A stretch of DNA of 64,000 nucleotides from Flavobacterium haoranii. Its GTDB lineage: Bacteria > Bacteroidota > Bacteroidia > Flavobacteriales > Flavobacteriaceae. Shown here piece by piece: positions 1-64,000 of the stretch. The notes beneath the pieces are model-generated. The model had not been told where the DNA came from. It saw only the letters and a list, made by a program, of their open reading frames with translations, and ran no database searches. Numbering within the stretch: the first letter of the stretch is position 1; every line of letters begins with the position of its first letter. The position numbers were made by a program, and so were the translations under genes. Location of the stretch: assembly GCA_003246205.1 (NCBI GenBank), contig QKBC01000005.1, forward strand, positions 1 through 64,000, written 5' to 3'.

Positions 1-151
1 CCAACGCTTTACAAATAAACTTTTTTTACCTCCTCCCCAAAATAAACAGACAACTACCCAAAATAAGCAATAACTATATTTAACAGGAGAACTTGATTAA
101 ACTACCTCAAAAAATATAAATATCTTGAAATTATATGGAGAAAAAGCAAGA

Positions 152-1387
152 TTAATCAAATCTTATGGCTTTTACAGGAGAAATTTTTGTAATAATATAG
201 GAAGGAATTAGCAAAACTAAAAGGCAAATTACAATTGTTCCTATATTTAGCAAGCCTATATGAACAAGATTAATATCAACCGGCGCCACATTTACATAAT
301 AACTTTCCGGGTTAAGATTTATTATTTTAAAATATTTCTGTACCACTAAAAGTAACAAAGCAATTGCATTACCCCAAAACAATCCTTTTATAATAAGATG
401 TGCCGCATTATATAAAAATATCTTTCGGATACTCCAATTAGTAGCTCCCAAAGCCTTTAGGACTCCAATCATTTGTGTTCGCTCTAATATAAGTACTAAC
501 AGAGCTACCATCATATTAATAGTAGCAACTACAATCATTACAATAAGGATTACTACAATATTAAAATCAAAAAGCTTGAGCCATTCGAATATACTATAAT
601 ATTTTTCAGCTATAGTTTCACTATCATAAGTTGGCGGGATGGCTTTATATATTTCTTTTCCTTTTTGTTCTATTTGATCAAAATCATCGATAAAAACTTC
701 AAAAGCTCCTACTTCATCTGATTTCCATTTATTAATTTTCTGAATATGCTTTATATCTCCTATAATATAATTGGCATCAAATTCCTGAAACCCGGAATTA
801 AATATCCCAACGATTTTAAAACTTCTAAGATTATAACCTTTTCCTCCTTCTTTAATAAAATAGGTTCGGCATATATCATTCAGTTTCAAGTTTAATCGCT
901 CTGCTAAAAATTGGGACATGACAATATCATCCGTCAACTTATTAGATGATATTTCAGGTAGGACTCCTTGAACTAAATATTCTTTTATATTATTCCAATC
1001 ATAATCTTCTCCCACTCCTTTAAACACAATCCCTTCAACTGTTTCTTCTGTTCGGATTAAACCTGTTTTATTGGCAACTGCCTGAATATGTTTAATTCCT
1101 GATACTGAAGTAAAATTAGGATAGAAATCTTGTTTCGTAGAAATCGGAATAGTATTTCCCTGTGATTGATTATCATCAAAATTAGAAATGATTATGTGTC
1201 CATTGAAAGCAGCTACTTTTTCTCTAATTTTTTTTTGCAATCCAATTCCCGTAGCAACTGCAATAATCATCATGATAATACCTAATGCAATAGCCGTAAC
1301 TGCAATTTTTATAATTGGAGAAGAAACGCTACTTTTATATTCTTTATCCAGAACTAAGCGTTTTGCTATAAAATATTCTAAATTCAA
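152..1387 (-). CDS. LolC/LolE-type ABC transporter permease (FtsX family)
   Basis: Inner-membrane permease of the lipoprotein-releasing (Lol) or MacB-like class. A first membrane segment spans about residues 26-50, followed by a large extracytoplasmic MacB-type domain (about 51-270) and three more predicted segments (about 273-302, 331-355, 375-400). The C-terminus SPVKAIRFD is typical of FtsX-like permeases, and 411 residues fits the family. The ATPase partner is not in the window. A TATTTTTG box on the minus strand (1415-1422) is a candidate -7 element lying inside the divergent gene. The Lol role is inferred from family; substrate is not shown by sequence. Confidence 0.85.
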   Translation of the reverse strand: MNLEYFIAKRLVLDKEYKSSVSSPIIKIAVTAIALGIIMMIIAVATGIGLQKKIREKVAAFNGHIIISNFDDNQSQGNTIPISTKQDFYPNFTSVSGIKHIQAVANKTGLIRTEETVEGIVFKGVGEDYDWNNIKEYLVQGVLPEISSNKLTDDIVMSQFLAERLNLKLNDICRTYFIKEGGKGYNLRSFKIVGIFNSGFQEFDANYIIGDIKHIQKINKWKSDEVGAFEVFIDDFDQIEQKGKEIYKAIPPTYDSETIAEKYYSIFEWLKLFDFNIVVILIVMIVVATINMMVALLVLILERTQMIGVLKALGATNWSIRKIFLYNAAHLIIKGLFWGNAIALLLLVVQKYFKIINLNPESYYVNVAPVDINLVHIGLLNIGTIVICLLVLLIPSYIITKISPVKAIRFD

Positions 1388-1393
1388 TTTAAT

Positions 1394-2614
1394 ATGATTC
1401 CGAAATTAATGCTCAAAAATACATTTTTATTTTTTGGTTTACTAATTGTTTCTTGCGGTAAAAACAATGCTCAAATTCAAGATAATTCAATTAAAGCTGA
1501 TATTGTTATTGAAAGTTTTGACGACAAGCCAATTTTAGTTGGAGCTGAAAGTCTTAGTTATTTACCTAAAATTAAAGGAAAAAAAATCGGAATCGTTGCA
1601 AATGCTACCAGTATTGTCTACCAAAGTAATTTACATTTAGTAGATTATTTATTGCGAGAAAAATTTGATGTACAGAAAATATTTGCTCCGGAACACGGTT
1701 TCAGAGGAACTGCCGATGCCGGAGAGATCATAAAAGACGGAAAGGATATAAAGACCGGATTGCCTATTATTTCATTATATGGAAACAACAAAAAACCAAA
1801 ACCTGAACAATTAAAAGGTTTAGATGTATTAATTTTTGATATTCAAGATGTAGGAGCCCGATTTTATACTTATATCTCTACACTCCATTACGTCATGGAG
1901 GCTTGTGCTGAAAACAATATTCCTTTATTAGTTTTAGACCGGCCTAATCCAAATGGCGGCATCATAGACGGTCCGATTTTGGAACCTGAATTTCACAGTT
2001 TTGTAGGCATGCATGAAATTCCTATCCTTCACGGAATGACAATTGGTGAATATGCTCAAATGATAAATGGTGAAAAGTGGTTAGATAATGGTATTCAATG
2101 TAAGCTAACTGTAGTTCCTTGTGAAAACTATAACCGAAATATGCCCTATAGTTTACCTGTAAAACCGTCTCCAAATTTACCAAACGACCAATCTATCAAT
2201 TTATACGCAAGTCTATGTTTTTTTGAAGGCACTAATGTAAGTGTTGGTCGTGGTACTGACATGCAGTTTCAGATTTATGGCTCTCCTTACCTACCAAAAA
2301 GTGATTTTACTTTTACACCAAAGCCTAATGAAGGTGCTAAAGATCCTTTATATAATGGTAAAGTTTGCTATGGTGAAGATTTATCCAATATCGAAAAAGT
2401 TAAACAATTAGAATTAAAATGGTTGATTAAAGCTTATCAGAGAACTTCGGATAAGTCAAAATTCTTTAATTCATTTTTTACTAAACTTGCCGGAACCCAA
2501 AATCTTCAACGACAAATTGAATCCGGACTTACGGAAGATGAAATCAGAGCTACATGGCAAAACGATTTGAAAAATTTTAAAACAAAAAGAGAACGATATT
2601 TGATTTACAGATAA
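1394..2614 (+). CDS. DUF1343 protein, NamZ-like exo-beta-N-acetylmuramidase, probable lipoprotein
   Basis: Full-length (406 aa) member of the DUF1343/YbbC family, whose characterised member NamZ removes terminal MurNAc from peptidoglycan fragments. A hydrophobic N-terminus ends in a lipobox-like LIVSC (Cys at about residue 21), so it is probably a periplasmic or outer-membrane lipoprotein. Family-typical stretches include FAPEHGFRGTADAG, FDIQDVGARFYTYIST, LDRPNPNGG, SPNLPN and FFEGTNVSVGRGTD. The ATG sits 6 bp from the start of the divergent permease gene; an in-frame ATG at 1409 would also leave a signal peptide and may be the true start. Role in murein recycling is inferred from family. Confidence 0.85.
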   Translation: MIPKLMLKNTFLFFGLLIVSCGKNNAQIQDNSIKADIVIESFDDKPILVGAESLSYLPKIKGKKIGIVANATSIVYQSNLHLVDYLLREKFDVQKIFAPEHGFRGTADAGEIIKDGKDIKTGLPIISLYGNNKKPKPEQLKGLDVLIFDIQDVGARFYTYISTLHYVMEACAENNIPLLVLDRPNPNGGIIDGPILEPEFHSFVGMHEIPILHGMTIGEYAQMINGEKWLDNGIQCKLTVVPCENYNRNMPYSLPVKPSPNLPNDQSINLYASLCFFEGTNVSVGRGTDMQFQIYGSPYLPKSDFTFTPKPNEGAKDPLYNGKVCYGEDLSNIEKVKQLELKWLIKAYQRTSDKSKFFNSFFTKLAGTQNLQRQIESGLTEDEIRATWQNDLKNFKTKRERYLIYR

Positions 2615-2671
2615 AAACCCTGTTACTCTTACTATTTCGTTTTACCTTTGATTTTACAAATTTCTTTACGA

Positions 2672-3610
2672 ATGAAAAATATCGAACGTACTTCATTAGA
2701 GCAATTTTATAAAGAAGTTGTACAATTGACAGGTAAAGACCTGCATGAAATACTTCCCCAAGATATTTCTAAAGAAATCGGACATTTTAATGTGTTTGAC
2801 ATTTTTGAAACAATAAAAGAAGCCAAACATAGAAAAACAATGCCTTATAACCGGAGGACGTATTACAAAATCAGTTTGATCAGAGGCAAAAACAAAGCAG
2901 AATATGCTGATAAAGTAATTGAAATCCAAAACAATGCTCTTTTATTTGCTACACCTAAAATTCCTTATCACTGGGTTCCGCAGGATGAAAATCAATCTGG
3001 GACTTTTTGTGTTTTTACAGAAGATTTTATGATTAAAAACAAAAGCGGAGTTGTTTTAGATGAATTACCAATTTTCCAATCAGGCGGAATTCCAATTTTT
3101 GAACTTACAGACGAAGTTGCTGATGAAATTGCAGCCACATTTCATAAAATGAAGAAAGAAATTGCTTCTGATTATACTTTCAAATATGATTTGCTTCGCA
3201 ATTATGTTTTAGAATTGATTCACTACGGACAAAAATTACAACCTGTTACTTCAACCGCTACTACTCAAAATGCTTCAGATAGAGTTCTCTCATTATTTGT
3301 TGAACTTTTAGAAAGACAATTTCCTATTGAATCTACAAGTCAGAAATTAAATTTGCGAACTGCTAAAGATTATGCTGAACGACTAGCTGTACATGTTAAT
3401 CATTTGAACAAAATTCTAAAAGAAAATACCGGAAAAACTACAACGGATATTATCAGTGGCCGAATTATTCAGGAAGCCAAAATATTATTGAAACAAACTA
3501 ATTGGAACATTTCTGAAATTGCATTTAGTCTCGGTTTTGAAGAAGTTGCTCACTTTTCTAACTTTTTTAAAAAACATACCGACATGACACCATTATCCTT
3601 CCGTTCGTAG
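2672..3610 (+). CDS. AraC-family transcriptional regulator
   Basis: The C-terminal third carries the two helix-turn-helix units of AraC/XylS proteins: residues around YAERLAVHVNHLNKILKENTG and, at the end, NISEIAFSLGFEEVAHFSNF followed by the closing P-x-x-F-R signature (TPLSFRS). The N-terminal ~190 residues resemble a cupin-like sensor region. I start it at ATG 2672 (MKNIERTSLEQ); the longer open frame at 2648 begins with TTG and adds eight residues without support. It precedes an SDR oxidoreductase by 90 bp in the same direction; AraC regulators next to one oxidoreductase often control it, so the SDR gene is the likely target (inference). Confidence 0.9.
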   Translation: MKNIERTSLEQFYKEVVQLTGKDLHEILPQDISKEIGHFNVFDIFETIKEAKHRKTMPYNRRTYYKISLIRGKNKAEYADKVIEIQNNALLFATPKIPYHWVPQDENQSGTFCVFTEDFMIKNKSGVVLDELPIFQSGGIPIFELTDEVADEIAATFHKMKKEIASDYTFKYDLLRNYVLELIHYGQKLQPVTSTATTQNASDRVLSLFVELLERQFPIESTSQKLNLRTAKDYAERLAVHVNHLNKILKENTGKTTTDIISGRIIQEAKILLKQTNWNISEIAFSLGFEEVAHFSNFFKKHTDMTPLSFRS

Positions 3611-3671
3611 AATATTTGAATTTTACAAAAAAGCATTTGAAAAACGCAAACTATTCCTTTAAGTAGTGCTC

Positions 3672-3679
3672 TAACTTTG
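3672..3679 (+). promoter_or_regulatory. Candidate -7 promoter element for the SDR gene
   Basis: TAACTTTG matches the Bacteroidota -7 consensus TAnnTTTG exactly and lies 21 bp before the ATG at 3701. No clear TTTG box is seen at the expected distance upstream, which would suit an activator-dependent promoter served by the adjacent AraC protein. Confidence 0.55.
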
Positions 3680-3700
3680 TACTAACAAAAAATAAGGAAT

Positions 3701-4462
3701 ATGAAAACACAAAAAATTGCATTAGTTACCGGCGGAAGTCGTGGTCTAGGTCGTAACATGGCAATTAGCTTAGCTAAAAAAGGTATAGATGTTATGATTA
3801 CTTACAATAGTAATCGAACTGAAGCTGAAAAAGTTGTTTCAGAAATTCAATCACTGGGACAAAAAGCAAATGCTTTTCAATTAAACACAAGTGATTCCGA
3901 TTCGTTTGAACAGTTTATCCAAAAAATCACTCAGTATTTAAAAGAAAATACAGGAAGCCCCCATTTTGACTTCTTGATTAACAATGCCGGAACAGCACTT
4001 TACGCTACTATAGAAGAAACAAGTGAAGCTCAATTAGACGAAATGTTCACTATTCATTTTAAAGGAGTTTTTCTATTAACCCAAAAGGTAATTCCTTTTC
4101 TGAATTCAGGAGGCCGAATTATTAATATTTCATCCGGATTAGCCCGATTTTCCTTTGTAGGCTCTTCCGTCTATGCTTCTATGAAAGGAGCTGTAGAAGT
4201 TTTGACTCGTTATTTAGCCAAAGAATTGGGTGCAAAAGGAATCACGGCCAATATTGTAGCTCCGGGAGCTATTGAAACTGATTTCGGAGGCGGAAAAGTA
4301 CGAGACGACAAAACAATAAATGCCCACATTGCTAATATTACTGCCCTAGGACGAGTAGGTCTTCCGGATGACATTGGCGGTGTTGTAGCTTTTTTATGTA
4401 CAGAAGAAGCCCGTTGGGTTAACGGTCAACGCATTGAAGTTTCAGGTGGTATGATACTTTAA
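3701..4462 (+). CDS. SDR-family NAD(P)-dependent oxidoreductase
   Basis: Classical short-chain dehydrogenase of 253 aa. It has the cofactor motif TGGSRGLG near the N-terminus (Rossmann TGxxxGxG), the NNAG structural motif, the catalytic serine in IISISSG-like context (INISSG) and the active-site Y-x3-K (VYASMKGA). Positions after the first strand (TYNSNRTEAE) suggest NADP(H) preference, but this is not certain. The C-terminal VNGQRIEVSGGM is typical of FabG-like and quinone or aldehyde reductase-like SDRs. The upstream AraC regulator suggests induction by a small molecule. Substrate unknown. Confidence 0.9.
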   Translation: MKTQKIALVTGGSRGLGRNMAISLAKKGIDVMITYNSNRTEAEKVVSEIQSLGQKANAFQLNTSDSDSFEQFIQKITQYLKENTGSPHFDFLINNAGTALYATIEETSEAQLDEMFTIHFKGVFLLTQKVIPFLNSGGRIINISSGLARFSFVGSSVYASMKGAVEVLTRYLAKELGAKGITANIVAPGAIETDFGGGKVRDDKTINAHIANITALGRVGLPDDIGGVVAFLCTEEARWVNGQRIEVSGGMIL

Positions 4463-4464
4463 CA

Positions 4465-4493
4465 AAAAAAGGCTTGAAAATCAAGCCTTTTTT
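4465..4493. terminator. Bidirectional terminator hairpin
   Basis: An A/T-flanked stem with GGCTTGA at 4471-4477 and TCAAGCC at 4481-4487 (loop AAA), with A- and T-runs on either side, lies between two convergent genes. It overlaps the stop codon of the minus-strand gene. Confidence 0.85.
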
Positions 4494-4990
4494 ACATTGG
4501 TAATTTTTTTTTTCATTTCTTCCACAATATTATAGGCTGCCGGACAAATAGCTACATTTTTTAATGTCAGATTTGCTATCTGATAAAACTTTTTACGATC
4601 TGTATGCGGAAATTCACGACATGCCTTTGGACGAACATCATAAATAAAACATTTATTATCATTATCTAAAAAAGTACAAGGTAAACTTTGCAAAACGTAA
4701 TCCTTATCTTCATCAATTCGCAAATATTGTTCAATAAACTGCTGTGGCTTTAAACGTAAATGTTTTGCAACACGTTCAATATCTGCCGAAGTAAAAAGTG
4801 GTCCGGTCGTTTTACAACAATTGGCACATTCCAAACAATCAGTTCGTTTGAATTCGGTTTCATGCAAATCCTGCATCACGTAATCTAAATTCTTAGGCGG
4901 TTTCTTTTTTAACTTATCAAAATACTTTTTGCTTTCGTTATGCTTATCTTTGGCAAGTTTTGCGAGTTCGTTTAAATTTGGTTTTAACAT
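4481..4990 (-). CDS. YkgJ-family cysteine cluster protein
   Basis: A 169-aa cytosolic protein with the cysteine pattern of the YkgJ / Fe-S oxidoreductase-like family: C-x2-C-x2-CC (DCLECANCCKTTGP), then CTFLDNDNKCFIYDVRPKAC and a last cysteine in AICPA. The spacing suggests a metal or Fe-S cluster site. The N-terminal ~50 residues are charged and helical. Biochemical function of the family is not established; no partner gene is visible. Terminated by the shared hairpin at its 3' end. Confidence 0.85.
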   Translation of the reverse strand: MLKPNLNELAKLAKDKHNESKKYFDKLKKKPPKNLDYVMQDLHETEFKRTDCLECANCCKTTGPLFTSADIERVAKHLRLKPQQFIEQYLRIDEDKDYVLQSLPCTFLDNDNKCFIYDVRPKACREFPHTDRKKFYQIANLTLKNVAICPAAYNIVEEMKKKITNVKKA

Positions 4991-5071
4991 TTTTTGCAGT
5001 TTCTGCTACAAAGTTACGATTTTGATTAACGAATTAAGAGCAAAGAATTTTGAATTTTTGAACATAAAAAA

Positions 5072-5776
5072 ATGAAAGATTTATTCGGAAAAGCTATTCT
5101 GGATTTTCAAACTAACAATAATCCGGAAGATTTAATTACAGAAACATCTATTAGCGAAGCAGATGAAATGAGTGTTGCTTATTTGTTTCGTAATTTTAAT
5201 GAAATGCCAAAAATTGAACAAAAAGCATTACAATTGGCAAAAGGAAAAATACTTGATGTAGGTTGTGGTGCCGGAAGCCATAGTTTGTATTTACAAAACG
5301 AACGAAATTTAGATGTAACTTCTATAGATATTTCTGCCAATGCTATTGAAGCTTGTCGACTTCGCGGATTGAAAAAAGCAGCTATTCAGAATGTAATGAC
5401 ATTAGAAAACGAAAAATTCGACACTATTTTATTATTGATGAATGGTGCAGGAATGTGTGGTAAATTGAAAAACATTTCAAATTTTCTACAAAAATTAAAA
5501 TCACTTTTAAATGAAGGCGGACAGGTTTTAGTAGATAGTTCGGATATCATTTATATGTTTGACGAAGATGAAGATGGTGGAAAATGGATTCCGACTGATA
5601 TGGATTATTACGGAGAAGTAGTTTTTGATATTAGTTATAAAGGTGAAAAAGAAGAACCTTTTGATTGGATGTATATTGATTACAACACGCTTCAAAATGC
5701 TGCTCATGCAAACGGCTTACAATGTGAACTGATTTTAGAAGGCGAACATTATGATTATCTAGCTAATATACACTAA
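5072..5776 (+). CDS. Class I SAM-dependent methyltransferase
   Basis: 234 aa. Motif I ILDVGCGAGSHSLYL and the following acidic strand VTSIDISANAIEACR form a SAM-binding Rossmann fold; MNGAGMCGKL and the LLNEGGQVLVDSSD region are in motif II-III positions. Members annotated only as methyltransferase domain proteins are common in Flavobacteriaceae. Substrate cannot be told. It stands alone between the YkgJ gene (divergent) and the T9SS cargo gene. Confidence 0.85.
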   Translation: MKDLFGKAILDFQTNNNPEDLITETSISEADEMSVAYLFRNFNEMPKIEQKALQLAKGKILDVGCGAGSHSLYLQNERNLDVTSIDISANAIEACRLRGLKKAAIQNVMTLENEKFDTILLLMNGAGMCGKLKNISNFLQKLKSLLNEGGQVLVDSSDIIYMFDEDEDGGKWIPTDMDYYGEVVFDISYKGEKEEPFDWMYIDYNTLQNAAHANGLQCELILEGEHYDYLANIH

Positions 5777-5840
5777 AACAATATTTTTAAATTATTTTTT
5801 TCATATATTTATGACATTATCTAATTATAAATCAAATCTT

Positions 5841-6731
5841 ATGAAAAAAATTCTACTCTTTTCTCTATTATTAACAAGCGGATTAACCGCTCTAAATGCC
5901 CAAACGAATCTAATATCTGAAGGTTTTGACGACATTACTACATTAAGCGGGTGGACACAAACTAATCAAAGCTCAACAACCGGTACGAATCCAAACTGGT
6001 TTCAGGGAAGTGATATAAGCAATAGCGGTCCTTTTGATTCTTATTCAGGAGCAGCAAACTCTTATGTTGCCTGTAACTATAACAGTGTTGATACTGGTGA
6101 TATCAGTAATTGGCTAATAACACCTACAGTGTCATTACAAAATGGCGACATTATTTCTTTTTATACTAGAACAGTGAGTTCTCCTTCTTATCCCGACAGG
6201 TTACAAATACTTTTAAGTACTACGGGGAACAGCACAACCATTCCATCCGGGGGACCAACTGATGTAGGAAGTTTTACCACTACACTTATTGATATCAACC
6301 CTTCGTTAACAACAAGTGGTTATCCGAGTAACTGGACCTTATATACTGCCACTATTAGCGGATTGAGCAGTGCAACTGATTGCAAAATTGCGTTTAGATA
6401 TTATGTGACTAACGGCGGACCAAATGGAACTAATTCGGATTATATTGGTGTAGATTCTTTTTCTGTAGACCGTCCACTTTCTACTGAAAACTTTTTCACT
6501 CAGAATTTTAAAGCTTATCCTAACCCAGCAACAAATTTCATTCAACTTGAAAGTAATTCCTCTTCAATCGAAAAGTTTGAGCTTATAGATATTAATGGAA
6601 GAATTGTTTCAAGTCAGAATACTAATGCTATGTCTATCCATATCGATATTGCTGACTTACAGTCCGGCATGTATCTCCTAAATGTATATACCGAATCCGA
6701 AAAAAGTCAAACAAAGATTCTCAAATACTAA
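5841..6731 (+). CDS. Secreted protein with choice-of-anchor J-like domain and T9SS type A sorting domain
   Basis: The signal peptide is clear when the gene is started at ATG 5841 (MKKILLFSLLLTSGLTALNAQ); ten extra residues in the longer frame from 5811 have no support. Residues after it (EGFDDI...GWTQTNQSS, then SYVACNYNS) match choice-of-anchor J-type lectin-like beta-sandwich domains. The last ~75 residues (FKAYPNPATNFIQL ... LQSGMYLLNVYTES) are the type A sorting signal used by the type IX secretion system, which attaches or releases cargo at the cell surface. Consistent with the PorT homologue at 57.2 kb. Ligand unknown. Confidence 0.9.
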   Translation: MKKILLFSLLLTSGLTALNAQTNLISEGFDDITTLSGWTQTNQSSTTGTNPNWFQGSDISNSGPFDSYSGAANSYVACNYNSVDTGDISNWLITPTVSLQNGDIISFYTRTVSSPSYPDRLQILLSTTGNSTTIPSGGPTDVGSFTTTLIDINPSLTTSGYPSNWTLYTATISGLSSATDCKIAFRYYVTNGGPNGTNSDYIGVDSFSVDRPLSTENFFTQNFKAYPNPATNFIQLESNSSSIEKFELIDINGRIVSSQNTNAMSIHIDIADLQSGMYLLNVYTESEKSQTKILKY

Positions 6732-6740
6732 TAAAATATA

Positions 6741-6766
6741 AAAGCCCCGTAAATACGGGGCTTTTA
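6741..6766. terminator. Bidirectional terminator hairpin
   Basis: AAAAGCCCCG at 6741-6750 and CGGGGCTTTT at 6757-6766 form a perfect stem between convergent genes, with T-rich ends on both strands. Confidence 0.9.
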
Positions 6767-6787
6767 TAACTTAAAAAAACAAGCAGA

Positions 6788-7189
6788 TTATTGCATATAT
6801 TTCATCATTAAACTTTGAAGTTCCATACCCCATTCTTGTCCGGCTGCCATATTTTTTTTGTATAATTCTCCTGCTTTTTCAGCCATTTTCTTTCCAACTG
6901 GTGTTTCATAGAATTTCAACATAGCTTTAATATCTTCGTGAGTATACGTTTCCATATAGACCTTAGCCATTTTTTCATATAATGATGGTAAAGTTGCATC
7001 AAAATCTTTAGAGAAAGCCTCTTTATTAGCTTCTGGTATATTAGCCAAAATTTGCTCTTTTGCAGCAGCCATTGGTCCTGCAGCACCTGACTTTTCAATT
7101 ACTTTTAAGACATCTGCTTTAAAAGCGTCTTGTGCAAAAGTGACTGCACTTGACAATACTAAAAAGGCAACTAAAATAACTTTTTTCAT
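6788..7189 (-). CDS. DUF2059 domain protein, exported
   Basis: 133 aa with a signal peptide (MKKVILVAFLVLSSAVTFAQ) and the DUF2059 signature MLKFYETPVGKKMAEKAGEL. The mature part is helical and probably periplasmic. The function of the family is not known. Single gene, closed by the hairpin at 6741-6766. Confidence 0.9.
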   Translation of the reverse strand: MKKVILVAFLVLSSAVTFAQDAFKADVLKVIEKSGAAGPMAAAKEQILANIPEANKEAFSKDFDATLPSLYEKMAKVYMETYTHEDIKAMLKFYETPVGKKMAEKAGELYKKNMAAGQEWGMELQSLMMKYMQ

Positions 7190-7240
7190 TTTCTATATTT
7201 TATAATTTTCACAAATATATACAAAAAGGTAAAAAAAATA

Positions 7241-7873
7241 CTATGGGATATTTAAATATTTATGTGTCTGCAATGAAATTCTCCACTTAGGATTCTGCAT
7301 TACATAATCAATAATAAGAGGTGTCATTTCTTCCTTTTTACTCCACTCCGGTTGCAAAAACAAGATAGCATCCTTATTGACTTTCGCTGCCTGTTCTTCT
7401 GCAAACTGGAAATCGTGCTTATTATAAACAATTACCTTTAGTTCATGCGCAGCAGCATAAGCTTCCTGAACCGGCAATTTTGTCTTTTTAGGTGATAAAC
7501 AAAACCAATCCCATTCTCCTGTAACTGAGTAAGCCCCGGAAGTTTCGATATGTACTCGTAATCCTTCTGCTTTTAATTTTGCTGTTAAAACAGTCATATT
7601 CCATGTTAAAGGTTCACCGCCTGTTACCACTACTGTTTCTGCATACTTTTTAGCATTCTTTACTATATCGTCAGTAGTTGTTGGCGGATGCAAATCGGCA
7701 TTCCAGCTTTCTTTGACATCACACCAGTGACATCCTACATCACAACCTCCTATTCTGACAAAATAAGCAGCTCTACCGGTATGAAAACCTTCTCCTTGAA
7801 TTGTGTAAAATTCTTCCATTAAAGGAAGCATTTCTCCTTTATCTACTGCTAACTGAATCTCTTTACTAAGCAT
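7241..7873 (-). CDS. queE: 7-carboxy-7-deazaguanine synthase QueE
   Basis: Radical SAM enzyme of the queuosine/7-deazaguanine pathway; it turns 6-carboxytetrahydropterin into CDG. The N-terminal FYTIQGEG-FHTGR motif and the cluster loop GGCDVGCHWCDV give the C-x3-C-x2-C ligands of the 4Fe-4S cluster, followed by VVVTGGEPL. 210 aa is the usual length for the short Bacteroidota form. Its upstream neighbour in the same direction is queA, which acts later in the same pathway, but a terminator hairpin lies between them. Confidence 0.95.
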   Translation of the reverse strand: MLSKEIQLAVDKGEMLPLMEEFYTIQGEGFHTGRAAYFVRIGGCDVGCHWCDVKESWNADLHPPTTTDDIVKNAKKYAETVVVTGGEPLTWNMTVLTAKLKAEGLRVHIETSGAYSVTGEWDWFCLSPKKTKLPVQEAYAAAHELKVIVYNKHDFQFAEEQAAKVNKDAILFLQPEWSKKEEMTPLIIDYVMQNPKWRISLQTHKYLNIP

Positions 7874-7905
7874 TTTTCCTTTTTTTAAACTTATTGAAGA
7901 TAAAA

Positions 7906-7928
7906 AATCCCAACTTTTCGTTGGGATT
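7906..7928 (-). terminator. Terminator hairpin between queA and queE
   Basis: Stem AATCCCAAC (7906-7914) with GTTGGGATT (7920-7928). Read on the minus strand it is followed by a run of T, so it should stop most queA transcription before queE. Confidence 0.8.
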
Positions 7929-7933
7929 CTTTA

Positions 7934-8983
7934 TTATAAGATTAACATTGCATCTCCGTAAGAATAAAAACGATATTTTTCTTTTATAGCCTCTTCGTAT
8001 GCTTTTTTCATTAAATCGTGTCCACAAAAAGCAGAAATCATCATCAATAAAGTAGATTTCGGTGTGTGGAAATTAGTTATCATACTATCTGCAATACTGA
8101 AATCATACGGCGGATAAATAAATTTATTAGTCCAACCTACATAAGGATTTAATGTTTTCATTGACGAAACAGAACTTTCCATCGCACGCATAGATGTTGT
8201 TCCTACGCAACAAACTTTCTTTTTATTTGATTTTGCATAGTTTACAGTATCACAAGCTTCTTGTGAAATGAACATTTCTTCAGAGTCCATTTTATGTTTT
8301 GACAAATCTTCAACTTCAACCGGATTAAAAGTTCCCAATCCTACATGAAGCGTTATTTCTGCAAAATTAATTCCTTTGATTTCTAAACGTTTCATTAAAT
8401 GTTTAGAAAAGTGTAATCCTGCAGTCGGCGCTGCTACAGCTCCTTCTTCTTTAGCGTAAATAGTTTGGTAACGTTCTGCATCTTCCGGAGTAACATCACG
8501 ATTAATATATTTAGGAATCGGAGTTTCTCCCAAATCAATTAATTTTTGACGGAATTCTTCATACGAACCGTCGTATAAGAAACGTAGGGTTCTACCTCTT
8601 GATGTTGTATTATCAATAACTTCTGCTACAAGAGAATCGTCGTCTCCGAAATATAATTTGTTACCAATTCTAATTTTACGAGCCGGATCTACCAAAACAT
8701 CCCACAAACGTTGTTCTGCATTTAACTCTCTTAACAAAAATACTTCGATACGAGCTCCTGTTTTTTCTTTGTTTCCATACAAACGAGCCGGAAATACTTT
8801 CGTATTGTTTAAAACCATAACATCTCCATCATCAAAATAGTCAATGATATCTTTGAACATTTTATGTTCAATTTGTCCTGTTTTTCTATGTACAACCATT
8901 AAACGGGACTCATCTCTGTTCTCTGACGGAAATTCAGCTAATAATTCAGCTGGTAAATTAAAATTAAAATTAGATAATTTCAT
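7934..8983 (-). CDS. queA: tRNA preQ1(34) S-adenosylmethionine ribosyltransferase-isomerase QueA
   Basis: 349 aa, normal length. It transfers and isomerises the ribosyl group of SAM onto preQ1 in tRNA to give epoxyqueuosine. Family stretches present: [23 protein letters not shown] at the start, [50 protein letters not shown] and [16 protein letters not shown] run of short repeats of TTAGAAA type lies just upstream of the start (about 8990-9015). The preceding gene aroA is 132 bp away in the same direction. Confidence 0.96.
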
Positions 8984-9115
8984 GCTTAAATTTTAGAAAT
9001 TAGAAAATTAGAATTCAGCTTGTTAAGCCAAAATCCAAAACGGTTGCAAATATACTACTGCGAAGTAGGGGTTGTCAAGTAAATTAAGATTTATTTTTGA
9101 AAAACAGGTTAAATG

Positions 9116-10369
9116 TTAAATTTCGGCTATATGAAATCCAATTGTTTTTAAATCACTCCAAAAATCAGGATATGATTTACTTACTACTTCTGCTTCTTCA
9201 ATTACAACAGGAACTTTCAATGCTAAAGGCGCAAAAGCCATTGCCATTCTATGATCCTGATAAGTCTTTATTGCCACATTTTCCTTTATTTCGGACGAAG
9301 CTTTTAGGTGTAAAGATTCATTGGTAACAGAAATATCCGCACCTAATTTAGCTAACTCGCCTTTTAAAGCTTCTAACCTATCGGTTTCTTTAATTTTCAA
9401 AGTATGTAATCCATACAGATCACAAGTTATTCCTAATCCGAAACAAGTAACAGCTATAGTTTGAGCTATATCGGGAGAATTATTTAATTGATAATTGACA
9501 ATTGACAATTGATCCCTTTTTACTTTTTCAAGTGTTATGGAATTATCTTTATTAAAAATAGTTTGTACTCCGAAATCCTGATAAATTTCTGCTAAAGCAG
9601 CATCTCCTTGTAAACTGTTTTTCTTGTAACTTAACAAAGTAATTTGGGTTCCGATTTCCGACAATGCTACGACAGAATACCAATACGAAGCAGAACTCCA
9701 ATCACTCTCAACTGTCAATTTTTGACTTTCGACCTTTGACTTTTGACTAACTTTTATTTTATTATTTTCAAATGAAGTTTCTACTCCAATTTCGTTTAGC
9801 AACGCTAAAGTCATTTTGATATACGGAACCGAAGTAATTTCGCCTTCCAGAGTTAGTTCTAAGCCGTTTTCTAATTTTGGTGCGATCAACAACAAAGCCG
9901 AAATATATTGACTACTTACGTTAGCAGGAAGTGAAACTTTTGACTGACTCAACTTTTTCCCTTTTATCTTAATTGGCGGGAAACCTTCCTTTTCTACATA
10001 CGAAATCTCAGCTCCTAATTGCTGTAAAGCTTCCACCAAAATTTTAATCGGGCGCTCTTTCATTCGAGAAGAACCTGTTAGCAACACTTCTTTTCCTTCT
10101 TGAATAGCAAAAAAAGCCGTTAGGAAACGCATTGCTGTTCCCGCGTGATGAATATCAATTTCAGTTGGCAGTTGATAGTTGGTAGTTGATAGTTTTTTGA
10201 TTGCTTTTGACATTACTTCGCTGTCATCTGAATTGGAAACATTATCAATAGTCAAATGTGGATACAAAGCTTGTAACAACAATAAACGATTGGTTTCCGA
10301 TTTACTTCCCGTGATGGTAACTTTTGACCTTTGACTTTTGCCTTTTGGCTTTTCTAAATGTAAATTCAT
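9116..10369 (-). CDS. aroA: 3-phosphoshikimate 1-carboxyvinyltransferase (EPSP synthase) with four repeat tracts in frame
   Basis: Shikimate-pathway enzyme joining PEP to shikimate 3-phosphate. Active-site stretches are intact: GSKSETNRLLLL, HHAGTAMRFLTAFF, SSRMKERPI, SSQYISALLL, KETDRLEALK and YQDHRMAMAFAPLAL. At 417 aa it is close to family length. Four tracts of 7-bp repeats fall in the frame at about residues 6-17, 58-69, 207-220 and 286-294 and encode low-complexity peptides such as TNYQLPTE and SKVESQKLTVES. None hits a listed motif, so the enzyme should be active. Last gene of a leftward run from rsgA; it feeds chorismate to the aromatic operon at 18-22 kb. Confidence 0.95.
   Translation of the reverse strand: MNLHLEKPKGKSQRSKVTITGSKSETNRLLLLQALYPHLTIDNVSNSDDSEVMSKAIKKLSTTNYQLPTEIDIHHAGTAMRFLTAFFAIQEGKEVLLTGSSRMKERPIKILVEALQQLGAEISYVEKEGFPPIKIKGKKLSQSKVSLPANVSSQYISALLLIAPKLENGLELTLEGEITSVPYIKMTLALLNEIGVETSFENNKIKVSQKSKVESQKLTVESDWSSASYWYSVVALSEIGTQITLLSYKKNSLQGDAALAEIYQDFGVQTIFNKDNSITLEKVKRDQLSIVNYQLNNSPDIAQTIAVTCFGLGITCDLYGLHTLKIKETDRLEALKGELAKLGADISVTNESLHLKASSEIKENVAIKTYQDHRMAMAFAPLALKVPVVIEEAEVVSKSYPDFWSDLKTIGFHIAEI
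9487..9514. repeat. Heptamer tandem repeat tract in aroA (tract 1)
   Basis: Four consecutive 7-bp units of the form ATTGATA/ATTGACA/ATTGACA/ATTGATC. It is in the aroA coding frame and encodes part of SIVNYQLNN. Confidence 0.8.
9709..9750. repeat. Heptamer tandem repeat tract in aroA (tract 2)
   Basis: Six 7-bp units, mostly TGACTTT-like with a diverged CAACTGT/CAATTTT start. Encodes the SKVESQKLTVES segment of AroA. Confidence 0.8.
10162..10196. repeat. Heptamer tandem repeat tract in aroA (tract 3)
   Basis: Five 7-bp units: CAGTTGG, CAGTTGA, TAGTTGG, TAGTTGA, TAGTTTT. Encodes the STTNYQLPTE segment. Confidence 0.8.
10319..10353. repeat. Heptamer tandem repeat tract in aroA (tract 4)
   Basis: Five 7-bp units of the form AACTTTT, GACCTTT, GACTTTT, GCCTTTT, GGCTTTT, covering codons about 6-17 of aroA (KPKGKSQRSKV). 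Confidence 0.75.
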
Positions 10370-10416
10370 TGCACTTTTATGAGATTCCTACGGAGTAACA
10401 AACTATGGGTTAAAAA

Positions 10417-10743
10417 CTATTTCAGTTTTTCGTTATTGTGATGACGGTCGTGATCTCGTTTGGTTTTCACATCCATCTTCTTATCGAAAGCAGCTTGTAA
10501 ATCTACTCCTGTTTGATTAGCCAAACACAATACTACAAAGACAACGTCTGCCAGTTCTTCGCCTAAATCTTTATTTTTATCGCTTTCTTTTTCACTTTGT
10601 TCTCCATAACGGCGAGCAATAATACGGGCTACTTCACCAACTTCTTCTGTTAGCTGTGCCATATTGGTCAACTCATTGAAATAACGAACGCCGTGTTCTT
10701 TAATCCAGTTGTCGACTTCTTGTTGTGCGTTTTTTATGTTCAT
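10417..10743 (-). CDS. MazG-like nucleotide pyrophosphohydrolase
   Basis: 108 aa all-alpha NTP-PPase. The metal-binding pattern is present: QLTEEVGEVARII (E-E-x2-E) and, after the charged loop, LGEELADVVFVVLCLA (E-x2-D). Single-domain MazG-like proteins hydrolyse (d)NTPs to monophosphates; substrate here unknown. Its start overlaps the stop of the upstream DUF3857 gene by one base, indicating one transcript. Confidence 0.9.
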   Translation of the reverse strand: MNIKNAQQEVDNWIKEHGVRYFNELTNMAQLTEEVGEVARIIARRYGEQSEKESDKNKDLGEELADVVFVVLCLANQTGVDLQAAFDKKMDVKTKRDHDRHHNNEKLK

Positions 10744-12749
10744 TATATTTTGCGTTTTAAAACAATTTTTTCGTTTTGTTTATCTACTAAGCTTCCGTAA
10801 AATGTTTTAAGAATTTGATAGTTTTGGGCTGGAACAATAGCTTGATTAATATCTTCACTCGATGCTATCTGAATCATATTCCCGTTTACTTTTATGTTAA
10901 AACTAAAACTTCCCAAGTTGTTTTCCATAGCTAAATTTAAAGACTCCGGATAACTTTCAACTTCATAACCTTCTGGTATCTTAATCATAATATTGTATTT
11001 GTATTGGTTCGGAAAAGTAAAATCTACAGGATATACTCTTTCTTCTTGCTTAAACGGGTTTTCCTCTGTTTTTAAGAATAATAATGGATTAAAATATAAT
11101 TTCCCTGAAATTTGCTCTACCAAATTTGCATTTGAGAAGTCATACGTTTCCATTATAATATTATCATTTGAAATATTAAATTTATAATTATCTATATCGG
11201 AATCTTTTGTTAATTTTTCCTTAGATTCAATCATCTTTTCTTCACTTAAATCACCTTTTCTTTTATTAAACAAGTAAACAAAATAATCAAAGTTTTGTTC
11301 CCTTACTTTTCCGTTTATTACACCATCAGGTTGAATATCAAACATCATAGTATAATTTTTTAAGGACTTATTATTTGGTATTAAATTTATAGTTGTTGAG
11401 GAACCATCATCTCGAACTAATCTCCCATACCAATTTAAACACTTTATCGGAATAATATTAGGTTGGGAATACTTATCTGTTGCATCTAAAAGTGTTATAT
11501 CTCCATTATCAGACTCTATTGCACAAATTACATAATTAAACGCATTACGTGAGGGGAAAAGCGCTATCCCATTTGATTTAGTACTTACCAGAACCGGATT
11601 CGCATTAATTCCTTCGCTTTTTAACATAGAAATCAACAATAAGTTAACGTCTCCAACATTTCCTTTTTTATCCTTAAAGGCTTTTTTTATTCCACTTTCT
11701 GAAAAGAAACTATGATAATCGTTCCAATTCATATTTTCTTTTACGAAATTAAAAATAGCTACAACTTTATCTTCTTTAGTGGTTTTTCCTTGTAATAAAG
11801 TTGCTAATTCATCTTTATAGAATTCATCTTTTTTCAGTTGTCCTCCAAAATCTTCGTGATTATAAATATTTTTAGCAACGTCCTCCCAAGTTGTTGCATA
11901 ACTTTTAATCATTTCATTCGGGTATTGAGTTGAAACTAATTCATGTAAAATGGTTACTCTGTAATTATTAATATTATCTACATACCCTTCATCTTTCAAA
12001 GCTGAAACATTCTCTAAATAATATTTCTTAAATTGTTCTTTACAGGTAAAGCTAAAGTTTCCATTTTCACTTCTAAAACCTCCCTGTCCATTCACCATTT
12101 GATTATATCTTCCTGAGAAAGTTCTATCTCTTTGTTCTGTTTCCAATTTTGGGCTTACCCATCCTTTATAATATGTATTGTATACTAAATATTCGGGGAT
12201 TTTTGTTAAATATTCAGAATAATTTACGGGTATCTCTTTTTGAAATTCCCAATCAAACAGGTTTGAAATAAAAGGAGATTTAAATCTATACTTAAATTCT
12301 ATAATAGCTCCTTCTTGCACATTTGGCATTGCAATTTTATACTCTACATAATATTTATTTCGCTTTTCTTTGAACTCACCATCACTTTTAAGTTTTGTTT
12401 TTACAATTTTACCTTGTTCTAAGTTATAGGTGATACATTTTGAAAAATCTACGATTTCTCTTGTACTTCCGTTTTCATATGCATTTATAGAAAAATTAGC
12501 CCAATCCAAACCTTCCTTTTTATAAATCTTAATTTTAGTTTCTACTTCGGTAACTATAAAAAAACCTTCTGTTTGGTTAAATTCAAAAGAAGTCTCTCCC
12601 TTTTGGTATAAAATAGCTGCAACGGCAGAAGAGTCTATAGGATGTTTTTTTTCAAGTAGCTCTTCTTTTGTAACTTCTCCTAATTCATGATTTTGAGCTA
12701 TTGATGAAACAGAGAGCAATAAAGTTAATACATAGATAATTTGTTTCAT
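10743..12749 (-). CDS. DUF3857 / transglutaminase-like protein, catalytic residues lost
   Basis: 668 aa with signal peptide (MKQIIYVLTLLLSVSSIAQ), an N-terminal DUF3857 beta-sandwich, a transglutaminase-like core and a C-terminal beta region, so probably periplasmic or surface-exposed. In the core the position where family enzymes have the catalytic Cys reads KKGNVGDVNLLLISML, with Val instead of Cys, and the His strand reads FNYVICAIES. The later LLDATD is kept. I infer a non-enzymatic paralogue of its neighbour at 12753-14642, which keeps the residues. Four-base spacing to that neighbour points to a shared transcript. Role unknown. Confidence 0.85.
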   Translation of the reverse strand: MKQIIYVLTLLLSVSSIAQNHELGEVTKEELLEKKHPIDSSAVAAILYQKGETSFEFNQTEGFFIVTEVETKIKIYKKEGLDWANFSINAYENGSTREIVDFSKCITYNLEQGKIVKTKLKSDGEFKEKRNKYYVEYKIAMPNVQEGAIIEFKYRFKSPFISNLFDWEFQKEIPVNYSEYLTKIPEYLVYNTYYKGWVSPKLETEQRDRTFSGRYNQMVNGQGGFRSENGNFSFTCKEQFKKYYLENVSALKDEGYVDNINNYRVTILHELVSTQYPNEMIKSYATTWEDVAKNIYNHEDFGGQLKKDEFYKDELATLLQGKTTKEDKVVAIFNFVKENMNWNDYHSFFSESGIKKAFKDKKGNVGDVNLLLISMLKSEGINANPVLVSTKSNGIALFPSRNAFNYVICAIESDNGDITLLDATDKYSQPNIIPIKCLNWYGRLVRDDGSSTTINLIPNNKSLKNYTMMFDIQPDGVINGKVREQNFDYFVYLFNKRKGDLSEEKMIESKEKLTKDSDIDNYKFNISNDNIIMETYDFSNANLVEQISGKLYFNPLLFLKTEENPFKQEERVYPVDFTFPNQYKYNIMIKIPEGYEVESYPESLNLAMENNLGSFSFNIKVNGNMIQIASSEDINQAIVPAQNYQILKTFYGSLVDKQNEKIVLKRKI

Positions 12750-12752
12750 TGT

Positions 12753-14642
12753 TTACTTCTTTTTAATTAAAATTTTAATGTTATCTGCTTTTACTATTTT
12801 TTCTAAAAATTTTCTAAAAGAGTCATATTGTTCAGGCGTATAATCTCCTCTTTTTAAAAGAAACTTTCTTTTATATCGTATTGCTTTTTCGTTCAGTTTT
12901 TCAAAAGATATCTCATAATCGCCAAAAATTGAAGTTTCTTTAAAATTATCAGGTAAACTTTCAATATCATAGCCTTGTGGTATCGCTATTAGCAATTCAT
13001 CTGCGTCATAATAGCCTCTTTCAATACTAAACGGCATCTTACGATTTCTGTATCGTTTCGGGATATAAGTCTCTCTATTTAACACATTCGGGCAAAGTAT
13101 TATTTCGGCAGGGTATACATCGGCATAATTCTGAGCTGAAAAAGAGACATCTTCTGCTATTTCTATTTTATTTTTATCAATGTTAAGTTTAATTGATTCA
13201 AAAAAGAGATTATTTATATGTCCCCACTTGTATTTGTAATATTCATCTTGTTTATCTCTAGATGCGCCTTCTAAATAATGATATTTCTCAAATTGATTAC
13301 CAAAGGATCTAATGGTTGTTTTTACCTTTATATTTCCTTTATCATCAATCGTAATATCAGCTGAAGTTAATTGTTTATTTTCTTCATCTTTAAATGAATT
13401 TGTATGAATAATTTCAGCTCCTTCTTCTTTAATTATCAAGGCTTGTCGATCATCTGTGAACTTTCCTTGGTAATTAAACGGATCTGTTTGACTTGTACAT
13501 TCTAAAAACAAATATTCATCTCCATTTGGTATTGTTAAAATGGCATGGGTTCCTTGCAATGAAACCAACTCTTTTTCTATATCTTCTTTTTCTTGTCCGG
13601 CGTAAATAATAGTATAATAAGAAGGAACTCCGGCAACCTCTAATAAAGATTTAGTATAATTGGAAAGAGCTTTACAATCACCATAACCTAACTTATCAAC
13701 ATCTTCTGCAAGCATTGGTTTCCAACCTCCAATACCTAATTGAACACTTATATATCGCGTTTTATTTTGCATATAATGGTAAACAATTTTTGCCTTTTCA
13801 ATAGGATCATTTGTTTCTTTTACAAGTTCTACTATTTTAAGTTTAGTATCTTCGGGCAAATCCTCAACATCATTTAACAATTTAGTATTTACCCATTTAC
13901 CAAATACATCCCAATTATCTGCATCTCCTTCAACTCCTTCCAGATAAAAATGTTTTAATCCAAATTTCACATAGGGAGCAAAATTCCAAAAATACGGAGC
14001 GAGCTCTTCTCTTATTAAAGGAGCAAAATTTGAAAGTGAATATGTTACTTTGTTATTTTCTTTTTCAAATTTTATTTGTGGATAATTTTCAAAATTGATT
14101 TCTTTCAAATTCAAATCAATTCCTGATGAGTTCTCTAAAATAAATTCATTTTTAACAATTCCAATGTTATAAGCTCGTATAGGCCGCCAAGATGGAATAA
14201 ATGCCGTATTTCTATCTGTTTTTACATAATCTATGACAACTGTAAAAGGATAAGATGTAGGGGTATAATCCAGAACTAAAATTCTATTATCGGACATAAA
14301 AGTACTACTGCCTGAAGCGCTGTAATCTTTCATATCTTTTTTCTTTATAGTTTTAATTTCCCTGCCTAAGAAATCAAGAATCTTAATTTCAAGTTTTTGA
14401 ATACTTACTGATTTATCATAATAAACATTAGCATCAATATAATCTAATCCCTGTTTATTATAAACCATTACTTCTCTATGGGTAGTTTCCAGCATTTTAT
14501 CAACTTGAAGAATTTCAATTTTCTTTAAATCCTGTAAAATAACTGCATTTGCTTTTTGAGCTAAACTATCCGGGATTTTTTGGTTAAAAATTTGTGCTAT
14601 AGAAAATATCGGGATTAAAAATAGAATTAAAATTTTATGCAT
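12753..14642 (-). CDS. DUF3857 / transglutaminase-like protein, catalytic residues kept
   Basis: 629 aa, signal peptide MHKILILFLIPIFSIAQ, then DUF3857 and a transglutaminase core with Cys in GYGDCKALSNYTKSLL, His in GTHAILTIP and an acidic partner in LFLECTSQTDPF. The order matches papain-like transglutaminase folds. Probably acts in the periplasm or at the outer membrane on an unknown protein or peptide substrate. Lies between dtd (3-bp gap) and its degenerate paralogue (3-bp gap). Confidence 0.85.
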   Translation of the reverse strand: MHKILILFLIPIFSIAQIFNQKIPDSLAQKANAVILQDLKKIEILQVDKMLETTHREVMVYNKQGLDYIDANVYYDKSVSIQKLEIKILDFLGREIKTIKKKDMKDYSASGSSTFMSDNRILVLDYTPTSYPFTVVIDYVKTDRNTAFIPSWRPIRAYNIGIVKNEFILENSSGIDLNLKEINFENYPQIKFEKENNKVTYSLSNFAPLIREELAPYFWNFAPYVKFGLKHFYLEGVEGDADNWDVFGKWVNTKLLNDVEDLPEDTKLKIVELVKETNDPIEKAKIVYHYMQNKTRYISVQLGIGGWKPMLAEDVDKLGYGDCKALSNYTKSLLEVAGVPSYYTIIYAGQEKEDIEKELVSLQGTHAILTIPNGDEYLFLECTSQTDPFNYQGKFTDDRQALIIKEEGAEIIHTNSFKDEENKQLTSADITIDDKGNIKVKTTIRSFGNQFEKYHYLEGASRDKQDEYYKYKWGHINNLFFESIKLNIDKNKIEIAEDVSFSAQNYADVYPAEIILCPNVLNRETYIPKRYRNRKMPFSIERGYYDADELLIAIPQGYDIESLPDNFKETSIFGDYEISFEKLNEKAIRYKRKFLLKRGDYTPEQYDSFRKFLEKIVKADNIKILIKKK

Positions 14643-14645
14643 ACG

Positions 14646-15098
14646 TTATTCTCTGTTTTTACTGTCTATTAAGATGGTCACCGGCCCGTCATTAATTAGA
14701 GCTACTTTCATATCGGCACCAAATTGACCTGTTTGTACTTTTTTCTCCAGTTCTTTTTCTATTTGGGTAACAAATTTTTCATACATCGGAATTGCAAAAT
14801 CAGGCTTGGCTGCTTTAATATAACTTGGTCTATTGCCTTTTTTTGTCAAAGCATGTAATGTAAACTGGCTTACAACAATAATATCTCCTTCAACATCTTT
14901 AACCGATCTATTCATTACATCATTTTCATCTGCAAATATTCGCAAATTAACAATTTTCGACGCCAGCCAATCTATATCTTCCTGATTATCTGAATCTTCT
15001 ATCCCGACCAGAATCAATAATCCTTTATTAATCTGAGCTACTTGTTCTCCTTCAATTGTTACAGATGCTTCTAAGGTTCTTTGAATAACAACTCTCAT
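14646..15098 (-). CDS. dtd: D-aminoacyl-tRNA deacylase
   Basis: 150 aa, full length. Removes D-amino acids (and Gly from tRNA-Ala) from charged tRNA. Signature SQFTLHALTKKGNRPSY and the Gly-cisPro loop region NDGPVTILIDS are present, as is the N-terminal MRVVIQRTLEASVTI. It follows rsgA by 30 bp in the same direction; both are translation-quality genes. Confidence 0.95.
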   Translation of the reverse strand: MRVVIQRTLEASVTIEGEQVAQINKGLLILVGIEDSDNQEDIDWLASKIVNLRIFADENDVMNRSVKDVEGDIIVVSQFTLHALTKKGNRPSYIKAAKPDFAIPMYEKFVTQIEKELEKKVQTGQFGADMKVALINDGPVTILIDSKNRE

Positions 15099-15128
15099 GA
15101 CTATCTCTACTTAAGAATATTTAAATCA

Positions 15129-16085
15129 TTACTGTTTTTCATTTCCGTAAATATCATTACGATATGTCTCATCATCTCCTTCTAAAATCTGTAAATAACT
15201 ATTATATCGTGACCAAGCAATTTCATCATTCTCCAATGCTTCTTTTACGGCACATTTAGGTTCTTCTTTATGCAGACAATTGTTAAACTTACAGTGCTCT
15301 TTCAAAGCAAAAAATTCCGGAAAATAATCGCCAATTTCTTCCGGTTTCATATCAACCATCCCAAATCCTCGAATGCCCGGCGTGTCAATAATTTTAGCAC
15401 CAAAGCTCAAATCATACATTTCGGCAAATGTTGTTGTGTGCTGCCCTTGTTGGTGTTGCTCTGAAATTTCGGCTGTTTTTAAATTTAATCCTGGCTCTAT
15501 TGCATTAATCAAAGTTGATTTCCCCACCCCGGAATGACCGGAAAACATAGAAACTCTATCTTTCATCAGTTCTTTTAACTCCTGTATTCCTTTGCCTTCT
15601 TTAGCGGAAACGCGTAAACACTGGTAACCGATATCAGAATAAATAGCTTGTAAATACAACTGTTCATCTAAAGCTGTTTCGTCCAGAATATCAACCTTAT
15701 TAAAAACTAAAATCACTTCAATTCCATAGGCTTCAGCTGCTACTAAAAATCGATCTATAAAACTTGTTGTTGTAACCGGATTATTTATGGTAATCAATAA
15801 AAAAGCGATATCAATATTAGACGCTATAATATGGGTTTGTTTTGAAAGGTTAACAGATTTACGGATAATGTAATTTTTCCTGTCGTGTATATTATGAATC
15901 ACTCCAAAAACCTCATCCGCTGAAGTATCCAGATCAAAATCGACCACATCACCTACCGCAATAGGATTAGTGCTCTTAATACCTTTGATCCTGAATTTTC
16001 CTTTTATACGACAATTATATGTTTCGCCTTTTTCGGTTTTAACAACATACCAACTGCCAGTAGATTTATACACGGTTCCTGTCAT
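15129..16085 (-). CDS. rsgA: Ribosome small subunit-dependent GTPase A
   Basis: 318 aa late 30S-assembly factor. N-terminal OB fold (GTVYKSTGSWYVV...CRIKGKFR), circularly permuted GTPase with motifs in the order G4 (FNKVDIL), G5 (RVSAKEGKG), G1 (FSGHSGVGKSTLIN) and G3 (DTPGIRGFG), then the zinc knuckle CKFNNCLHKEEPKC. First gene of a leftward cluster rsgA-dtd-DUF3857-DUF3857-mazG-aroA. Confidence 0.97.
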   Translation of the reverse strand: MTGTVYKSTGSWYVVKTEKGETYNCRIKGKFRIKGIKSTNPIAVGDVVDFDLDTSADEVFGVIHNIHDRKNYIIRKSVNLSKQTHIIASNIDIAFLLITINNPVTTTSFIDRFLVAAEAYGIEVILVFNKVDILDETALDEQLYLQAIYSDIGYQCLRVSAKEGKGIQELKELMKDRVSMFSGHSGVGKSTLINAIEPGLNLKTAEISEQHQQGQHTTTFAEMYDLSFGAKIIDTPGIRGFGMVDMKPEEIGDYFPEFFALKEHCKFNNCLHKEEPKCAVKEALENDEIAWSRYNSYLQILEGDDETYRNDIYGNEKQ

Positions 16086-16119
16086 AAAACAAATATACTA
16101 TTGAATTTTGAATTTATAA

Positions 16120-16151
16120 AAAAGGAGAAGTAATTATAAACTTCTCCTTTT
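16120..16151 (-). terminator. Terminator hairpin
   Basis: AAAAGGAGAAG (16120-16130) pairs with CTTCTCCTTTT (16141-16151). On the minus strand the hairpin ends in a T-run, closing the gene at 16158-17810 before rsgA. Confidence 0.85.
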
Positions 16152-16157
16152 TTATTT

Positions 16158-17810
16158 TTAATCTTCAAGAATCATTCTTCCTAATTTATCTTTTTTCTTT
16201 CTAGATGAATAAACAATAAATTCTCTATCTGATTTTCTATAATAAACTCCAGGTCTTAAAACCAATTCATTTTTAACGACTTCTTCAGGATCTTTACGTG
16301 AAATATTTCCATTATCATCAAAAACAAACAAAGCCGGAACAGCATTATTATAATTTCCTAATGATTTGATTTCTTCAATATCCGTAATTCCTTTGTTTTT
16401 TACATTGTCATTAATTAAAATGTTCAAAACACCATTCTTATAAATAGGAATAGCTCCTAAATATTCCGGTCCTTTTCCCATTTGGGCAACAGGAATCTGG
16501 ATAGCTCCTCCAACTGTAAATGAACCATTAGAACTACCAACTCCTAAACCTATAGACATTACACTAACAGCAGCTTGTTGTTCTTTCGGAACTACATTAC
16601 TCCAATCAAGAGAACCATCCGGTTTTAAAGAAGTTACAATTATTTCATTTTTAATATAAGTTATAGGAGTAAGTGCTAAAGGGCCTATTCCTGATGATTT
16701 TCCTATTACAATCAACTGATATTCTGACAATACAATTAATCCTCCGTCATTTTTCTCAATTATTGTTGTGATATTATATAATGGTTTTACATCTTTCCCT
16801 TTCTTAGCTCTTCGCTCTCCGATCAATTTTACTTTAGTTTCATAATCAAACTCGTTAAACTTCACATTTTCTACTTGATTTGAAGCTAAATTGATTGTTC
16901 CGTTATAAACTCCTTTTAACTCTTTATTAGCCTTACCATTATCTCTTACACTTGAGTAAAAACCAACTACTTTTAATGTGTTTTTATTCGTTGATAATAA
17001 AGAACAGTTGATAATTTCTTTATCTTTAATATCGATATTTACAACTTCTTTCGCATAATTTTTTTGAGCCTTGAAAGTATGAATTTCAAATTTCTCTATT
17101 TGCTCTTTCTTTTTAGTATCTCTATAACTTTCATTGATCACTAAAAAGACATCATTTTGAAAATTCACTTCAAAATCAGAAATAGAGAATTCATAATCCT
17201 TTTTAGAATCATCAAAATTCACTTTTTCTACATTTGAGAAAAGATTACCAAGATTTTCATCAAAAAGTTTAACATCATATTTTATAGCATCTTCTTTTGG
17301 AAATTCTGAAGTATGCATAATTAATAATGTACTTTCATCCGGTGATAATTTAAAGTAAAAATCTCCTCTTTTTGATTTTTTTGCTACTTCAGCATCAAAT
17401 AAAACAGTTGAATTTTTATCTAAAATCCCTTTTTCAGAAACTTGTGTTGCTGTTAAATTAAATATCTTTTCTTTTTTATTGTAAACACTTCCAATTACGT
17501 ATAATTTTCCGTTTAACATGAAAATTTCTTCAAAATCAACATCTTTATCAGACATTGTAGGAATAATGATTTCATTAGAAGAAAGAGCTTTCATCGATGC
17601 AGAATCAAAGGTTTTAATAAAGAACTGGTCTTTCCCTTTTATAGCTAATGCGTAAATTTTATTGGCTGTTTCACCAACAATCTTTACAATCTTTTTTCCG
17701 TCATCGGGTAATTCTTCGCCATACGTCAGGTTAATTTTGTCAATTTTATTTTGACCAATCGCTGGAAAAGTCAAAATAAGAAGCAGTAAAAACTGGTAGA
17801 TTTTTCTCAT
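16158..17810 (-). CDS. Exported protein of unknown function
   Basis: 550 aa with signal peptide MRKIYQFLLLLILTFPAIGQ. I do not recognise a named domain. The body is rich in short beta strands with repeated patterns such as KIYALAIKGKDQFFIKTFD and KLYVIGSVYN, as in beta-propeller-like proteins. The middle has a hydrophobic glycine-rich stretch (SVMSIGLGVGSSNGSFTVGG). The C-terminus is basic (SSRKKKDKLGRMILED). Monocistronic, 108 bp downstream of the DAHP synthase gene but probably with its own promoter. Function not assigned. Confidence 0.75.
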   Translation of the reverse strand: MRKIYQFLLLLILTFPAIGQNKIDKINLTYGEELPDDGKKIVKIVGETANKIYALAIKGKDQFFIKTFDSASMKALSSNEIIIPTMSDKDVDFEEIFMLNGKLYVIGSVYNKKEKIFNLTATQVSEKGILDKNSTVLFDAEVAKKSKRGDFYFKLSPDESTLLIMHTSEFPKEDAIKYDVKLFDENLGNLFSNVEKVNFDDSKKDYEFSISDFEVNFQNDVFLVINESYRDTKKKEQIEKFEIHTFKAQKNYAKEVVNIDIKDKEIINCSLLSTNKNTLKVVGFYSSVRDNGKANKELKGVYNGTINLASNQVENVKFNEFDYETKVKLIGERRAKKGKDVKPLYNITTIIEKNDGGLIVLSEYQLIVIGKSSGIGPLALTPITYIKNEIIVTSLKPDGSLDWSNVVPKEQQAAVSVMSIGLGVGSSNGSFTVGGAIQIPVAQMGKGPEYLGAIPIYKNGVLNILINDNVKNKGITDIEEIKSLGNYNNAVPALFVFDDNGNISRKDPEEVVKNELVLRPGVYYRKSDREFIVYSSRKKKDKLGRMILED

Positions 17811-17918
17811 CTTATAAATTTTTAAGCCGCGATATTACAAAAAAATAGACATATTTAACAAATTATTAAGAGTGTTTTTTTCGTTGTTTTTCAATGAAAT
17901 CTGCTTATTACGAAATCG

Positions 17919-19001
17919 TTATTTTTTATAAACTTTTTCTTGATGATTAATACTTTCTTGATGGATTGCTTTAAATATCTGCAAAACAAATTCTTCACTC
18001 AAACCTTTCTTTTCTCCGTCTAAAATCATTTTTCCTAAAACTTCATTCCAGCGTTTATTTTGCAGAATTGCTACGTTTTTCTCTTTTTTTAATAAACCAA
18101 TTTGGTCCGCAATTTTCATTCGGCTTCCCAGAACTTCTAATATTTTTTCATCATACTCATCGATTTGAGTTCTCAATTTAGCCAATCTTGAGTTGTAATC
18201 ATCTGCTTCATCAGTCTCTTTACGAACTTTTAAGTCTTTGAAAATTTGCTTTAAAGCTGTTGGTGTTACCTGTTGCGCTGCATCACTCCAAGCATTATCC
18301 GGATCAATGTGAGTTTCAATAATTAATCCGTCAAAATTCAAATCTAAAGCTTGCTGCGAAACATCCTGAATCATATCTCTTTTTCCGGTAATGTGTGAAG
18401 GGTCACAAATCAACGGTAAATCAGGGAAACGATTTTGTAACTCAATAGCAATTTGCCACTCGGGATTGTTGCGGTATTTCGTTTTTTCATAAGTCGAAAA
18501 TCCTCGGTGAATTACTCCTAGTTTTTTAATATCAGCATTATACAAACGTTCTAATCCTCCAATCCACAACGCTAAATCAGGATTTACCGGATTTTTCACC
18601 AACACAATTTTATCAGTTCCGCGCAAAGCATCAGCAACTTCTTGTACTGCAAATGGATTTACGGTTGTACGCGCTCCAATCCACAACACATCAATATCGT
18701 GTTCTAATGCTAACTGAACGTGAGCTGCCGTAGCCACTTCAGTCGCCATTAAAAGTCCGGTTTCCGCTTTTGCTTTTTGCAACCATTTTAGTCCGATGGC
18801 ACCCACACCTTCAAATCCACCCGGACGTGTTCTTGGTTTCCAAATTCCCGCTCTAAAAACAGAAACATCTGAATCTTTTAATTCATGCGCAATTTTTAAC
18901 ACTTGATCTTCTGTTTCGGCACTACATGGTCCGGCAATTACTAACGGATGATCTAATTTGAATTCATCTAACCACGTTCTCATTTCTTTTGTATTTTCCA
19001 T
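17919..19001 (-). CDS. Bifunctional DAHP synthase / chorismate mutase (type II)
   Basis: 360 aa fusion. Residues about 1-255 are a KDO8P-synthase-like (type I beta) DAHP synthase, with IAGPCSAE, FRAGIWKPRTRPGGFEG, GARTTVNPF, LVKNPVNPD and ICDPSHITGKR. Residues about 265-350 are an AroQ-type all-helical chorismate mutase (LAKLRTQIDEYDEKILEVLGSR..KKEKNVAI). It catalyses the first step of the shikimate pathway and the committed chorismate to prephenate step. Last gene of the pheA-aminotransferase-tyrA operon, 5 bp after tyrA, so it should share the Phe/Tyr attenuator upstream of pheA. Confidence 0.95.
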   Translation of the reverse strand: MENTKEMRTWLDEFKLDHPLVIAGPCSAETEDQVLKIAHELKDSDVSVFRAGIWKPRTRPGGFEGVGAIGLKWLQKAKAETGLLMATEVATAAHVQLALEHDIDVLWIGARTTVNPFAVQEVADALRGTDKIVLVKNPVNPDLALWIGGLERLYNADIKKLGVIHRGFSTYEKTKYRNNPEWQIAIELQNRFPDLPLICDPSHITGKRDMIQDVSQQALDLNFDGLIIETHIDPDNAWSDAAQQVTPTALKQIFKDLKVRKETDEADDYNSRLAKLRTQIDEYDEKILEVLGSRMKIADQIGLLKKEKNVAILQNKRWNEVLGKMILDGEKKGLSEEFVLQIFKAIHQESINHQEKVYKK

Positions 19002-19006
19002 AACTT

Positions 19007-19864
19007 TTATTTTTTAATGCTTATTCCGTTTAATATTTCTTTTATTCTATTTGTATTCTCCATTTCTTCAAAAACTTCCTGATAGCAATCGCTTTCTAAC
19101 AAAGTCTTGAAATTACTTAAATTATCGATGTACTCTTTTAAGGATTCTAAAACAAATTGTTTATTCTGTTTAAAAATTGGCGTCCACATGGCTGGTGAAC
19201 TTTTTGCTAAACGAACTGTACTTTCGAATCCACTTCCCGCTAAATCAAAAATATCGCGTTCGTTTTGTTCTTTTTCTATTACCGTTTTTCCCAACATAAA
19301 GGAACTGATGTGTGACAAATGCGAAACATAAGCAATATGTTTATCGTGCGCCACCGGATCCATATATCGGATACGCATTCCTATTTTTTTAAACAGTTCC
19401 AAAGCGCGTTCTTGTAACTTAAATGCTGTTTTTTCGACTTCGCAAATAATGTTGGTTTTACCTTCAAACAAACCTTCCAATGCCGCTTCTGGTCCAGAGA
19501 ACTCCGTTCCGGCAATAGGATGTGCTGCTAAAAAATTACGTCTGTTGACATGATTTTTCACTTTTTCGCAGATAGCATGTTTGGTAGAACCAACATCAAA
19601 AACCAATGTATCACCTTTAATTGTATCCAAAACTTGCTCTAATAACACAGCGCTTACATCAACCGGAACTGAAACAATAACACAATCGGCTTGCGCAACA
19701 TCTTTTAGTTCCGCTTTTTCATCAATAATTCCGAGTTCAAGAGCTTTATCTAAGTTTTTTTCGTTTAAATCAGCCCCAAAAATCGTTACATCGTCCAAAT
19801 GCTTTTTAAAATCTCTTGCCAACGATCCACCAATCAGCCCGATTCCTATAACATATACTTTCAT
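19007..19864 (-). CDS. tyrA: Prephenate dehydrogenase
   Basis: 285 aa. NAD(P)-binding motif VIGIGLIGGSLARDF at the N-terminus, then the substrate region AAHPIAGTEFSGPEAA and helical dimer domain with HLSHISSFMLG. Converts prephenate to 4-hydroxyphenylpyruvate for tyrosine. No ACT domain follows, so feedback control may rest on the attenuator. 3-bp gap to the aminotransferase gene. Confidence 0.95.
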   Translation of the reverse strand: MKVYVIGIGLIGGSLARDFKKHLDDVTIFGADLNEKNLDKALELGIIDEKAELKDVAQADCVIVSVPVDVSAVLLEQVLDTIKGDTLVFDVGSTKHAICEKVKNHVNRRNFLAAHPIAGTEFSGPEAALEGLFEGKTNIICEVEKTAFKLQERALELFKKIGMRIRYMDPVAHDKHIAYVSHLSHISSFMLGKTVIEKEQNERDIFDLAGSGFESTVRLAKSSPAMWTPIFKQNKQFVLESLKEYIDNLSNFKTLLESDCYQEVFEEMENTNRIKEILNGISIKK

Positions 19865-19867
19865 AAA

Positions 19868-21040
19868 CTACAAGGCTACTTTTAAATCTAATGACAATTT
19901 AATTCGGTTAATAGCTTCTTCTAATTGGGTTTCATTGGAACACAACGAAAAACGAATAAAACCTGCTCCGTTACTTCCGAAAATAGTTCCCGGCGTAATG
20001 AAAATATGCTTCTCTTGTAATACTTTATCGATAAAAGTTTCCGAATCTTGACCTTCCGGAAGTTTCGCCCAAACGAACATTCCTACTGCATTTTTATCGT
20101 AGGTACAACCTAATTTATCAGCTAGTTTGAAAACTAATTTCCGTCTGTTTTCATACACTTTATTCAATTGATCAAACCAATCTTTTGGCAAAGCTAATGC
20201 AGCAACCGCTCCTTTTTGCACACCATATAACATGCCGCTGTCCATGTTGCTTTTTACTTTCAAAATAGCTTCAATGAATTTAGCATTTCCACAAACCATT
20301 CCAATTCGCCAACCCGCCATATTGAAAGTTTTACTTAACGAATTCAATTCTAAACAAACGTCTTTAGCTCCCGGAACACTTAAAATAGATTGCGGATTGT
20401 CGTTTAACACAAAACTATACGGATTGTCGTTCACCAAAATAATATGGTGTTTTTGGACGAAAGTCACTAATTTTTCAAAAAGTGCTTTGTTTCCTTTAGC
20501 GCCTGTTGGCATGTGCGGATAACCAATCCACATTAATTTCACTTTCGATAAATCTAATTTTTCCAGAGCTTCAAAATCGGGTTCCCAATTATTTTCGGGT
20601 AACAAATTGTAAAAAACCGGTTTTGCTTCCACTAAATTGGTTACCGAAGCATACGTTGGATAGCCAGGATTAGGAATCAACACTTCGTCTCCCGGATTCA
20701 AAAAAGCCATAGAAATATGCATAATTCCTTCTTTGGATCCCATTAAAGGCAACACTTCATTTAGAGGATTTAGTGTTACATTGTACCAATTTTGGTAAAA
20801 CGAAACCATTCCTTGTCTCAATTCCGGCAATCCTTGATAACTTTGATATTGATGCGCCTTTTCATGTGTCATACTCATTATCATTGCATCTACTACAGAT
20901 GCATCAGGAGCTAAATCTGGGCTCCCGATTCCTAAATTGATAACAGGTTTTCCTTCTTGAAGCATTTGAGCAACCTCTTTCAGCTTTCGGGAGAAGTAGT
21001 ATTCCTGTACCGTTTGCAATCTATTTGCTGTAGTTATCAT
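19868..21040 (-). CDS. PLP-dependent aminotransferase class I/II, probably aromatic
   Basis: 390 aa, fold type I. The PLP lysine lies in LNSLSKTFNMAGWRIGM; substrate-arginine motif near the end is FIRFSLCSNE; NPGYPTYAS and LVNDNPYSFV are also typical. It sits between pheA (4-bp overlap) and tyrA, so transamination of phenylpyruvate and 4-hydroxyphenylpyruvate is the natural role, though sequence alone also allows aspartate or alanine aminotransferase activity. Confidence 0.9.
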   Translation of the reverse strand: MITTANRLQTVQEYYFSRKLKEVAQMLQEGKPVINLGIGSPDLAPDASVVDAMIMSMTHEKAHQYQSYQGLPELRQGMVSFYQNWYNVTLNPLNEVLPLMGSKEGIMHISMAFLNPGDEVLIPNPGYPTYASVTNLVEAKPVFYNLLPENNWEPDFEALEKLDLSKVKLMWIGYPHMPTGAKGNKALFEKLVTFVQKHHIILVNDNPYSFVLNDNPQSILSVPGAKDVCLELNSLSKTFNMAGWRIGMVCGNAKFIEAILKVKSNMDSGMLYGVQKGAVAALALPKDWFDQLNKVYENRRKLVFKLADKLGCTYDKNAVGMFVWAKLPEGQDSETFIDKVLQEKHIFITPGTIFGSNGAGFIRFSLCSNETQLEEAINRIKLSLDLKVAL

Positions 21041-21864
21041 ATTGGGTTATTTTTATATTCGCCTAAAATTTTAAATTTTTCAGCCATGATTTTGATAATC
21101 GATTTGGCTTTTTCGTAATCTTTATATTCATCAAAAGTTACATCTACAAAAAAAGAATACTTAAATGGTGTTTCTATAATGGGCATCGACTGAATTTTGG
21201 TTAAGTTCAACTTGCAATCACTCATTACATTCAACACCGTTGCCAAACTTCCTCTTTTGTGGTCTAACTGAAATTTCAACGATGCTTTACTAATTTCATT
21301 TTGTGGAATTATGACTTCTTCTTTTGACAAAATCACAAAACGCGTCATGTTATTTTTTATCGTTTGAATAGCGGGAGCAACAATATTCAGTTGGTACATT
21401 TCTGCTGCAACACTGCTTCCTATAGCTGCAATTCCGGTTAGCTTTTGATTAAAAATTCGCTGTGCTGTTTCTGCCGTATCTTTATCTTCCACTAATTTAA
21501 TATGCGGATATTTCTGCAAAAAGTCCATACACTGCAATAATGCCATTGGATGTGAATGTACTTCGTTTATTTCTTCCAAACTTTGCCCTGATAAAGCCAT
21601 CATATTCTGTTGAATGGGAATATGATATTCGCCAATAATCTGAAGATTGTGTTTATCAATCAACGCATAGTTAGGAATGATCGACCCTGCTATGGAATTT
21701 TCAATCGCCATAACTGCCTGTTTGCTTTTCCCTTTTAGCAAACTTTTCACTAAATCTTCAAAGGACAAACATTCATCGATTACTAAATCTTGCTGATAGT
21801 ATTCTAAAACTACCTGATGGTGAAAAGAACCTTTGATTCCCTGAATTGCTATTTTGCTTTCCAT
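21037..21864 (-). CDS. pheA: Prephenate dehydratase with ACT domain
   Basis: 275 aa. Catalytic part residues about 1-180 with the TRF motif (MTRFVILSKE), then an ACT domain (GSLATVLNVMSDCKLNLTKIQSMP). The regulatory motifs GALA and ESRP of well-studied enzymes read GSLA and QSMP here. Makes phenylpyruvate. First gene of the operon; the ATG lies only 6 bp after the T-run of the leader terminator. The stand-alone dehydratase fits with chorismate mutase being fused to DAHP synthase three genes downstream. Confidence 0.95.
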   Translation of the reverse strand: MESKIAIQGIKGSFHHQVVLEYYQQDLVIDECLSFEDLVKSLLKGKSKQAVMAIENSIAGSIIPNYALIDKHNLQIIGEYHIPIQQNMMALSGQSLEEINEVHSHPMALLQCMDFLQKYPHIKLVEDKDTAETAQRIFNQKLTGIAAIGSSVAAEMYQLNIVAPAIQTIKNNMTRFVILSKEEVIIPQNEISKASLKFQLDHKRGSLATVLNVMSDCKLNLTKIQSMPIIETPFKYSFFVDVTFDEYKDYEKAKSIIKIMAEKFKILGEYKNNPI

Positions 21865-21877
21865 ATATCCAAAAAAA

Positions 21878-21901
21878 AATCCCGAAGAAACCTTCGGGAT
21901 T
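21878..21901 (-). terminator. Attenuator terminator of the aromatic operon
   Basis: Perfect 10-bp stem AATCCCGAAG (21878-21887) / CTTCGGGATT (21892-21901), followed on the minus strand by nine T (21871-21879), directly before the pheA start. A terminator in a 5' leader, not at a gene end, implies attenuation. The competing antiterminator uses GGGATTGTTGT (21896-21906) with ACAACAATCCC (21955-21965), a perfect 11-bp pairing that removes the terminator arm. Confidence 0.9.
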
Positions 21902-21934
21902 GTTGTATATTTTTTATGTTTTATTCTAATCTGT

Positions 21935-22027
21935 TTATTTTTTTACATAACATAACAACAATCCCTTTTCTCTCCAGAAAAAGAAGTAATAAAAGTTGTT
22001 AAAATATGTAAAGAAATTATTCAACAT
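21935..22027 (-). CDS. Phe/Tyr-rich leader peptide of the aromatic operon
   Basis: A 30-codon ORF beginning MLNNFFTYFNNFYYFFFW: 7 Phe, 3 Tyr and 1 Trp in residues 5-18, then REKGLLLCYVKK and a stop. The run of control codons ends 11 nt before the antiterminator arm at 21955-21965. When Phe/Tyr-tRNA is short, a ribosome stalled there would leave that arm free to pair and block the terminator. This is the logic of E. coli pheL, known for the mechanism; its operation here is inferred from the sequence. The ATG follows AACAGGACAAA. Confidence 0.88.
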   Translation of the reverse strand: MLNNFFTYFNNFYYFFFWREKGLLLCYVKK

Positions 22028-22046
22028 TTTGTCCTGTTTGATGCAG

Positions 22047-22076
22047 CTAATTTAATAAAAATTGTTAAACACCAAA
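22047..22076 (-). promoter_or_regulatory. Candidate promoter of the aromatic operon leader
   Basis: Minus strand TTTG (complement of CAAA at 22073-22076) and TAAATTAG (22047-22054, one mismatch to TAnnTTTG) with an 18-bp spacer. This would start the transcript roughly 15 nt before the leader peptide ATG. Confidence 0.6.
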
Positions 22077-22239
22077 CATTTTTTAATATTTTTTTACGAA
22101 AACGTTTTAGATCGGTAATTTTCACAATCTCAATTACGTTATCAAAATTGAACTTTTAGCCATTTATATGCTTTAGGTTTTTGTTTATCTTTACAACAAT
22201 TTTTAAACACCTTTACTTTTTAAATTCAGAAGATATCGT

Positions 22240-23145
22240 ATGTCAATAATAGTTGAAAATATTTCTAAAACTTATGGAGAACAAAAAGCTTTAGACGCTG
22301 TAAGTTTTTCAGTAAAAAAAGGAGAAATTGTTGGTTTTTTAGGTCCAAATGGAGCCGGAAAATCGACTTTGATGAAAATTTTGACTACGTATTTAACTGC
22401 AGATAGCGGAAAAGCGGAAGTTAATGGCTTTGATGTAATTACTCAAGCAAAAGAAGTTCAGAAATCGGTTGGTTATTTACCCGAACACAATCCGTTGTAT
22501 TTGGATTTATACATTAGAGAATATCTAGCCTTTAATGCCGATGTTTACAAAGTAAACAAATCAAGAATTGACGAAGTCATTGCTTTAACGGGATTAACTC
22601 CTGAAAGTCATAAAAAAATTGGTCAACTTTCTAAAGGATATCGCCAGCGTGTAGGTTTAGCTTGTGCGTTGTTGCATGATCCGGAAGTTTTGATCTTGGA
22701 CGAACCTACAACTGGATTGGATCCGAATCAATTGGTTGAAATTCGCGAATTGATTAAAAATATCGGAAAAAATAAAACGGTTTTTCTTTCTACTCACATT
22801 ATGCAAGAAGTAGAAGCTATCTGTGACCGCATTATTATCATCAATAAAGGGAACTTGGTGGAAGATAAAACCTTAAATTCTTTAGTAAAAGAACAAACTC
22901 AGCAACAAGTTATAGAAGTTGAATTTGATTTGGCTATTGCTCAAGAAAAAATAGTATTTGATTTTTTAATTTCGAAAAAAGCCATTTCAGAAACCGTTTG
23001 GGAATTAACTTTTGAAGCAGAAAGTGATATGCGTAGTAAAGTTTTTGACTTTGCTCAGGAAAATGGTTTCAAGATTTTACAACTTTCTCACAAAAACAAA
23101 AACTTAGAGCAAATATTCAGAGAAAAAACATCCGGAAAAAAATAA
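22240..23145 (+). CDS. gldA: Gliding motility-associated ABC transporter ATPase GldA
   Basis: 301 aa ABC ATPase with Walker A GPNGAGKST, Q-loop GYLPEHNPLY, signature LSKGYRQRVG, Walker B VLILDEPTTGLDPNQ and the switch His in FLSTHIM. The C-terminal ~80 residues match the DrrA/GldA-like extension. In Flavobacterium GldA works with GldF and GldG, which are not here, as is usual since gldA lies apart. Divergent from the aromatic operon; TATCTTTA at 22186-22193 is a candidate -7 element. Confidence 0.9.
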   Translation: MSIIVENISKTYGEQKALDAVSFSVKKGEIVGFLGPNGAGKSTLMKILTTYLTADSGKAEVNGFDVITQAKEVQKSVGYLPEHNPLYLDLYIREYLAFNADVYKVNKSRIDEVIALTGLTPESHKKIGQLSKGYRQRVGLACALLHDPEVLILDEPTTGLDPNQLVEIRELIKNIGKNKTVFLSTHIMQEVEAICDRIIIINKGNLVEDKTLNSLVKEQTQQQVIEVEFDLAIAQEKIVFDFLISKKAISETVWELTFEAESDMRSKVFDFAQENGFKILQLSHKNKNLEQIFREKTSGKK

Positions 23146-23159
23146 ATTCTTTCCGGATG
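23129..23159. terminator. Shared terminator hairpin
   Basis: CATCCGGAAA (23129-23138) pairs with TTTCCGGATG (23150-23159). It overlaps the gldA stop codon, and on the minus strand is followed by TTTTTT, so it serves the convergent TPR gene and possibly both. Confidence 0.75.
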
Positions 23160-23187
23160 CTTCTTCAACCTAAAAAACAGCGTTGAT

Positions 23188-23577
23188 TTAGTCATTTGCA
23201 GCAACATACTTTTCCTGCAATTTATCCAAATCATCGTATACCTGAGCTAGCGCATATTTAGAAAATTCCGGATCAATCAAATCACTGTAAATAAATACAT
23301 CTTCTGTTAATCCGTATTTAGCAATAGCCGTTTTCAGGCATTTTATTGCTTTTTTCGTATCGTCTAACTTATAATAACAATTTGCCATTTCCAGATAGAT
23401 ATCTTTCATGTCTGAAAGATCAGCTTCTTTACTGTAGTTCTTATACAATTCTAAAGCTTTTTCGTAATTACCGTTTTTGTAATAATCTCTTGCTTGTTTC
23501 AAAACTGCATCGTTCAGATTTGCAAAACTAAATTGTATTGAAAATAAAACGAATAGAAGTAAGATAATCTTTTTCAT
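23188..23577 (-). CDS. Exported tetratricopeptide repeat protein
   Basis: 129 aa from the ATG at 23577, which gives a clean signal peptide MKKIILLLFVLFSIQFSFA; the frame extends 19 codons upstream without support. The mature part has TPR-like helices (ARDYYKNGNYEKALELYKNYS, DIYLEMANCYYKLDDTKKAIKCL). Likely a small periplasmic adaptor. Nothing in the context names a partner. Confidence 0.8.
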   Translation of the reverse strand: MKKIILLLFVLFSIQFSFANLNDAVLKQARDYYKNGNYEKALELYKNYSKEADLSDMKDIYLEMANCYYKLDDTKKAIKCLKTAIAKYGLTEDVFIYSDLIDPEFSKYALAQVYDDLDKLQEKYVAAND

Positions 23578-23652
23578 AGGTAGGTCATTTAGAATTATCC
23601 CTTTAAAGGTACGAAAAAAAAATTCTAACTTCAATAAAAAAACAGTAAAATT

Positions 23653-24609
23653 TTAGAACACCGCTGAAGCTATTTTTTTAATATTTTCAGCTTTCCCCAT
23701 AGAATAATAATGTAAGACCGGTGTTCCGGCTGCAATCAATTGTTTGCTTTGCTCAATACACCATTCTATTCCTATTTGTTTTACGGCATCATCATCTTTA
23801 GCTTTCACTATTTCCATAATCAAACAATCAGGTAAATCTACTTTAAAACGATGCGGAATCAAATTTAGTTGTTTCTTAGTAGCAATTGGCTTTAATCCCG
23901 GAATAATCGGAACTGTTATTCCTTCTGCTCTGCATTTAGTAACAAAGTCAAAAAACTTCTCGTTGTCAAAAAACATTTGAGTTATGATATAATCCGCTCC
24001 GTTTTTAATCTTTTGTTTTAAAAAATGAATATCACTATCCATACTTGGTGCTTCCATGTGTTTTTCCGGATAACCGGCAACACCTATGCAAAAATCTGTT
24101 GCGGTTGTATTCTTTAGGTCTTCATCTAAATAAACAGCTTTATTTAAATTAGAAATTTGTTCCACTAATTCCGAAGCATACCGGTGCCCTTCTTTTTCAG
24201 GCTTAAAATAAATTTCGCTCTTTACGGCGTCTCCACGCAAAGCAACCACATTGTCTATTCCAAGAAAATCTAAATCGATCAAGAAGTTTTCGGTATCTTC
24301 TTTCGTAAATCCTCCACATAAAATATGCGGAATAGCATCGACATGAAATTTATTTTGAATAGCAGCACAAATCCCGACTGTTCCCGGACGTTTCTTTACT
24401 ACTTTTTTTTGCAATAAACCATTGGGTAACTCTTTATACTCATACTCTTCCCTATGATAGGTTACATCAATAAACGGAGGTTTAAATTCCATTAAAGGTT
24501 CTATTCCGTCAAAGATTGATTGGATATTCTGACCTTTTAAAGGCGGCAAAATTTCGAAAGAGAACAACGTCTTTCCGTTTGCATTATTTATATGATCTAT
24601 AACTTTCAT
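23653..24609 (-). CDS. metF: Methylenetetrahydrofolate reductase
   Basis: 318 aa TIM barrel FAD enzyme that makes the 5-methyl-THF used by MetH. Conserved FSFEILPPLKG near the N-terminus, FIDVTYH, GVAGYPEKH, and the C-terminal region QMFFDNEKFFDFV and PIIPGLKPI. Third gene of the metH operon (19 bp after the metH C-terminal gene), so it should be under the same SAM-I riboswitch. Confidence 0.96.
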   Translation of the reverse strand: MKVIDHINNANGKTLFSFEILPPLKGQNIQSIFDGIEPLMEFKPPFIDVTYHREEYEYKELPNGLLQKKVVKKRPGTVGICAAIQNKFHVDAIPHILCGGFTKEDTENFLIDLDFLGIDNVVALRGDAVKSEIYFKPEKEGHRYASELVEQISNLNKAVYLDEDLKNTTATDFCIGVAGYPEKHMEAPSMDSDIHFLKQKIKNGADYIITQMFFDNEKFFDFVTKCRAEGITVPIIPGLKPIATKKQLNLIPHRFKVDLPDCLIMEIVKAKDDDAVKQIGIEWCIEQSKQLIAAGTPVLHYYSMGKAENIKKIASAVF

Positions 24610-24628
24610 TGTCTTGGTATCTGTATAA

Positions 24629-27600
24629 TTAATCGGCTATATTTGGTGCTAACCATTTTTGAGCTTCTTCATTTGTAATATTTCTTCTTTTAGCGTAATC
24701 TTCCACTTGGTCGTTTTTAATTTTTCCTAAACCAAAATATTTACTTTCTGGATTAGCAAAATAATAACCCGAAACAGAAGCCGCAGGCCACATTGCCATA
24801 CTTTCAGTTAACGTAACTCCTATTTGATTTTCAACGTCTAACAATTTCCAAATCATTGGTTTTTCCAAATGATCAGGACAAGCCGGATAACCTGGCGCCG
24901 GACGAATTCCAGCATAACTTTCTTTAATTAATTCGCTATTACTGAAATTTTCTTCTTGAGCATAACCCCAAAATTCTTTTCGCACTTTTAAATGCAAATA
25001 TTCTGCGAAAGCTTCCGCCAAACGATCAGCTAAAGCTTTTACCAAAATGGAATTGTAATCGTCTAAATTCTTTTCGAACTCGGCTGCTTTTTCGTCTACA
25101 CCAAAACCTGTAGTCACACAAAATGTTCCGATGTAATCTTGTTTTCCACTTTCTTTTGGCGCAATAAAATCGGAAAGAGCAATATTAGGTGCACCAACCG
25201 TTTTTTGTGATTGTTGTCTGAGAGTCAAAAAAGTTGTTGGTTGTTGGTTGTTGGTTGTTGGTTCAACTTCTATATCATCGTCGTTAACTGTATTGGCTGG
25301 AAAAATTCCGAAAACCGCTTTGGCAACAAACCATTTTTCGTCAATAATTTGCTGTAACATTTTTTGAGCATCGGCAAATAAAGAAGTAGCTTGTTCGCCA
25401 ACAACCTCATCGGTTAAAATTGCCGGATATTTTCCGTACAATTCCCATGATTGAAAAAATGGCATCCAATCGATAAAATCAACCAATTCCGAAAGAGCAA
25501 CTTCTAATGTTTGTGTTCCAATCTTATTTGGTTTTACCGGTTGGTACGTTTCCCAATCGATTTTGAATTTATTTTTACGCGCGTCTTCAATGGATAAGTA
25601 ATTCTTTTCGCGACCACGATTCAAATAACCTTCCCTCAACTTATCGTATTCTTCGCGAATGTTTTTAGCGTAATTTCCTTTGGTTTCAGTTTGCAACAAA
25701 TTTGAAGCAACAGTTACCGCTCGCGATGCATCGTTTACGTGAACCACCGTATCTTTATATTCGGGTGCAATTTTTACAGCAGTATGCGCTCGAGAAGTTG
25801 TTGCGCCACCAATCATCATTGGAATATTGATCTTTAATTTATCCAATTCTTTGGCCAAATACACCATTTCGTCTAACGAAGGCGTAATTAATCCGCTTAA
25901 ACCAATAATGTCTACTTTTTCTTTAATTGCTGTTTCAATAATTTTTTCGGGCGGAACCATAACTCCCAAATCGATAATTTCGAAGTTATTACAAGCCAAA
26001 ACTACCGAAACAATATTTTTACCGATATCGTGAACATCGCCTTTAACAGTTGCCATCAAAATACGACCAGCCCCTCCCGTCCCCGAAGGGGAAGCTACAC
26101 TGTTTGCGGTTATTTCTTTACGAATAAATTCAATAGTATTAAACAAATCATTTAACACTTGTCTATTGGTAAATCTTATTACTTTAAAACCTTTGGATTC
26201 AAACCATTCTGTTCTTAATTGATCGTGCTCTTTCTGTTCTACTGTAGCATGAACCAAACCATCTACTTCTATAACCAATCGCTTTTCTAAACATACAAAA
26301 TCAACAATGTATTCTCCGATTATATGCTGTCTCCTAAATTTAAAGCCATCCAATCCTTTATTCGATAAAACATTCCATAACATTTTCTCCGCTTCTGTTG
26401 GCTTATTCCGCATTTCTTTGGCTTTTTCTTTCAAAACTTCGTATAAAGCAGGGTTTGCAGTTTCCCATGATTGTTTTTCCTTATCATTTGAAACTCCCCC
26501 TTCGGGGGTTGGGGGGCTTATATAAGGCAGCAAATACGCAACTGCTTTTTTCATCACACGAGCCGATTTTACTACTTGAGGCAAAAACATTTTTCCGGAA
26601 CCAAACAAATCACCCACTACATTCATTCCGTTCATTAAGTTATTTTCGATAACTTCAATAGGTTTGGTAACCGAAAGTCGAGCTTCTTCTACATCTTGCT
26701 CAATGAATTCGTCAACACCTTTTACTAACGAATGCGTCAATCGTTCCTGAATTGTTCCATTTCTCCATTCTTGAATTGCTTTTTCCGAAACTTTGGTATC
26801 GCCTTTAATTTTTTCGGCATACTCCAATAAACGTTCGGTTGCATCGTCTTTTCTGTCCAACAAAACATCTTCTACATATTCCAGAAGTTCTTTGTCAATT
26901 TCATCATATATTTCCAACATTTCAGGATTCACAATTCCCATGGTCATTCCGTGCTGAATGGCATGAAATAGAAATACCGAATGCATGGCTTCGCGAACTT
27001 TATCGTTTCCACGGAAAGAAAACGAAACGTTACTTACACCACCCGAAACATGAGCACAAGGCAAGTTTTCACGAATCCATTTTGTTGCTTTGAAAAAATC
27101 AATCGCGTTTTTACGATGTTCTTCCATTCCGGTTGCTACCGGGAAAATATTGGGATCAAAAATGATATCTTCGGCAGGAAAACCTACTTTTTGAACCAAG
27201 ATATCATAAGAGCGTTTACAAATTTCAATTCGTCTTTCATAAGTATCGGCTTGACCTACCTCGTCAAAAGCCATAACAATGACAGCCGCACCGTAACGGT
27301 GAATTAATTTGGCATGATGAATAAATTTTTCTTCTCCTTCTTTTAAGGAAATCGAATTTACAACACCTTTACCTTGAACTACTTTTAAACCGGCTTCGAT
27401 GATTTCCCATTTCGAACTATCAATCATCACCGGAACACGAGCAATATCGGGTTCGGCAGCAATTAAATTCAGGAATTTTGTCATAGCGTAAACGCCATCT
27501 AACATTCCTTCGTCCATATTGATATCGATGATTTGGGCACCACCTTCTACTTGAGCTCTAGCAATATCAAGAGCTTCGTCGTATTTTTCTTCTTTAATTA

Positions 27601-27730
27601 AACGAAGAAATTTTCGTGAACCCGTAACGTTTGTTCGTTCTCCAACATTAATAAAATTAGATTCCGCAGTAACAATTAACGGTTCTAATCCTGAAAGTTT
27701 TAAATATTTTGTACAGTCTGACTCTGCCAT
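24629..27730 (-). CDS. metH: Cobalamin-dependent methionine synthase, folate/B12/activation part, with an in-frame DUF559 insert
   Basis: 1033 aa carrying everything of MetH except the homocysteine domain. Order: pterin-binding barrel (about 1-300, [17 protein letters not shown]), cap helices (about 305-400), a foreign 150-residue DUF559 block at 405-554, the B12 Rossmann domain (555-690, lower-axial His about 567 in [11 protein letters not shown]), and the SAM activation domain (about 730-1033, with [12 protein letters not shown]). A heptamer repeat tract adds [10 protein letters not shown] at about 822-833. All MetH motifs are intact and the frame is open throughout, so the protein may be active. 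ATG overlaps the stop of the homocysteine-domain gene by one base. Confidence 0.95.
25233..25267. repeat. Heptamer tandem repeat tract in metH
   Basis: Four perfect GTTGTTG units and a fifth partial unit (GTTCAAC), in the metH coding frame. It lies in a loop of the activation domain and encodes TTNNQQPTT on the minus strand. Confidence 0.8.
26069..26518 (-). mobile_element. 450-bp inverted-repeat element encoding a DUF559 nuclease domain, inserted in metH
   Basis: The unit is bounded by GC-rich inverted repeats: AGCCCC + TCCCGT + CCCCGAAGGGGA at 26069-26092 and, read in reverse, AGCCCC + CCAA + CCCCCGAAGGGGGA at 26518-26495. Each contains its own CCCC-GAA-GGGG hairpin. Length is exactly 150 codons and it begins on a codon boundary, so the metH frame passes through (ends read [10 protein letters not shown] and ASPSGTGGA). 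Inside is a DUF559 domain: [20 protein letters not shown] and [10 protein letters not shown] supply Asp about 477, Glu about 488 and Asp about 490 of a PD-(D/E)XK-type site. Ordinary MetH has only a short linker here. Mobility is inferred from the repeats, composition and position. Confidence 0.75.
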
Positions 27731-28719
27731 TATGCTTCAACTTGAGTAGTTCTTGGTTTAAATTCTTGCGCCACCTCAGCAATCAGTTTAATGTGCTCGG
27801 GTGTCGTTCCACAGCATCCGCCGATGATATTCACTAAATTTTCTTGTAAATAATCACGAATTAATTGCTGCATTTCTTCCGGTGTTTGGTCATATTGTCC
27901 GAAGGCATTCGGTAAACCCGCATTGGGATGTGCCGAAATATTAAGACTTGTATTTTGACCTAATCTTTTTAAATACGGTTTCAACTGATCGGCTCCTAAA
28001 GCACAATTGAACCCAACACTTAACAAAGGAATATGTTGAATGGAAATCAAGAATGCTTCTACCGTTTGCCCAGATAAAGTTCGACCGGAAGCATCAGTAA
28101 TAGTTCCCGAAACCATAACAGGAACATCAATTTTTCGTTCTTCTTTTACTTCTTCAATAGCGAACAACGCCGCTTTAGCATTTAATGTGTCAAAAATAGT
28201 TTCCACCAAAAGCAAATCGGCACCACCGTCTAACAACGCTTCTACTTGTTGTCGATAAGCAATCTTTAAATCGTCAAAAGTTACGGCACGAAATCCCGGA
28301 TCATTCACATCGGGTGACATAGAAGCCGTACGATTTGTTGGCCCAATAGAACCCGCAACAAATCTTGGCTTATCTTTAAACTCATCTGCCACTTCACGAG
28401 CAATTTTAGCCGATTGAAAATTGAGTTCGTAAACCAAATCTTCCATGTGATAATCAGCCATACCAATGGTTGTTCCCGAAAAGGTATTGGTTTCCACAAT
28501 ATCAGCGCCCGCCTCAAAATAGGCACGATGCACTGATTTTACGGCTTCGGGTTGCGTTATAGAGAGTAAATCGTTATTTCCTTTTAAAGGGTGTGGAAAA
28601 TCTTTAAAGCGTTCGCTTCTAAAATCTTCTTCTTCAAATTTAAAGCGCTGCAACATGGTTCCCATGGCGCCGTCTAGCACTAAAATTCTATTTTTTAATT
28701 CGTCTTGTATAGTTGGCAT
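27730..28719 (-). CDS. Methionine synthase homocysteine-binding domain (separate MetH N-terminal gene)
   Basis: 329 aa matching the first barrel of Met[13 protein letters not shown] start, [14 protein letters not shown], and the zinc cysteines in [10 protein letters not shown] and [13 protein letters not shown]. It binds and activates homocysteine thiolate for methyl transfer and must work with the product of the next gene. A natural gene split, not a frameshift: it has its own stop, and the next gene its own ATG with a 1-base overlap. First gene after the SAM-I riboswitch. Confidence 0.93.
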
Positions 28720-28723
28720 AACC

Positions 28724-28763
28724 TGATAACTTTATTCTTATTTCTTTTTGGTGTTTGTTATCA
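28724..28763 (-). promoter_or_regulatory. Possible expression platform of the metH SAM-I riboswitch
   Basis: The 3' strand of riboswitch helix P1 (TGATAAC on the minus strand, 28757-28763) has a second perfect partner GTTATCA at 28724-28730, five bases before the metH ATG. P1 and this helix exclude each other, and no T-run follows, so control would be at translation. The direction of the switch is not clear from sequence. Confidence 0.5.
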
Positions 28764-28893
28764 GTAGTTAGGAAAACTAAACGTTATCTGTTTCCGATTT
28801 GCATCAGAATAGAATGTAGCACCTTCTACAAGAGTAGGGTTGCTAAGCGTTCGTTGGGTCTATTCCCTCCCGCTTTCGTGATAACAAAAACAC
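28751..28893 (-). promoter_or_regulatory. SAM-I (S-box) riboswitch
   Basis: On the minus strand the S-box core is readable in order: GTTATCA (P1 5' strand), AAGCGGGAGGGAATAGACCC, GCTTAGCAACC, AAGGTGCTACATTC, and TGATAAC (P1 3' strand at 28757-28763). These match the conserved GAGGGA, GCAACC and AAGGTGCTA blocks of SAM-I aptamers. It precedes the split metH and metF, the usual kind of target: high SAM should lower synthesis of methionine. Confidence 0.93.
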
Positions 28894-28910
28894 TATTTTT
28901 ATGAACAGTG

Positions 28911-28940
28911 CAAAAGTAATACTATTATTTTATTTTCGAA
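28911..28940 (-). promoter_or_regulatory. Candidate promoter of the SAM-I/metH operon
   Basis: TACTTTTG (complement at 28911-28918) fits TAnnTTTG; 19 bp upstream is TTTC, one base off TTTG. Transcription would start shortly before P1 of the riboswitch. Confidence 0.55.
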
Positions 28941-29032
28941 ACATATTCTAAAAAAACAAATACAAACTCGTTTTCTTAGAATATATTTCTATTTCAATTC
29001 AAAAAATCAAACTTTTTTACAATCAAAACACT

Positions 29033-30214
29033 CTAAGCCTGATTTAAAGCCTGATCCAAATCAGCAATCACATCGCTAACTGTTTCTAATCCAACGGAAA
29101 TTCGGACTAAACCGTCAGTAATACTAACTGCTAAACGCTCTTCTACAGATAGTTTGCTATGTGTTGTTGAAGCTGGATGCGTCACAATTGTTCGGGTGTC
29201 TCCCAAATTGGCTGACAAAGAACATAATTTGATACTGTCTAAAAATCTTCTTCCGGCTTCTACTCCACCTTCAATTTCGATTGCGACAATAGTTCCGCCC
29301 AATTTCATTTGCTTTTTAGCAACCTCATATTGCGGATGCGATGGCAAAAACGGATATTTTACCGATTTTACATTCGGATGTTTTTCTAAAAATTGTGCAA
29401 CTTCTAACGCATTTTCCGATTGTTTGGTTACACGAAGTGGTAATGTTTCTAAACTTTTTGACAAAACCCAAGCGTTAAATGGCGACAAAGCCGGACCTGT
29501 ATTTCTTGAAAACAGATAAATTTCTCTGATTAAATCGGCTCTACCAACAGCAATTCCTCCTAAAACGCGACCTTGACCGTCGATTAATTTGGTAGCCGAA
29601 TGAATGACAACATCCGCTCCAAATTGGATTGGATTTTGCAAATAAGGCGTTGCAAAACAATTGTCCACCACAAAAATCAAGTTGTGTTTTTTAGCAATTT
29701 TGCCTAAATATTCTAAATCCAAAACATCCACCGCCGGATTAGTTGGCGATTCTACATAAAGGATTTTAGTGTTTTCTTGAATTTTAGACGCTACTTCTTC
29801 CGCGTGATTTACATCGAAATACGTGGTTTGAATATTCCATTTTGGAAAATATTTGGTAAACAACGTGTGTGTAGAACCAAATACACTTCCTGCAGAAACA
29901 ATGTGATCGCCCGCATTCAACAACGTTGCCAATGTTCCGTAAACTGCTGCCATTCCGGTTGCAAAAGCAAAACCATCTTCTGCGCCTTCCATGATACAAA
30001 TTTTCTCTACAAATTCAGAAGTATTTGGATTTGAAAATCGGCTGTATAAATTTCTTTGTTTTTCTTCTGCGAATGAAGCGCGCATGTCTTCTGCGTCTTC
30101 AAATATAAAACTTGACGTTAAGTACAACGGAACGGAATGTTCTTGAAATTCTGTTCGTTCTACTTGCGTGCGAATAATTTGTGTTTCTAATCCTAGTTTG
30201 TTTTGTGTACTCAT
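29033..30214 (-). CDS. Trans-sulfuration family PLP enzyme (cystathionine gamma-synthase / O-acylhomoserine sulfhydrylase-like)
   Basis: 393 aa Cys/Met metabolism PLP enzyme with YSRFSNPNT, the PLP lysine in VIHSATKLIDGQGRVLGG and LGDTRTIVTHPASTTHS. Closest in style to O-succinylhomoserine sulfhydrylase (MetZ) or cystathionine gamma-synthase (MetB). It lies last in the metY-metX-thrA operon, 8 bp after thrA, so the acylated homoserine made by MetX is the likely substrate. The exact sulfur donor (sulfide or cysteine) cannot be decided by eye. Confidence 0.85.
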   Translation of the reverse strand: MSTQNKLGLETQIIRTQVERTEFQEHSVPLYLTSSFIFEDAEDMRASFAEEKQRNLYSRFSNPNTSEFVEKICIMEGAEDGFAFATGMAAVYGTLATLLNAGDHIVSAGSVFGSTHTLFTKYFPKWNIQTTYFDVNHAEEVASKIQENTKILYVESPTNPAVDVLDLEYLGKIAKKHNLIFVVDNCFATPYLQNPIQFGADVVIHSATKLIDGQGRVLGGIAVGRADLIREIYLFSRNTGPALSPFNAWVLSKSLETLPLRVTKQSENALEVAQFLEKHPNVKSVKYPFLPSHPQYEVAKKQMKLGGTIVAIEIEGGVEAGRRFLDSIKLCSLSANLGDTRTIVTHPASTTHSKLSVEERLAVSITDGLVRISVGLETVSDVIADLDQALNQA

Positions 30215-30222
30215 TTGTTTGT

Positions 30223-32634
30223 TTATTTTTTTTCAGAAAGTCTTAAGATATCGCCAAAAACGCCTCTTGCTGTTACCGAAGCTCCAGCTCCGGCTCCTTG
30301 AATAACGATAGGTTGCTCTCCGTAAGATTCTGTATAAATTTCGAAAATAGAATCGGAACCTTTAAGTGAACCTAAAGCAGAGCTTACCGGAACAGAAACT
30401 AATTTTACTTCTAAATTTCCTTTTTCTTGTTGCAAATCGCCCGATAATTCACCGATGTAACGCAAGGCATGATTCGATTCTTGTTGCTCTTTTACTTCTT
30501 GGTACACCGAATTTAGTTCGTTTAAACGTTGTAAAAAGTCTTGAGCTGAACCTTCACGTAAAAATTCTGGAATTAAATTTTGAATATTTACTTCGTCGAA
30601 CTCATTTTGCAATTCCAATTCGCGTGCTAAAATCAATAATTTTCTACCAACGTCATTTCCGTATAAATCTTCACGCGGATCAGGTTCAGTGAAACCGTTA
30701 TCAATCGCTTCTTGTAATACTTCTGAAAAGTTACGATTTTCTGCTGAAAAATGATTGAATAAATAACTCAAAGTTCCCGAGAAAACACCTCTAATTTTAG
30801 TAATATTTTCACCCGAAAGATGTAATAATTTTATGGTATCAATCAATGGTAATCCGGCACCAACATTGGTTTCATACAAATATTCTTTTTGGTTTTTAGC
30901 TAAAACTGATCTCAAGTTCTGATAAAATTCATAACTAATAGTATTCGCAATTTTATTAGACGAAACTAAATCGAAACCATTTTCTACCAACGGAATGTAA
31001 TTTTCTACGAAAGTTCCGTTTGCCGTATTATCAATCGCAATTAAGTTTTCCAAATGATGGTCTTTTGCATATTCAATAACATCCGAAATGGTATAAGAAA
31101 CGCCTTTTTCGTTTAGCTTTTCTCTCCAATTTTTAGTTGCTCCTTTTTTGGTTAACAACACTTTTTTAGAATTGGCAATTGCGAAAACATTCAGCTTAAT
31201 TCCTTTTTTCTCTTCAATCGTATCGGCTGATTGCAAAATTTGATCTAGCAAGGTTCCGCCAACAGTTCCGTGACCGAAAACCGCAATATTTATTTTTTTG
31301 GCCACTCCGAAAATTTGTCCGTGAATTACGTTTAGTGCTTTTTTAACCTCATCGCGTTTAATGACTAAACTTACATTTTTTCCGGTAATTGTATTGTTGA
31401 ATAAAATTGGAACGATATTATTATTAATCAATGCTGTATACGATTTGTGAAACGTACTCAAATCTTGCCCAATGATTGAAATCACCGAAACATTATCTAC
31501 AATTGAAATTCGGTTTACGTCTTTGGTATAAAAGTCATTTTCAAACTCTTTTTCCAAACCGATGACCGCTTTGGTAGCATTGCTCGCCGCGATCACAATT
31601 CCGATTCCGCGTTCTGAAGAACCTTGCGAAATAATACTCACGCTGATATCATTATCGGCCATTACTTTGAAAATTCGGGCATCAACACCGGTTTTTCCTA
31701 ACAAACCTCGCCCTTCAAAATTGATTAAAGAAACATCGGGCAATACCGAAAGCGATTTGATTCCTTCCGAAGTTAAGGCAGCACTAATTAAAGTCCCTTC
31801 GTTATCATCATTAAACGTATTGACAATTCGCAATGGAATATCTTTTTCGATTAACGGTAAAATGGTTTTAGCATGTAAAATATTGGTTCCAAAATTGGCC
31901 AATTCATTCGCTTCATTAAACGTTAAATGATCAATTTTTTTTGCATCGGCAACCCAATCCGGATTGGCAGTAAAAATTCCGTCTACGTGCGTGTAATTCT
32001 GTAATTCTTTAGCTTCCAGAAAATTAGCCAATAAAGCTGCGGTATAATTACTTCCGTTTCTACCTAAAGTTGTGGTTTCGCCTGAAGCCGTTGCCGCGAT
32101 AAATCCGGTTACTACGTTAACAACACCTTGATTTTCTTTGAAATACTGTTGGACTTTTTTCTTTGAAACCGCTTCAATAGGTTGCGCATTTCCAAAATTA
32201 GCATCGGTTACCAATATATTACGTGCATCGACAAAATTGGCTTTTATTCCGTTTTCATTTAATAAATTGGTCAAATATTTAGCTGAAATAACTTCGCCTA
32301 AAGCCACCAATTGATCTTTCACTTTTTCGCTATAATCACCTAAAAGATTAACACCTTCAAGTATTTTTTCAATCAGCGAAAATTCGTTTTCTAAATCTAA
32401 AGTTGATGCATTATAGCTTTGGTATTCTTTAAAAAGTTCCGAATCGTCACTATATGGAACGTTGCCATGTGCTTTTTCTAACAACAACAACAATTCGTCC
32501 GTTGCATTACCGCGAGCCGAAACTACAACGGTTACTTCTTCTTTATTCGCTTGTTTTTTCGATATAATTTGGAGTACATTTTGGATTCCTTGTCCGTTTG
32601 CTAAAGACTTTCCTCCGAATTTTAATATTTTCAT
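30223..32634 (-). CDS. thrA: Bifunctional aspartokinase / homoserine dehydrogenase
   Basis: 803 aa, full-length fusion. Aspartokinase residues about 1-280 (KFGGKSLANGQG, TLGRNGSNYTAALLA), ACT pair about 300-450 (VSIISQGSSERGIGIV), homoserine dehydrogenase about 460-803 (FGHGTVGGTLLDQ, VGAGLPLIDTIKLL, GTLSYLFN, EPDPREDLYGNDVGRKLLILARE). Provides homoserine for Met and Thr. Its position inside a methionine operon, 4-bp overlap with metX, puts it under the Met leader attenuator. No thrB or thrC is near. Confidence 0.95.
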   Translation of the reverse strand: MKILKFGGKSLANGQGIQNVLQIISKKQANKEEVTVVVSARGNATDELLLLLEKAHGNVPYSDDSELFKEYQSYNASTLDLENEFSLIEKILEGVNLLGDYSEKVKDQLVALGEVISAKYLTNLLNENGIKANFVDARNILVTDANFGNAQPIEAVSKKKVQQYFKENQGVVNVVTGFIAATASGETTTLGRNGSNYTAALLANFLEAKELQNYTHVDGIFTANPDWVADAKKIDHLTFNEANELANFGTNILHAKTILPLIEKDIPLRIVNTFNDDNEGTLISAALTSEGIKSLSVLPDVSLINFEGRGLLGKTGVDARIFKVMADNDISVSIISQGSSERGIGIVIAASNATKAVIGLEKEFENDFYTKDVNRISIVDNVSVISIIGQDLSTFHKSYTALINNNIVPILFNNTITGKNVSLVIKRDEVKKALNVIHGQIFGVAKKINIAVFGHGTVGGTLLDQILQSADTIEEKKGIKLNVFAIANSKKVLLTKKGATKNWREKLNEKGVSYTISDVIEYAKDHHLENLIAIDNTANGTFVENYIPLVENGFDLVSSNKIANTISYEFYQNLRSVLAKNQKEYLYETNVGAGLPLIDTIKLLHLSGENITKIRGVFSGTLSYLFNHFSAENRNFSEVLQEAIDNGFTEPDPREDLYGNDVGRKLLILARELELQNEFDEVNIQNLIPEFLREGSAQDFLQRLNELNSVYQEVKEQQESNHALRYIGELSGDLQQEKGNLEVKLVSVPVSSALGSLKGSDSIFEIYTESYGEQPIVIQGAGAGASVTARGVFGDILRLSEKK

Positions 32635-33593
32635 TTGTTAAATATGTCTTTTAAAATAGTGTTGAGTTGTTCAAATTCGATTAAAAAGGCGTCGTGTCCG
32701 TGAATAGATTCAATTTGATGCCAGTTTACTTTTTTTCCTAGTTTTTTTAGGTTTTCGTATGTTTTTAAGTTTTCATCAGCTGTGAAAAAATAATCGGTAT
32801 CGACAGCAACGATGTGAATTTCTGACGTTACTTTATCAACAGCATTTTCAAAATTTCCGTTGTCCTTTGTAATATCAATCGTTCGCAACAAGTGATTCAT
32901 CAATTTATAAGCCGATAATTGAAAACGCTTTTGCAGTTTATCGCCGTGATGTAACAACCAACTTTCAATTTGAAACAAATCGGAATCGGGTTGTTTTTCT
33001 CTGTTGAATTTAAACTGAAGCGATTGTGGCGTTCGGTACAACAGCATGGCATGCATACGCGCATCGGCAATTGGATTTTTAGAATTATTCAGAATAAAAT
33101 CTTGTACCAAAACATTTGCTATTAGCCAATCGGTCGATTTCCAATCGGTTGCTACCGGAATCAAATGTGAAATCTTTTCGGGTTCTTGAATGGCCATGTG
33201 CCAAGCAATTGCACCACCTAAACTTCCACCTATAACAGCATACAAACTTTCAATTTGCAAACTTTCAATTCCCTTCCAAAAAACAGCAGCAATATCAGCT
33301 ACGGTAAAATCTTTATAATTAGAAATGCTGTTTTCCTGATCTTGATAGGCATTCCCTGGAACATTGAACGCTAAAATTGTATATTGATTGGTATCGATAG
33401 TTTTTCCTTCGCCTATGAGGCTATTCCACCAACCATTTTCGCCTATAACCTGAGAATTTCCGGTTAACGCATGATTGACAACAACAACCGGCGCTGTTCC
33501 TAATTTTTGGCCAAACAATTGGTAGGACAAAATAATTTTGTCTTGAACTTTTTTATTTTGAAGTGTAAACTGACGAAAAACTAATTTCTGCAT
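32631..33593 (-). CDS. metX: Homoserine O-acetyltransferase-like alpha/beta hydrolase
   Basis: 320 aa from ATG 33593 (MQKLVFRQF); the longer frame begins with GTG at 33662 and runs through a hairpin, so I reject it. Alpha/beta-hydrolase acyltransferase with NHALTGNSQVIG, WWNSLIGEGKTID, the nucleophile in VIGGSLGGAIAW, the Asp in VDTDYFF and the His in IHGHDAFLIE. MetX activates homoserine with an acyl group. It is somewhat shorter than many MetX proteins. Context (metY upstream, thrA downstream) supports the assignment. Confidence 0.88.
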   Translation of the reverse strand: MQKLVFRQFTLQNKKVQDKIILSYQLFGQKLGTAPVVVVNHALTGNSQVIGENGWWNSLIGEGKTIDTNQYTILAFNVPGNAYQDQENSISNYKDFTVADIAAVFWKGIESLQIESLYAVIGGSLGGAIAWHMAIQEPEKISHLIPVATDWKSTDWLIANVLVQDFILNNSKNPIADARMHAMLLYRTPQSLQFKFNREKQPDSDLFQIESWLLHHGDKLQKRFQLSAYKLMNHLLRTIDITKDNGNFENAVDKVTSEIHIVAVDTDYFFTADENLKTYENLKKLGKKVNWHQIESIHGHDAFLIEFEQLNTILKDIFNK

Positions 33594-33618
33594 TACCTTA
33601 ATAATTCTTTTAAAAAAT

Positions 33619-33645
33619 GACTGCCGAGAATGTATCCCGACAGTC
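33619..33645 (-). terminator. Intercistronic hairpin between metY and metX
   Basis: An 11-bp stem (two G-U pairs): GACTGCCGAGA at 33619-33629 with TCCCGACAGTC at 33635-33645. On the minus strand it is followed by ATTTTTT. It could be a partial terminator or an mRNA processing/stability site that sets metY above the rest of the operon. Confidence 0.65.
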
Positions 33646-33661
33646 AAAAACAAACTAAACA

Positions 33662-34954
33662 CTAAACTGTTGTATTCACGGCAAGTTTCTCAAAAACCGC
33701 TTGTAAATCGGATTTTAAATCTTCTATATCTTCCAGACCTACTGATAAACGAATCAAATCTTGTGTCACGCCAGTAGTTTTTTGTTGTTCTTCTGTTAAT
33801 TGTTGGTGTGTTGTACTCGCTGGGTGAATGATTAATGATTTGGTATCCCCAATATTCGCTAATAAAGAAAATAATTGCGTTTCATTAGCCACTTTTTTAG
33901 CTGCATCAAATCCGCCTTTTAGACCGAAAGTTACAATTCCACTTTGTCCTTTTGGCAAGTACTTTTGAGCCAATGCATAATATTCTGAATTTTTTAACCC
34001 CGGATAATTCACCCAAGCTACCTCATCTTGTTCTTGCAACCATTGTGCTAAAGCCAAAGCATTTTCACTATGTTTTTTGATACGGATTTCCAAAGTTTCT
34101 AAGCTTTGCAAAATTTGAAACGCATTAAACGGACTCAATGCCGCTCCTAAATCACGTAATCCTTCAACGCGAGCTTTAGCTATAAACGAAGCCGCTCCTA
34201 AGGCTTCATAATATTTTAATCCGTGGTAACCCGGTGATGGTTCAGTAAATTCGGGGAATTTTCCGCTGCTCCAGTCAAAATTTCCGGCATCGATAATTAC
34301 ACCACCTAATGAAGTCCCGTTTCCACCAATATATTTGGTCAACGAATGAATGACGATATCTGCTCCAAACTGAATTGGGTTTAACAAATAAGGAGAAGGC
34401 ACCGTGTTATCAACGATAAAGGGAACTTTAAACGCTTTCGCTTCCTTAGCAATAGCTTCTAAATCGAGTACATCTAACTTTGGATTTCCTAAAGTTTCTG
34501 CGAAAAATGCTCTAGTGTTTTCTTGCGCTGCATCAGTAAAGTTTTTAGCATCCGAAGGATCAACAAAAGTGGTTGTAATTCCTAATCTTGGTAACGTAAC
34601 ATTTAGTAAATTATAGGTTCCGCCATATAAACTATTGGAAGCCACAATATGATCGCCGGCTTTTAGTAAAGTTAGTAAAGTTGTAGAAATAGCCGATGCT
34701 CCCGATGCAGTTACCACCGCTCCAATTCCACCTTCTAGTGCTGCTAAACGTTGTTCTAAAACATCGTTAGTCGGATTATTTAATCTTGTATAAATGTAAC
34801 CGGGTTCTGCTAAACCGAATAAATTGGCGGCATGATCTGCATCGTTAAAAACATACGATGTAGTTTGATAAATTGGAATAGCTCTTGTTCCTCTATTTTG
34901 TTTCACGTCATAACCTGCGTGAAGGGCGTTAGTTGCGAATTTTTGTGTGCTCAT
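33662..34954 (-). CDS. metY: O-acetylhomoserine aminocarboxypropyltransferase (sulfhydrylase)
   Basis: 430 aa, the long form typical of MetY. Start FATNALHAGYDVKQNRGTRAIPIYQT, YTRLNNPTNDVLEQRLAALEGG, PLP lysine in VIHSLTKYIGGNGTSLGGVI, and SLLANIGDTKSLIIHPASTTHQQL. Makes homocysteine from O-acetylhomoserine and sulfide. First gene of the metY-metX-thrA-metB operon, 121 bp downstream of the leader terminator. Direct sulfide use links it with cysE-cysK, which competes for sulfide. Confidence 0.95.
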   Translation of the reverse strand: MSTQKFATNALHAGYDVKQNRGTRAIPIYQTTSYVFNDADHAANLFGLAEPGYIYTRLNNPTNDVLEQRLAALEGGIGAVVTASGASAISTTLLTLLKAGDHIVASNSLYGGTYNLLNVTLPRLGITTTFVDPSDAKNFTDAAQENTRAFFAETLGNPKLDVLDLEAIAKEAKAFKVPFIVDNTVPSPYLLNPIQFGADIVIHSLTKYIGGNGTSLGGVIIDAGNFDWSSGKFPEFTEPSPGYHGLKYYEALGAASFIAKARVEGLRDLGAALSPFNAFQILQSLETLEIRIKKHSENALALAQWLQEQDEVAWVNYPGLKNSEYYALAQKYLPKGQSGIVTFGLKGGFDAAKKVANETQLFSLLANIGDTKSLIIHPASTTHQQLTEEQQKTTGVTQDLIRLSVGLEDIEDLKSDLQAVFEKLAVNTTV

Positions 34955-35078
34955 AATTTTTATTTTTTAATGAATGTGTTATTAATTTTTTAAGTTCTAA
35001 AGTTTAGCCTAAGCAACACATTCGACAACATCGTCTCGGTAAATACATTTTCATTTTTTATGAGTTTTAGTTATAAAA

Positions 35079-35102
35079 AAACCTCTGCTTTTGCAGAGGT
35101 TT
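35079..35102 (-). terminator. Attenuator terminator of the metY operon
   Basis: Perfect stem AAACCTCTGC (35079-35088) / GCAGAGGTTT (35093-35102), loop TTTT, followed on the minus strand by a run of T. Its arm GCAGAGG (35093-35099) can alternatively pair with CCTCTGC at 35151-35157 inside the leader peptide ORF, giving an antiterminator. Confidence 0.88.
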
Positions 35103-35135
35103 AATATGGTTTATAGTTTAAGAAAAATAGTTACT

Positions 35136-35204
35136 TTATGCCATAGTGCTCCTCTGCGGGTTATTCCACATCATCATACACATATTACACATAGTTACTC
35201 TCAT
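35136..35204 (-). CDS. Met-rich leader peptide of the metY operon
   Basis: A 22-codon ORF starting MRVTMCNMCMMMW, then NNPQRSTMA and stop: seven Met codons including ATG-ATG-ATG, plus two Cys. The triple Met ends 11 nt before the antiterminator arm. Low charged Met-tRNA would stall a ribosome there and spare the operon from termination. It is preceded by a 4-codon ORF (MNKP) whose TGA overlaps the leader ATG. Mechanism inferred by analogy with enteric amino acid leaders. Confidence 0.85.
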   Translation of the reverse strand: MRVTMCNMCMMMWNNPQRSTMA

Positions 35205-35225
35205 GGTTTATTCATTTTGATGGAG

Positions 35226-35256
35226 CAAATTTAGAACTATTTTCTACAAATACAAA
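35226..35256 (-). promoter_or_regulatory. Promoter of the metY operon leader
   Basis: Minus-strand TTTG (complement at 35253-35256), a 19-bp spacer and TAAATTTG (35226-35233), a perfect match to the Bacteroidota consensus. Start of transcription would be about 15 nt before the leader peptide. Confidence 0.75.
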
Positions 35257-35367
35257 TTACGTAGTTAATTTTTCTAAATTTTACTTATTTTAAAAACAAA
35301 ACTAGTTTTTAAAACTATAAAGACTTCGTTTAAATAAATTATTATTCTATTAAAAGAGAACTTCCCT

Positions 35368-36279
35368 TTAAAACAAACCTTCAACTGAAAGATAACGCTC
35401 TCCTGTATCATAGTTAAAGGTCAATACAACTGCATCATCCGGAAGTTGTTTTATTTTTTTAGCTACCGCAGCTAAAGATGCTCCGGTAGAGATTCCAACT
35501 AAAATACCTTCTTCTTTAGCTATGTTTTTTGTAAAATCAAATGCTTCGTCTTTACCTACGGTAATTACTTCATCAATTAAATCTTTTCTAAACACCTGTG
35601 GAACGAATCCAGCACCAATACCTTGTAATGGATGCGGACCTGGTTCGCCACCATTTAAAACCGGTGAGGCTTCAGGCTCTACAGCAATTACTTTTATGTT
35701 CGGGAACTTTTCTTTTAATACCGAAGCTACTCCGGTAATATGTCCTCCGGTTCCTACACCAGTGATTAAATAATCAATCCCCTCCGGAAAATCAGCTAAA
35801 ATTTCTTGAGCAGTTGTTTTTTGGTGTGCTTCAACATTTGTAGGATTATCAAATTGAGATGGCGACCAAGCATTAGGAATTTCTTTTACTAATTCGGCAG
35901 CACGCTCGATAGCTCCTTTCATTCCTTTTTCACGAGGTGTTAAATCAAACTCAGCTCCGTAAATTTCCATCAATTTTCTTCGCTCCACACTCATGGATTC
36001 CGGCATGACTAAAATTACTTTATAGCCTTTAACTGCCGCGACTAAAGCCAACCCGATCCCTGTATTTCCTGAAGTTGGCTCAATGATAACACTACCTGGT
36101 TTTAAAATACCTTTTTTTTCCGCATCTTCAATCATGGCTAAAGCAATTCTATCTTTAATACTATTTCCAGGATTAGTTCTCTCTAATTTGATGAACACAT
36201 TTTTATCGGCACCAAATAGTTTATTAATTTTTACCACCGGCGTATTACCGATGGTCTCTAAAATGTTATTTGCTTTCAT
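35368..36279 (-). CDS. cysK: Cysteine synthase (O-acetylserine thiol-lyase)
   Basis: 303 aa PLP enzyme of fold type II. PLP lysine in [16 protein letters not shown], the asparagine loop [15 protein letters not shown], the phosphate-binding [11 protein letters not shown], and [10 protein letters not shown] near the end. Converts O-acetylserine and sulfide to cysteine. Second gene after cysE (28-bp gap) and under the same Cys leader. Could be called CysK or CysM; I use cysK as the general form. Confidence 0.93.
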
Positions 36280-36307
36280 ATTTATTGGTTTTTATAGTTT
36301 TACAATA

Positions 36308-37126
36308 TTATATACTAAAGTCTATTATTTTACTTGTATCAATTTTATCTTTCACAATCACTTCACTTTTATGAAATACCAAAGTTTGAGACGGCACGCT
36401 TTCAGTCAACCAAACATTTCCTCCGATTACCGAACCTCTACCTACAGTAGTTTTACCTCCTAAAATAGTAGCATTAGCATAAATAATCACCTCATCTTCA
36501 ATAGTCGGATGTCTTTTTTGTTCGGCTTTATCTTTACTCACACTCAACGCTCCTAATGTTACACCTTGATAAATTTTTACATCATTTCCAATCTCTGCCG
36601 TTTCACCAATCACCACACCGGTTCCGTGATCAATAAAAAAACGCTCACCGATTTTAGCAGCCGGGTGAATATCTATTCCTGTTTTAGAATGTGCATATTC
36701 GGAAAGAACTCTTGGAAATACCGGAACTTCTTTATTCCAGAAATAATATGCAATTCTATGGATCACTATGGTAAAAAAACCGGGATAAGACATCAATACT
36801 TCGCTATGAGATTTGGCCGCCGGGTCAAACTTCATTACTGCATCTAAATCAGAAAGAAGTATTTTATGAATTGAACATAACTCTTCAAAAAAAGAATCAA
36901 CTATGTCCGGAACTTCTTCTACTAAAAGCTGTTTTAAAAAAACAGTAAGTTCACTTTTTAATTCTGCTTCTTTTTCTTCAAATAGATCAAAACGACAACT
37001 TTCTTCTCCTGCAAGGAATAGCCATTTGAAAAGTTCTTCACTCCAAATTTCGGCTCGGTATTTATCAAACAAATAATGCTGTTGACTTTGTTTAAACTCA
37101 AATAGCTGCTTTAGTCTGTTTTCCAT
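36308..37126 (-). CDS. cysE: Serine O-acetyltransferase
   Basis: 272 aa. N-terminal helical region (about 1-150), then a left-handed beta-helix: HPAAKIGERFFIDHGTGVVIGETAEIGNDVKIYQGVTLGALS. The catalytic Asp/His in DHGTG and the His in FPRVLSEYAHSKTGIDIHP region are at family positions. The C-terminus ends in SKIIDFSI, an Ile end like those that dock into the cysteine synthase active site; complex formation with CysK is therefore plausible (inference). First gene after the Cys leader attenuator. Confidence 0.94.
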   Translation of the reverse strand: MENRLKQLFEFKQSQQHYLFDKYRAEIWSEELFKWLFLAGEESCRFDLFEEKEAELKSELTVFLKQLLVEEVPDIVDSFFEELCSIHKILLSDLDAVMKFDPAAKSHSEVLMSYPGFFTIVIHRIAYYFWNKEVPVFPRVLSEYAHSKTGIDIHPAAKIGERFFIDHGTGVVIGETAEIGNDVKIYQGVTLGALSVSKDKAEQKRHPTIEDEVIIYANATILGGKTTVGRGSVIGGNVWLTESVPSQTLVFHKSEVIVKDKIDTSKIIDFSI

Positions 37127-37157
37127 ATTTTATTGATGGTATAAATGTTAAAAACAA

Positions 37158-37185
37158 AAAGCCTCTGCGATTTGACAGAGGCTTT
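37158..37185 (-). terminator. Attenuator terminator of the cysE-cysK operon
   Basis: Perfect 10-bp stem AAAGCCTCTG (37158-37167) / CAGAGGCTTT (37176-37185), then a T-run on the minus strand (TTTTTG). The arm CAGAGG (37176-37181) can instead pair with CCTCTG at 37226-37231 within the leader ORF, forming an antiterminator. Confidence 0.88.
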
Positions 37186-37208
37186 AAATAGTATCATTTT
37201 TTGATTAA

Positions 37209-37280
37209 CTATATGTAATAGCGTTCCTCTGTGGATAATATCCCCATACAAGTACACGCGCTACAACAAGTAAATCTCAT
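37209..37280 (-). CDS. Cys-rich leader peptide of the cysE-cysK operon
   Basis: A 23-codon ORF starting MRFTCCSACTCMG, then ILSTEERYYI and stop; four Cys codons (TGT) in seven residues. The last Cys codon ends 16 nt before the antiterminator arm. Stalling for lack of Cys-tRNA would favour read-through into cysE-cysK. A 4-codon ORF (MKKK) ends in a TGA overlapping this ATG. The start and end resemble the Met leader at 35136-35204. Function inferred from architecture. Confidence 0.85.
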   Translation of the reverse strand: MRFTCCSACTCMGILSTEERYYI

Positions 37281-37300
37281 TTTTTCTTCATTTTGTATTG

Positions 37301-37331
37301 TAAAGTTAGTTTTAATACTTTAAACCCCAAA
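37301..37331 (-). promoter_or_regulatory. Promoter of the cysE-cysK leader
   Basis: Minus-strand TTTG (complement at 37328-37331), 19-bp spacer, TAACTTTA (37301-37308), one mismatch to TAnnTTTG. Same spacing as the Met leader promoter. Confidence 0.65.
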
Positions 37332-37485
37332 ACTTATAACAAAATTTTCACAATTAAACCATAACCTTCCTTAATTAATAGAAATTTTTAAAGCGATTTA
37401 AGCAACTCTTAGAAAATGAATCTGATTCAGATTATTACTATAAAGTATTCACAAGAACATAAATCATAATTTTTTCAAAAAAATA

Positions 37486-37515
37486 TTTGGATTTCATTTC
37501 CATTTCATAACTTTG
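37486..37515 (+). promoter_or_regulatory. Promoter of metK
   Basis: TTTG at 37486-37489, an 18-bp spacer and TAACTTTG at 37508-37515, a full consensus match. Transcription should begin near 37521, about five bases before the SAM-II aptamer. Confidence 0.75.
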
Positions 37516-37525
37516 CAACCGAATT

Positions 37526-37576
37526 CGAGGAAAAATTTGAACTGATTGCAACCTCATAAAAAAATGCTAAAGCAGT
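37526..37576 (+). promoter_or_regulatory. SAM-II riboswitch upstream of metK
   Basis: P1 CGAGG (37526-37530) with CCTC (37552-37555); loop ATTTGAAC then ATTGCAA; then CATAAA and TGCTAAA; pseudoknot ACTG (37541-37544) with CAGT (37573-37576). These match the SAM-II core AUUU-AAC, AUUGCAA, AUAAA and GCUAAA in order, while the pseudoknot pairs differ in sequence but still pair. It sits at the very start of the predicted metK transcript, so SAM would limit its own synthesis. GCTAAA (37566-37571) could also pair with TTTAGC (37587-37592), followed by TTTTT. Confidence 0.82.
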
Positions 37577-37640
37577 GTTTACTCCTTTTAGCTTTTTCCT
37601 GCAACAAATTTTCCTCACTCATTTTTAAAATAAAATTATT

Positions 37641-38891
37641 ATGGCTTATTTATTTACGTCAGAATCTGTTAGTGAAGGACATCCCGACAAAGTCGCAGAT
37701 CAAATTTCGGACGCATTAATTGATAACTTTTTAGCATTCGACCCTGAGTCGAAGGTTGCTTGCGAAACTTTAGTTACCACAGGACAAGTGATTTTGGCCG
37801 GTGAAGTAAAATCGAACACTTATTTAGATGTACAACAAATCGCCAGAGATGTCATCAAAAGAATCGGCTACACTAAAAGTGAATATATGTTTGAAGCCAA
37901 TTCTTGTGGTGTTTTATCAGCAATTCACGAGCAATCTCAGGATATTAATCAAGGTGTAGACAGAGCTAGCAAAGAAGAACAAGGCGCCGGTGATCAAGGA
38001 ATGATGTTTGGTTATGCAACTAGCGAAACTGAAGAATACATGCCTCTTGCTTTAAAATTATCACATCAGCTTTTACAAGAGCTAGCTGCTTTAAGAAGAG
38101 AAAATTCTGCAATTACTTATTTAAGACCTGACGCTAAAGCACAAGTCACCTTAGAATATTCTGACGATAACAAACCTGTTCGTATTGATGCTATTGTTGT
38201 TTCTACACAACATGATGAATTTGCTGACGAACCAACGATGTTGGCTAAAATTAAAAAAGATATTATTGAGATCTTGATTCCAAGAGTTATTGCTAAAAAT
38301 GAGCAATATGCCCATTTATTCAATGATAACATCAAATACCATATCAATCCTACCGGAAAATTCGTAATCGGTGGACCACACGGAGATACTGGATTAACCG
38401 GAAGAAAAATTATCGTTGACACTTATGGAGGAAAAGGTGCACATGGTGGAGGCGCTTTCTCAGGTAAAGATCCAAGTAAAGTAGACCGTTCTGCAGCTTA
38501 TGCTACCCGTCATATTGCTAAAAATTTAGTGGCTGCAGGAGTTGCCGATGAAGTTTTAGTTCAGGTTTCTTATGCAATTGGTGTTGCAGAGCCAACTAAT
38601 ATCTATGTTAACACTTATGGTACAGCTAAAGTAAACTTAAACGACGGTGAAATTGCTAAAAAGGTTGCCGAAATTTTTGACATGAGACCTTACTTTATTG
38701 AGCAACGATTAAAACTTCGTAATCCAATTTACAGTGAAACCGCTGCTTACGGACACATGGGAAGAACTCCTGAAGTAGTAACTAAGACTTTTACTTCACC
38801 AAACGGAGAAACTATTACTACAGAAGTTGAATTATTTACCTGGGAAAAACTAGATTTTGTAGATAAAATTAGGGATGTTTTTAAATTTTAA
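37641..38891 (+). CDS. metK: S-adenosylmethionine synthetase
   Basis: 416 aa. ATP and methionine site motifs: [45 protein letters not shown] and [19 protein letters not shown]. Makes SAM, the ligand of both riboswitches in this window. Divergent from cysE-cysK; own promoter plus SAM-II leader; followed by a strong hairpin terminator. Confidence 0.98.
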
Positions 38892-38912
38892 AAAAATATT
38901 TTCCAAATCACT

Positions 38913-38940
38913 AAAAATCAGCTTTAAAGCTGATTTTTTT
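38913..38940 (+). terminator. metK terminator
   Basis: AAAATCAGCTTTAAAGCTGATTTT is a near-perfect self-complementary stem around AAATCAGCTT and AAGCTGATTT, running into a T-tract at 38940. Confidence 0.85.
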
Positions 38941-38942
38941 TA

Positions 38943-38950
38943 TACCTTTG
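38943..38950 (+). promoter_or_regulatory. Candidate -7 element for the fibre-like gene
   Basis: TACCTTTG matches TAnnTTTG. It overlaps the first codons of the longest open frame (TTG at 38948), so the real start must be further down, at ATG 38975. Confidence 0.6.
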
Positions 38951-38974
38951 CGCCCTAATTCAACTCTACCAATA

Positions 38975-41155
38975 ATGAAGGAAAAACTACGAATTGTATT
39001 TTTATCTTTAGCTTTTATATTCCCTGTATTTATATTTGGCCAAATAGGCATTAACACAACAAATCCCAAAGCCGCACTGGATATCAAGGCTTCAAATCCT
39101 TCTACACCAAACAATCAAGACGGGATTTTAATTCCCCGAGTGGCTGTATTTCCAAGCACCAATCCAACCGCTGATCAAAACGGAATGCTTCTATTTTTAA
39201 CAAATGTTAGCGGAACCTACCAACCCGGCTTATATTATTGGGACAATCCGACGCACAAATGGATTGCTATCGCTTCTTCTAAAAATGTTTGGTTCACAAC
39301 CGGAAATAATGGTATTGACAGCAACAATAATTTTATAGGAACTACAGACGACAAAGATTTTTTAATCAGAAGGAACAATACCGAATCAGGATTAATAGGT
39401 ACTGAGAATACTTCTTATGGTTATAACTCTCTTAAAACAAACTCATCAGGAACCAAAAATACCAGTTTCGGAAGCAATTCGCTAAGTTCTAATTCATCCG
39501 GAAGTTATAACACAGCTATAGGAAACGGAACTTTAACCGCAAACAACTCCGGTTATGAAAATACTGCAGAAGGCTACAATGCTTTAACCTTAAATAATTC
39601 AGGCTATTACAACACAGCTATCGGGAGTAATAGTATGACTAAAAACACTTCCGGAAATTACAATACTGCTGTCGGCACTTATGCATTAACCGAAAACACT
39701 ATCGGAATAAACAATACGGTAGTTGGCGTTAATTCCTTACGAAAAAACACTTCCGGAAATGAAAATACAGCCATGGGTGTTTATAGCATGTATAATAATA
39801 CTAACGGTAAAAACAATACAGCTGTCGGTTCCTACGCTATGTTGAGCAACACAACGGGAAAATATAACACTGCTATTGGTAGTGCTGCATTAAATTCCAA
39901 TCAAGGCGGAGAAAATAACAATGCTTTCGGATTCGGAGCATTACGTTCTAATTCAACCGGAAACAGCAATTCTGCAATAGGAGTAAATGCTATGTATTCT
40001 AATGCCACAGGAAATAAAAACATTGCCATAGGGGAAAATACTTTATACACTAATGTTTCCGGAAATGAAAATATAGCAATCGGTTTTAATGCTTTGAATA
40101 AAAACACTATAGGAACTCAAAATACTGCTTTAGGAAGCAATTCTTTAGAAAATAATGTTTCCGGGACTAAAAACAATGCTATCGGTTTTAATTCCTTAAA
40201 CAAAAACACTAGCGGAAATGAAAATATTGCTTTCGGTTCCAATACTCTAGAAAATAACACGACAGGCAGCCAAAACACTGCTATCGGAACCTATTCATTG
40301 CAAGGTAACATCAACGGAATTAAAAATACAGCTATGGGAGAGAATAGTTTACTAGTCAATTCCAGTGGAAACTCTAATACCTCAATAGGTGTAGGAAGTT
40401 TAGAAAATAACACCAATGGCAATGAAAATACTGCTTTAGGAACAGAGTCTCTTTACTACAATATTAACGGTAGTTCTAACTTAGCTTTAGGAAAAGGCTC
40501 TTTAAGAGCAAATCAAAACGGTAATTACAACACCGCTTCCGGAGCATTAGCTTTAAACGGCAATGTTAACGGAAATAATAATACAGCTATTGGCTACCGT
40601 GCTTTTTACAATGGTAATTATAGCAATTCTACGGCTATCGGATACAATACAGTCATCAACGGAAATAACCAGATTCGTTTAGGAAATTATTATATAACCA
40701 GCATCGGAGGTTTTGTAAACTGGTCTAATCTTTCGGATAAACGTTTTAAGAAAAACGTACAAGAAGACGTGATTGGCTTAGATTTTATTTTACGATTAAA
40801 ACCAGTAACTTATAATCTGGACCTTGACCGACTACAACAATTTTTAGGAAATAACGATCCTAGTAATGATCTAAACAAAAATGAAAACGTTCGTTTTTCC
40901 GGTTTTTTAGCACAAGATGTTGAGGCTTCTGCAAATGCCGTAGGTTATGATTTCAGTGGAATTGACAAACCTCAGAATGAAAACGGCCACTATAGTCTGC
41001 GATATGCTGAATTTGTTGTTCCGTTAGTAAAAGCGACACAAGAGCAACAAACAGAAATAGAAACACTGAAAAAAGAATTAGAAGATGAACGCCAAAAGAA
41101 TAAGGAATTAGAAAACCGTTTAGAGCGTCTGGAAAAATTACTTTTAAAAGAATAA
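38975..41155 (+). CDS. Exported fibre-like protein with NTAIG repeats and C-terminal S74 intramolecular chaperone domain
   Basis: 726 aa from ATG 38975, with signal peptide MKEKLRIVFLSLAFIFPVFIFG. Residues after it (IGINTTNPKAALDIKA) are common in Bacteroidota fibre proteins. About residues 150-560 are a long series of ~23-residue repeats with the core NTAIGxxSLxxNxSGxxN, like the left-handed beta-roll of trimeric adhesin heads (YadA/Hep_Hag). The end has a peptidase S74 / endosialidase chaperone domain (WSNLSDKRFKKNVQ; FSGFLAQDVE; YAEFVVPLVKA) and a coiled coil. In phage tail spikes this domain trimerises and then cleaves itself off at its start. Probably a trimeric surface fibre; target unknown. 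Confidence 0.85.
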   Translation: MKEKLRIVFLSLAFIFPVFIFGQIGINTTNPKAALDIKASNPSTPNNQDGILIPRVAVFPSTNPTADQNGMLLFLTNVSGTYQPGLYYWDNPTHKWIAIASSKNVWFTTGNNGIDSNNNFIGTTDDKDFLIRRNNTESGLIGTENTSYGYNSLKTNSSGTKNTSFGSNSLSSNSSGSYNTAIGNGTLTANNSGYENTAEGYNALTLNNSGYYNTAIGSNSMTKNTSGNYNTAVGTYALTENTIGINNTVVGVNSLRKNTSGNENTAMGVYSMYNNTNGKNNTAVGSYAMLSNTTGKYNTAIGSAALNSNQGGENNNAFGFGALRSNSTGNSNSAIGVNAMYSNATGNKNIAIGENTLYTNVSGNENIAIGFNALNKNTIGTQNTALGSNSLENNVSGTKNNAIGFNSLNKNTSGNENIAFGSNTLENNTTGSQNTAIGTYSLQGNINGIKNTAMGENSLLVNSSGNSNTSIGVGSLENNTNGNENTALGTESLYYNINGSSNLALGKGSLRANQNGNYNTASGALALNGNVNGNNNTAIGYRAFYNGNYSNSTAIGYNTVINGNNQIRLGNYYITSIGGFVNWSNLSDKRFKKNVQEDVIGLDFILRLKPVTYNLDLDRLQQFLGNNDPSNDLNKNENVRFSGFLAQDVEASANAVGYDFSGIDKPQNENGHYSLRYAEFVVPLVKATQEQQTEIETLKKELEDERQKNKELENRLERLEKLLLKE

Positions 41156-41197
41156 AAAAAAGAGCCCCACAAATATATGTGGGGCTCTTTTTTTTAT
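41152..41197. terminator. Bidirectional terminator hairpin
   Basis: AAAAAAGAGCCCCACA and TGTGGGGCTCTTTTTT form a long stem (loop about AATATA) between convergent genes, T-rich on both strands. Confidence 0.9.
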
Positions 41198-43890
41198 AAA
41201 CTATATTTCAAACTTAAAATAATATATCTCGGCTGAACTACATAGCTTGAAAAACTACTGGTTCCTCCCAACTGATTAAAACTATTAGAATTTAATCCTT
41301 TTGTTTCTAATAAATTAGTTCCTGACAACTTCCATTCCCATTTACTGTCTTTCTTTTGATACATTAAACTGGCTGACAAGAAATCATATTCAGAATCGAT
41401 CGTTTTTCCTTTATTTCTATTGTGATAATAACTATACTCTGAAACAAAAGAGAAAGCATCCCAAAAATAATATTCTAACTCAATGGACGGATTATCTGTA
41501 TAGAAAATATCACTGGAGTTATCGTTTATTGTATAAGCGTATTCCAAGCTTAAATTAGGTAATTCTTTATAATTGGTCGAAAATCTGACATAGTAATTTT
41601 GAGCAAAAGATTCCGTAGCTTGAATCTGGTCTCCTGTTGTATACACACGTATGTTATTGAATTTACTCCAATTTAGACTCAAGCCTCCAGAAGCTTTATA
41701 ATATTTTAAAAAGCTTCTTCCGTAATTTCCGGAAGCTGTAAACGTTTCATCTGCAAAGTTAGAATCCATATTAACAGCAGTAGAAACCTGATTGATACTG
41801 CTTAAAAAGGCTCTGTTCTTAACAGCATCTACTTGTCGAGTATATGTAATATTAGCAAAGATATTTTCAAAGTTGAACATATTGTATTTAAAATATCGCA
41901 AACTGTGTACTTGTGACATTGAATTTTCTAAATAACGATTTCCTTGAAACAAACTGTTGTAACTTGAAAACACATAGCCTTCGGCTAATTTTACTATATC
42001 CGTAAAATTATTGGTCAATGAGAAATTATAGGTTAAAGTTTCTGATTTCTTAATTTGCCATAAAGCATAGAAATCAGGTAAGAAACGGTTAAAATTTCTT
42101 GTAAATGAATCTCCTAACTGCGAATCTTTCATACTATAGTGATGGGCTGTAACTCCCGGATTGAATGTAAATTCGCCTACGATAAATTTATAATGCAATC
42201 CCAAGAATACATCGTTAAACGCATAATCAACATTATTTGTATTTTCTGCATCGTTTAAATCATTTTGCGTTCCGTTATCCAATATCTGAAAAATACTGGA
42301 ATCAAAATTCTGATACGAGTATGTATTTCCTAAAGTAATATCGATATTACTTTTTGGTGTAACCATATAGTAATAATCAAATTTTGCATCTAGTTTATTT
42401 GTTTTTACAAAGCGTTTTTGAGTGATATCATCTCTTGTTTGTGTATTGTCATACCCTACAAGAGTAAAAGGAAGCATTTCAAGATTTGCATTGTAGAACG
42501 GATCTTCTTCTTGATACAAATGCTGTGTTTCAAATGCAAAGACATTTTTATCGTTCAGTGTATAATAATAATTCAGGTTCTGATTAATACTAAACGGTCT
42601 TTGTTCTTTATTGGTAAAAATGGTACCCGCTTCCGAAGACACAACACTCTGGTTTTCATCTTGTTTCGAATATTTCAAAAAAGCATCATAATCAAAATGC
42701 ACTCTATCGGAAGGCACATAGCTTGAGCTTAACTTAAACATTCCTAAATCGCTTTTTTGTTCTGTAATTTGACTTCTGGTTTCCTGAGAATTGGCAGAAC
42801 TCCCTACCGGCAGGTCATTTACTGAATTTGTAATAATATTGGTCTTATTTCCCAAATAGATTCCGAAACCACTAAGTGTCCAGGCTTTAGAAGGATTATA
42901 ACTAAAATTAGCCGCGCCAAACTTAGTATCGATATTAGCTGCCTGATTATTTCGCAATCCCAAGATTCCTAAATCATTTGAAGTAACATTAAAAGAAGAG
43001 CCTCCTTTTTTCATCATATTTCTAAATCCTCCGGTGAATTTAAAATAATCACTCATAGTCAGTGGCAGTTCTCCGATATTATTGATATTTCCAATAACAT
43101 TAATACTATATTTCGGGCTATAATAAAACAATTTAGGATTTACAATATGCCTATCTTCTTCATGACCAACACCTATACCGGCTGTAATATCACCAAACCA
43201 GAAATTCTTTTTCCCTTCTTTCAGTTTAATATTCAGAGCTATATTTTCTTCATTGTTCTCCAATCCTTTTAAATTGGAAACCTCATTATAATTACGAAGT
43301 ACCTGAATTTTATCTAGAGCATCTGCCGGAATGTTCTTGGTTGCAATTTTAGTATCACCATCGAAAAAATCTTTTCCTTCAACCATTACTTTTTGAACGG
43401 TTTTTCCTTCTACTTGAATTTCTCCGTCTTTATTCACTTCAACACCGGGAAGTTTTTTCAGAACATCTTCTAGCTTCCGCTCAGTTCCGTTAGTAAAAGA
43501 ATCTGAATTATACACAATGGTATCTCCGGAAATGGTAACCGGCATTTCATATACTACCTCAACATCTTTTAACTGAACCCCTTGATTCATTTCAATATCA
43601 AAAGTCATATTTTGAGCTGAAGTCCTCAATGTTTTTTCATACGACTGAAAACCGATGTAACTAGCTTTCAACGTATAGGAAGCATTGGCTTTCAAATTCA
43701 ATACGTACTTTCCTTTATCATTGGTAATCGCATACGAATCCATCGTTTTTGTATCGTTATTGACAGCCATAACGTTAGCCATTTCAAGTCCAACACCTGT
43801 GCTATCTTTCACAACACCTTCAAAACGTATATTTTGAGCAACAGCACTTATCGAAAGTGCCATTGTAAGAATAAATAGTATTTTCTTCAT
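41194..43890 (-). CDS. TonB-dependent receptor-like outer membrane beta-barrel protein
   Basis: 898 aa. Signal peptide MKKILFILTMALSISAVAQ, a carboxypeptidase-regulatory-like beta domain (about 22-110: FEGVVKDSTGVGLEMANVMA...GFQSYEKTL), a plug (YNSDSFTNGTERKLEDVLKKLPGVEV, QVEGKTVQKVMVEGKDFF), and a large barrel ending in aromatic-rich strands (VQPRYIILSLKYSL). No SusD partner is present. Pairs with the GLPGLI gene 6 bp upstream. Substrate unknown. Confidence 0.88.
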   Translation of the reverse strand: MKKILFILTMALSISAVAQNIRFEGVVKDSTGVGLEMANVMAVNNDTKTMDSYAITNDKGKYVLNLKANASYTLKASYIGFQSYEKTLRTSAQNMTFDIEMNQGVQLKDVEVVYEMPVTISGDTIVYNSDSFTNGTERKLEDVLKKLPGVEVNKDGEIQVEGKTVQKVMVEGKDFFDGDTKIATKNIPADALDKIQVLRNYNEVSNLKGLENNEENIALNIKLKEGKKNFWFGDITAGIGVGHEEDRHIVNPKLFYYSPKYSINVIGNINNIGELPLTMSDYFKFTGGFRNMMKKGGSSFNVTSNDLGILGLRNNQAANIDTKFGAANFSYNPSKAWTLSGFGIYLGNKTNIITNSVNDLPVGSSANSQETRSQITEQKSDLGMFKLSSSYVPSDRVHFDYDAFLKYSKQDENQSVVSSEAGTIFTNKEQRPFSINQNLNYYYTLNDKNVFAFETQHLYQEEDPFYNANLEMLPFTLVGYDNTQTRDDITQKRFVKTNKLDAKFDYYYMVTPKSNIDITLGNTYSYQNFDSSIFQILDNGTQNDLNDAENTNNVDYAFNDVFLGLHYKFIVGEFTFNPGVTAHHYSMKDSQLGDSFTRNFNRFLPDFYALWQIKKSETLTYNFSLTNNFTDIVKLAEGYVFSSYNSLFQGNRYLENSMSQVHSLRYFKYNMFNFENIFANITYTRQVDAVKNRAFLSSINQVSTAVNMDSNFADETFTASGNYGRSFLKYYKASGGLSLNWSKFNNIRVYTTGDQIQATESFAQNYYVRFSTNYKELPNLSLEYAYTINDNSSDIFYTDNPSIELEYYFWDAFSFVSEYSYYHNRNKGKTIDSEYDFLSASLMYQKKDSKWEWKLSGTNLLETKGLNSNSFNQLGGTSSFSSYVVQPRYIILSLKYSL

Positions 43891-43896
43891 AAAAAA

Positions 43897-44805
43897 TTAT
43901 CTTGGCCCAAAACCTCCTCCATGTCCTCCGTTTCTGTTGTTACGAAACATTTCCTGCATCTCTTTCATCTTTTTCATCACAATTTCGTTGTACTCTTTTT
44001 GAGTAACTTCTTTCCCTTTAGTCACGGGTTTAATATCTACCTTTTCTTTAGAATTCAGTACTATTTTAGAACACAAGATAGTAGTTTGTCCGTCATTTAC
44101 CTCTAAAATTAACCCTGGAAGTCCCCAATAATTTTCCGGTCCTTGATTTACCGGAATTTCCGGCGAATACCAAGCTGTGATTGTTACTTCCTTAGGAATT
44201 TCTAGTTGATCCATGAAATTAGTTACTTTAGTAGAATTACTTGCTGTATCCTTTTTCATTTCGGCTTCTTCTTTAGCTTTCTCGTCTTCGTTTCTTCTTC
44301 TCATACGGAAGTTTCTAAAATCAGACTCGTCAATTGGTTTTACAGCAGTAGCTTTAAAGCAAGTGTAGTTTCCGATTTGTTTCGTTTCGTTTTCTAACTT
44401 CCACTCTAATTTTGGCAATGTATCTTTGATCAAAAATTCTTTTCCCATGAACTCTTTGTCTTCAATATACATTTTATCTTTTACATTCTTATAATGTGTT
44501 CCGCCGCCGCCCATCATTCGCATCATTCGTCCACCGCTTTCTTGTCCGGGCATGTCTAACTTTTCTTCTTCTTTGTAAATGGAAGCGGTTCTGTCGAAAT
44601 TGAGAATAAACGTTTTTTCAAACATTTTTTTCATGCGTTCTTCCATTGATTTTTGCATTTCCGGTGTGATATCCCTGTTTTTAGGCATATTTTTCATAAA
44701 TTCTGCTGTACTGGTCTTAGACTCATATACTGCCATTCCTTGAAAATCTTGGGCAAATGATACGAATCCAGCCATAAAAACTAAAGAAAAGAGTATTTTT
44801 TTCAT
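43897..44805 (-). CDS. GLPGLI family protein
   Basis: 302 aa exported protein (MKKILFSLVFMAGFVSFAQ) carrying the family motif WGLPGLILEVNDGQTTI. Residues 60-105 and 180-200 are rich in Met, Lys, Glu and Gly (RMKKMFEK, GRMMRMMGGGGTH), and the end is RNNRNGGHGGGFGPR, which could bind metal or be flexible. GLPGLI proteins regularly precede a TonB-dependent barrel, as here, but their task is unknown. Possible surface-protein partner of the barrel (inference). Confidence 0.88.
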   Translation of the reverse strand: MKKILFSLVFMAGFVSFAQDFQGMAVYESKTSTAEFMKNMPKNRDITPEMQKSMEERMKKMFEKTFILNFDRTASIYKEEEKLDMPGQESGGRMMRMMGGGGTHYKNVKDKMYIEDKEFMGKEFLIKDTLPKLEWKLENETKQIGNYTCFKATAVKPIDESDFRNFRMRRRNEDEKAKEEAEMKKDTASNSTKVTNFMDQLEIPKEVTITAWYSPEIPVNQGPENYWGLPGLILEVNDGQTTILCSKIVLNSKEKVDIKPVTKGKEVTQKEYNEIVMKKMKEMQEMFRNNRNGGHGGGFGPR

Positions 44806-44927
44806 TCGAATATTGTTTATTATTTTAGACGTTTTTTTCTTTATTTGTTACAAATTTTACTTTTTTACAGAGTTAAAGCATTAACTTTAGACAAAAATTA
44901 ACACAAAAAGTTTAATCCGGAATTAAG

Positions 44928-45719
44928 ATGAACTCAAAATTTTTATTGATTTTTCTCTTTTTTTGCTCTTTCGTTATAGCGCAGGAAAGAAAAACACCTG
45001 TTTTTAAAGACAGTTTATCTTTTCCTGATACTGACAAGTTTATTGGCCGTGATGCTTTTGACAATTATTACTATATCAAAAATAACACATTGATCAAAAG
45101 CGGCAATCAGAGCCATAAAGAATATAAAAATTTAACGCTGGGTAAAATTGAAACCGTCGATATTTTAAATCCGTTACAAATCGTTATTTTTTATAAGGAC
45201 TTTAACAGCATTGTATTATTAGACAACCAACTGAACCAAACTACGGTTATCAATGGAAACGAACTAAATGAATTTGTAAGTTTTGAAAATATTGGTTTAG
45301 CTTCTCAAAATAGAATTTGGTTTTTTGACAGCATTACACAAAAAATAGGATTATACCAATTTAAGATTAATCAATTAAAATTTATTTCTACTCCTATTCG
45401 TTCTAAAATAAAATTTTTCAAAACAGATTACAATTATGCCTTTTGGGTAGATGAAGAAAATAATGTTTATGGCATCAACCTTTTTGGGAAAATCTTCCAA
45501 ATCGGGAACATTCCTGTTACAGAACAGCTCCAATTTATCAATGAAAAGCAATGTCTTTTTGCCACAAGCAAAGAACTTTTCCTTTATAATTTTGAGAACA
45601 AAGAAATTAACACCATCAGCATAAACCAAAAAAGCTTTGTAAATTTCTTCTATAAAGAAGGAATTTTGTCTATTTTTACCCCTTGGAATTCTATTATTAA
45701 TTACAAAATTAATTTATAA
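44928..45719 (+). CDS. Exported protein of unknown function
   Basis: 263 aa with signal peptide MNSKFLLIFLFFCSFVIAQ. The rest is made of short beta strands such as IGLASQNRIWFFDSITQKIGLYQF and YNYAFWVDEENNVYGINLFGKI, suggesting a small beta-propeller, but I recognise no family. One base separates its stop from the deoxynucleoside kinase ATG, so the two are co-transcribed, with no obvious link in function. Confidence 0.75.
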   Translation: MNSKFLLIFLFFCSFVIAQERKTPVFKDSLSFPDTDKFIGRDAFDNYYYIKNNTLIKSGNQSHKEYKNLTLGKIETVDILNPLQIVIFYKDFNSIVLLDNQLNQTTVINGNELNEFVSFENIGLASQNRIWFFDSITQKIGLYQFKINQLKFISTPIRSKIKFFKTDYNYAFWVDEENNVYGINLFGKIFQIGNIPVTEQLQFINEKQCLFATSKELFLYNFENKEINTISINQKSFVNFFYKEGILSIFTPWNSIINYKINL

Positions 45720-45720
45720 A

Positions 45721-46335
45721 ATGCATATTGCGGTTGCCGGTAATATAGGTGCTGGAAAAACGACTTTGACCAAACTTTTGTCAAAACATTTTAAATGGGA
45801 AGCTCACTTTGAAGATGTTGTGGACAATCCTTATTTAGATGACTTTTACCATCAAATGGAACGCTGGAGTTTCAATTTACAAATCTATTTCTTAAACAGC
45901 CGTTTTAGACAAGTTTTACAAATCAGAGAGTCCGGAAAAGCTACTATACAAGACAGAACAATTTACGAAGATGCCCATATCTTTGCTCCTAACCTTCATA
46001 CGATGGGGTTAATGACCAACAGGGATTTTAATAATTACAAATCGTTATTTGACCTTATGGAGGACTTAGTGGGCGCTCCTGATTTATTGATCTATTTAAG
46101 AAGTTCTATTCCTAATTTGGTGAATCAAATTCATAAAAGAGGAAGAGAATATGAAAATTCGATTTCTATTGATTATTTGAGTCGTTTGAATGAGCGTTAC
46201 GAAGCTTGGATCCAAACGTATGACAAGGGGAAATTATTGATTATAGATGTAGACAACATTAATTTTGTAGACAATCCTGAAGATTTAGGAATGATCATTA
46301 ACCGAATTGACGCCGAAATTAACGGTTTGTTTTAA
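45721..46335 (+). CDS. Deoxynucleoside kinase
   Basis: 204 aa dNK/dGK-type kinase. P-loop AVAGNIGAGKTTLTKLL, DRTIYEDAHIFA (catalytic Glu/Arg region) and LID arginines in IHKRGREYENSIS. Phosphorylates salvaged deoxynucleosides. Fits with the CNT nucleoside transporter and thyA/folA further right, though not in their operon. Followed by a strong terminator. Confidence 0.92.
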   Translation: MHIAVAGNIGAGKTTLTKLLSKHFKWEAHFEDVVDNPYLDDFYHQMERWSFNLQIYFLNSRFRQVLQIRESGKATIQDRTIYEDAHIFAPNLHTMGLMTNRDFNNYKSLFDLMEDLVGAPDLLIYLRSSIPNLVNQIHKRGREYENSISIDYLSRLNERYEAWIQTYDKGKLLIIDVDNINFVDNPEDLGMIINRIDAEINGLF

Positions 46336-46357
46336 AAACCATTTTTATAGAGAAACA

Positions 46358-46393
46358 AAAAACCGATTGCTAAGCAAATCGGTTTTTTTATGT
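46358..46393. terminator. Bidirectional terminator hairpin
   Basis: AAAAAACCGATT and AATCGGTTTTTT, with GCTAAGCA between, lie between the convergent kinase and pyrophosphatase genes. Confidence 0.88.
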
Positions 46394-46405
46394 TTTATTT
46401 TAAGA

Positions 46406-46933
46406 TTAAATACTGAATAAACCTTCCGGTTTGTTTTCAATAGCATCAAATCTATTTTTACAAGTTGCAAAAGCTTCTTTTGCTTCGTTAACATCTCCCC
46501 ATCCTCCAACATCAACTTTTTTGTTTTCAAGATCTTTGTACACTCTAAAGAAATGCTCAATTTCTTGAATTAAGTGAGGATTGATATCTGACAAGTTGTT
46601 CAATTTATTCGCAATAGGATCAGAAACCGGAACACAAATAATTTTTTCATCCGGTCCTTTATCATCCGACATATAGAAAATAGCGATTGGTTTTACTTCA
46701 ACCACACATCCCGGAACAGAAGGTTCTGTAAACAATACTAAAGCATCTAACGGGTCGTTATCTAAAGCTTGTGTTTCAGGAATGAATCCGTAATCTGCCG
46801 GATACATCATTGAAGAATATAACATTCTGTCGAAACGGATCTTTTTCAAATCAAAATCGTACTCGTATTTATTTCTGCTTCCTCTCGGGATTTCTACTAA
46901 CACGTCGAAAGTAGTAACATTATCTGCTGTCAT
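46406..46933 (-). CDS. ppa: Inorganic pyrophosphatase
   Basis: 175 aa family I enzyme. VLVEIPRGSRNKYEYD at the start, YPADYGFIPET and the metal site DNDPLDALVLF are present, followed by CPVSDP-like VPVSDPIANK. Hydrolyses PPi made in biosynthesis. Alone, with its own flanking hairpin. Confidence 0.95.
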   Translation of the reverse strand: MTADNVTTFDVLVEIPRGSRNKYEYDFDLKKIRFDRMLYSSMMYPADYGFIPETQALDNDPLDALVLFTEPSVPGCVVEVKPIAIFYMSDDKGPDEKIICVPVSDPIANKLNNLSDINPHLIQEIEHFFRVYKDLENKKVDVGGWGDVNEAKEAFATCKNRFDAIENKPEGLFSI

Positions 46934-47026
46934 CTTTTATTTTTTATTTATATAAGGTCGACAAATTTAGCATTATAAAACGTTAGATGCAAAAATGTTA
47001 TGCTAAAAAAATATACTTTTGAAAAT

Positions 47027-49498
47027 TTAGAAATAGAAACCAAATGAAGCTTTTACAGCAAACTTTCTCGCATTTGGCATATCTAAATAATTACCGCGCC
47101 ATGCAAAATCAATTCGCAGAACTTTGAAAATATTCCCCACACCTGCATGGTATTCCCAATATACATTTTCAGGAGCAACATAATTTAGTCCGGAAGCGTT
47201 AATTAATTTATTTTCATCAGAAACTCTTCCGTAAACTCCTTTTATCCCAATAATTTCTCTTAAATTCAATTTTCTTAACCCTGGAATTCTGGAAAACAAT
47301 CGACCATTGAAATGATGTTCAAAATGTAGTGACGCATATTCATCCGCTACAAAATCGTAGTAATCCAACAAATTATAAGTGTTATCAATAATGAACCACG
47401 ATTGGTTACCCGGAACAACTCCCATTAATCCTAAAGGAACTTCTCCAAATATTTTTCCAGTTTCGAATGTCGTAAACAAACGTCCAAAACCACCTACTAA
47501 AGCAGGTTGTCTGTAAAATAATTGTACTTTTTGGTAGTTAAAATCACTATTTAAAACTCCTTTAAATCCATTGCTATAACTTACAAAAAAACGAGCGTAA
47601 TTATTATCTACTTCTAATCGTTCTACTCCATAACCAACTATTTTTCGTTTTGGTGTGTATTCTACAACTAAATTAACTTCAGACTGCTTGACTTCGCTTT
47701 TAATTTCCGATTGTGTGGCGTCTGTATAATAATCCAGACTAAAGGCATCTGAAGCCGACTTTAACGTACGATAAGAGAAATTGGTTTGAAAAATCAGGTT
47801 TTTAACCGGTTCTATTTCGGCTCCAAAAGTCGTTAAATTAACCGATGTCAGTTTATTATTGGTTCCGCTTGAAAAAAGAGAAGAAGAAGCAAAGCTTCGA
47901 CCTAACACATCATTCGAAGTCGTTAAACTAACCCCTATTTGTTCCACATCTCTACGATTACCGGCATGAAGAATTAATCGGTTTTTGGTATTCACCATCC
48001 ACTTTCCGGAAATACCATATTTAAATTTATTATCTTTAAAACCATAAGCGGTATATCCTTGTAACCTCCAGCGGTCATTGGGACCAAAATAAGTCCGCCC
48101 TCCAACTCTGATACGCTGTCCTTCTACATCATTATAACCAAAAGTGGAAAATATCGGTCCGAAATCAAAATGTCCGAACTGAATATAACCACTACCTAAT
48201 ATTGTGGCCAGATTATAGATTCGTTTGAATTTAGGAACCGTCTGTAAAGTGTCCAACATCTTATAAATGCTGGATTCGTTTCTGTTTAAGCTTTCAAATC
48301 GGTTTTCGTCCCAAAACTCATCCGATTTGGCAAAAACTTCATTATCATAAAAGTTAACTTCTTCTTTATAGAACTTTTCGGGCTTAGGCTGATTGAACAC
48401 GTGATTTTTTACGATAGTTGTTCGCTTTCCATACAAACCTTTGGATTCTTCTTTTTTCGAAAAGCTAAAATCAGACATCATGTAATCGCGCTTCAGCAAG
48501 AAAACAGAATCATTCAATACATCAAATTCTTGTTCAATATAAATTTCTTTTACCCAGTTAATGTTAGCACTTTTACTAGCTTCTAAATTAATTTTCTTAA
48601 TAGCAAAAGTGGAATCGTTTACCCAAAAATCTCCTTTAAAGGTCAATTCTCCTTTTCTCCTCGGATAATATACAATATTGTAACACCATTTATTATCAAT
48701 GAATGCGCTATCATTCAACACATAATTGTACACGTCGATTCCCGTTCTTGAAAGCGGACTAACAAAAGCCTTATCAAAGAATTTCAGATAATTGTTATAG
48801 ATATCGTAATCGGCATATAAATCTTTAATAAACGTATTAACACCATCGCCATTACCCATTGCTTTTTTATTGGCTGTCAGGATTTCTTTTTTCTTTTTCA
48901 TGACATTATCGCCATACACTTCGCTCAAACTTTCGTTAATGAAAATGGGTAAAAATGCCTTTCCGGTAATTCGGGAAGTATCAATATTATCAAAAACAAA
49001 CTCCATTCCTTTGAATACTTTGCTTGCCATAAAAGCACTATCAATAGTATTGATATCAAACTCTACTTTTTCATATTTATCATACTTATACTGATCGAAC
49101 ATATAAAGTCCGTTTTTGCGCTTTCTTGCCCAAATCTTTCTTAAAATATCAAGAGCCGGATTATTTTTCTTTGACGTTTTTCCGGTATAGACTACAACTT
49201 CTTTTAAGGTTGTTCCTTCTTTTAAAACTATTTTAAGATTAGCATTTAATCCTTTCTTAAGCGGAACGTCTAAGGTTTCAAAACCTACAAACGAAACTTG
49301 TAAAACAGAATAATCATTTTGAGATTCAAAATAAAAATTTCCGTTTTCGTCTGTAATAACTCCTTCTTTTGAATTTTTAAAAATGACGTTAGCAAAAGGA
49401 ATAGGTTCATCAAATTCATCCACTACTTTTCCGCCAACTTTGGTTTGACCAAATGCAATCGTACAAAAAAAACTAAATAACAGAAGGTATCTTAACAT
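47027..49498 (-). CDS. DUF5686 outer membrane protein with N-terminal carboxypeptidase-regulatory-like domain
   Basis: 823 aa. Signal peptide (MLRYLLLFSFFCTIAFGQ), CarboxypepD_reg-like domain to about residue 100 (GGKVVDEFDEPIPFANVIFK...SFVGFETLDV), then the DUF5686 region, with aromatic-rich beta strands and a C-terminal barrel ending FAVKASFGFYF. Probably an integral outer membrane protein; family function unknown. Single gene. Confidence 0.85.
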   Translation of the reverse strand: MLRYLLLFSFFCTIAFGQTKVGGKVVDEFDEPIPFANVIFKNSKEGVITDENGNFYFESQNDYSVLQVSFVGFETLDVPLKKGLNANLKIVLKEGTTLKEVVVYTGKTSKKNNPALDILRKIWARKRKNGLYMFDQYKYDKYEKVEFDINTIDSAFMASKVFKGMEFVFDNIDTSRITGKAFLPIFINESLSEVYGDNVMKKKKEILTANKKAMGNGDGVNTFIKDLYADYDIYNNYLKFFDKAFVSPLSRTGIDVYNYVLNDSAFIDNKWCYNIVYYPRRKGELTFKGDFWVNDSTFAIKKINLEASKSANINWVKEIYIEQEFDVLNDSVFLLKRDYMMSDFSFSKKEESKGLYGKRTTIVKNHVFNQPKPEKFYKEEVNFYDNEVFAKSDEFWDENRFESLNRNESSIYKMLDTLQTVPKFKRIYNLATILGSGYIQFGHFDFGPIFSTFGYNDVEGQRIRVGGRTYFGPNDRWRLQGYTAYGFKDNKFKYGISGKWMVNTKNRLILHAGNRRDVEQIGVSLTTSNDVLGRSFASSSLFSSGTNNKLTSVNLTTFGAEIEPVKNLIFQTNFSYRTLKSASDAFSLDYYTDATQSEIKSEVKQSEVNLVVEYTPKRKIVGYGVERLEVDNNYARFFVSYSNGFKGVLNSDFNYQKVQLFYRQPALVGGFGRLFTTFETGKIFGEVPLGLMGVVPGNQSWFIIDNTYNLLDYYDFVADEYASLHFEHHFNGRLFSRIPGLRKLNLREIIGIKGVYGRVSDENKLINASGLNYVAPENVYWEYHAGVGNIFKVLRIDFAWRGNYLDMPNARKFAVKASFGFYF

Positions 49499-49518
49499 AG
49501 AGCTAGGTTTAAAAACAA

Positions 49519-49551
49519 AAAAACTTCATCAGGTTTCTGATGAAGTTTCAA
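49519..49551 (-). terminator. pdhB terminator hairpin
   Basis: AAACTTCATCAG with CTGATGAAGTTT, loop GTTT, followed on the minus strand by a T-run. It closes the gene at 49569-50546. Confidence 0.85.
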
Positions 49552-49568
49552 ATATAAGAAGTTCTGGC

Positions 49569-50546
49569 TTATTTATAAGCTACTTTTTTTACGGCTTTTA
49601 TTACGTCATTTGCATTAGGCAACCATTCTTTCAACAAAGCCGGAGAATATGGCGCCGGAGTATCAGCTGTTGTAATACGTTGAACTGGCGCATCTAAATA
49701 ATCAAAAGCTCTTTCTTGAACCATATAGGTAATTTCAGAAGCAACACTTCCGAAAGGCCATGCTTCTTCTAAAATAACTAAGCGATTTGTTTTCTTAACA
49801 GAATTAAGAATTGCATCATAATCCATTGGACGAACTGTTCTTAAATCGATTACTTCACAAGAAATTCCTTCTTTAGCCAATTCTTCCGCTGCAATTAATG
49901 CCTCTTTTAATATTTTACCGAAAGAAACTATAGTTACATCTGTTCCTTCTCTTTTAATGTCGGCAACACCAAGTGGAATTGTATATTCTCCCTCAGGCAC
50001 TTCTCCTTTATCGCCATACATTTGCTCTGATTCCATAAAAATTACAGGGTCATTGTCTCGGATAGCCGATTTTAATAATCCTTTTGCATCATACGGATTA
50101 GAAGGAACTACTACTTTTAATCCCGGACAATTAGCATACCAACTTTCAAAAGCTTGTGAATGTGTTGCCGCTAACTGACCTGCAGAAGCTGTCGGTCCAC
50201 GGAATACAATTGGTATATTAAACTGACCACCTGACATTTGACGCATCTTAGCAGCGTTATTGATAATTTGGTCAATCCCTACTAATGAGAAGTTAAATGT
50301 CATAAATTCTACAATAGGTCTGTTACCGTTCATAGCAGAACCTACAGCGATTCCGGCAAAACCAAGTTCTGCAATCGGAGCATCAATTACTCTTTTTGCA
50401 CCAAACTCGTCAAGCATTCCTTTTGATGCTTTATAAGCTCCGTTATATTCCGCAACTTCTTCTCCTATTAGATATATAGACTCGTCACGACGCATCTCTT
50501 CACTCATTGCTTCGCAAACTGCTTCTCTAAATTGTATCGTTTTCAT
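49569..50546 (-). CDS. pdhB: Pyruvate dehydrogenase E1 component, beta subunit
   Basis: 325 aa transketolase-like beta chain. FREAVCEAMSEEMRRDESIYLIGEEV at the start, VIDAPIAELGFAGIAVG, RGPTASAGQLAATHSQAFE, and the C-terminal VILEEAWPFGSVASEI. Pairs with an alpha subunit that is not in the window. Branched-chain keto acid E1 beta is the nearest alternative; the sequence style fits the PDH beta of flavobacteria. Confidence 0.9.
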   Translation of the reverse strand: MKTIQFREAVCEAMSEEMRRDESIYLIGEEVAEYNGAYKASKGMLDEFGAKRVIDAPIAELGFAGIAVGSAMNGNRPIVEFMTFNFSLVGIDQIINNAAKMRQMSGGQFNIPIVFRGPTASAGQLAATHSQAFESWYANCPGLKVVVPSNPYDAKGLLKSAIRDNDPVIFMESEQMYGDKGEVPEGEYTIPLGVADIKREGTDVTIVSFGKILKEALIAAEELAKEGISCEVIDLRTVRPMDYDAILNSVKKTNRLVILEEAWPFGSVASEITYMVQERAFDYLDAPVQRITTADTPAPYSPALLKEWLPNANDVIKAVKKVAYK

Positions 50547-50663
50547 TGTTTCTTATTATAGATGTACAAACGCAAAAATAACAAAAATTAATTTATCAGT
50601 ATCTATATACTCATTAATCCTAAAATTATTTACTAAAACCTTATAGTTAATAAAATACTAAAT

Positions 50664-50677
50664 TTAACCTAGGTTAA
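50664..50677. promoter_or_regulatory. Perfect 14-bp palindrome upstream of etfBA
   Basis: TTAACCTAGGTTAA reads the same on both strands. It lies 137 bp before the etfB ATG in a gap between divergent genes (pdhB and etfB), a plausible repressor or activator site. No protein is assigned. Confidence 0.4.
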
Positions 50678-50813
50678 TCGGCACTTTTTTGAAGTTTAAT
50701 CAAAAAAACTTAAAAATATTTTAAAAATCAAAATTTATTATGCACGCATAGTTTTTTATATCTTTTTTTTTATTAACTTCGTCTCGATAAAATAAAAATT
50801 CAAAAATCAGAAT

Positions 50814-51560
50814 ATGAAAATACTTGTTTGCATCAGTCACGTACCTGATACTACATCAAAAATTAACTTCGCAAATGGCGATACTGAGTTTGACACAAAC
50901 GGTGTTCAATTCGTAATTAACCCGAATGATGAATTCGGTTTGACAAGAGCAATTTGGTTCAAAGAGAAACAAGGCGCTACAGTGACCGTTGTTAATGTAG
51001 GCGGTGCTGACGCTGAAGCGACTTTAAGAAAAGCATTAGCAATCGGAGCTGACGAAGCTATTCGAATCAATGCAAATCCTACTGACGGCTTATTTGTAGC
51101 TAAAGAATTAACTGAAGTTGTTAAAAACGGTGGTTTTGACTTGGTAATTGCCGGTACTGAATCTATTGACTATAATGGCGGAATGGTTCCCGGTATGTTA
51201 GCTACTTTATTAGGTTACAATTTTATCAATGCCTGTATCAATATAGAAGTAGAAGGAAACAATGTTAAAGCTATCAGAGAAATCGACGGCGGAAAAGAAA
51301 CTGTTAGTACTACTTTACCATTGGTAATTGCAGGTAAAAAAGGATTAGTAGAAGAAAAAGATTTAAGAATTCCGAACATGAGAGGAATTATGATGGCTCG
51401 TTCTAAAGCTTTGGCTGTTAACGAACCTACTAGTACAGCTTCAGCTACCAAAGCCATTAAGTTTGAAAAACCAGCACCTAAATCAGCGGTTAAATTAGTT
51501 AGCCCTGACAACTTAGACGAATTGGTAAACTTATTACACAACGAAGCTAAAGTAATCTAA
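50814..51560 (+). CDS. etfB: Electron transfer flavoprotein, beta subunit
   Basis: 248 aa. MKILVCISHVPDTTSKINF start, ALAIGADEAIRI, DLVIAGTESIDYNGGMVPGMLATLLG and REIDGGKETVSTTLPLVIAGKKGL. With EtfA it passes electrons from acyl-CoA dehydrogenases to ETF-quinone oxidoreductase. 31 bp before etfA. Confidence 0.96.
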   Translation: MKILVCISHVPDTTSKINFANGDTEFDTNGVQFVINPNDEFGLTRAIWFKEKQGATVTVVNVGGADAEATLRKALAIGADEAIRINANPTDGLFVAKELTEVVKNGGFDLVIAGTESIDYNGGMVPGMLATLLGYNFINACINIEVEGNNVKAIREIDGGKETVSTTLPLVIAGKKGLVEEKDLRIPNMRGIMMARSKALAVNEPTSTASATKAIKFEKPAPKSAVKLVSPDNLDELVNLLHNEAKVI

Positions 51561-51591
51561 TCTTTAATTCTAATTTTTAAAACAGGAAATC

Positions 51592-52560
51592 ATGTCAATT
51601 TTAATATACGCTGAATCAGCAGAAGGAAAATTTAAAAAAGTAGCTTTGGAGTTAGCATCTTATGCTAAAAAAGTAGCCGATGCTATGGGAACTACAGTAA
51701 CAGCTGTTACTGTAAATGCAAATGACGTTAGTGATTTAGCAAAATATGGTGTTAGCAAAGTTTTAAAAGCATCAAATGATAAACTAGCTAACTTTAATGC
51801 GAAAGCTTATGCTGATGTCATCAAACAAGCAGCTGAAAAAGAAGGAATTAAATTAGTGGTATTATCATCAACTACTGACAGTTTATACTTAGCTCCTATC
51901 GTTGCGGTTAATTTAAACGCCGGTTATGCTTCTAATGTAGTTGCATTACCTGTAAGTACTAGTCCATTCCAAGTAAAAAGAAATGCTTTCTCAAACAAAG
52001 CGTTCAATATCACTGAAATTTCAACTGATGTAAAAGTTATCGGTTTAGCTAAAAACTCATTCGGTTTAGCAGAAGATGCTGTTTCATTAACAGAAGAAGA
52101 TTTTGCTCCGTCTTTAAATGATGCTGATTTTAGTATCAAAACAGAAAACGTTGAAAAAGTAACAGGGAAAGTAACTATTGCTGATGCGGAGATTGTTGTT
52201 TCTGCCGGTAGAGGTTTAAAAGGACCTGAAAACTGGGGAATGATTGAAGAGCTAGCATCTGTTTTAGGCGCAGCTACAGCTTGTTCAAAACCGGTTTCTG
52301 ACATCGGATGGAGACCTCATAGCGAACACGTTGGACAAACAGGTAAACCGGTAGCCGCTAACTTATATATTGCCATTGGTATTTCAGGAGCTATCCAACA
52401 CATTGCCGGTATCAACGCATCAAAAGTAAAAGTGGTAATTAACAACGATCCGGAAGCGCCTTTCTTCAAAGTTGCTGATTATGGTGTTGTAGGTGATGCT
52501 TTTGAAGTTGTTCCGCAATTAATTGAAAAATTAAAAGCATTCAAAGCGAATAACGCATAA
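51592..52560 (+). CDS. etfA: Electron transfer flavoprotein, alpha subunit
   Basis: 322 aa. The FAD domain is clear: [56 protein letters not shown] and [23 protein letters not shown]. Forms the heterodimer with EtfB. Followed by a terminator. Confidence 0.97.
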
Positions 52561-52584
52561 TATTTATTTCTAAAACTTTAAAAT

Positions 52585-52620
52585 AAGAGTTATCTTTGTT
52601 AGGATAGCTCTTTTTTTTAT
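52585..52620 (+). terminator. etfBA terminator
   Basis: AAGAGTTATC and GATAGCTCTT pair (one G-U) around TTTGTTAG and run into eight or more T. Confidence 0.85.
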
Positions 52621-52670
52621 TTTTGACGAATTAATAAAAGCGTGTTATTTATTTTTTACACAACGGAAGT

Positions 52671-53306
52671 ATGAGTTTAGTTAAATTAACAATAAAAGGA
52701 ATTTCGTATAGCCAAACCCAAAACGGTGCTTATGCGCTTATTCTAAATGAGGTGGACGGCGAAAGAAATTTACCTATTGTTATTGGCGCTTTTGAAGCCC
52801 AATCCATTGCTATTGCACTTGAAAAAGAAATAAAACCTCCAAGACCTTTGACTCACGATTTGTTCAAAAATTTTGCGGAAAGGTTTGATATTGTCGTAAA
52901 ACAGGTTATCATTCATAAATTAGTGGATGGTGTTTTCTTTTCCAGCATTATTTGTGAACGCGACAAGATTGAAGAAATTATTGACGCCAGAACATCTGAC
53001 GCAATAGCATTAGCTATCCGATTCGGCGCACCGATATTTACGTACAAAAACATCTTGGACAAAGCGGGTATTTACCTAAAAACCAACCCTTCTGAAGAAA
53101 CTAAAGAGAATGCTGAAAATGAAGATGATATTCTAACAACTCCTGAGGCTTTTGGCTTAAACGAAGAGGAAAAACCAGAAGAAACAGACAGTCTTAGCAA
53201 ATATACTTTACAAGAACTTTACGATAAACTAGAAGAAGCTGTTCAAAACGAAGATTATGAAAAAGCAGCTAAAATAAGAGACGAGATCTCTAAAAAAGAA
53301 TCCTAA
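52671..53306 (+). CDS. Bifunctional nuclease (DUF151) family protein with C-terminal UVR motif
   Basis: 211 aa. Residues about 1-135 are the BFN/DUF151 domain (LPIVIGAFEAQSIAIALE, PRPLTHDLFKNF, ARTSDAIALAIRFGAPIF), the end (LQELYDKLEEAVQNEDYEKA) is a UVR motif as in UvrB/UvrC. The arrangement is common in Bacteroidota. Nuclease activity was reported for plant relatives; in bacteria the role is uncertain. 18 bp before the nucleoside transporter. Confidence 0.88.
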   Translation: MSLVKLTIKGISYSQTQNGAYALILNEVDGERNLPIVIGAFEAQSIAIALEKEIKPPRPLTHDLFKNFAERFDIVVKQVIIHKLVDGVFFSSIICERDKIEEIIDARTSDAIALAIRFGAPIFTYKNILDKAGIYLKTNPSEETKENAENEDDILTTPEAFGLNEEEKPEETDSLSKYTLQELYDKLEEAVQNEDYEKAAKIRDEISKKES

Positions 53307-53324
53307 CTAATTCCAGACCTAAAA

Positions 53325-54986
53325 ATGATTAAGAAATTTTATTTCCTTATACTTTTTTGCCTTTTTACCTTAGGCATCTCTGCTCAGCAGCTTGAAAAAA
53401 AATGGCAACTAAGTTCTTCCAAGAATGACTATTTAGAGTTAAAAGAAGGGACTTACCAACTTAAGCTTTCTTCTGATAGCATCTTCCAAAAAGGCGATTA
53501 CTGGATACAAGACAATTATCTTTTCTTATTTGAAAACGGAGCAGATTCTCCAACCAAACGTTTTTTAATTGAAACCAAAACTGATTCTACTTTAACTTTA
53601 AAAAAAGGAAACGAAGCTTATTCTTTCTTTGCCTCCAATAAAATAAAGAAAAAAGAACTTCAAAAAGCTACAATTATTCCTAATCAAGGATTGACAACTT
53701 CTGGACTAATCAGAGGAATTGTCGGAATGATAGCCTTATTAGCCATTGCTTTTCTTTTTAGTTCTAACAGAAAAGCGATCAATTGGAAAACTGTCGGATT
53801 AGGACTATTATCCCAATTAATTCTAGCTATAGGTGTTCTAAAAGTATCCTTCGTAAAATCAGCTTTTGAATACGTTGGAAATTTATTTGTCTTAATTTTA
53901 GATTTTACCAAAGCCGGTAGCGAATTTTTACTTGGCGGAATGATGAATGTAGAAACCTTTGGTTTTATATTTATTTTTCAGGTATTGCCAACTATTATTT
54001 TCTTTTCGGCATTAACCTCTTTATTATTTTATTTAGGGATTATTCAATTTGTAGTAAAAGGAATGGCAATGGTTTTAACCAAATTACTACAAATTTCAGG
54101 GGCAGAAAGCCTTTCTGTAGCCGGGAATATTTTCTTAGGGCAAACTGAAGCACCATTGATGATCAAAGCATATCTGGAGAAGATGAACAAAAGTGAAATT
54201 CTTTTGGTTATGGTTGGCGGTATGGCCACCGTTGCAGGCGGAGTTCTCGCTGCTTACATTGGTTTCTTAGGGGGAAATGATCCTGCACTTCGCTTAGAGT
54301 TTGCAAAACACTTACTAGCAGCTTCAGTAATGGCCGCTCCCGGAGCTATTGTAATATCTAAAATGCTATACCCTCAAACCGAAAATATTAACACACAAGT
54401 TGAAATAACCAAAGATAAAATTGGTTCTAACATATTAGATGCTATTGCAACCGGAACAACCGAAGGTTTAAAACTAGCAGCTAATGTAGCCGCGATGCTA
54501 TTAGTTTTCATCGCATTTATCGCTATGATTAATTATATGTTAGGATCATTTGGTAGTTTTACAGGATTAAATGATTTCATCGCTGCTCATACGCCTTATA
54601 CTAAATTCTCTTTAGAAACAATTTTAGGTATCATCTTTTCTCCTTTAATGTGGTTAATTGGTGTTGCTCAAGAAGATATGATGTTAATGGGACAATTATT
54701 AGGTATAAAATTAGCAGCTTCTGAATTTGTAGGTTACATTCAGTTAGCCGAACTTAAAAATGCGGCAAACGACATTCATTTCACGTATGAAAAATCAGTG
54801 ATTATGGCAACTTATATGTTGTGCGGTTTTGCTAATTTTGCTTCTATTGGTATACAAATTGGAGGGATTGGTTCATTAGCCCCTAACCAACGCAAAACCT
54901 TGTCTGAATTTGGATTAAAAGCGGTAATTGGAGGTAGTTTAGCTTCATTATTATCAGCTACCATTGCCGGAATGATAATTGGATAA
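53325..54986 (+). CDS. CNT-family nucleoside transporter (NupC-like) with N-terminal exported domain
   Basis: 553 aa, longer than the usual ~400. Residues 1-20 form a signal peptide (MIKKFYFLILFCLFTLGISA), 21-115 a small beta domain resembling lipocalin-like stress sensors (WQLSSSKNDYLELKEGTYQLKL), and from about 130 the concentrative nucleoside transporter: ALLAIAFLFSSNRKAINWKTVG, NIFLGQTEAPLMIKAYL, GGMATVAGGVLAAYIGFLGG, GTTEGLKLAANVAAMLL, GFANFASIGIQIGGIGSLAP. Likely imports nucleosides for salvage. Followed 70 bp later by thyA. Confidence 0.9.
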   Translation: MIKKFYFLILFCLFTLGISAQQLEKKWQLSSSKNDYLELKEGTYQLKLSSDSIFQKGDYWIQDNYLFLFENGADSPTKRFLIETKTDSTLTLKKGNEAYSFFASNKIKKKELQKATIIPNQGLTTSGLIRGIVGMIALLAIAFLFSSNRKAINWKTVGLGLLSQLILAIGVLKVSFVKSAFEYVGNLFVLILDFTKAGSEFLLGGMMNVETFGFIFIFQVLPTIIFFSALTSLLFYLGIIQFVVKGMAMVLTKLLQISGAESLSVAGNIFLGQTEAPLMIKAYLEKMNKSEILLVMVGGMATVAGGVLAAYIGFLGGNDPALRLEFAKHLLAASVMAAPGAIVISKMLYPQTENINTQVEITKDKIGSNILDAIATGTTEGLKLAANVAAMLLVFIAFIAMINYMLGSFGSFTGLNDFIAAHTPYTKFSLETILGIIFSPLMWLIGVAQEDMMLMGQLLGIKLAASEFVGYIQLAELKNAANDIHFTYEKSVIMATYMLCGFANFASIGIQIGGIGSLAPNQRKTLSEFGLKAVIGGSLASLLSATIAGMIIG

Positions 54987-55020
54987 TTATTAGTTTTGAA
55001 TTATAAATTACAAGTTGAAG

Positions 55021-55055
55021 GCTTTTGTCTTTTGACTTTTAACTTTTGACTTAAA
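55021..55055 (+). repeat. Heptamer tandem repeat tract before thyA
   Basis: Five 7-bp units: GCTTTTG, TCTTTTG, ACTTTTA, ACTTTTG, ACTTAAA. The tract ends one base before the thyA ATG, so it occupies the whole translation-initiation region. Confidence 0.8.
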
Positions 55056-55056
55056 A

Positions 55057-55881
55057 ATGAAACAATACCACGACTTAGTAAAGCATGTTTTAGAAAACGG
55101 TCATCAAAAAGGTGATAGAACCGGAACCGGAACTATCAGTGTTTTCGGTTACCAAATGCGTTTTGATTTAAGTGAAGGGTTTCCTATGGTGACCACTAAG
55201 AAGTTACACTTAAAATCTATTATTTATGAATTGTTGTGGTTCTTGAAGGGCGACACAAACATTGGTTACCTTAAAGAAAATGGTGTGAAAATATGGGACG
55301 AATGGGCTGACGAAAACGGAGACTTGGGTCCGGTTTATGGTCACCAATGGCGCAATTGGAATAGTGAAGAAATTGATCAAATTTCGGAATTGATTGAGAC
55401 TTTAAAAACTAATCCTAATAGCCGTCGCATGCTGGTTTCTGCATGGAATCCAAGTGTCTTGCCAGATACTTCCGTTTCATTTGCTGAAAACGTGGCTAAC
55501 GGAAAAGCGGCTTTACCTCCATGTCATGCTTTCTTTCAATTTTATGTTGCTGACGGGAAATTGAGTTGCCAATTATACCAAAGAAGCGCCGATATTTTCT
55601 TAGGCGTTCCATTCAACATTGCTTCTTATGCTTTATTGACCATGATGATTGCTCAGGTATGTGATCTGCAGGTAGGAGATTTTGTTCATACTTTCGGGGA
55701 CGCCCATATTTACAACAATCATATTGAGCAGTTAAATCTTCAGTTATCAAGAGAATTAAGACCTTTGCCAACTATGAAATTGAATCCGGAAATCAAAAAT
55801 ATTTTCGATTTCACTTTTGATGATTTTACTTTAGAAGGTTACGATCCGCATCCGCATATTAAAGGTCAAGTTGCTGTTTAA
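55057..55881 (+). CDS. thyA: Thymidylate synthase
   Basis: 274 aa, normal Thy[32 protein letters not shown], the active cysteine in [13 protein letters not shown], and [18 protein letters not shown]. Makes dTMP and dihydrofolate, recycled by the next gene product. Its stop is immediately followed by the folA ATG. The start region lies in a heptamer repeat tract. Confidence 0.98.
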
Positions 55882-56385
55882 ATGAGAGATATTATTATAA
55901 TTGCCGCGGCTTCTGAGAACAATGCCTTAGGAAAAGACAATACTTTAGTTTGGCATTTACCGGATGATTTCAAGCGTTTCAAAACATTGACTTCCGGACA
56001 TTATATTATTATGGGAAGAAAAACTTTTGAAAGTTTCCAAAAGCCATTACCCAACCGCACGCATATCATTATTACACGCCAAAAAGATTATAAAGTACCC
56101 GAAGGTTGTTTAGTCGTTCCTTCAATTGATACTGCCATTTCCGTTTGCCCAAAAGAAGAAGATATTTTTATCATTGGCGGAGGCGAAATTTATCGTCAAT
56201 CCATATCCATCGCTACTAAAATTGAATTAACAAGAGTACATACTGAAATAGAAGCTGATACTTTTTTCCCAATAATTCACGGACACGACTGGCAGCTAAT
56301 CAAAGAAATTTTTCATCCTGCTGATGAAAAACATTCGTTTGCCTTTTCCTTTTTAACCTACGCAAAAAGAGATTTGTCTGAATAA
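55882..56385 (+). CDS. folA: Dihydrofolate reductase
   Basis: 167 aa. AAASENNALGKDNTLVWHLPDDFKRFK, the NADPH motifs IIMGRKTFESF and EEDIFIIGGGEIYRQ, and TFFPII near the end. Direct functional partner of ThyA and translationally coupled to it (no gap). Confidence 0.97.
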   Translation: MRDIIIIAAASENNALGKDNTLVWHLPDDFKRFKTLTSGHYIIMGRKTFESFQKPLPNRTHIIITRQKDYKVPEGCLVVPSIDTAISVCPKEEDIFIIGGGEIYRQSISIATKIELTRVHTEIEADTFFPIIHGHDWQLIKEIFHPADEKHSFAFSFLTYAKRDLSE

Positions 56386-56391
56386 AATTTG

Positions 56392-56399
56392 TACTTTTG
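56392..56399 (+). promoter_or_regulatory. Candidate -7 element for ubiE-porT
   Basis: TACTTTTG matches TAnnTTTG and lies 22 bp before the ubiE ATG; a TTTG at 56373-56376 is closer (15 bp) than usual, so the -33 box is uncertain. Confidence 0.5.
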
Positions 56400-56421
56400 C
56401 ATCCCATTAATCTGATATAGA

Positions 56422-57153
56422 ATGTCTAAAAACATAACGCCATATAAAGATTCTCAATTAGGTAAAAAAGAACAAGTTGCCCAAATGTTTGACAACATTT
56501 CCGGTAATTATGATGGATTGAATAAAGTAATTTCTTTTGGAACTGATGCAAAATGGAAACAAAAAATATTAAAAATGGTTACGGCGCAACAGCCAAGTTC
56601 TATTTTAGATATTGCAACAGGAACTGGAGACTTAGCCATTCTTTTTGCTTCTACCTCAGCTAAAGAAATTATTGGTTTGGATATTTCACAAGGCATGTTG
56701 GAAATTGGAAAGAAAAAAATTGCCGCTCAACATTTAGAATCAAGAATACAAATGGTTTTAGGCGATGGCGAAAATGTTCCCTATCCGGATAATTATTTTG
56801 ATGTAATAACAGTTGCTTATGGTGTACGAAATTTTGAAAACTTAGAAAAAGGGTTATCGGAAATTTTAAGAACACTTAAGTCAAACGGACAATTAATTAT
56901 TTTAGAAACTTCTGTACCCACAAAATTTCCGTTTAAACAAGGATATGCTTTTCATTCAAAAGTAATATTACCTTTAATAGGAAAATTATTTTCTAAAGAC
57001 AAAACTGCGTATTCTTATCTTTCAGATTCTGCAAACGAATTTCCTTTTGGAGAAGCTTTAAACAATATTTTGAGAAAAATTGGGTTTATAGATGTAAAAC
57101 ATCTACCTCAAACATTTGGAGTAGCTACAATTTATCAAGCATCTAAAAAATAA
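56422..57153 (+). CDS. ubiE: Demethylmenaquinone methyltransferase
   Basis: 243 aa UbiE/MenG methyltransferase. FDNISGNYDGLNKVISFGTDAKWK, SILDIATGTGDLAI (motif I), VLGDGENVPYPDNYFD and YGVRNFENLEKGL are the family marks. Last step of menaquinone synthesis in Bacteroidota. One base before the PorT gene; in Flavobacterium these two genes are regular neighbours. Confidence 0.95.
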   Translation: MSKNITPYKDSQLGKKEQVAQMFDNISGNYDGLNKVISFGTDAKWKQKILKMVTAQQPSSILDIATGTGDLAILFASTSAKEIIGLDISQGMLEIGKKKIAAQHLESRIQMVLGDGENVPYPDNYFDVITVAYGVRNFENLEKGLSEILRTLKSNGQLIILETSVPTKFPFKQGYAFHSKVILPLIGKLFSKDKTAYSYLSDSANEFPFGEALNNILRKIGFIDVKHLPQTFGVATIYQASKK

Positions 57154-57154
57154 T

Positions 57155-57847
57155 ATGAAAAAAATTCTAATTCTATTCTTAATCAGTATTTCATCTTACG
57201 GACAATTCAAAATGTTTGGTAAAGATCCGCTTATTAACAAAGAAAACTTTGATAAGCAACGCGTGCATTGGGGATATTTCTTAGGATTTAACAGTTTAGA
57301 TTTTAAATTTGATTATTTATCCGTTACCAAAGACATTGAAGTAAAATCTACGACAGGCTTTAATGTCGGCTTAATCGGAAATCTTCGTTTAACGGATTAT
57401 GTTGACTTTCGTTTTGAACCTGGACTTTATATTACGCAACGTAATTTAACGTATTCTACTCTTGAAGACCCTGTTGACAGACTTCGTGAAGTAAAATCTA
57501 CTTATGTTTTCTTCCCTGCTCTGCTTAAATTCTCTTCAAAAAGAACAGGCAACATCAGACCTTACTTAATTGGCGGTTTGTCAACTGCATTAAATTTAGG
57601 GAGTTTAGCCAAATCAACGGAAGACAATTACAATCGCAAATTCAGAATGACCAACTGGTCTAGTTTTTATGAAATAGGTTTCGGGATCGATGTTTATTTT
57701 GAATACTTTAAGTTTTCTCCGTCTATTCGTGGTGTGTTCAGTACAAAAGACGAATTAATCAGAGACAATGACCCTAACAGCCCTTGGACAGGAAATATCC
57801 AATCCATGAAAACACGCGGTTTCTTTATCAACTTTGCGTTCCATTAA
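57155..57847 (+). CDS. porT: PorT-family type IX secretion outer membrane protein
   Basis: 230 aa with signal peptide (MKKILILFLISISSYG) and a small outer-membrane barrel (FNVGLIGNLRLTDYVDFRFEPGLYITQRNL; GFFINFAFH end). Length and the ubiE neighbour fit PorT/SprT, required for T9SS secretion and gliding. The T9SS cargo gene at 5.8 kb and gldA support an active system. Overlaps the stop of the convergent RNA methyltransferase gene by 4 bp. Confidence 0.85.
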   Translation: MKKILILFLISISSYGQFKMFGKDPLINKENFDKQRVHWGYFLGFNSLDFKFDYLSVTKDIEVKSTTGFNVGLIGNLRLTDYVDFRFEPGLYITQRNLTYSTLEDPVDRLREVKSTYVFFPALLKFSSKRTGNIRPYLIGGLSTALNLGSLAKSTEDNYNRKFRMTNWSSFYEIGFGIDVYFEYFKFSPSIRGVFSTKDELIRDNDPNSPWTGNIQSMKTRGFFINFAFH

Positions 57848-58572
57848 TTACGTCTAAATTCACTCAAAGTAATTGCCGTTGCCGTTGCTACATTCAAACT
57901 TTCTGTTTTTTGAAGTTTTCCAAAACGAGGAATCGCAATTCTTTTGGTTACAACTTTTTCAACTTCAGATGAAATTCCATTTGCTTCATTTCCCATCACG
58001 ATAACAGCATTTTCGGGCAACATTTCAGTATAAATATTCTCTCCATCCATAAAAGTCCCATAAACAGGAACATTTACTTTTTCTAAAAACGAAACAAGAT
58101 CCGTATAAATAACTTTTACTCTACTAATCGACCCCATTGTAGATTGGATCACCTTAGGATTATACACATCTACTGTTTCCATCGAGCACACTAAAGTTTC
58201 TATTCCAAACCAATCACACAAACGAATTATCGTTCCTAAATTCCCTGGGTCACGAACATCATCTAATGCCAATACTACCCCTTCCGTAACTAGATCAGAT
58301 GTTTCAGGCATTTTAAAAACAGCCAAACACTCATTAGGTGTTTTTAAAGCACTAATTTTTTTCAGTTCCATTTCAGAAATGGCATACATCTTGTTTGCTT
58401 CAATTGTAGGAAAAAGAGTTTCGTTAATAGTAAACAAATTTACCAGTTCAAATTTTGCATCTAAGAACTCATCTATTACTTTTTTAGTCTCGGCAAAAAA
58501 TAATTGATGTTGATTTCTATATTTTTTTTGCTGTAAACTCGTTATAAGTTTAATTTGGTTTTTACTAACCAT
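57844..58572 (-). CDS. TrmH/SpoU-family RNA 2'-O-methyltransferase
   Basis: 242 aa. N-terminal substrate-binding part (QIKLITSLQQKKYRNQHQLFFAETKKVIDEFL), then the SPOUT knot: LALDDVRDPGNLGTIIRLCDWFG, VIVMGNEANGIS and LNVATATAITLSEF. Methylates a ribose in rRNA or tRNA; exact target unknown. No separate terminator between it and porT. Confidence 0.92.
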   Translation of the reverse strand: MVSKNQIKLITSLQQKKYRNQHQLFFAETKKVIDEFLDAKFELVNLFTINETLFPTIEANKMYAISEMELKKISALKTPNECLAVFKMPETSDLVTEGVVLALDDVRDPGNLGTIIRLCDWFGIETLVCSMETVDVYNPKVIQSTMGSISRVKVIYTDLVSFLEKVNVPVYGTFMDGENIYTEMLPENAVIVMGNEANGISSEVEKVVTKRIAIPRFGKLQKTESLNVATATAITLSEFRRN

Positions 58573-58588
58573 AAAAGTTGTATTTTTG
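58554..58588 (+). promoter_or_regulatory. Candidate promoter of the BamA/TamA-like gene
   Basis: TTTG at 58554-58557, 23-bp spacer, TATTTTTG at 58581-58588 (full TAnnTTTG match). It overlaps the beginning of the divergent RNA methyltransferase gene. Confidence 0.55.
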
Positions 58589-58609
58589 ACTAATTATATA
58601 ATTGCTATC

Positions 58610-61171
58610 TTGAAAAAAAGTTTACCAAAAATACTATTATTATTCGGAATAGGGCTTGGTTTTTATTCGTGTTCCATCACAAAAAAAGTTCCTGATGGTC
58701 AGCAACTACTAACTAAAAATACTATTTTAGTTAATGACACCATTAAAAAAAATGAAATTCTGGAGAGTTTTTATTATCAAAAACGAAATGGAAGATTTTT
58801 TGGTTATCCATTACGTTTAGCAATGTACAACATGGCGAAAGATAATCCGGATTCATTATACTACAATTGGTTAGACCGAAAACCTAACCGTAGAAAGCAT
58901 TTAGCAAATTTACTTTCTGACAAACAAGTTGATCGCTTAAGCCAATCTTTTCTCGTTTCAGGATTAAGTAATTTTCTCAAAAGCACAGGACAAGCACCTG
59001 TTATTATTGATGAAAAGAAAATCAAAAGTACTCGCAACAAACTAAAAGCTTATTACAATTACAATTTAGGTTATTTCAAAGCAGATGTACAAACTCAAGT
59101 TGACTCTGTCGGTCTGAAAAAAGGGCAAGTAACTTACAAAATCACAACAGGAAAAGCCTCCGTTTTAGATACTATTTCTCATAGAATTGAAACTCCTGAC
59201 TTAGAAAAACTATATACCGAAATTGAACAGGAATCTTTGCTCAAAAAGGGAGAAGTTTTTAATTCTCAAAATTTCTTAAGCGAAAGATCTCGTATTACAA
59301 ATTATTTTAGAAATCATGGAGTTTATCACTTTCAGGTAAACAACGTAAAATATGACATTGATACTTTAAATCCTAACTACAAAGTAAATGTTACTGTTGA
59401 TATTGAAGACAGAAGCGTAAAAAAAGGAGATACTTTGATCAAAACGCCTTTTAAAATCTATAAAATCAGTCAGGTTAATGTCTTTACATCCAATTCTTCT
59501 AAAAAAGAAATCAATCAAATAAAAGACAGCATATTCTATAAAAATTATAACATCTATAGCTCCGGTAAATTAAATTATAGACCTAAAGCCCTGACAGATG
59601 CTATTTTTATTGAAAAAGGAGATTATTTCAGTGATGATAAAAAATCCTTGACGTCACAATCTATCAGCAATCTTAAAGTTTTCAATTTCCCTACGATCGA
59701 ATATGTAGAAGACAGCCTCAATGTAGACAACGACGGCTTGATTGCCAACATTTATCTGGTTCCCAAAAAGAGATATAATCTTAATTTTTCAACAGATTTC
59801 ACCCATTCAAATATTCAGGATTTTGGTATTTCGGGAAATCTATCTTTAATGTTTCGTAATATTTTCAAAGGTGCTGAAATTTTAGAAATTTCCGGAAGAG
59901 GAAACATTGGTTCTTCAAGAGATTTAGCCAATCCAAACAATACGTTCTTCAACATTTCTGAATATGGTGGCGATATGAAACTTAGTTTCCCTCGAATCTT
60001 CTTTCCTATCAATACACAAAAGATCATTAAAAAAGAGATGCTCCCTTCCACACAAGTTTCCGTCGGTTTTTCTAACCAACGAAATATTGGTTTGGATAAA
60101 GAAAGTGTTTCAGGAAGTTTAAATTACAACTGGAAAACCAACAATCAGAGAAATAGCTTTAAACTTGAGCTTTTAGGCGTTAATTATGTCCGAAACTTAA
60201 ATATAGGCAATTATTTCAATGTATATAGGACTTCTTACAATCGCTTAAATGAATTTTCTTCAATTTACGGCACTGCCCCAACAAACCTTGACGAATCCGG
60301 TAATCTAACCAGTGACGGCGCTGTTAATTTTATGTACGAGGCACTAACCGGAAATTATTTATCCCCTGAAGATGCTGATTACAAAACTATTCTAAGTATT
60401 TCTGAACGATATGTCCGTTTGATAGAAGATAATTTAATTGTTTCATCCAGTTTTACCTTTAGCCGAAGTACAAAAAACAATATTAGCGACAAGAATTATT
60501 ATAACTTCAGAACTAAGTTAGAATCAGCGGGTAATTTATTACGCTTGCTTGCTAACAGTTTTAGTAATTCGGATCAAACCAGTGCAGCCGGAAATCAAAA
60601 AGTTTTCGGAATAGAATATGCTCAATACGCAAAAGGAGAAGTAGAATATATCAAACATTGGGATTTAGGCCGCAAAAAAAGTATTGCTATACGCTCCTTT
60701 GCCGGAATTGCTATCCCATACGGAAACGGGACCTCAATTCCTTTTTCCCGAAGTTATTTCGGTGGTGGTTCAAATGATAACAGAGGCTGGCAAGCCTACG
60801 GATTGGGACCGGGAAGAAGTTCCAGTATCTTAGATTTCAATGAGGCCAACATGAAATTAGCCTTTAGTGCCGAATATCGTTTTAATTTCTTCGGAGATTT
60901 GGACGGTGCTTTATTCTCAGATGTAGGTAACATCTGGAACGTTTTTGATAATGTAGAAAATACCGATTTCACATTTAACGGTGTCAAATCATTTGAGGAT
61001 CTAGCTGTCGGGTCAGGTATAGGTTTCCGATATGATTTCAGTTTTTTTGTTTTCAGAATCGATTTAGGATATAAAACGTACGACCCTTCAAGAGAAATGA
61101 GTGACCGTTGGCTTAAAGGCATCAATTTCAGTAAAACTGTTTTAAATTTTGGTATTAATTATCCGTTCTAA
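58610..61171 (+). CDS. BamA/TamA-family outer membrane protein, probable lipoprotein-like N-terminus
   Basis: 853 aa starting at TTG 58610 (KKSLPKILLLFGIGLG); the longer frame starts at a TTG inside the -7 box and is unlikely. A hydrophobic stretch ends in FYSCSITKKVPDG, a possible lipid-attachment Cys. Residues about 60-400 contain POTRA-like units (NYNLGYFKADVQTQVDSVGLKKG; FRNHGVYHFQVNN), then an Omp85-type barrel with the conserved IPFSRSYFGGGSNDNRGWQAYGLGPG and C-terminal strands. Family role: outer-membrane protein or lipid assembly/translocation. No partner named. Confidence 0.88.
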   Translation: MKKSLPKILLLFGIGLGFYSCSITKKVPDGQQLLTKNTILVNDTIKKNEILESFYYQKRNGRFFGYPLRLAMYNMAKDNPDSLYYNWLDRKPNRRKHLANLLSDKQVDRLSQSFLVSGLSNFLKSTGQAPVIIDEKKIKSTRNKLKAYYNYNLGYFKADVQTQVDSVGLKKGQVTYKITTGKASVLDTISHRIETPDLEKLYTEIEQESLLKKGEVFNSQNFLSERSRITNYFRNHGVYHFQVNNVKYDIDTLNPNYKVNVTVDIEDRSVKKGDTLIKTPFKIYKISQVNVFTSNSSKKEINQIKDSIFYKNYNIYSSGKLNYRPKALTDAIFIEKGDYFSDDKKSLTSQSISNLKVFNFPTIEYVEDSLNVDNDGLIANIYLVPKKRYNLNFSTDFTHSNIQDFGISGNLSLMFRNIFKGAEILEISGRGNIGSSRDLANPNNTFFNISEYGGDMKLSFPRIFFPINTQKIIKKEMLPSTQVSVGFSNQRNIGLDKESVSGSLNYNWKTNNQRNSFKLELLGVNYVRNLNIGNYFNVYRTSYNRLNEFSSIYGTAPTNLDESGNLTSDGAVNFMYEALTGNYLSPEDADYKTILSISERYVRLIEDNLIVSSSFTFSRSTKNNISDKNYYNFRTKLESAGNLLRLLANSFSNSDQTSAAGNQKVFGIEYAQYAKGEVEYIKHWDLGRKKSIAIRSFAGIAIPYGNGTSIPFSRSYFGGGSNDNRGWQAYGLGPGRSSSILDFNEANMKLAFSAEYRFNFFGDLDGALFSDVGNIWNVFDNVENTDFTFNGVKSFEDLAVGSGIGFRYDFSFFVFRIDLGYKTYDPSREMSDRWLKGINFSKTVLNFGINYPF

Positions 61172-61183
61172 ATTAGATTTTAT

Positions 61184-61191
61184 TAATTTTG
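61184..61191 (+). promoter_or_regulatory. Candidate -7 element for fbaA
   Basis: TAATTTTG matches TAnnTTTG, 26 bp before the fbaA ATG. The -33 box is not clear. Confidence 0.5.
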
Positions 61192-61217
61192 CTTATTAAT
61201 CATAAACCAACAAAACT

Positions 61218-62285
61218 ATGAAGCACAATATTAAACCGGGCGTTGCAACAGGTGACCAAGTCCAGGAAATTTTCAACTATGCAAAAGCAAAAGGATTTGC
61301 GCTACCTGCAGTAAACGTAGTAGGTTCAAGCACAATTAATGGTGTTTTAGAAACAGCTTCAAAGCTAAATGCGCCTGTAATCATTCAATTTTCAAATGGT
61401 GGTGCACAATTTAATGCCGGAAAAGGCTTAAGTAACGAAAATGAAAAATCCGCTATATTAGGAGCAGTAGCTGGTGCTAAACATATCCATACTTTAGCAG
61501 AAGCTTACGGTGCAACTGTTATTTTACACACTGACCACTGCGCTAAAAAACTACTTCCTTGGATCGACGGGTTGTTAGATGCTTCAGAAAAATACTTCGC
61601 AGAAACCGGGAAACCATTATTCAGCTCACACATGATTGATCTTTCAGAAGAGCCAATCACAGAAAATCTTGAAATTTCTAAAAGATATTTAGAAAGAATG
61701 AGCAAAATGGGAATGACCCTTGAAATTGAATTAGGAATTACAGGTGGAGAAGAAGATGGTGTTGACAATTCTGATGTTGACAGTTCAAAATTATACACAC
61801 AACCGGAAGAAGTAGCTTACGCTTATGAAGAGTTGATGAAAATAAGTCCAAAATTCACTATTGCTGCTGCTTTTGGTAACGTTCACGGAGTTTACAAACC
61901 CGGAAACGTTAAACTAACACCAAAAATCTTAAGAAATTCTCAAGAATACGTTCAGAAAAAATTCGGAACAGAAGAAAACCCTGTTGACTTTGTATTCCAC
62001 GGTGGTAGTGGTTCAACTTTGGATGAAATCAGAGAAGCCATTTCTTACGGCGTAATCAAAATGAATATTGACACTGATCTACAATTTGCTTTTACAGAAG
62101 GGATTCGTGATTATGTAACTTCTAAAATCGACTATCTAAGAACACAAATCGGAAATCCTGAAGGTTCGGATAGTCCAAACAAAAAATACTACGATCCTAG
62201 AAAATGGGTTCGTGAAGGCGAAATAACTTTCAACAAACGTTTAGAGCAAGCATTTGCTGATTTAAATAACGTAAACACGTTATAA
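61218..62285 (+). CDS. fbaA: Fructose-bisphosphate aldolase, class II
   Basis: 355 aa. Zinc histidines and active loop: VILHTDHCAKKLLPW, LEIELGITGGEEDGVDNSDV, AAAFGNVHGVYKPGNV, FVFHGGSGSTLDEIREAI and KMNIDTDLQFAFT. The E. coli-type (class IIA) length fits glycolysis/gluconeogenesis. Followed by accD 81 bp later in the same direction. Confidence 0.97.
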   Translation: MKHNIKPGVATGDQVQEIFNYAKAKGFALPAVNVVGSSTINGVLETASKLNAPVIIQFSNGGAQFNAGKGLSNENEKSAILGAVAGAKHIHTLAEAYGATVILHTDHCAKKLLPWIDGLLDASEKYFAETGKPLFSSHMIDLSEEPITENLEISKRYLERMSKMGMTLEIELGITGGEEDGVDNSDVDSSKLYTQPEEVAYAYEELMKISPKFTIAAAFGNVHGVYKPGNVKLTPKILRNSQEYVQKKFGTEENPVDFVFHGGSGSTLDEIREAISYGVIKMNIDTDLQFAFTEGIRDYVTSKIDYLRTQIGNPEGSDSPNKKYYDPRKWVREGEITFNKRLEQAFADLNNVNTL

Positions 62286-62320
62286 AAACACAAAATATTA
62301 ATCATTAATCGGTCGAGATT

Positions 62321-62342
62321 TTAGCCGGAGCTTTCCGGCTAA
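62321..62342 (+). promoter_or_regulatory. Leader hairpin before accD
   Basis: Perfect 9-bp stem TTAGCCGGA (62321-62329) / TCCGGCTAA (62334-62342), loop GCTT, 24 bp before the accD ATG. No T-run follows, so not a normal terminator; it may affect translation or RNA stability. Confidence 0.5.
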
Positions 62343-62366
62343 TATTCTGACATCTAACTTAAGACT

Positions 62367-63221
62367 ATGGCTTGGTTTAAAAGAAAAGAAAAAGGTATAC
62401 AAACTCCAACAGAAGAAAAAAAGGACGTACCTAAAGGCTTATGGTATAAATCACCAACCGGAAAAATTGTTGATACTGAAGAATTAGCTAAAAATCTTTG
62501 GGTAAGTCCGGAAGACGATTTCCATGTGCGAATTGGAAGTGCCGAATATTTTGAAATTCTTTTTGACAATAATGAGTTCGAAGAATTAAACCCGAATATG
62601 ACCTCAAAAGATCCTTTAAAGTTCGTTGATACCAAAAAATATAGCGATCGTTTAAAAGATGTAATGGCTAAAACCCATTTAAAAGATGCTGTCAGAACTG
62701 CCGTTGGAAAATCTAAAGGTAAAGATTTGGTTATAGCTTGTATGGATTTTGCCTTTATCGGAGGTTCTATGGGAGCTGTTGTAGGTGAAAAAATAGTACG
62801 AGCAATTGACTATTCGATCAAACACAATGTTCCTTTTTTAATGATCTCAAAATCCGGCGGGGCACGTATGATGGAAGCTGCTCAATCACTAATGCAATTA
62901 GCTAAAACCTCAGCTAAATTGGTACAATTAGCTGAAGCAAAAATCCCTTATATTTCATTATGTACAGATCCTACGACCGGTGGTACTACAGCTTCGTATG
63001 CTATGTTAGGAGATATTAACATCGGTGAACCAGGAGCTTTAATCGGATTTGCCGGTCCACGTGTTGTAAGAGACACTACCGGAAAAGATCTACCGGAAGG
63101 TTTCCAAACCTCAGAGTTCTTATTAGAACATGGATTCCTTGACTTTATCATCCACAGAAAAGAGCTTAAAAACAGAGTAAATTTATATCTTGACTTAATT
63201 CTAAATCAAGAAATCAGATAA
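62367..63221 (+). CDS. accD: Acetyl-CoA carboxylase carboxyltransferase subunit beta without zinc-finger cysteines
   Basis: 284 aa. Carboxyltransferase motifs [38 protein letters not shown] and IGFAGPRVV are normal. The N-terminal zinc ribbon is present in outline ([20 protein letters not shown] and [13 protein letters not shown]), but all four metal cysteines of the E. coli type (CxxC...CxxC) are replaced by Ser, Thr, Ser and acidic residues. Forms malonyl-CoA with AccA and biotinyl AccB. Confidence 0.95.
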
Positions 63222-63225
63222 TAAA

Positions 63226-63252
63226 AAAACCGCTCAATGAGTGGTTTTTTTA
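63226..63252 (+). terminator. accD terminator
   Basis: AAAACCGCTC and GAGTGGTTTT pair (one G-U) around AAT and continue into T; serves accD and, from the other strand, the convergent small gene. Confidence 0.82.
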
Positions 63253-63294
63253 TTTTTAACAATTTTGTAAATAAAATTATGTCATTACTAGAAA

Positions 63295-63735
63295 TTAATA
63301 CTTATGACTTACATTAACATCTTGGTAAATTTGCATTAGCACTAATGTGCCTATTACACAAGAAGCAACTCCCTCAAAGAATAGCACTCCACAATATTGT
63401 AGAATACTTACTTTACCCACAAAAAAGAAAGTATTAGATAAGGTGTTTAGATACGTTTCTCCTCCTTTTAAATAAATAAAAATGATAAGGCCAACGATTC
63501 CTAAAAAAACACCTAAAACTCCAGTAATGAAGCCAGAAAAAAAGTTTTCAAAATAGTCTATTTTACCTTTTAAGTAACTTTCTCTTATGGTTTTACGAAT
63601 ACCGTACAAAACGATAAATGCATTTAAAGCTCTTAAGTAATTTTTACTTGCTAAACCCAAAAAATCCATTGCTAGGAAAAACAAAGCAATTCCTATAAAA
63701 ATTAGAACTGCATTTTTTAAAACTGAATTATTCAT
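63295..63735 (-). CDS. Small integral membrane protein of unknown function
   Basis: 146 aa from ATG 63735 (MNNSVLKNAVLIFIG); three further codons upstream have no support. Four predicted membrane segments at about residues 7-28, 39-48 (weak), 66-88 and 107-130, with a charged loop KTIRESYLKGKIDYFENFF between. No recognised motif, though the arrangement resembles DUF4199-like proteins. Context gives no hint. Confidence 0.7.
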   Translation of the reverse strand: MNNSVLKNAVLIFIGIALFFLAMDFLGLASKNYLRALNAFIVLYGIRKTIRESYLKGKIDYFENFFSGFITGVLGVFLGIVGLIIFIYLKGGETYLNTLSNTFFFVGKVSILQYCGVLFFEGVASCVIGTLVLMQIYQDVNVSHKY

Positions 63736-63872
63736 GACTAACAAAATTTAAACTATAAAGTTACAAAATATCAATATAAAACATTGATAATCAATACATA
63801 AAATTACGTTAAATTAAAATCAGTATCTCTATTTTACTAAAAAATATTTCCTCACAAAAAAATAAAAAGCTA

Positions 63873-63901
63873 AAGCCAACTTTAAAAGTTGGCTTTAGTA
63901 T
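63873..63901 (-). terminator. Terminator of the DUF937-like gene
   Basis: CTAAAGCCAACTTT and AAAGTTGGCTTTAG form a near-perfect stem; on the minus strand it ends in TTTTTATTTTTTT. Confidence 0.85.
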
Positions 63902-63917
63902 GTTATATTAATTATAA

Positions 63918-64000
63918 TTAAAAACGATTATCGCCATCTAACAGATTTCCTAAACCACCAAGTAAACTTCCTTCACCTTTATCTTTTCCACCCATTTGAG
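63918..64000 (-). CDS. DUF937-like protein, C-terminal end only (cut by the window)
   Basis: The open frame running in from the right edge ends MGGKDKGEGSLLGGLGNLL, then DGDNRF and a TAA at 63918. The Gly-Leu-rich end with L-G-G-L-x-x-L-L-D is typical of DUF937 proteins, whose function is unknown. Only about 26 residues are visible. Confidence 0.6.
   Translation of the reverse strand, partial: QMGGKDKGEGSLLGGLGNLLDGDNRF

Follow-up and report, generated by a model that had tools for sequence, protein, structure and literature searches.

How does a complete nuclease domain come to lie, in frame, in the middle of methionine synthase? This question is raised by a locus of Flavobacterium haoranii, which we analysed in a window of 64,000 nucleotides (contig QKBC01000005.1, positions 1 to 64,000). 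The C-terminal part of metH is here an open frame of 1033 aa with no internal stop, and the N-terminal part is a separate ORF that we take to be the homocysteine methyltransferase part of MetH. Pfam places DUF559 at MetH residues 433-540 (E 4.9e-35; 120.1 bits vs a gathering score of 20.6), flanked by B12-binding_2 (cap, 328-400) and B12-binding (555-646), and inside the cassette it matches only DUF559 and MTES_1575. The features are collected in the table. An Rfam scan also found a SAM (S-box) riboswitch upstream of metH (28781-28887, minus strand) and a SAM-II riboswitch elsewhere in the window (37521-37580, plus strand), and a tandem repeat of 102 bases in about two copies lies at 40037-40287.

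Table. Coordinates of the metH cassette, its parts and its host in the window.
Feature	Position	Strand	Details
Whole cassette, AGCCCC...GGGGCT	26069..26518	minus	450 nt = 150 codons; ends from the L007 copies and the empty G289 allele
Left terminal palindrome (coding side), AGCCCCCCAACCCCCGAAGGGGGAGTT	26492..26518	minus	translated SPPTPEGGV
Right terminal palindrome, AGCTTCCCCTTCGGGGACGGGAGGGGCT	26069..26096	minus	translated ASPSGTGGA
DUF559 / Vsr-like PD-(D/E)XK nuclease domain	26111..26434	minus	Pfam, family residue counts, predicted fold
Host gene, metH C-terminal part (pterin, cap, cobalamin and activation domains)	24629..27730	minus	intact frame
metH N-terminal part, separate ORF overlapping the next start	27730..28719	minus	ORF listing
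Site B (second metH insertion site)	25233..25268	minus	no cassette in the window; short in-frame repeat

The initial annotation had described an in-frame unit of 450 bp, bounded by GC-rich inverted repeats and containing a DUF559 domain, between the cap and cobalamin domains, and it proved correct on each point, for the ends to the exact base. The two 30-nt ends have 70% and 67% GC, against 32% in the core and 33.7% in the window as a whole, and inverted arms of 28 nt (26072-26099 and 26489-26516) are 75% complementary. With at most one mismatch, CCCCNTTCGGGG occurs in two places in the 64 kb, both of them cassette ends (expected, 0.10). Within its own 2.42-Mb assembly (74.5% complete), CCCCTTCGGGG is found without mismatch at the cassette's two ends only and with one mismatch at one additional place. 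The window cassette is a single copy in that assembly and its sole DUF559 match at the cut-offs used, which argues against a burst there. As RNA, the left palindrome, folded together with a few neighbouring bases, is predicted to form a hairpin of -11.7 kcal/mol (z -1.9), and the predicted fold of the right palindrome is barely above shuffles. Modelled with AlphaFold over all 1033 aa, MetH gave a poor result (mean pLDDT 64.1, pTM 0.38), and we therefore make no claim on domain packing.

The ends of the unit could be fixed independently of the host frame by comparing two copies in one gene. The metH of a Flavobacterium MAG (L007) carries two cassettes, one at the position occupied in the window (site A) and one in an activation-domain loop (site B). 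These share 82% DNA identity over the domain, and their likeness breaks off at AGCCCC and GGGGCT, which correspond to 26518 and 26069 in the window.

One reading of such a block is that it is removed after transcription or translation, as an intein, an intron or a translational bypass. Its place inside conserved enzymes and the GC-rich palindromes at both ends would suit this. Inteins have a splicing domain and ends with a nucleophile and Asn; Pfam found no intein or splicing domain here, and the ends read SPPTPEGG and SPSGTGGA, in agreement with the initial annotation, which had already set an intein aside. The two Rfam matches lie elsewhere in the window and are not introns, and we rejected both intein and intron as candidates. 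In addition, the frame runs through the ends and core of the embedded copies described below, which removal at the RNA level would not require. We regard removal in any of these forms as exceedingly improbable.

To place the cassette among relatives, we compared metH genes with and without it. A MetH fragment was found in 134 of 140 genus genomes, and 12 of the 134 genes have one or two cassettes and an intact frame (hand count by open-frame length). Three more (G253, G261 and G231) either run off a contig end or have a broken frame, and eight genes of about 1250 aa read as fused full-length MetH. The nearest metH found, that of G289, is empty: it is 97% identical in amino acids over the searched fragment and 95.3% in DNA over 2712 aligned bases, and it has 36 nt, EASKDGSTSSSA (12 codons), opposite the 450 nt of the window. 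The initial annotation had proposed a short loop at this place in ordinary MetH, and the loop was there; the cassette is, however, no clean addition but replaces most of the 12-codon G289 loop. The proposed comparison of orthologues thus yielded an empty site, but no target-site duplication was recognised at MetH site A or in RecG (below); at both, the host loop is replaced or altered. The window and G289 may differ through gain of the cassette in the window line or through its loss by allele exchange in the G289 line. Across the family, 103 of 120 genomes match the MetH query, some weakly, and among the matches listed three, the window included, span site A unbroken.

The scatter of the cassette was assessed on a metH tree of 771 columns and 105 rows, from which cassettes were excluded (106 of 138 loci were readable at the MetH anchors, and one window duplicate was dropped). 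Site A presence hardly appears to track the gene tree: at least 19 changes are needed vs 21.5 in shuffles (lowest 16), and since some rows were chosen as carriers, 19 is a minimum on a selected set and not a rate. Site B is clustered, with 9 changes vs 16.0 in shuffles (lowest 13), which indicates partly vertical spread. A fixed vertical MetH domain was rejected, given the empty nearest relative and the scattered presence, which is strong at site A and less so at site B. The case in which all close metH genes carry the block, named by the initial annotation as fatal to its reading, was thus not what we observed. An assembly artefact of one MAG was also rejected, as the block occurs in the isolates F. 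branchiophilum, F. cucumis and F. columnare. One carrier labelled Candidatus Nitrotoga (L029) groups by its metH among Flavobacterium and is probably a binning error, so we do not take it as evidence of transfer.

The sequence beside the cassette was compared between alleles. The 30 nt next to the window cassette are 0.73 identical to G289 vs 0.87 to the carrier L005. In 6 of 9 occupied/empty pairs, similarity is lower over the 27 nt on the right side of the cassette than over the 300 nt that follow, and the same drop near the site is seen in 2 of 8 control pairs of the same state. This weak difference no more than suggests a tract of co-conversion flanking the cassette.

Next, we set out the distribution of the cassette beyond metH. 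DUF559 matches were found in 78 of 199 genomes of the genus and in 126 of 296 genomes of a sample across the phylum. In the genus, open frames of at least 260 aa contain 70 of the 124 matches, and none of these frames has an internal stop (hand count). The fetched loci gave 146 distinct ORFs, in 26 clusters, that join the domain to at least 120 aa of other sequence; part of these, such as a cluster with N-terminal HemF, may be neighbours read through. For this count, the cassette tree and the residue counts, identical ORFs or domains were counted once, and the cassette scans exclude the window loci (L001-L004, L100) and empty MetH loci.

Host Pfam domains flank the cassette on both sides in 11 families from Bacteroidota: MetH (at two sites), LeuRS, RecG, a UvrD-like helicase, HsdR, type ISP, an Eco57I-like protein, a MeaB-mutase fusion, an epimerase/capsule protein, PcnB and DegT. 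We excluded an IleRS-like protein (L044), whose C-terminal piece has no Pfam match, and HsdM (L199), whose match after the cassette is weak. The host profile stops and resumes at 61 in the capsule protein, and stops at 152 and resumes at 156 in DegT. For RecG, 4 of 80 other genus genomes have an unbroken match over the cassette among the matches listed, and in the remaining genomes with both halves among those matches the halves adjoin; in the RecG sequences inspected (four occupied and five empty genomes), two of the five empty ones have a short insertion instead. A search of large proteins gave 1857 matches; MetH predominates among the best 120, which also include some tRNA synthetases, and several of these MetH, with lengths near 1165 and bit scores higher than the self-score, seem to carry two cassettes. 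A second protein search, read from precomputed domains and names, gave 24 matches, mostly from Hymenobacter, with RecQ and a PD-(D/E)XK-family protein among the hosts. Matches in phage records (11 of 50,697) were all below 60% identity and none covered 80%; those in plasmid records (49 of 72,556) were also all below 60%, and seven covered 80%. The other in-frame copies that the initial annotation had suggested seeking were therefore found in unrelated genes, many with inverted ends. This presence in many conserved genes makes it likely that the cassette is a selfish element carried along within functional proteins.

The nuclease domain itself appears to be maintained. The D...ExD residues of PD-(D/E)XK nucleases, noted before in the window domain, are retained there together with an upstream E, and the catalytic pattern is retained in 143 of 146 embedded copies. 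With a median dN/dS of 0.23 for the cassettes, these alignments indicate that the domain is under purifying selection. Its predicted fold matches the endonuclease-like 3hrl, the homing endonuclease I-Bth0305I and Vsr, and the model predicts a homing-type nuclease with an intact active site. Start codons upstream of the domain are not depleted, as a Met lies within 35 residues in 71 of 146, near the background expectation. If the cassette were a passive passenger, spread by recombination of metH alleles between species with the nuclease uninvolved, the frequent gain, loss or exchange of the block among Flavobacterium metH alleles and the weakness of the flank signal would be expected. This is improbable in our judgement, because the catalytic residues and low dN/dS persist though most relatives' MetH lacks the domain, and because many unrelated genes carry cassettes.

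We then scored the ends of all copies by the best inverted repeat between both flanks, with the same geometry elsewhere in the loci as control (665 draws; 99% point 14, maximum 21). Among the embedded copies, 91 of 156 score above 14 and 34 of 156 above 21, and 65 of 156 are not above the 99% point of the control; among solo DUF559 copies, 12 of 33 score above 14 and 21 of 33 do not exceed the 99% point (these counts include some loci twice, from the same genome). None of 13 RecG cassettes has a repeat above 14, and perfect inverted ends of 36-37 nt are found in PcnB (L050) and LeuRS (L151). The ends fall into families of different sequence (AGCCCC..., CCTCACCCC..., AATTCCCCTCC...), but the strong ones are GC-rich palindromes with a tail. 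Because alignment edges shift, a count of repeat-to-repeat span lengths modulo 3 was uninformative.

Several copies are reduced or decayed. At MetH site B, L250 and L252 retain both ends with almost nothing between them, and L005 has one palindrome; at site A, L087 has a short palindrome; and in the RecG of G209 (L296) there is what appears to be a left end joined to a right tip. All of these are in frame. The LeuRS cassette of L157 has lost its palindromes and diverged in sequence. Among the metH alleles inspected, three have a frame broken at or in a cassette, namely those of F. covae (L023), F. davisii (L021) and G231 (L258/L120); these breaks may be genuine or sequencing errors, and homopolymer runs in the cassette ends might be prone to slippage. 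The site B loop has features of its own. In the window it contains a 7-base tandem, in frame and read as 10 protein letters, and in relatives a wide variety of short in-frame repeats or palindromes occupies the same place, so that from the alignments the loop looks like a hotspot for in-frame repeats. The G289 gene (L221) has a 27-nt in-frame insertion, GSSEANRRQ, and its site B segment is read as LTSDLSLPAESRSEK; both are absent from the window.

A domesticated domain, kept by host selection for a useful extra function in MetH, RecG, LeuRS and others, would be under purifying selection, as found. Nucleic acid is the substrate of several hosts (RecG, UvrD-like, HsdR), and the available part of one report links the Caulobacter DUF559 protein VsrA to DNA damage (PMC12907096). 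Scattered presence with empty close relatives and the existence of decayed and palindrome-only forms argue against such a role, which we consider very improbable.

The relations among cassettes were examined in a tree of 178 domains, the window's own excluded, with few columns for the number of rows and many forks left open. Host labels change 38 times on this tree vs 122.8 when shuffled. The nearest to the window cassette are MetH site A and site B cassettes (0.77-0.80 identity). RecG cassettes form a single clade (98), whereas starred branches divide those of MetH site A into three or more groups, one of them mixed with site B and another from other families of the phylum, and those of LeuRS into at least three. 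The few host changes together with several groups per host show that cassettes are largely faithful to their sites, with jumps, and the same sites recur in distant lineages. For site A, a tolerant loop could by itself explain why several lineages share it.

This pattern could also arise by transposition through the palindromic termini, at which either the DUF559 protein itself or a trans-acting enzyme (cf. RAYT/REP) would cut. Insertion would then be fairly free, and recurrence of sites would reflect only the loops where an in-frame insertion survives. The long and sometimes perfect inverted ends, each with a hairpin-like core, the MITE-like units of palindromes only, the several cassette lineages per site, the related cassettes in different genes and the clean split of the host profile in two hosts all speak for it. 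We hold it to be a credible though rather unlikely course.

Instead, we propose, with somewhat more belief than doubt, that the cassette is a selfish element living in frame inside conserved genes and spread by homing-like gene conversion. Site fidelity, scatter, the conserved active site and the fold fit such conversion; jumps and remnants point to the palindromic ends. The movement that we infer would start with the nuclease being made as part of the host fusion protein. Its target would be an empty allele or a related sequence, cleaved at the insertion site or close to it, and the break would then be repaired with the occupied allele as template, so that the cassette is copied across. Occasional, rarer jumps to other genes would be made possible by the palindromic ends. 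Landing sites that survive would be loops tolerating an extra Pro/Gly-linked domain, so that the host enzyme would stay functional, and interior or palindromes would decay later. Splicing would be unneeded because the whole unit would be translated in frame. The reading first proposed for this locus, a small mobile unit that can be translated along its entire length, is supported by the empty nearest metH, the scatter and the copies in unrelated genes. Against our proposal count the lack of a recognised target-site duplication, the single copy in the assembly, the many copies whose inverted repeats do not exceed the control, the clustering at site B, the weak flank signal, the tolerant loop as a sufficient explanation for site A and the frame-broken metH alleles.

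The cassette combines traits of several kinds of element. Like homing elements, it occupies fixed sites in conserved genes that are empty in close kin; like Rickettsia palindromic elements, it is a palindromic unit in frame within many unrelated ORFs; and like MITEs or insertion sequences, it has terminal inverted repeats, in the window and in many relatives. It is possible, although we put this at slightly under even, that it represents a mobile element of a new class, in which a self-contained homing nuclease is retained in frame in essential enzymes, with palindromic ends that form codons and no splicing, and homes and hops across core genes of Bacteroidota. Selfish nucleases inside essential genes are known to rely on splicing by introns or inteins; the alternative, if our reading is true, is a nuclease that is translated and tolerated. 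It would also account for many annotations of "DUF559 domain-containing" fusions. The cassettes are a naturally occurring collection of domains inserted into conserved enzymes (MetH, LeuRS, RecG, HsdR) and make insertion as a route to new multidomain proteins a testable question, and the palindrome-only scars suggest a route of origin for short in-frame repeats in bacterial proteins. In the accessible portions of the openly licensed literature, we found no paper that describes palindromic ends or an in-frame insertion for DUF559.

DUF559 and endonuclease-like proteins are taken as separate small proteins, such as Caulobacter VsrA. The 3hrl (NGO0050) construct has 104 residues; the cassette domain is instead embedded in another enzyme. 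To our knowledge, Rickettsia palindromic elements encode no enzyme. In the available text they are about 150 bp long with a conserved peptide (PMC10969869), and REPs within ORFs are reported from DNA repair genes and tRNA synthetases (PMC3733652, in part). As far as these excerpts go, the cassette resembles both in being palindromic, readable as protein and in frame in unrelated housekeeping genes, and differs from Rickettsia palindromic elements in its 450 nt with a whole conserved nuclease domain. The pairing of short GC-rich palindromes with an encoded DNA-processing enzyme recalls REP/RAYT systems, in which RAYTs are described, in the same excerpt, as tyrosine transposases near the repeats (PMC3733652). 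Between the cassette palindromes lies a DUF559 nuclease instead, with no match to a tyrosine transposase in a Pfam scan of the cassette. PARCEL elements are also protein-coding palindromes thought to spread by transfer, but consist of tandem amphipathic repeats, and the accessible main text of their description does not use the word nuclease (PMC2996958). The Vsr-like homing endonuclease I-Bth0305I (3r3p) matches the predicted fold of the cassette domain. Homing endonucleases normally reside in introns or inteins or are free-standing, whereas the cassette nuclease, without intron, intein or separate ORF, remains part of the host frame as a domain between palindromic ends.
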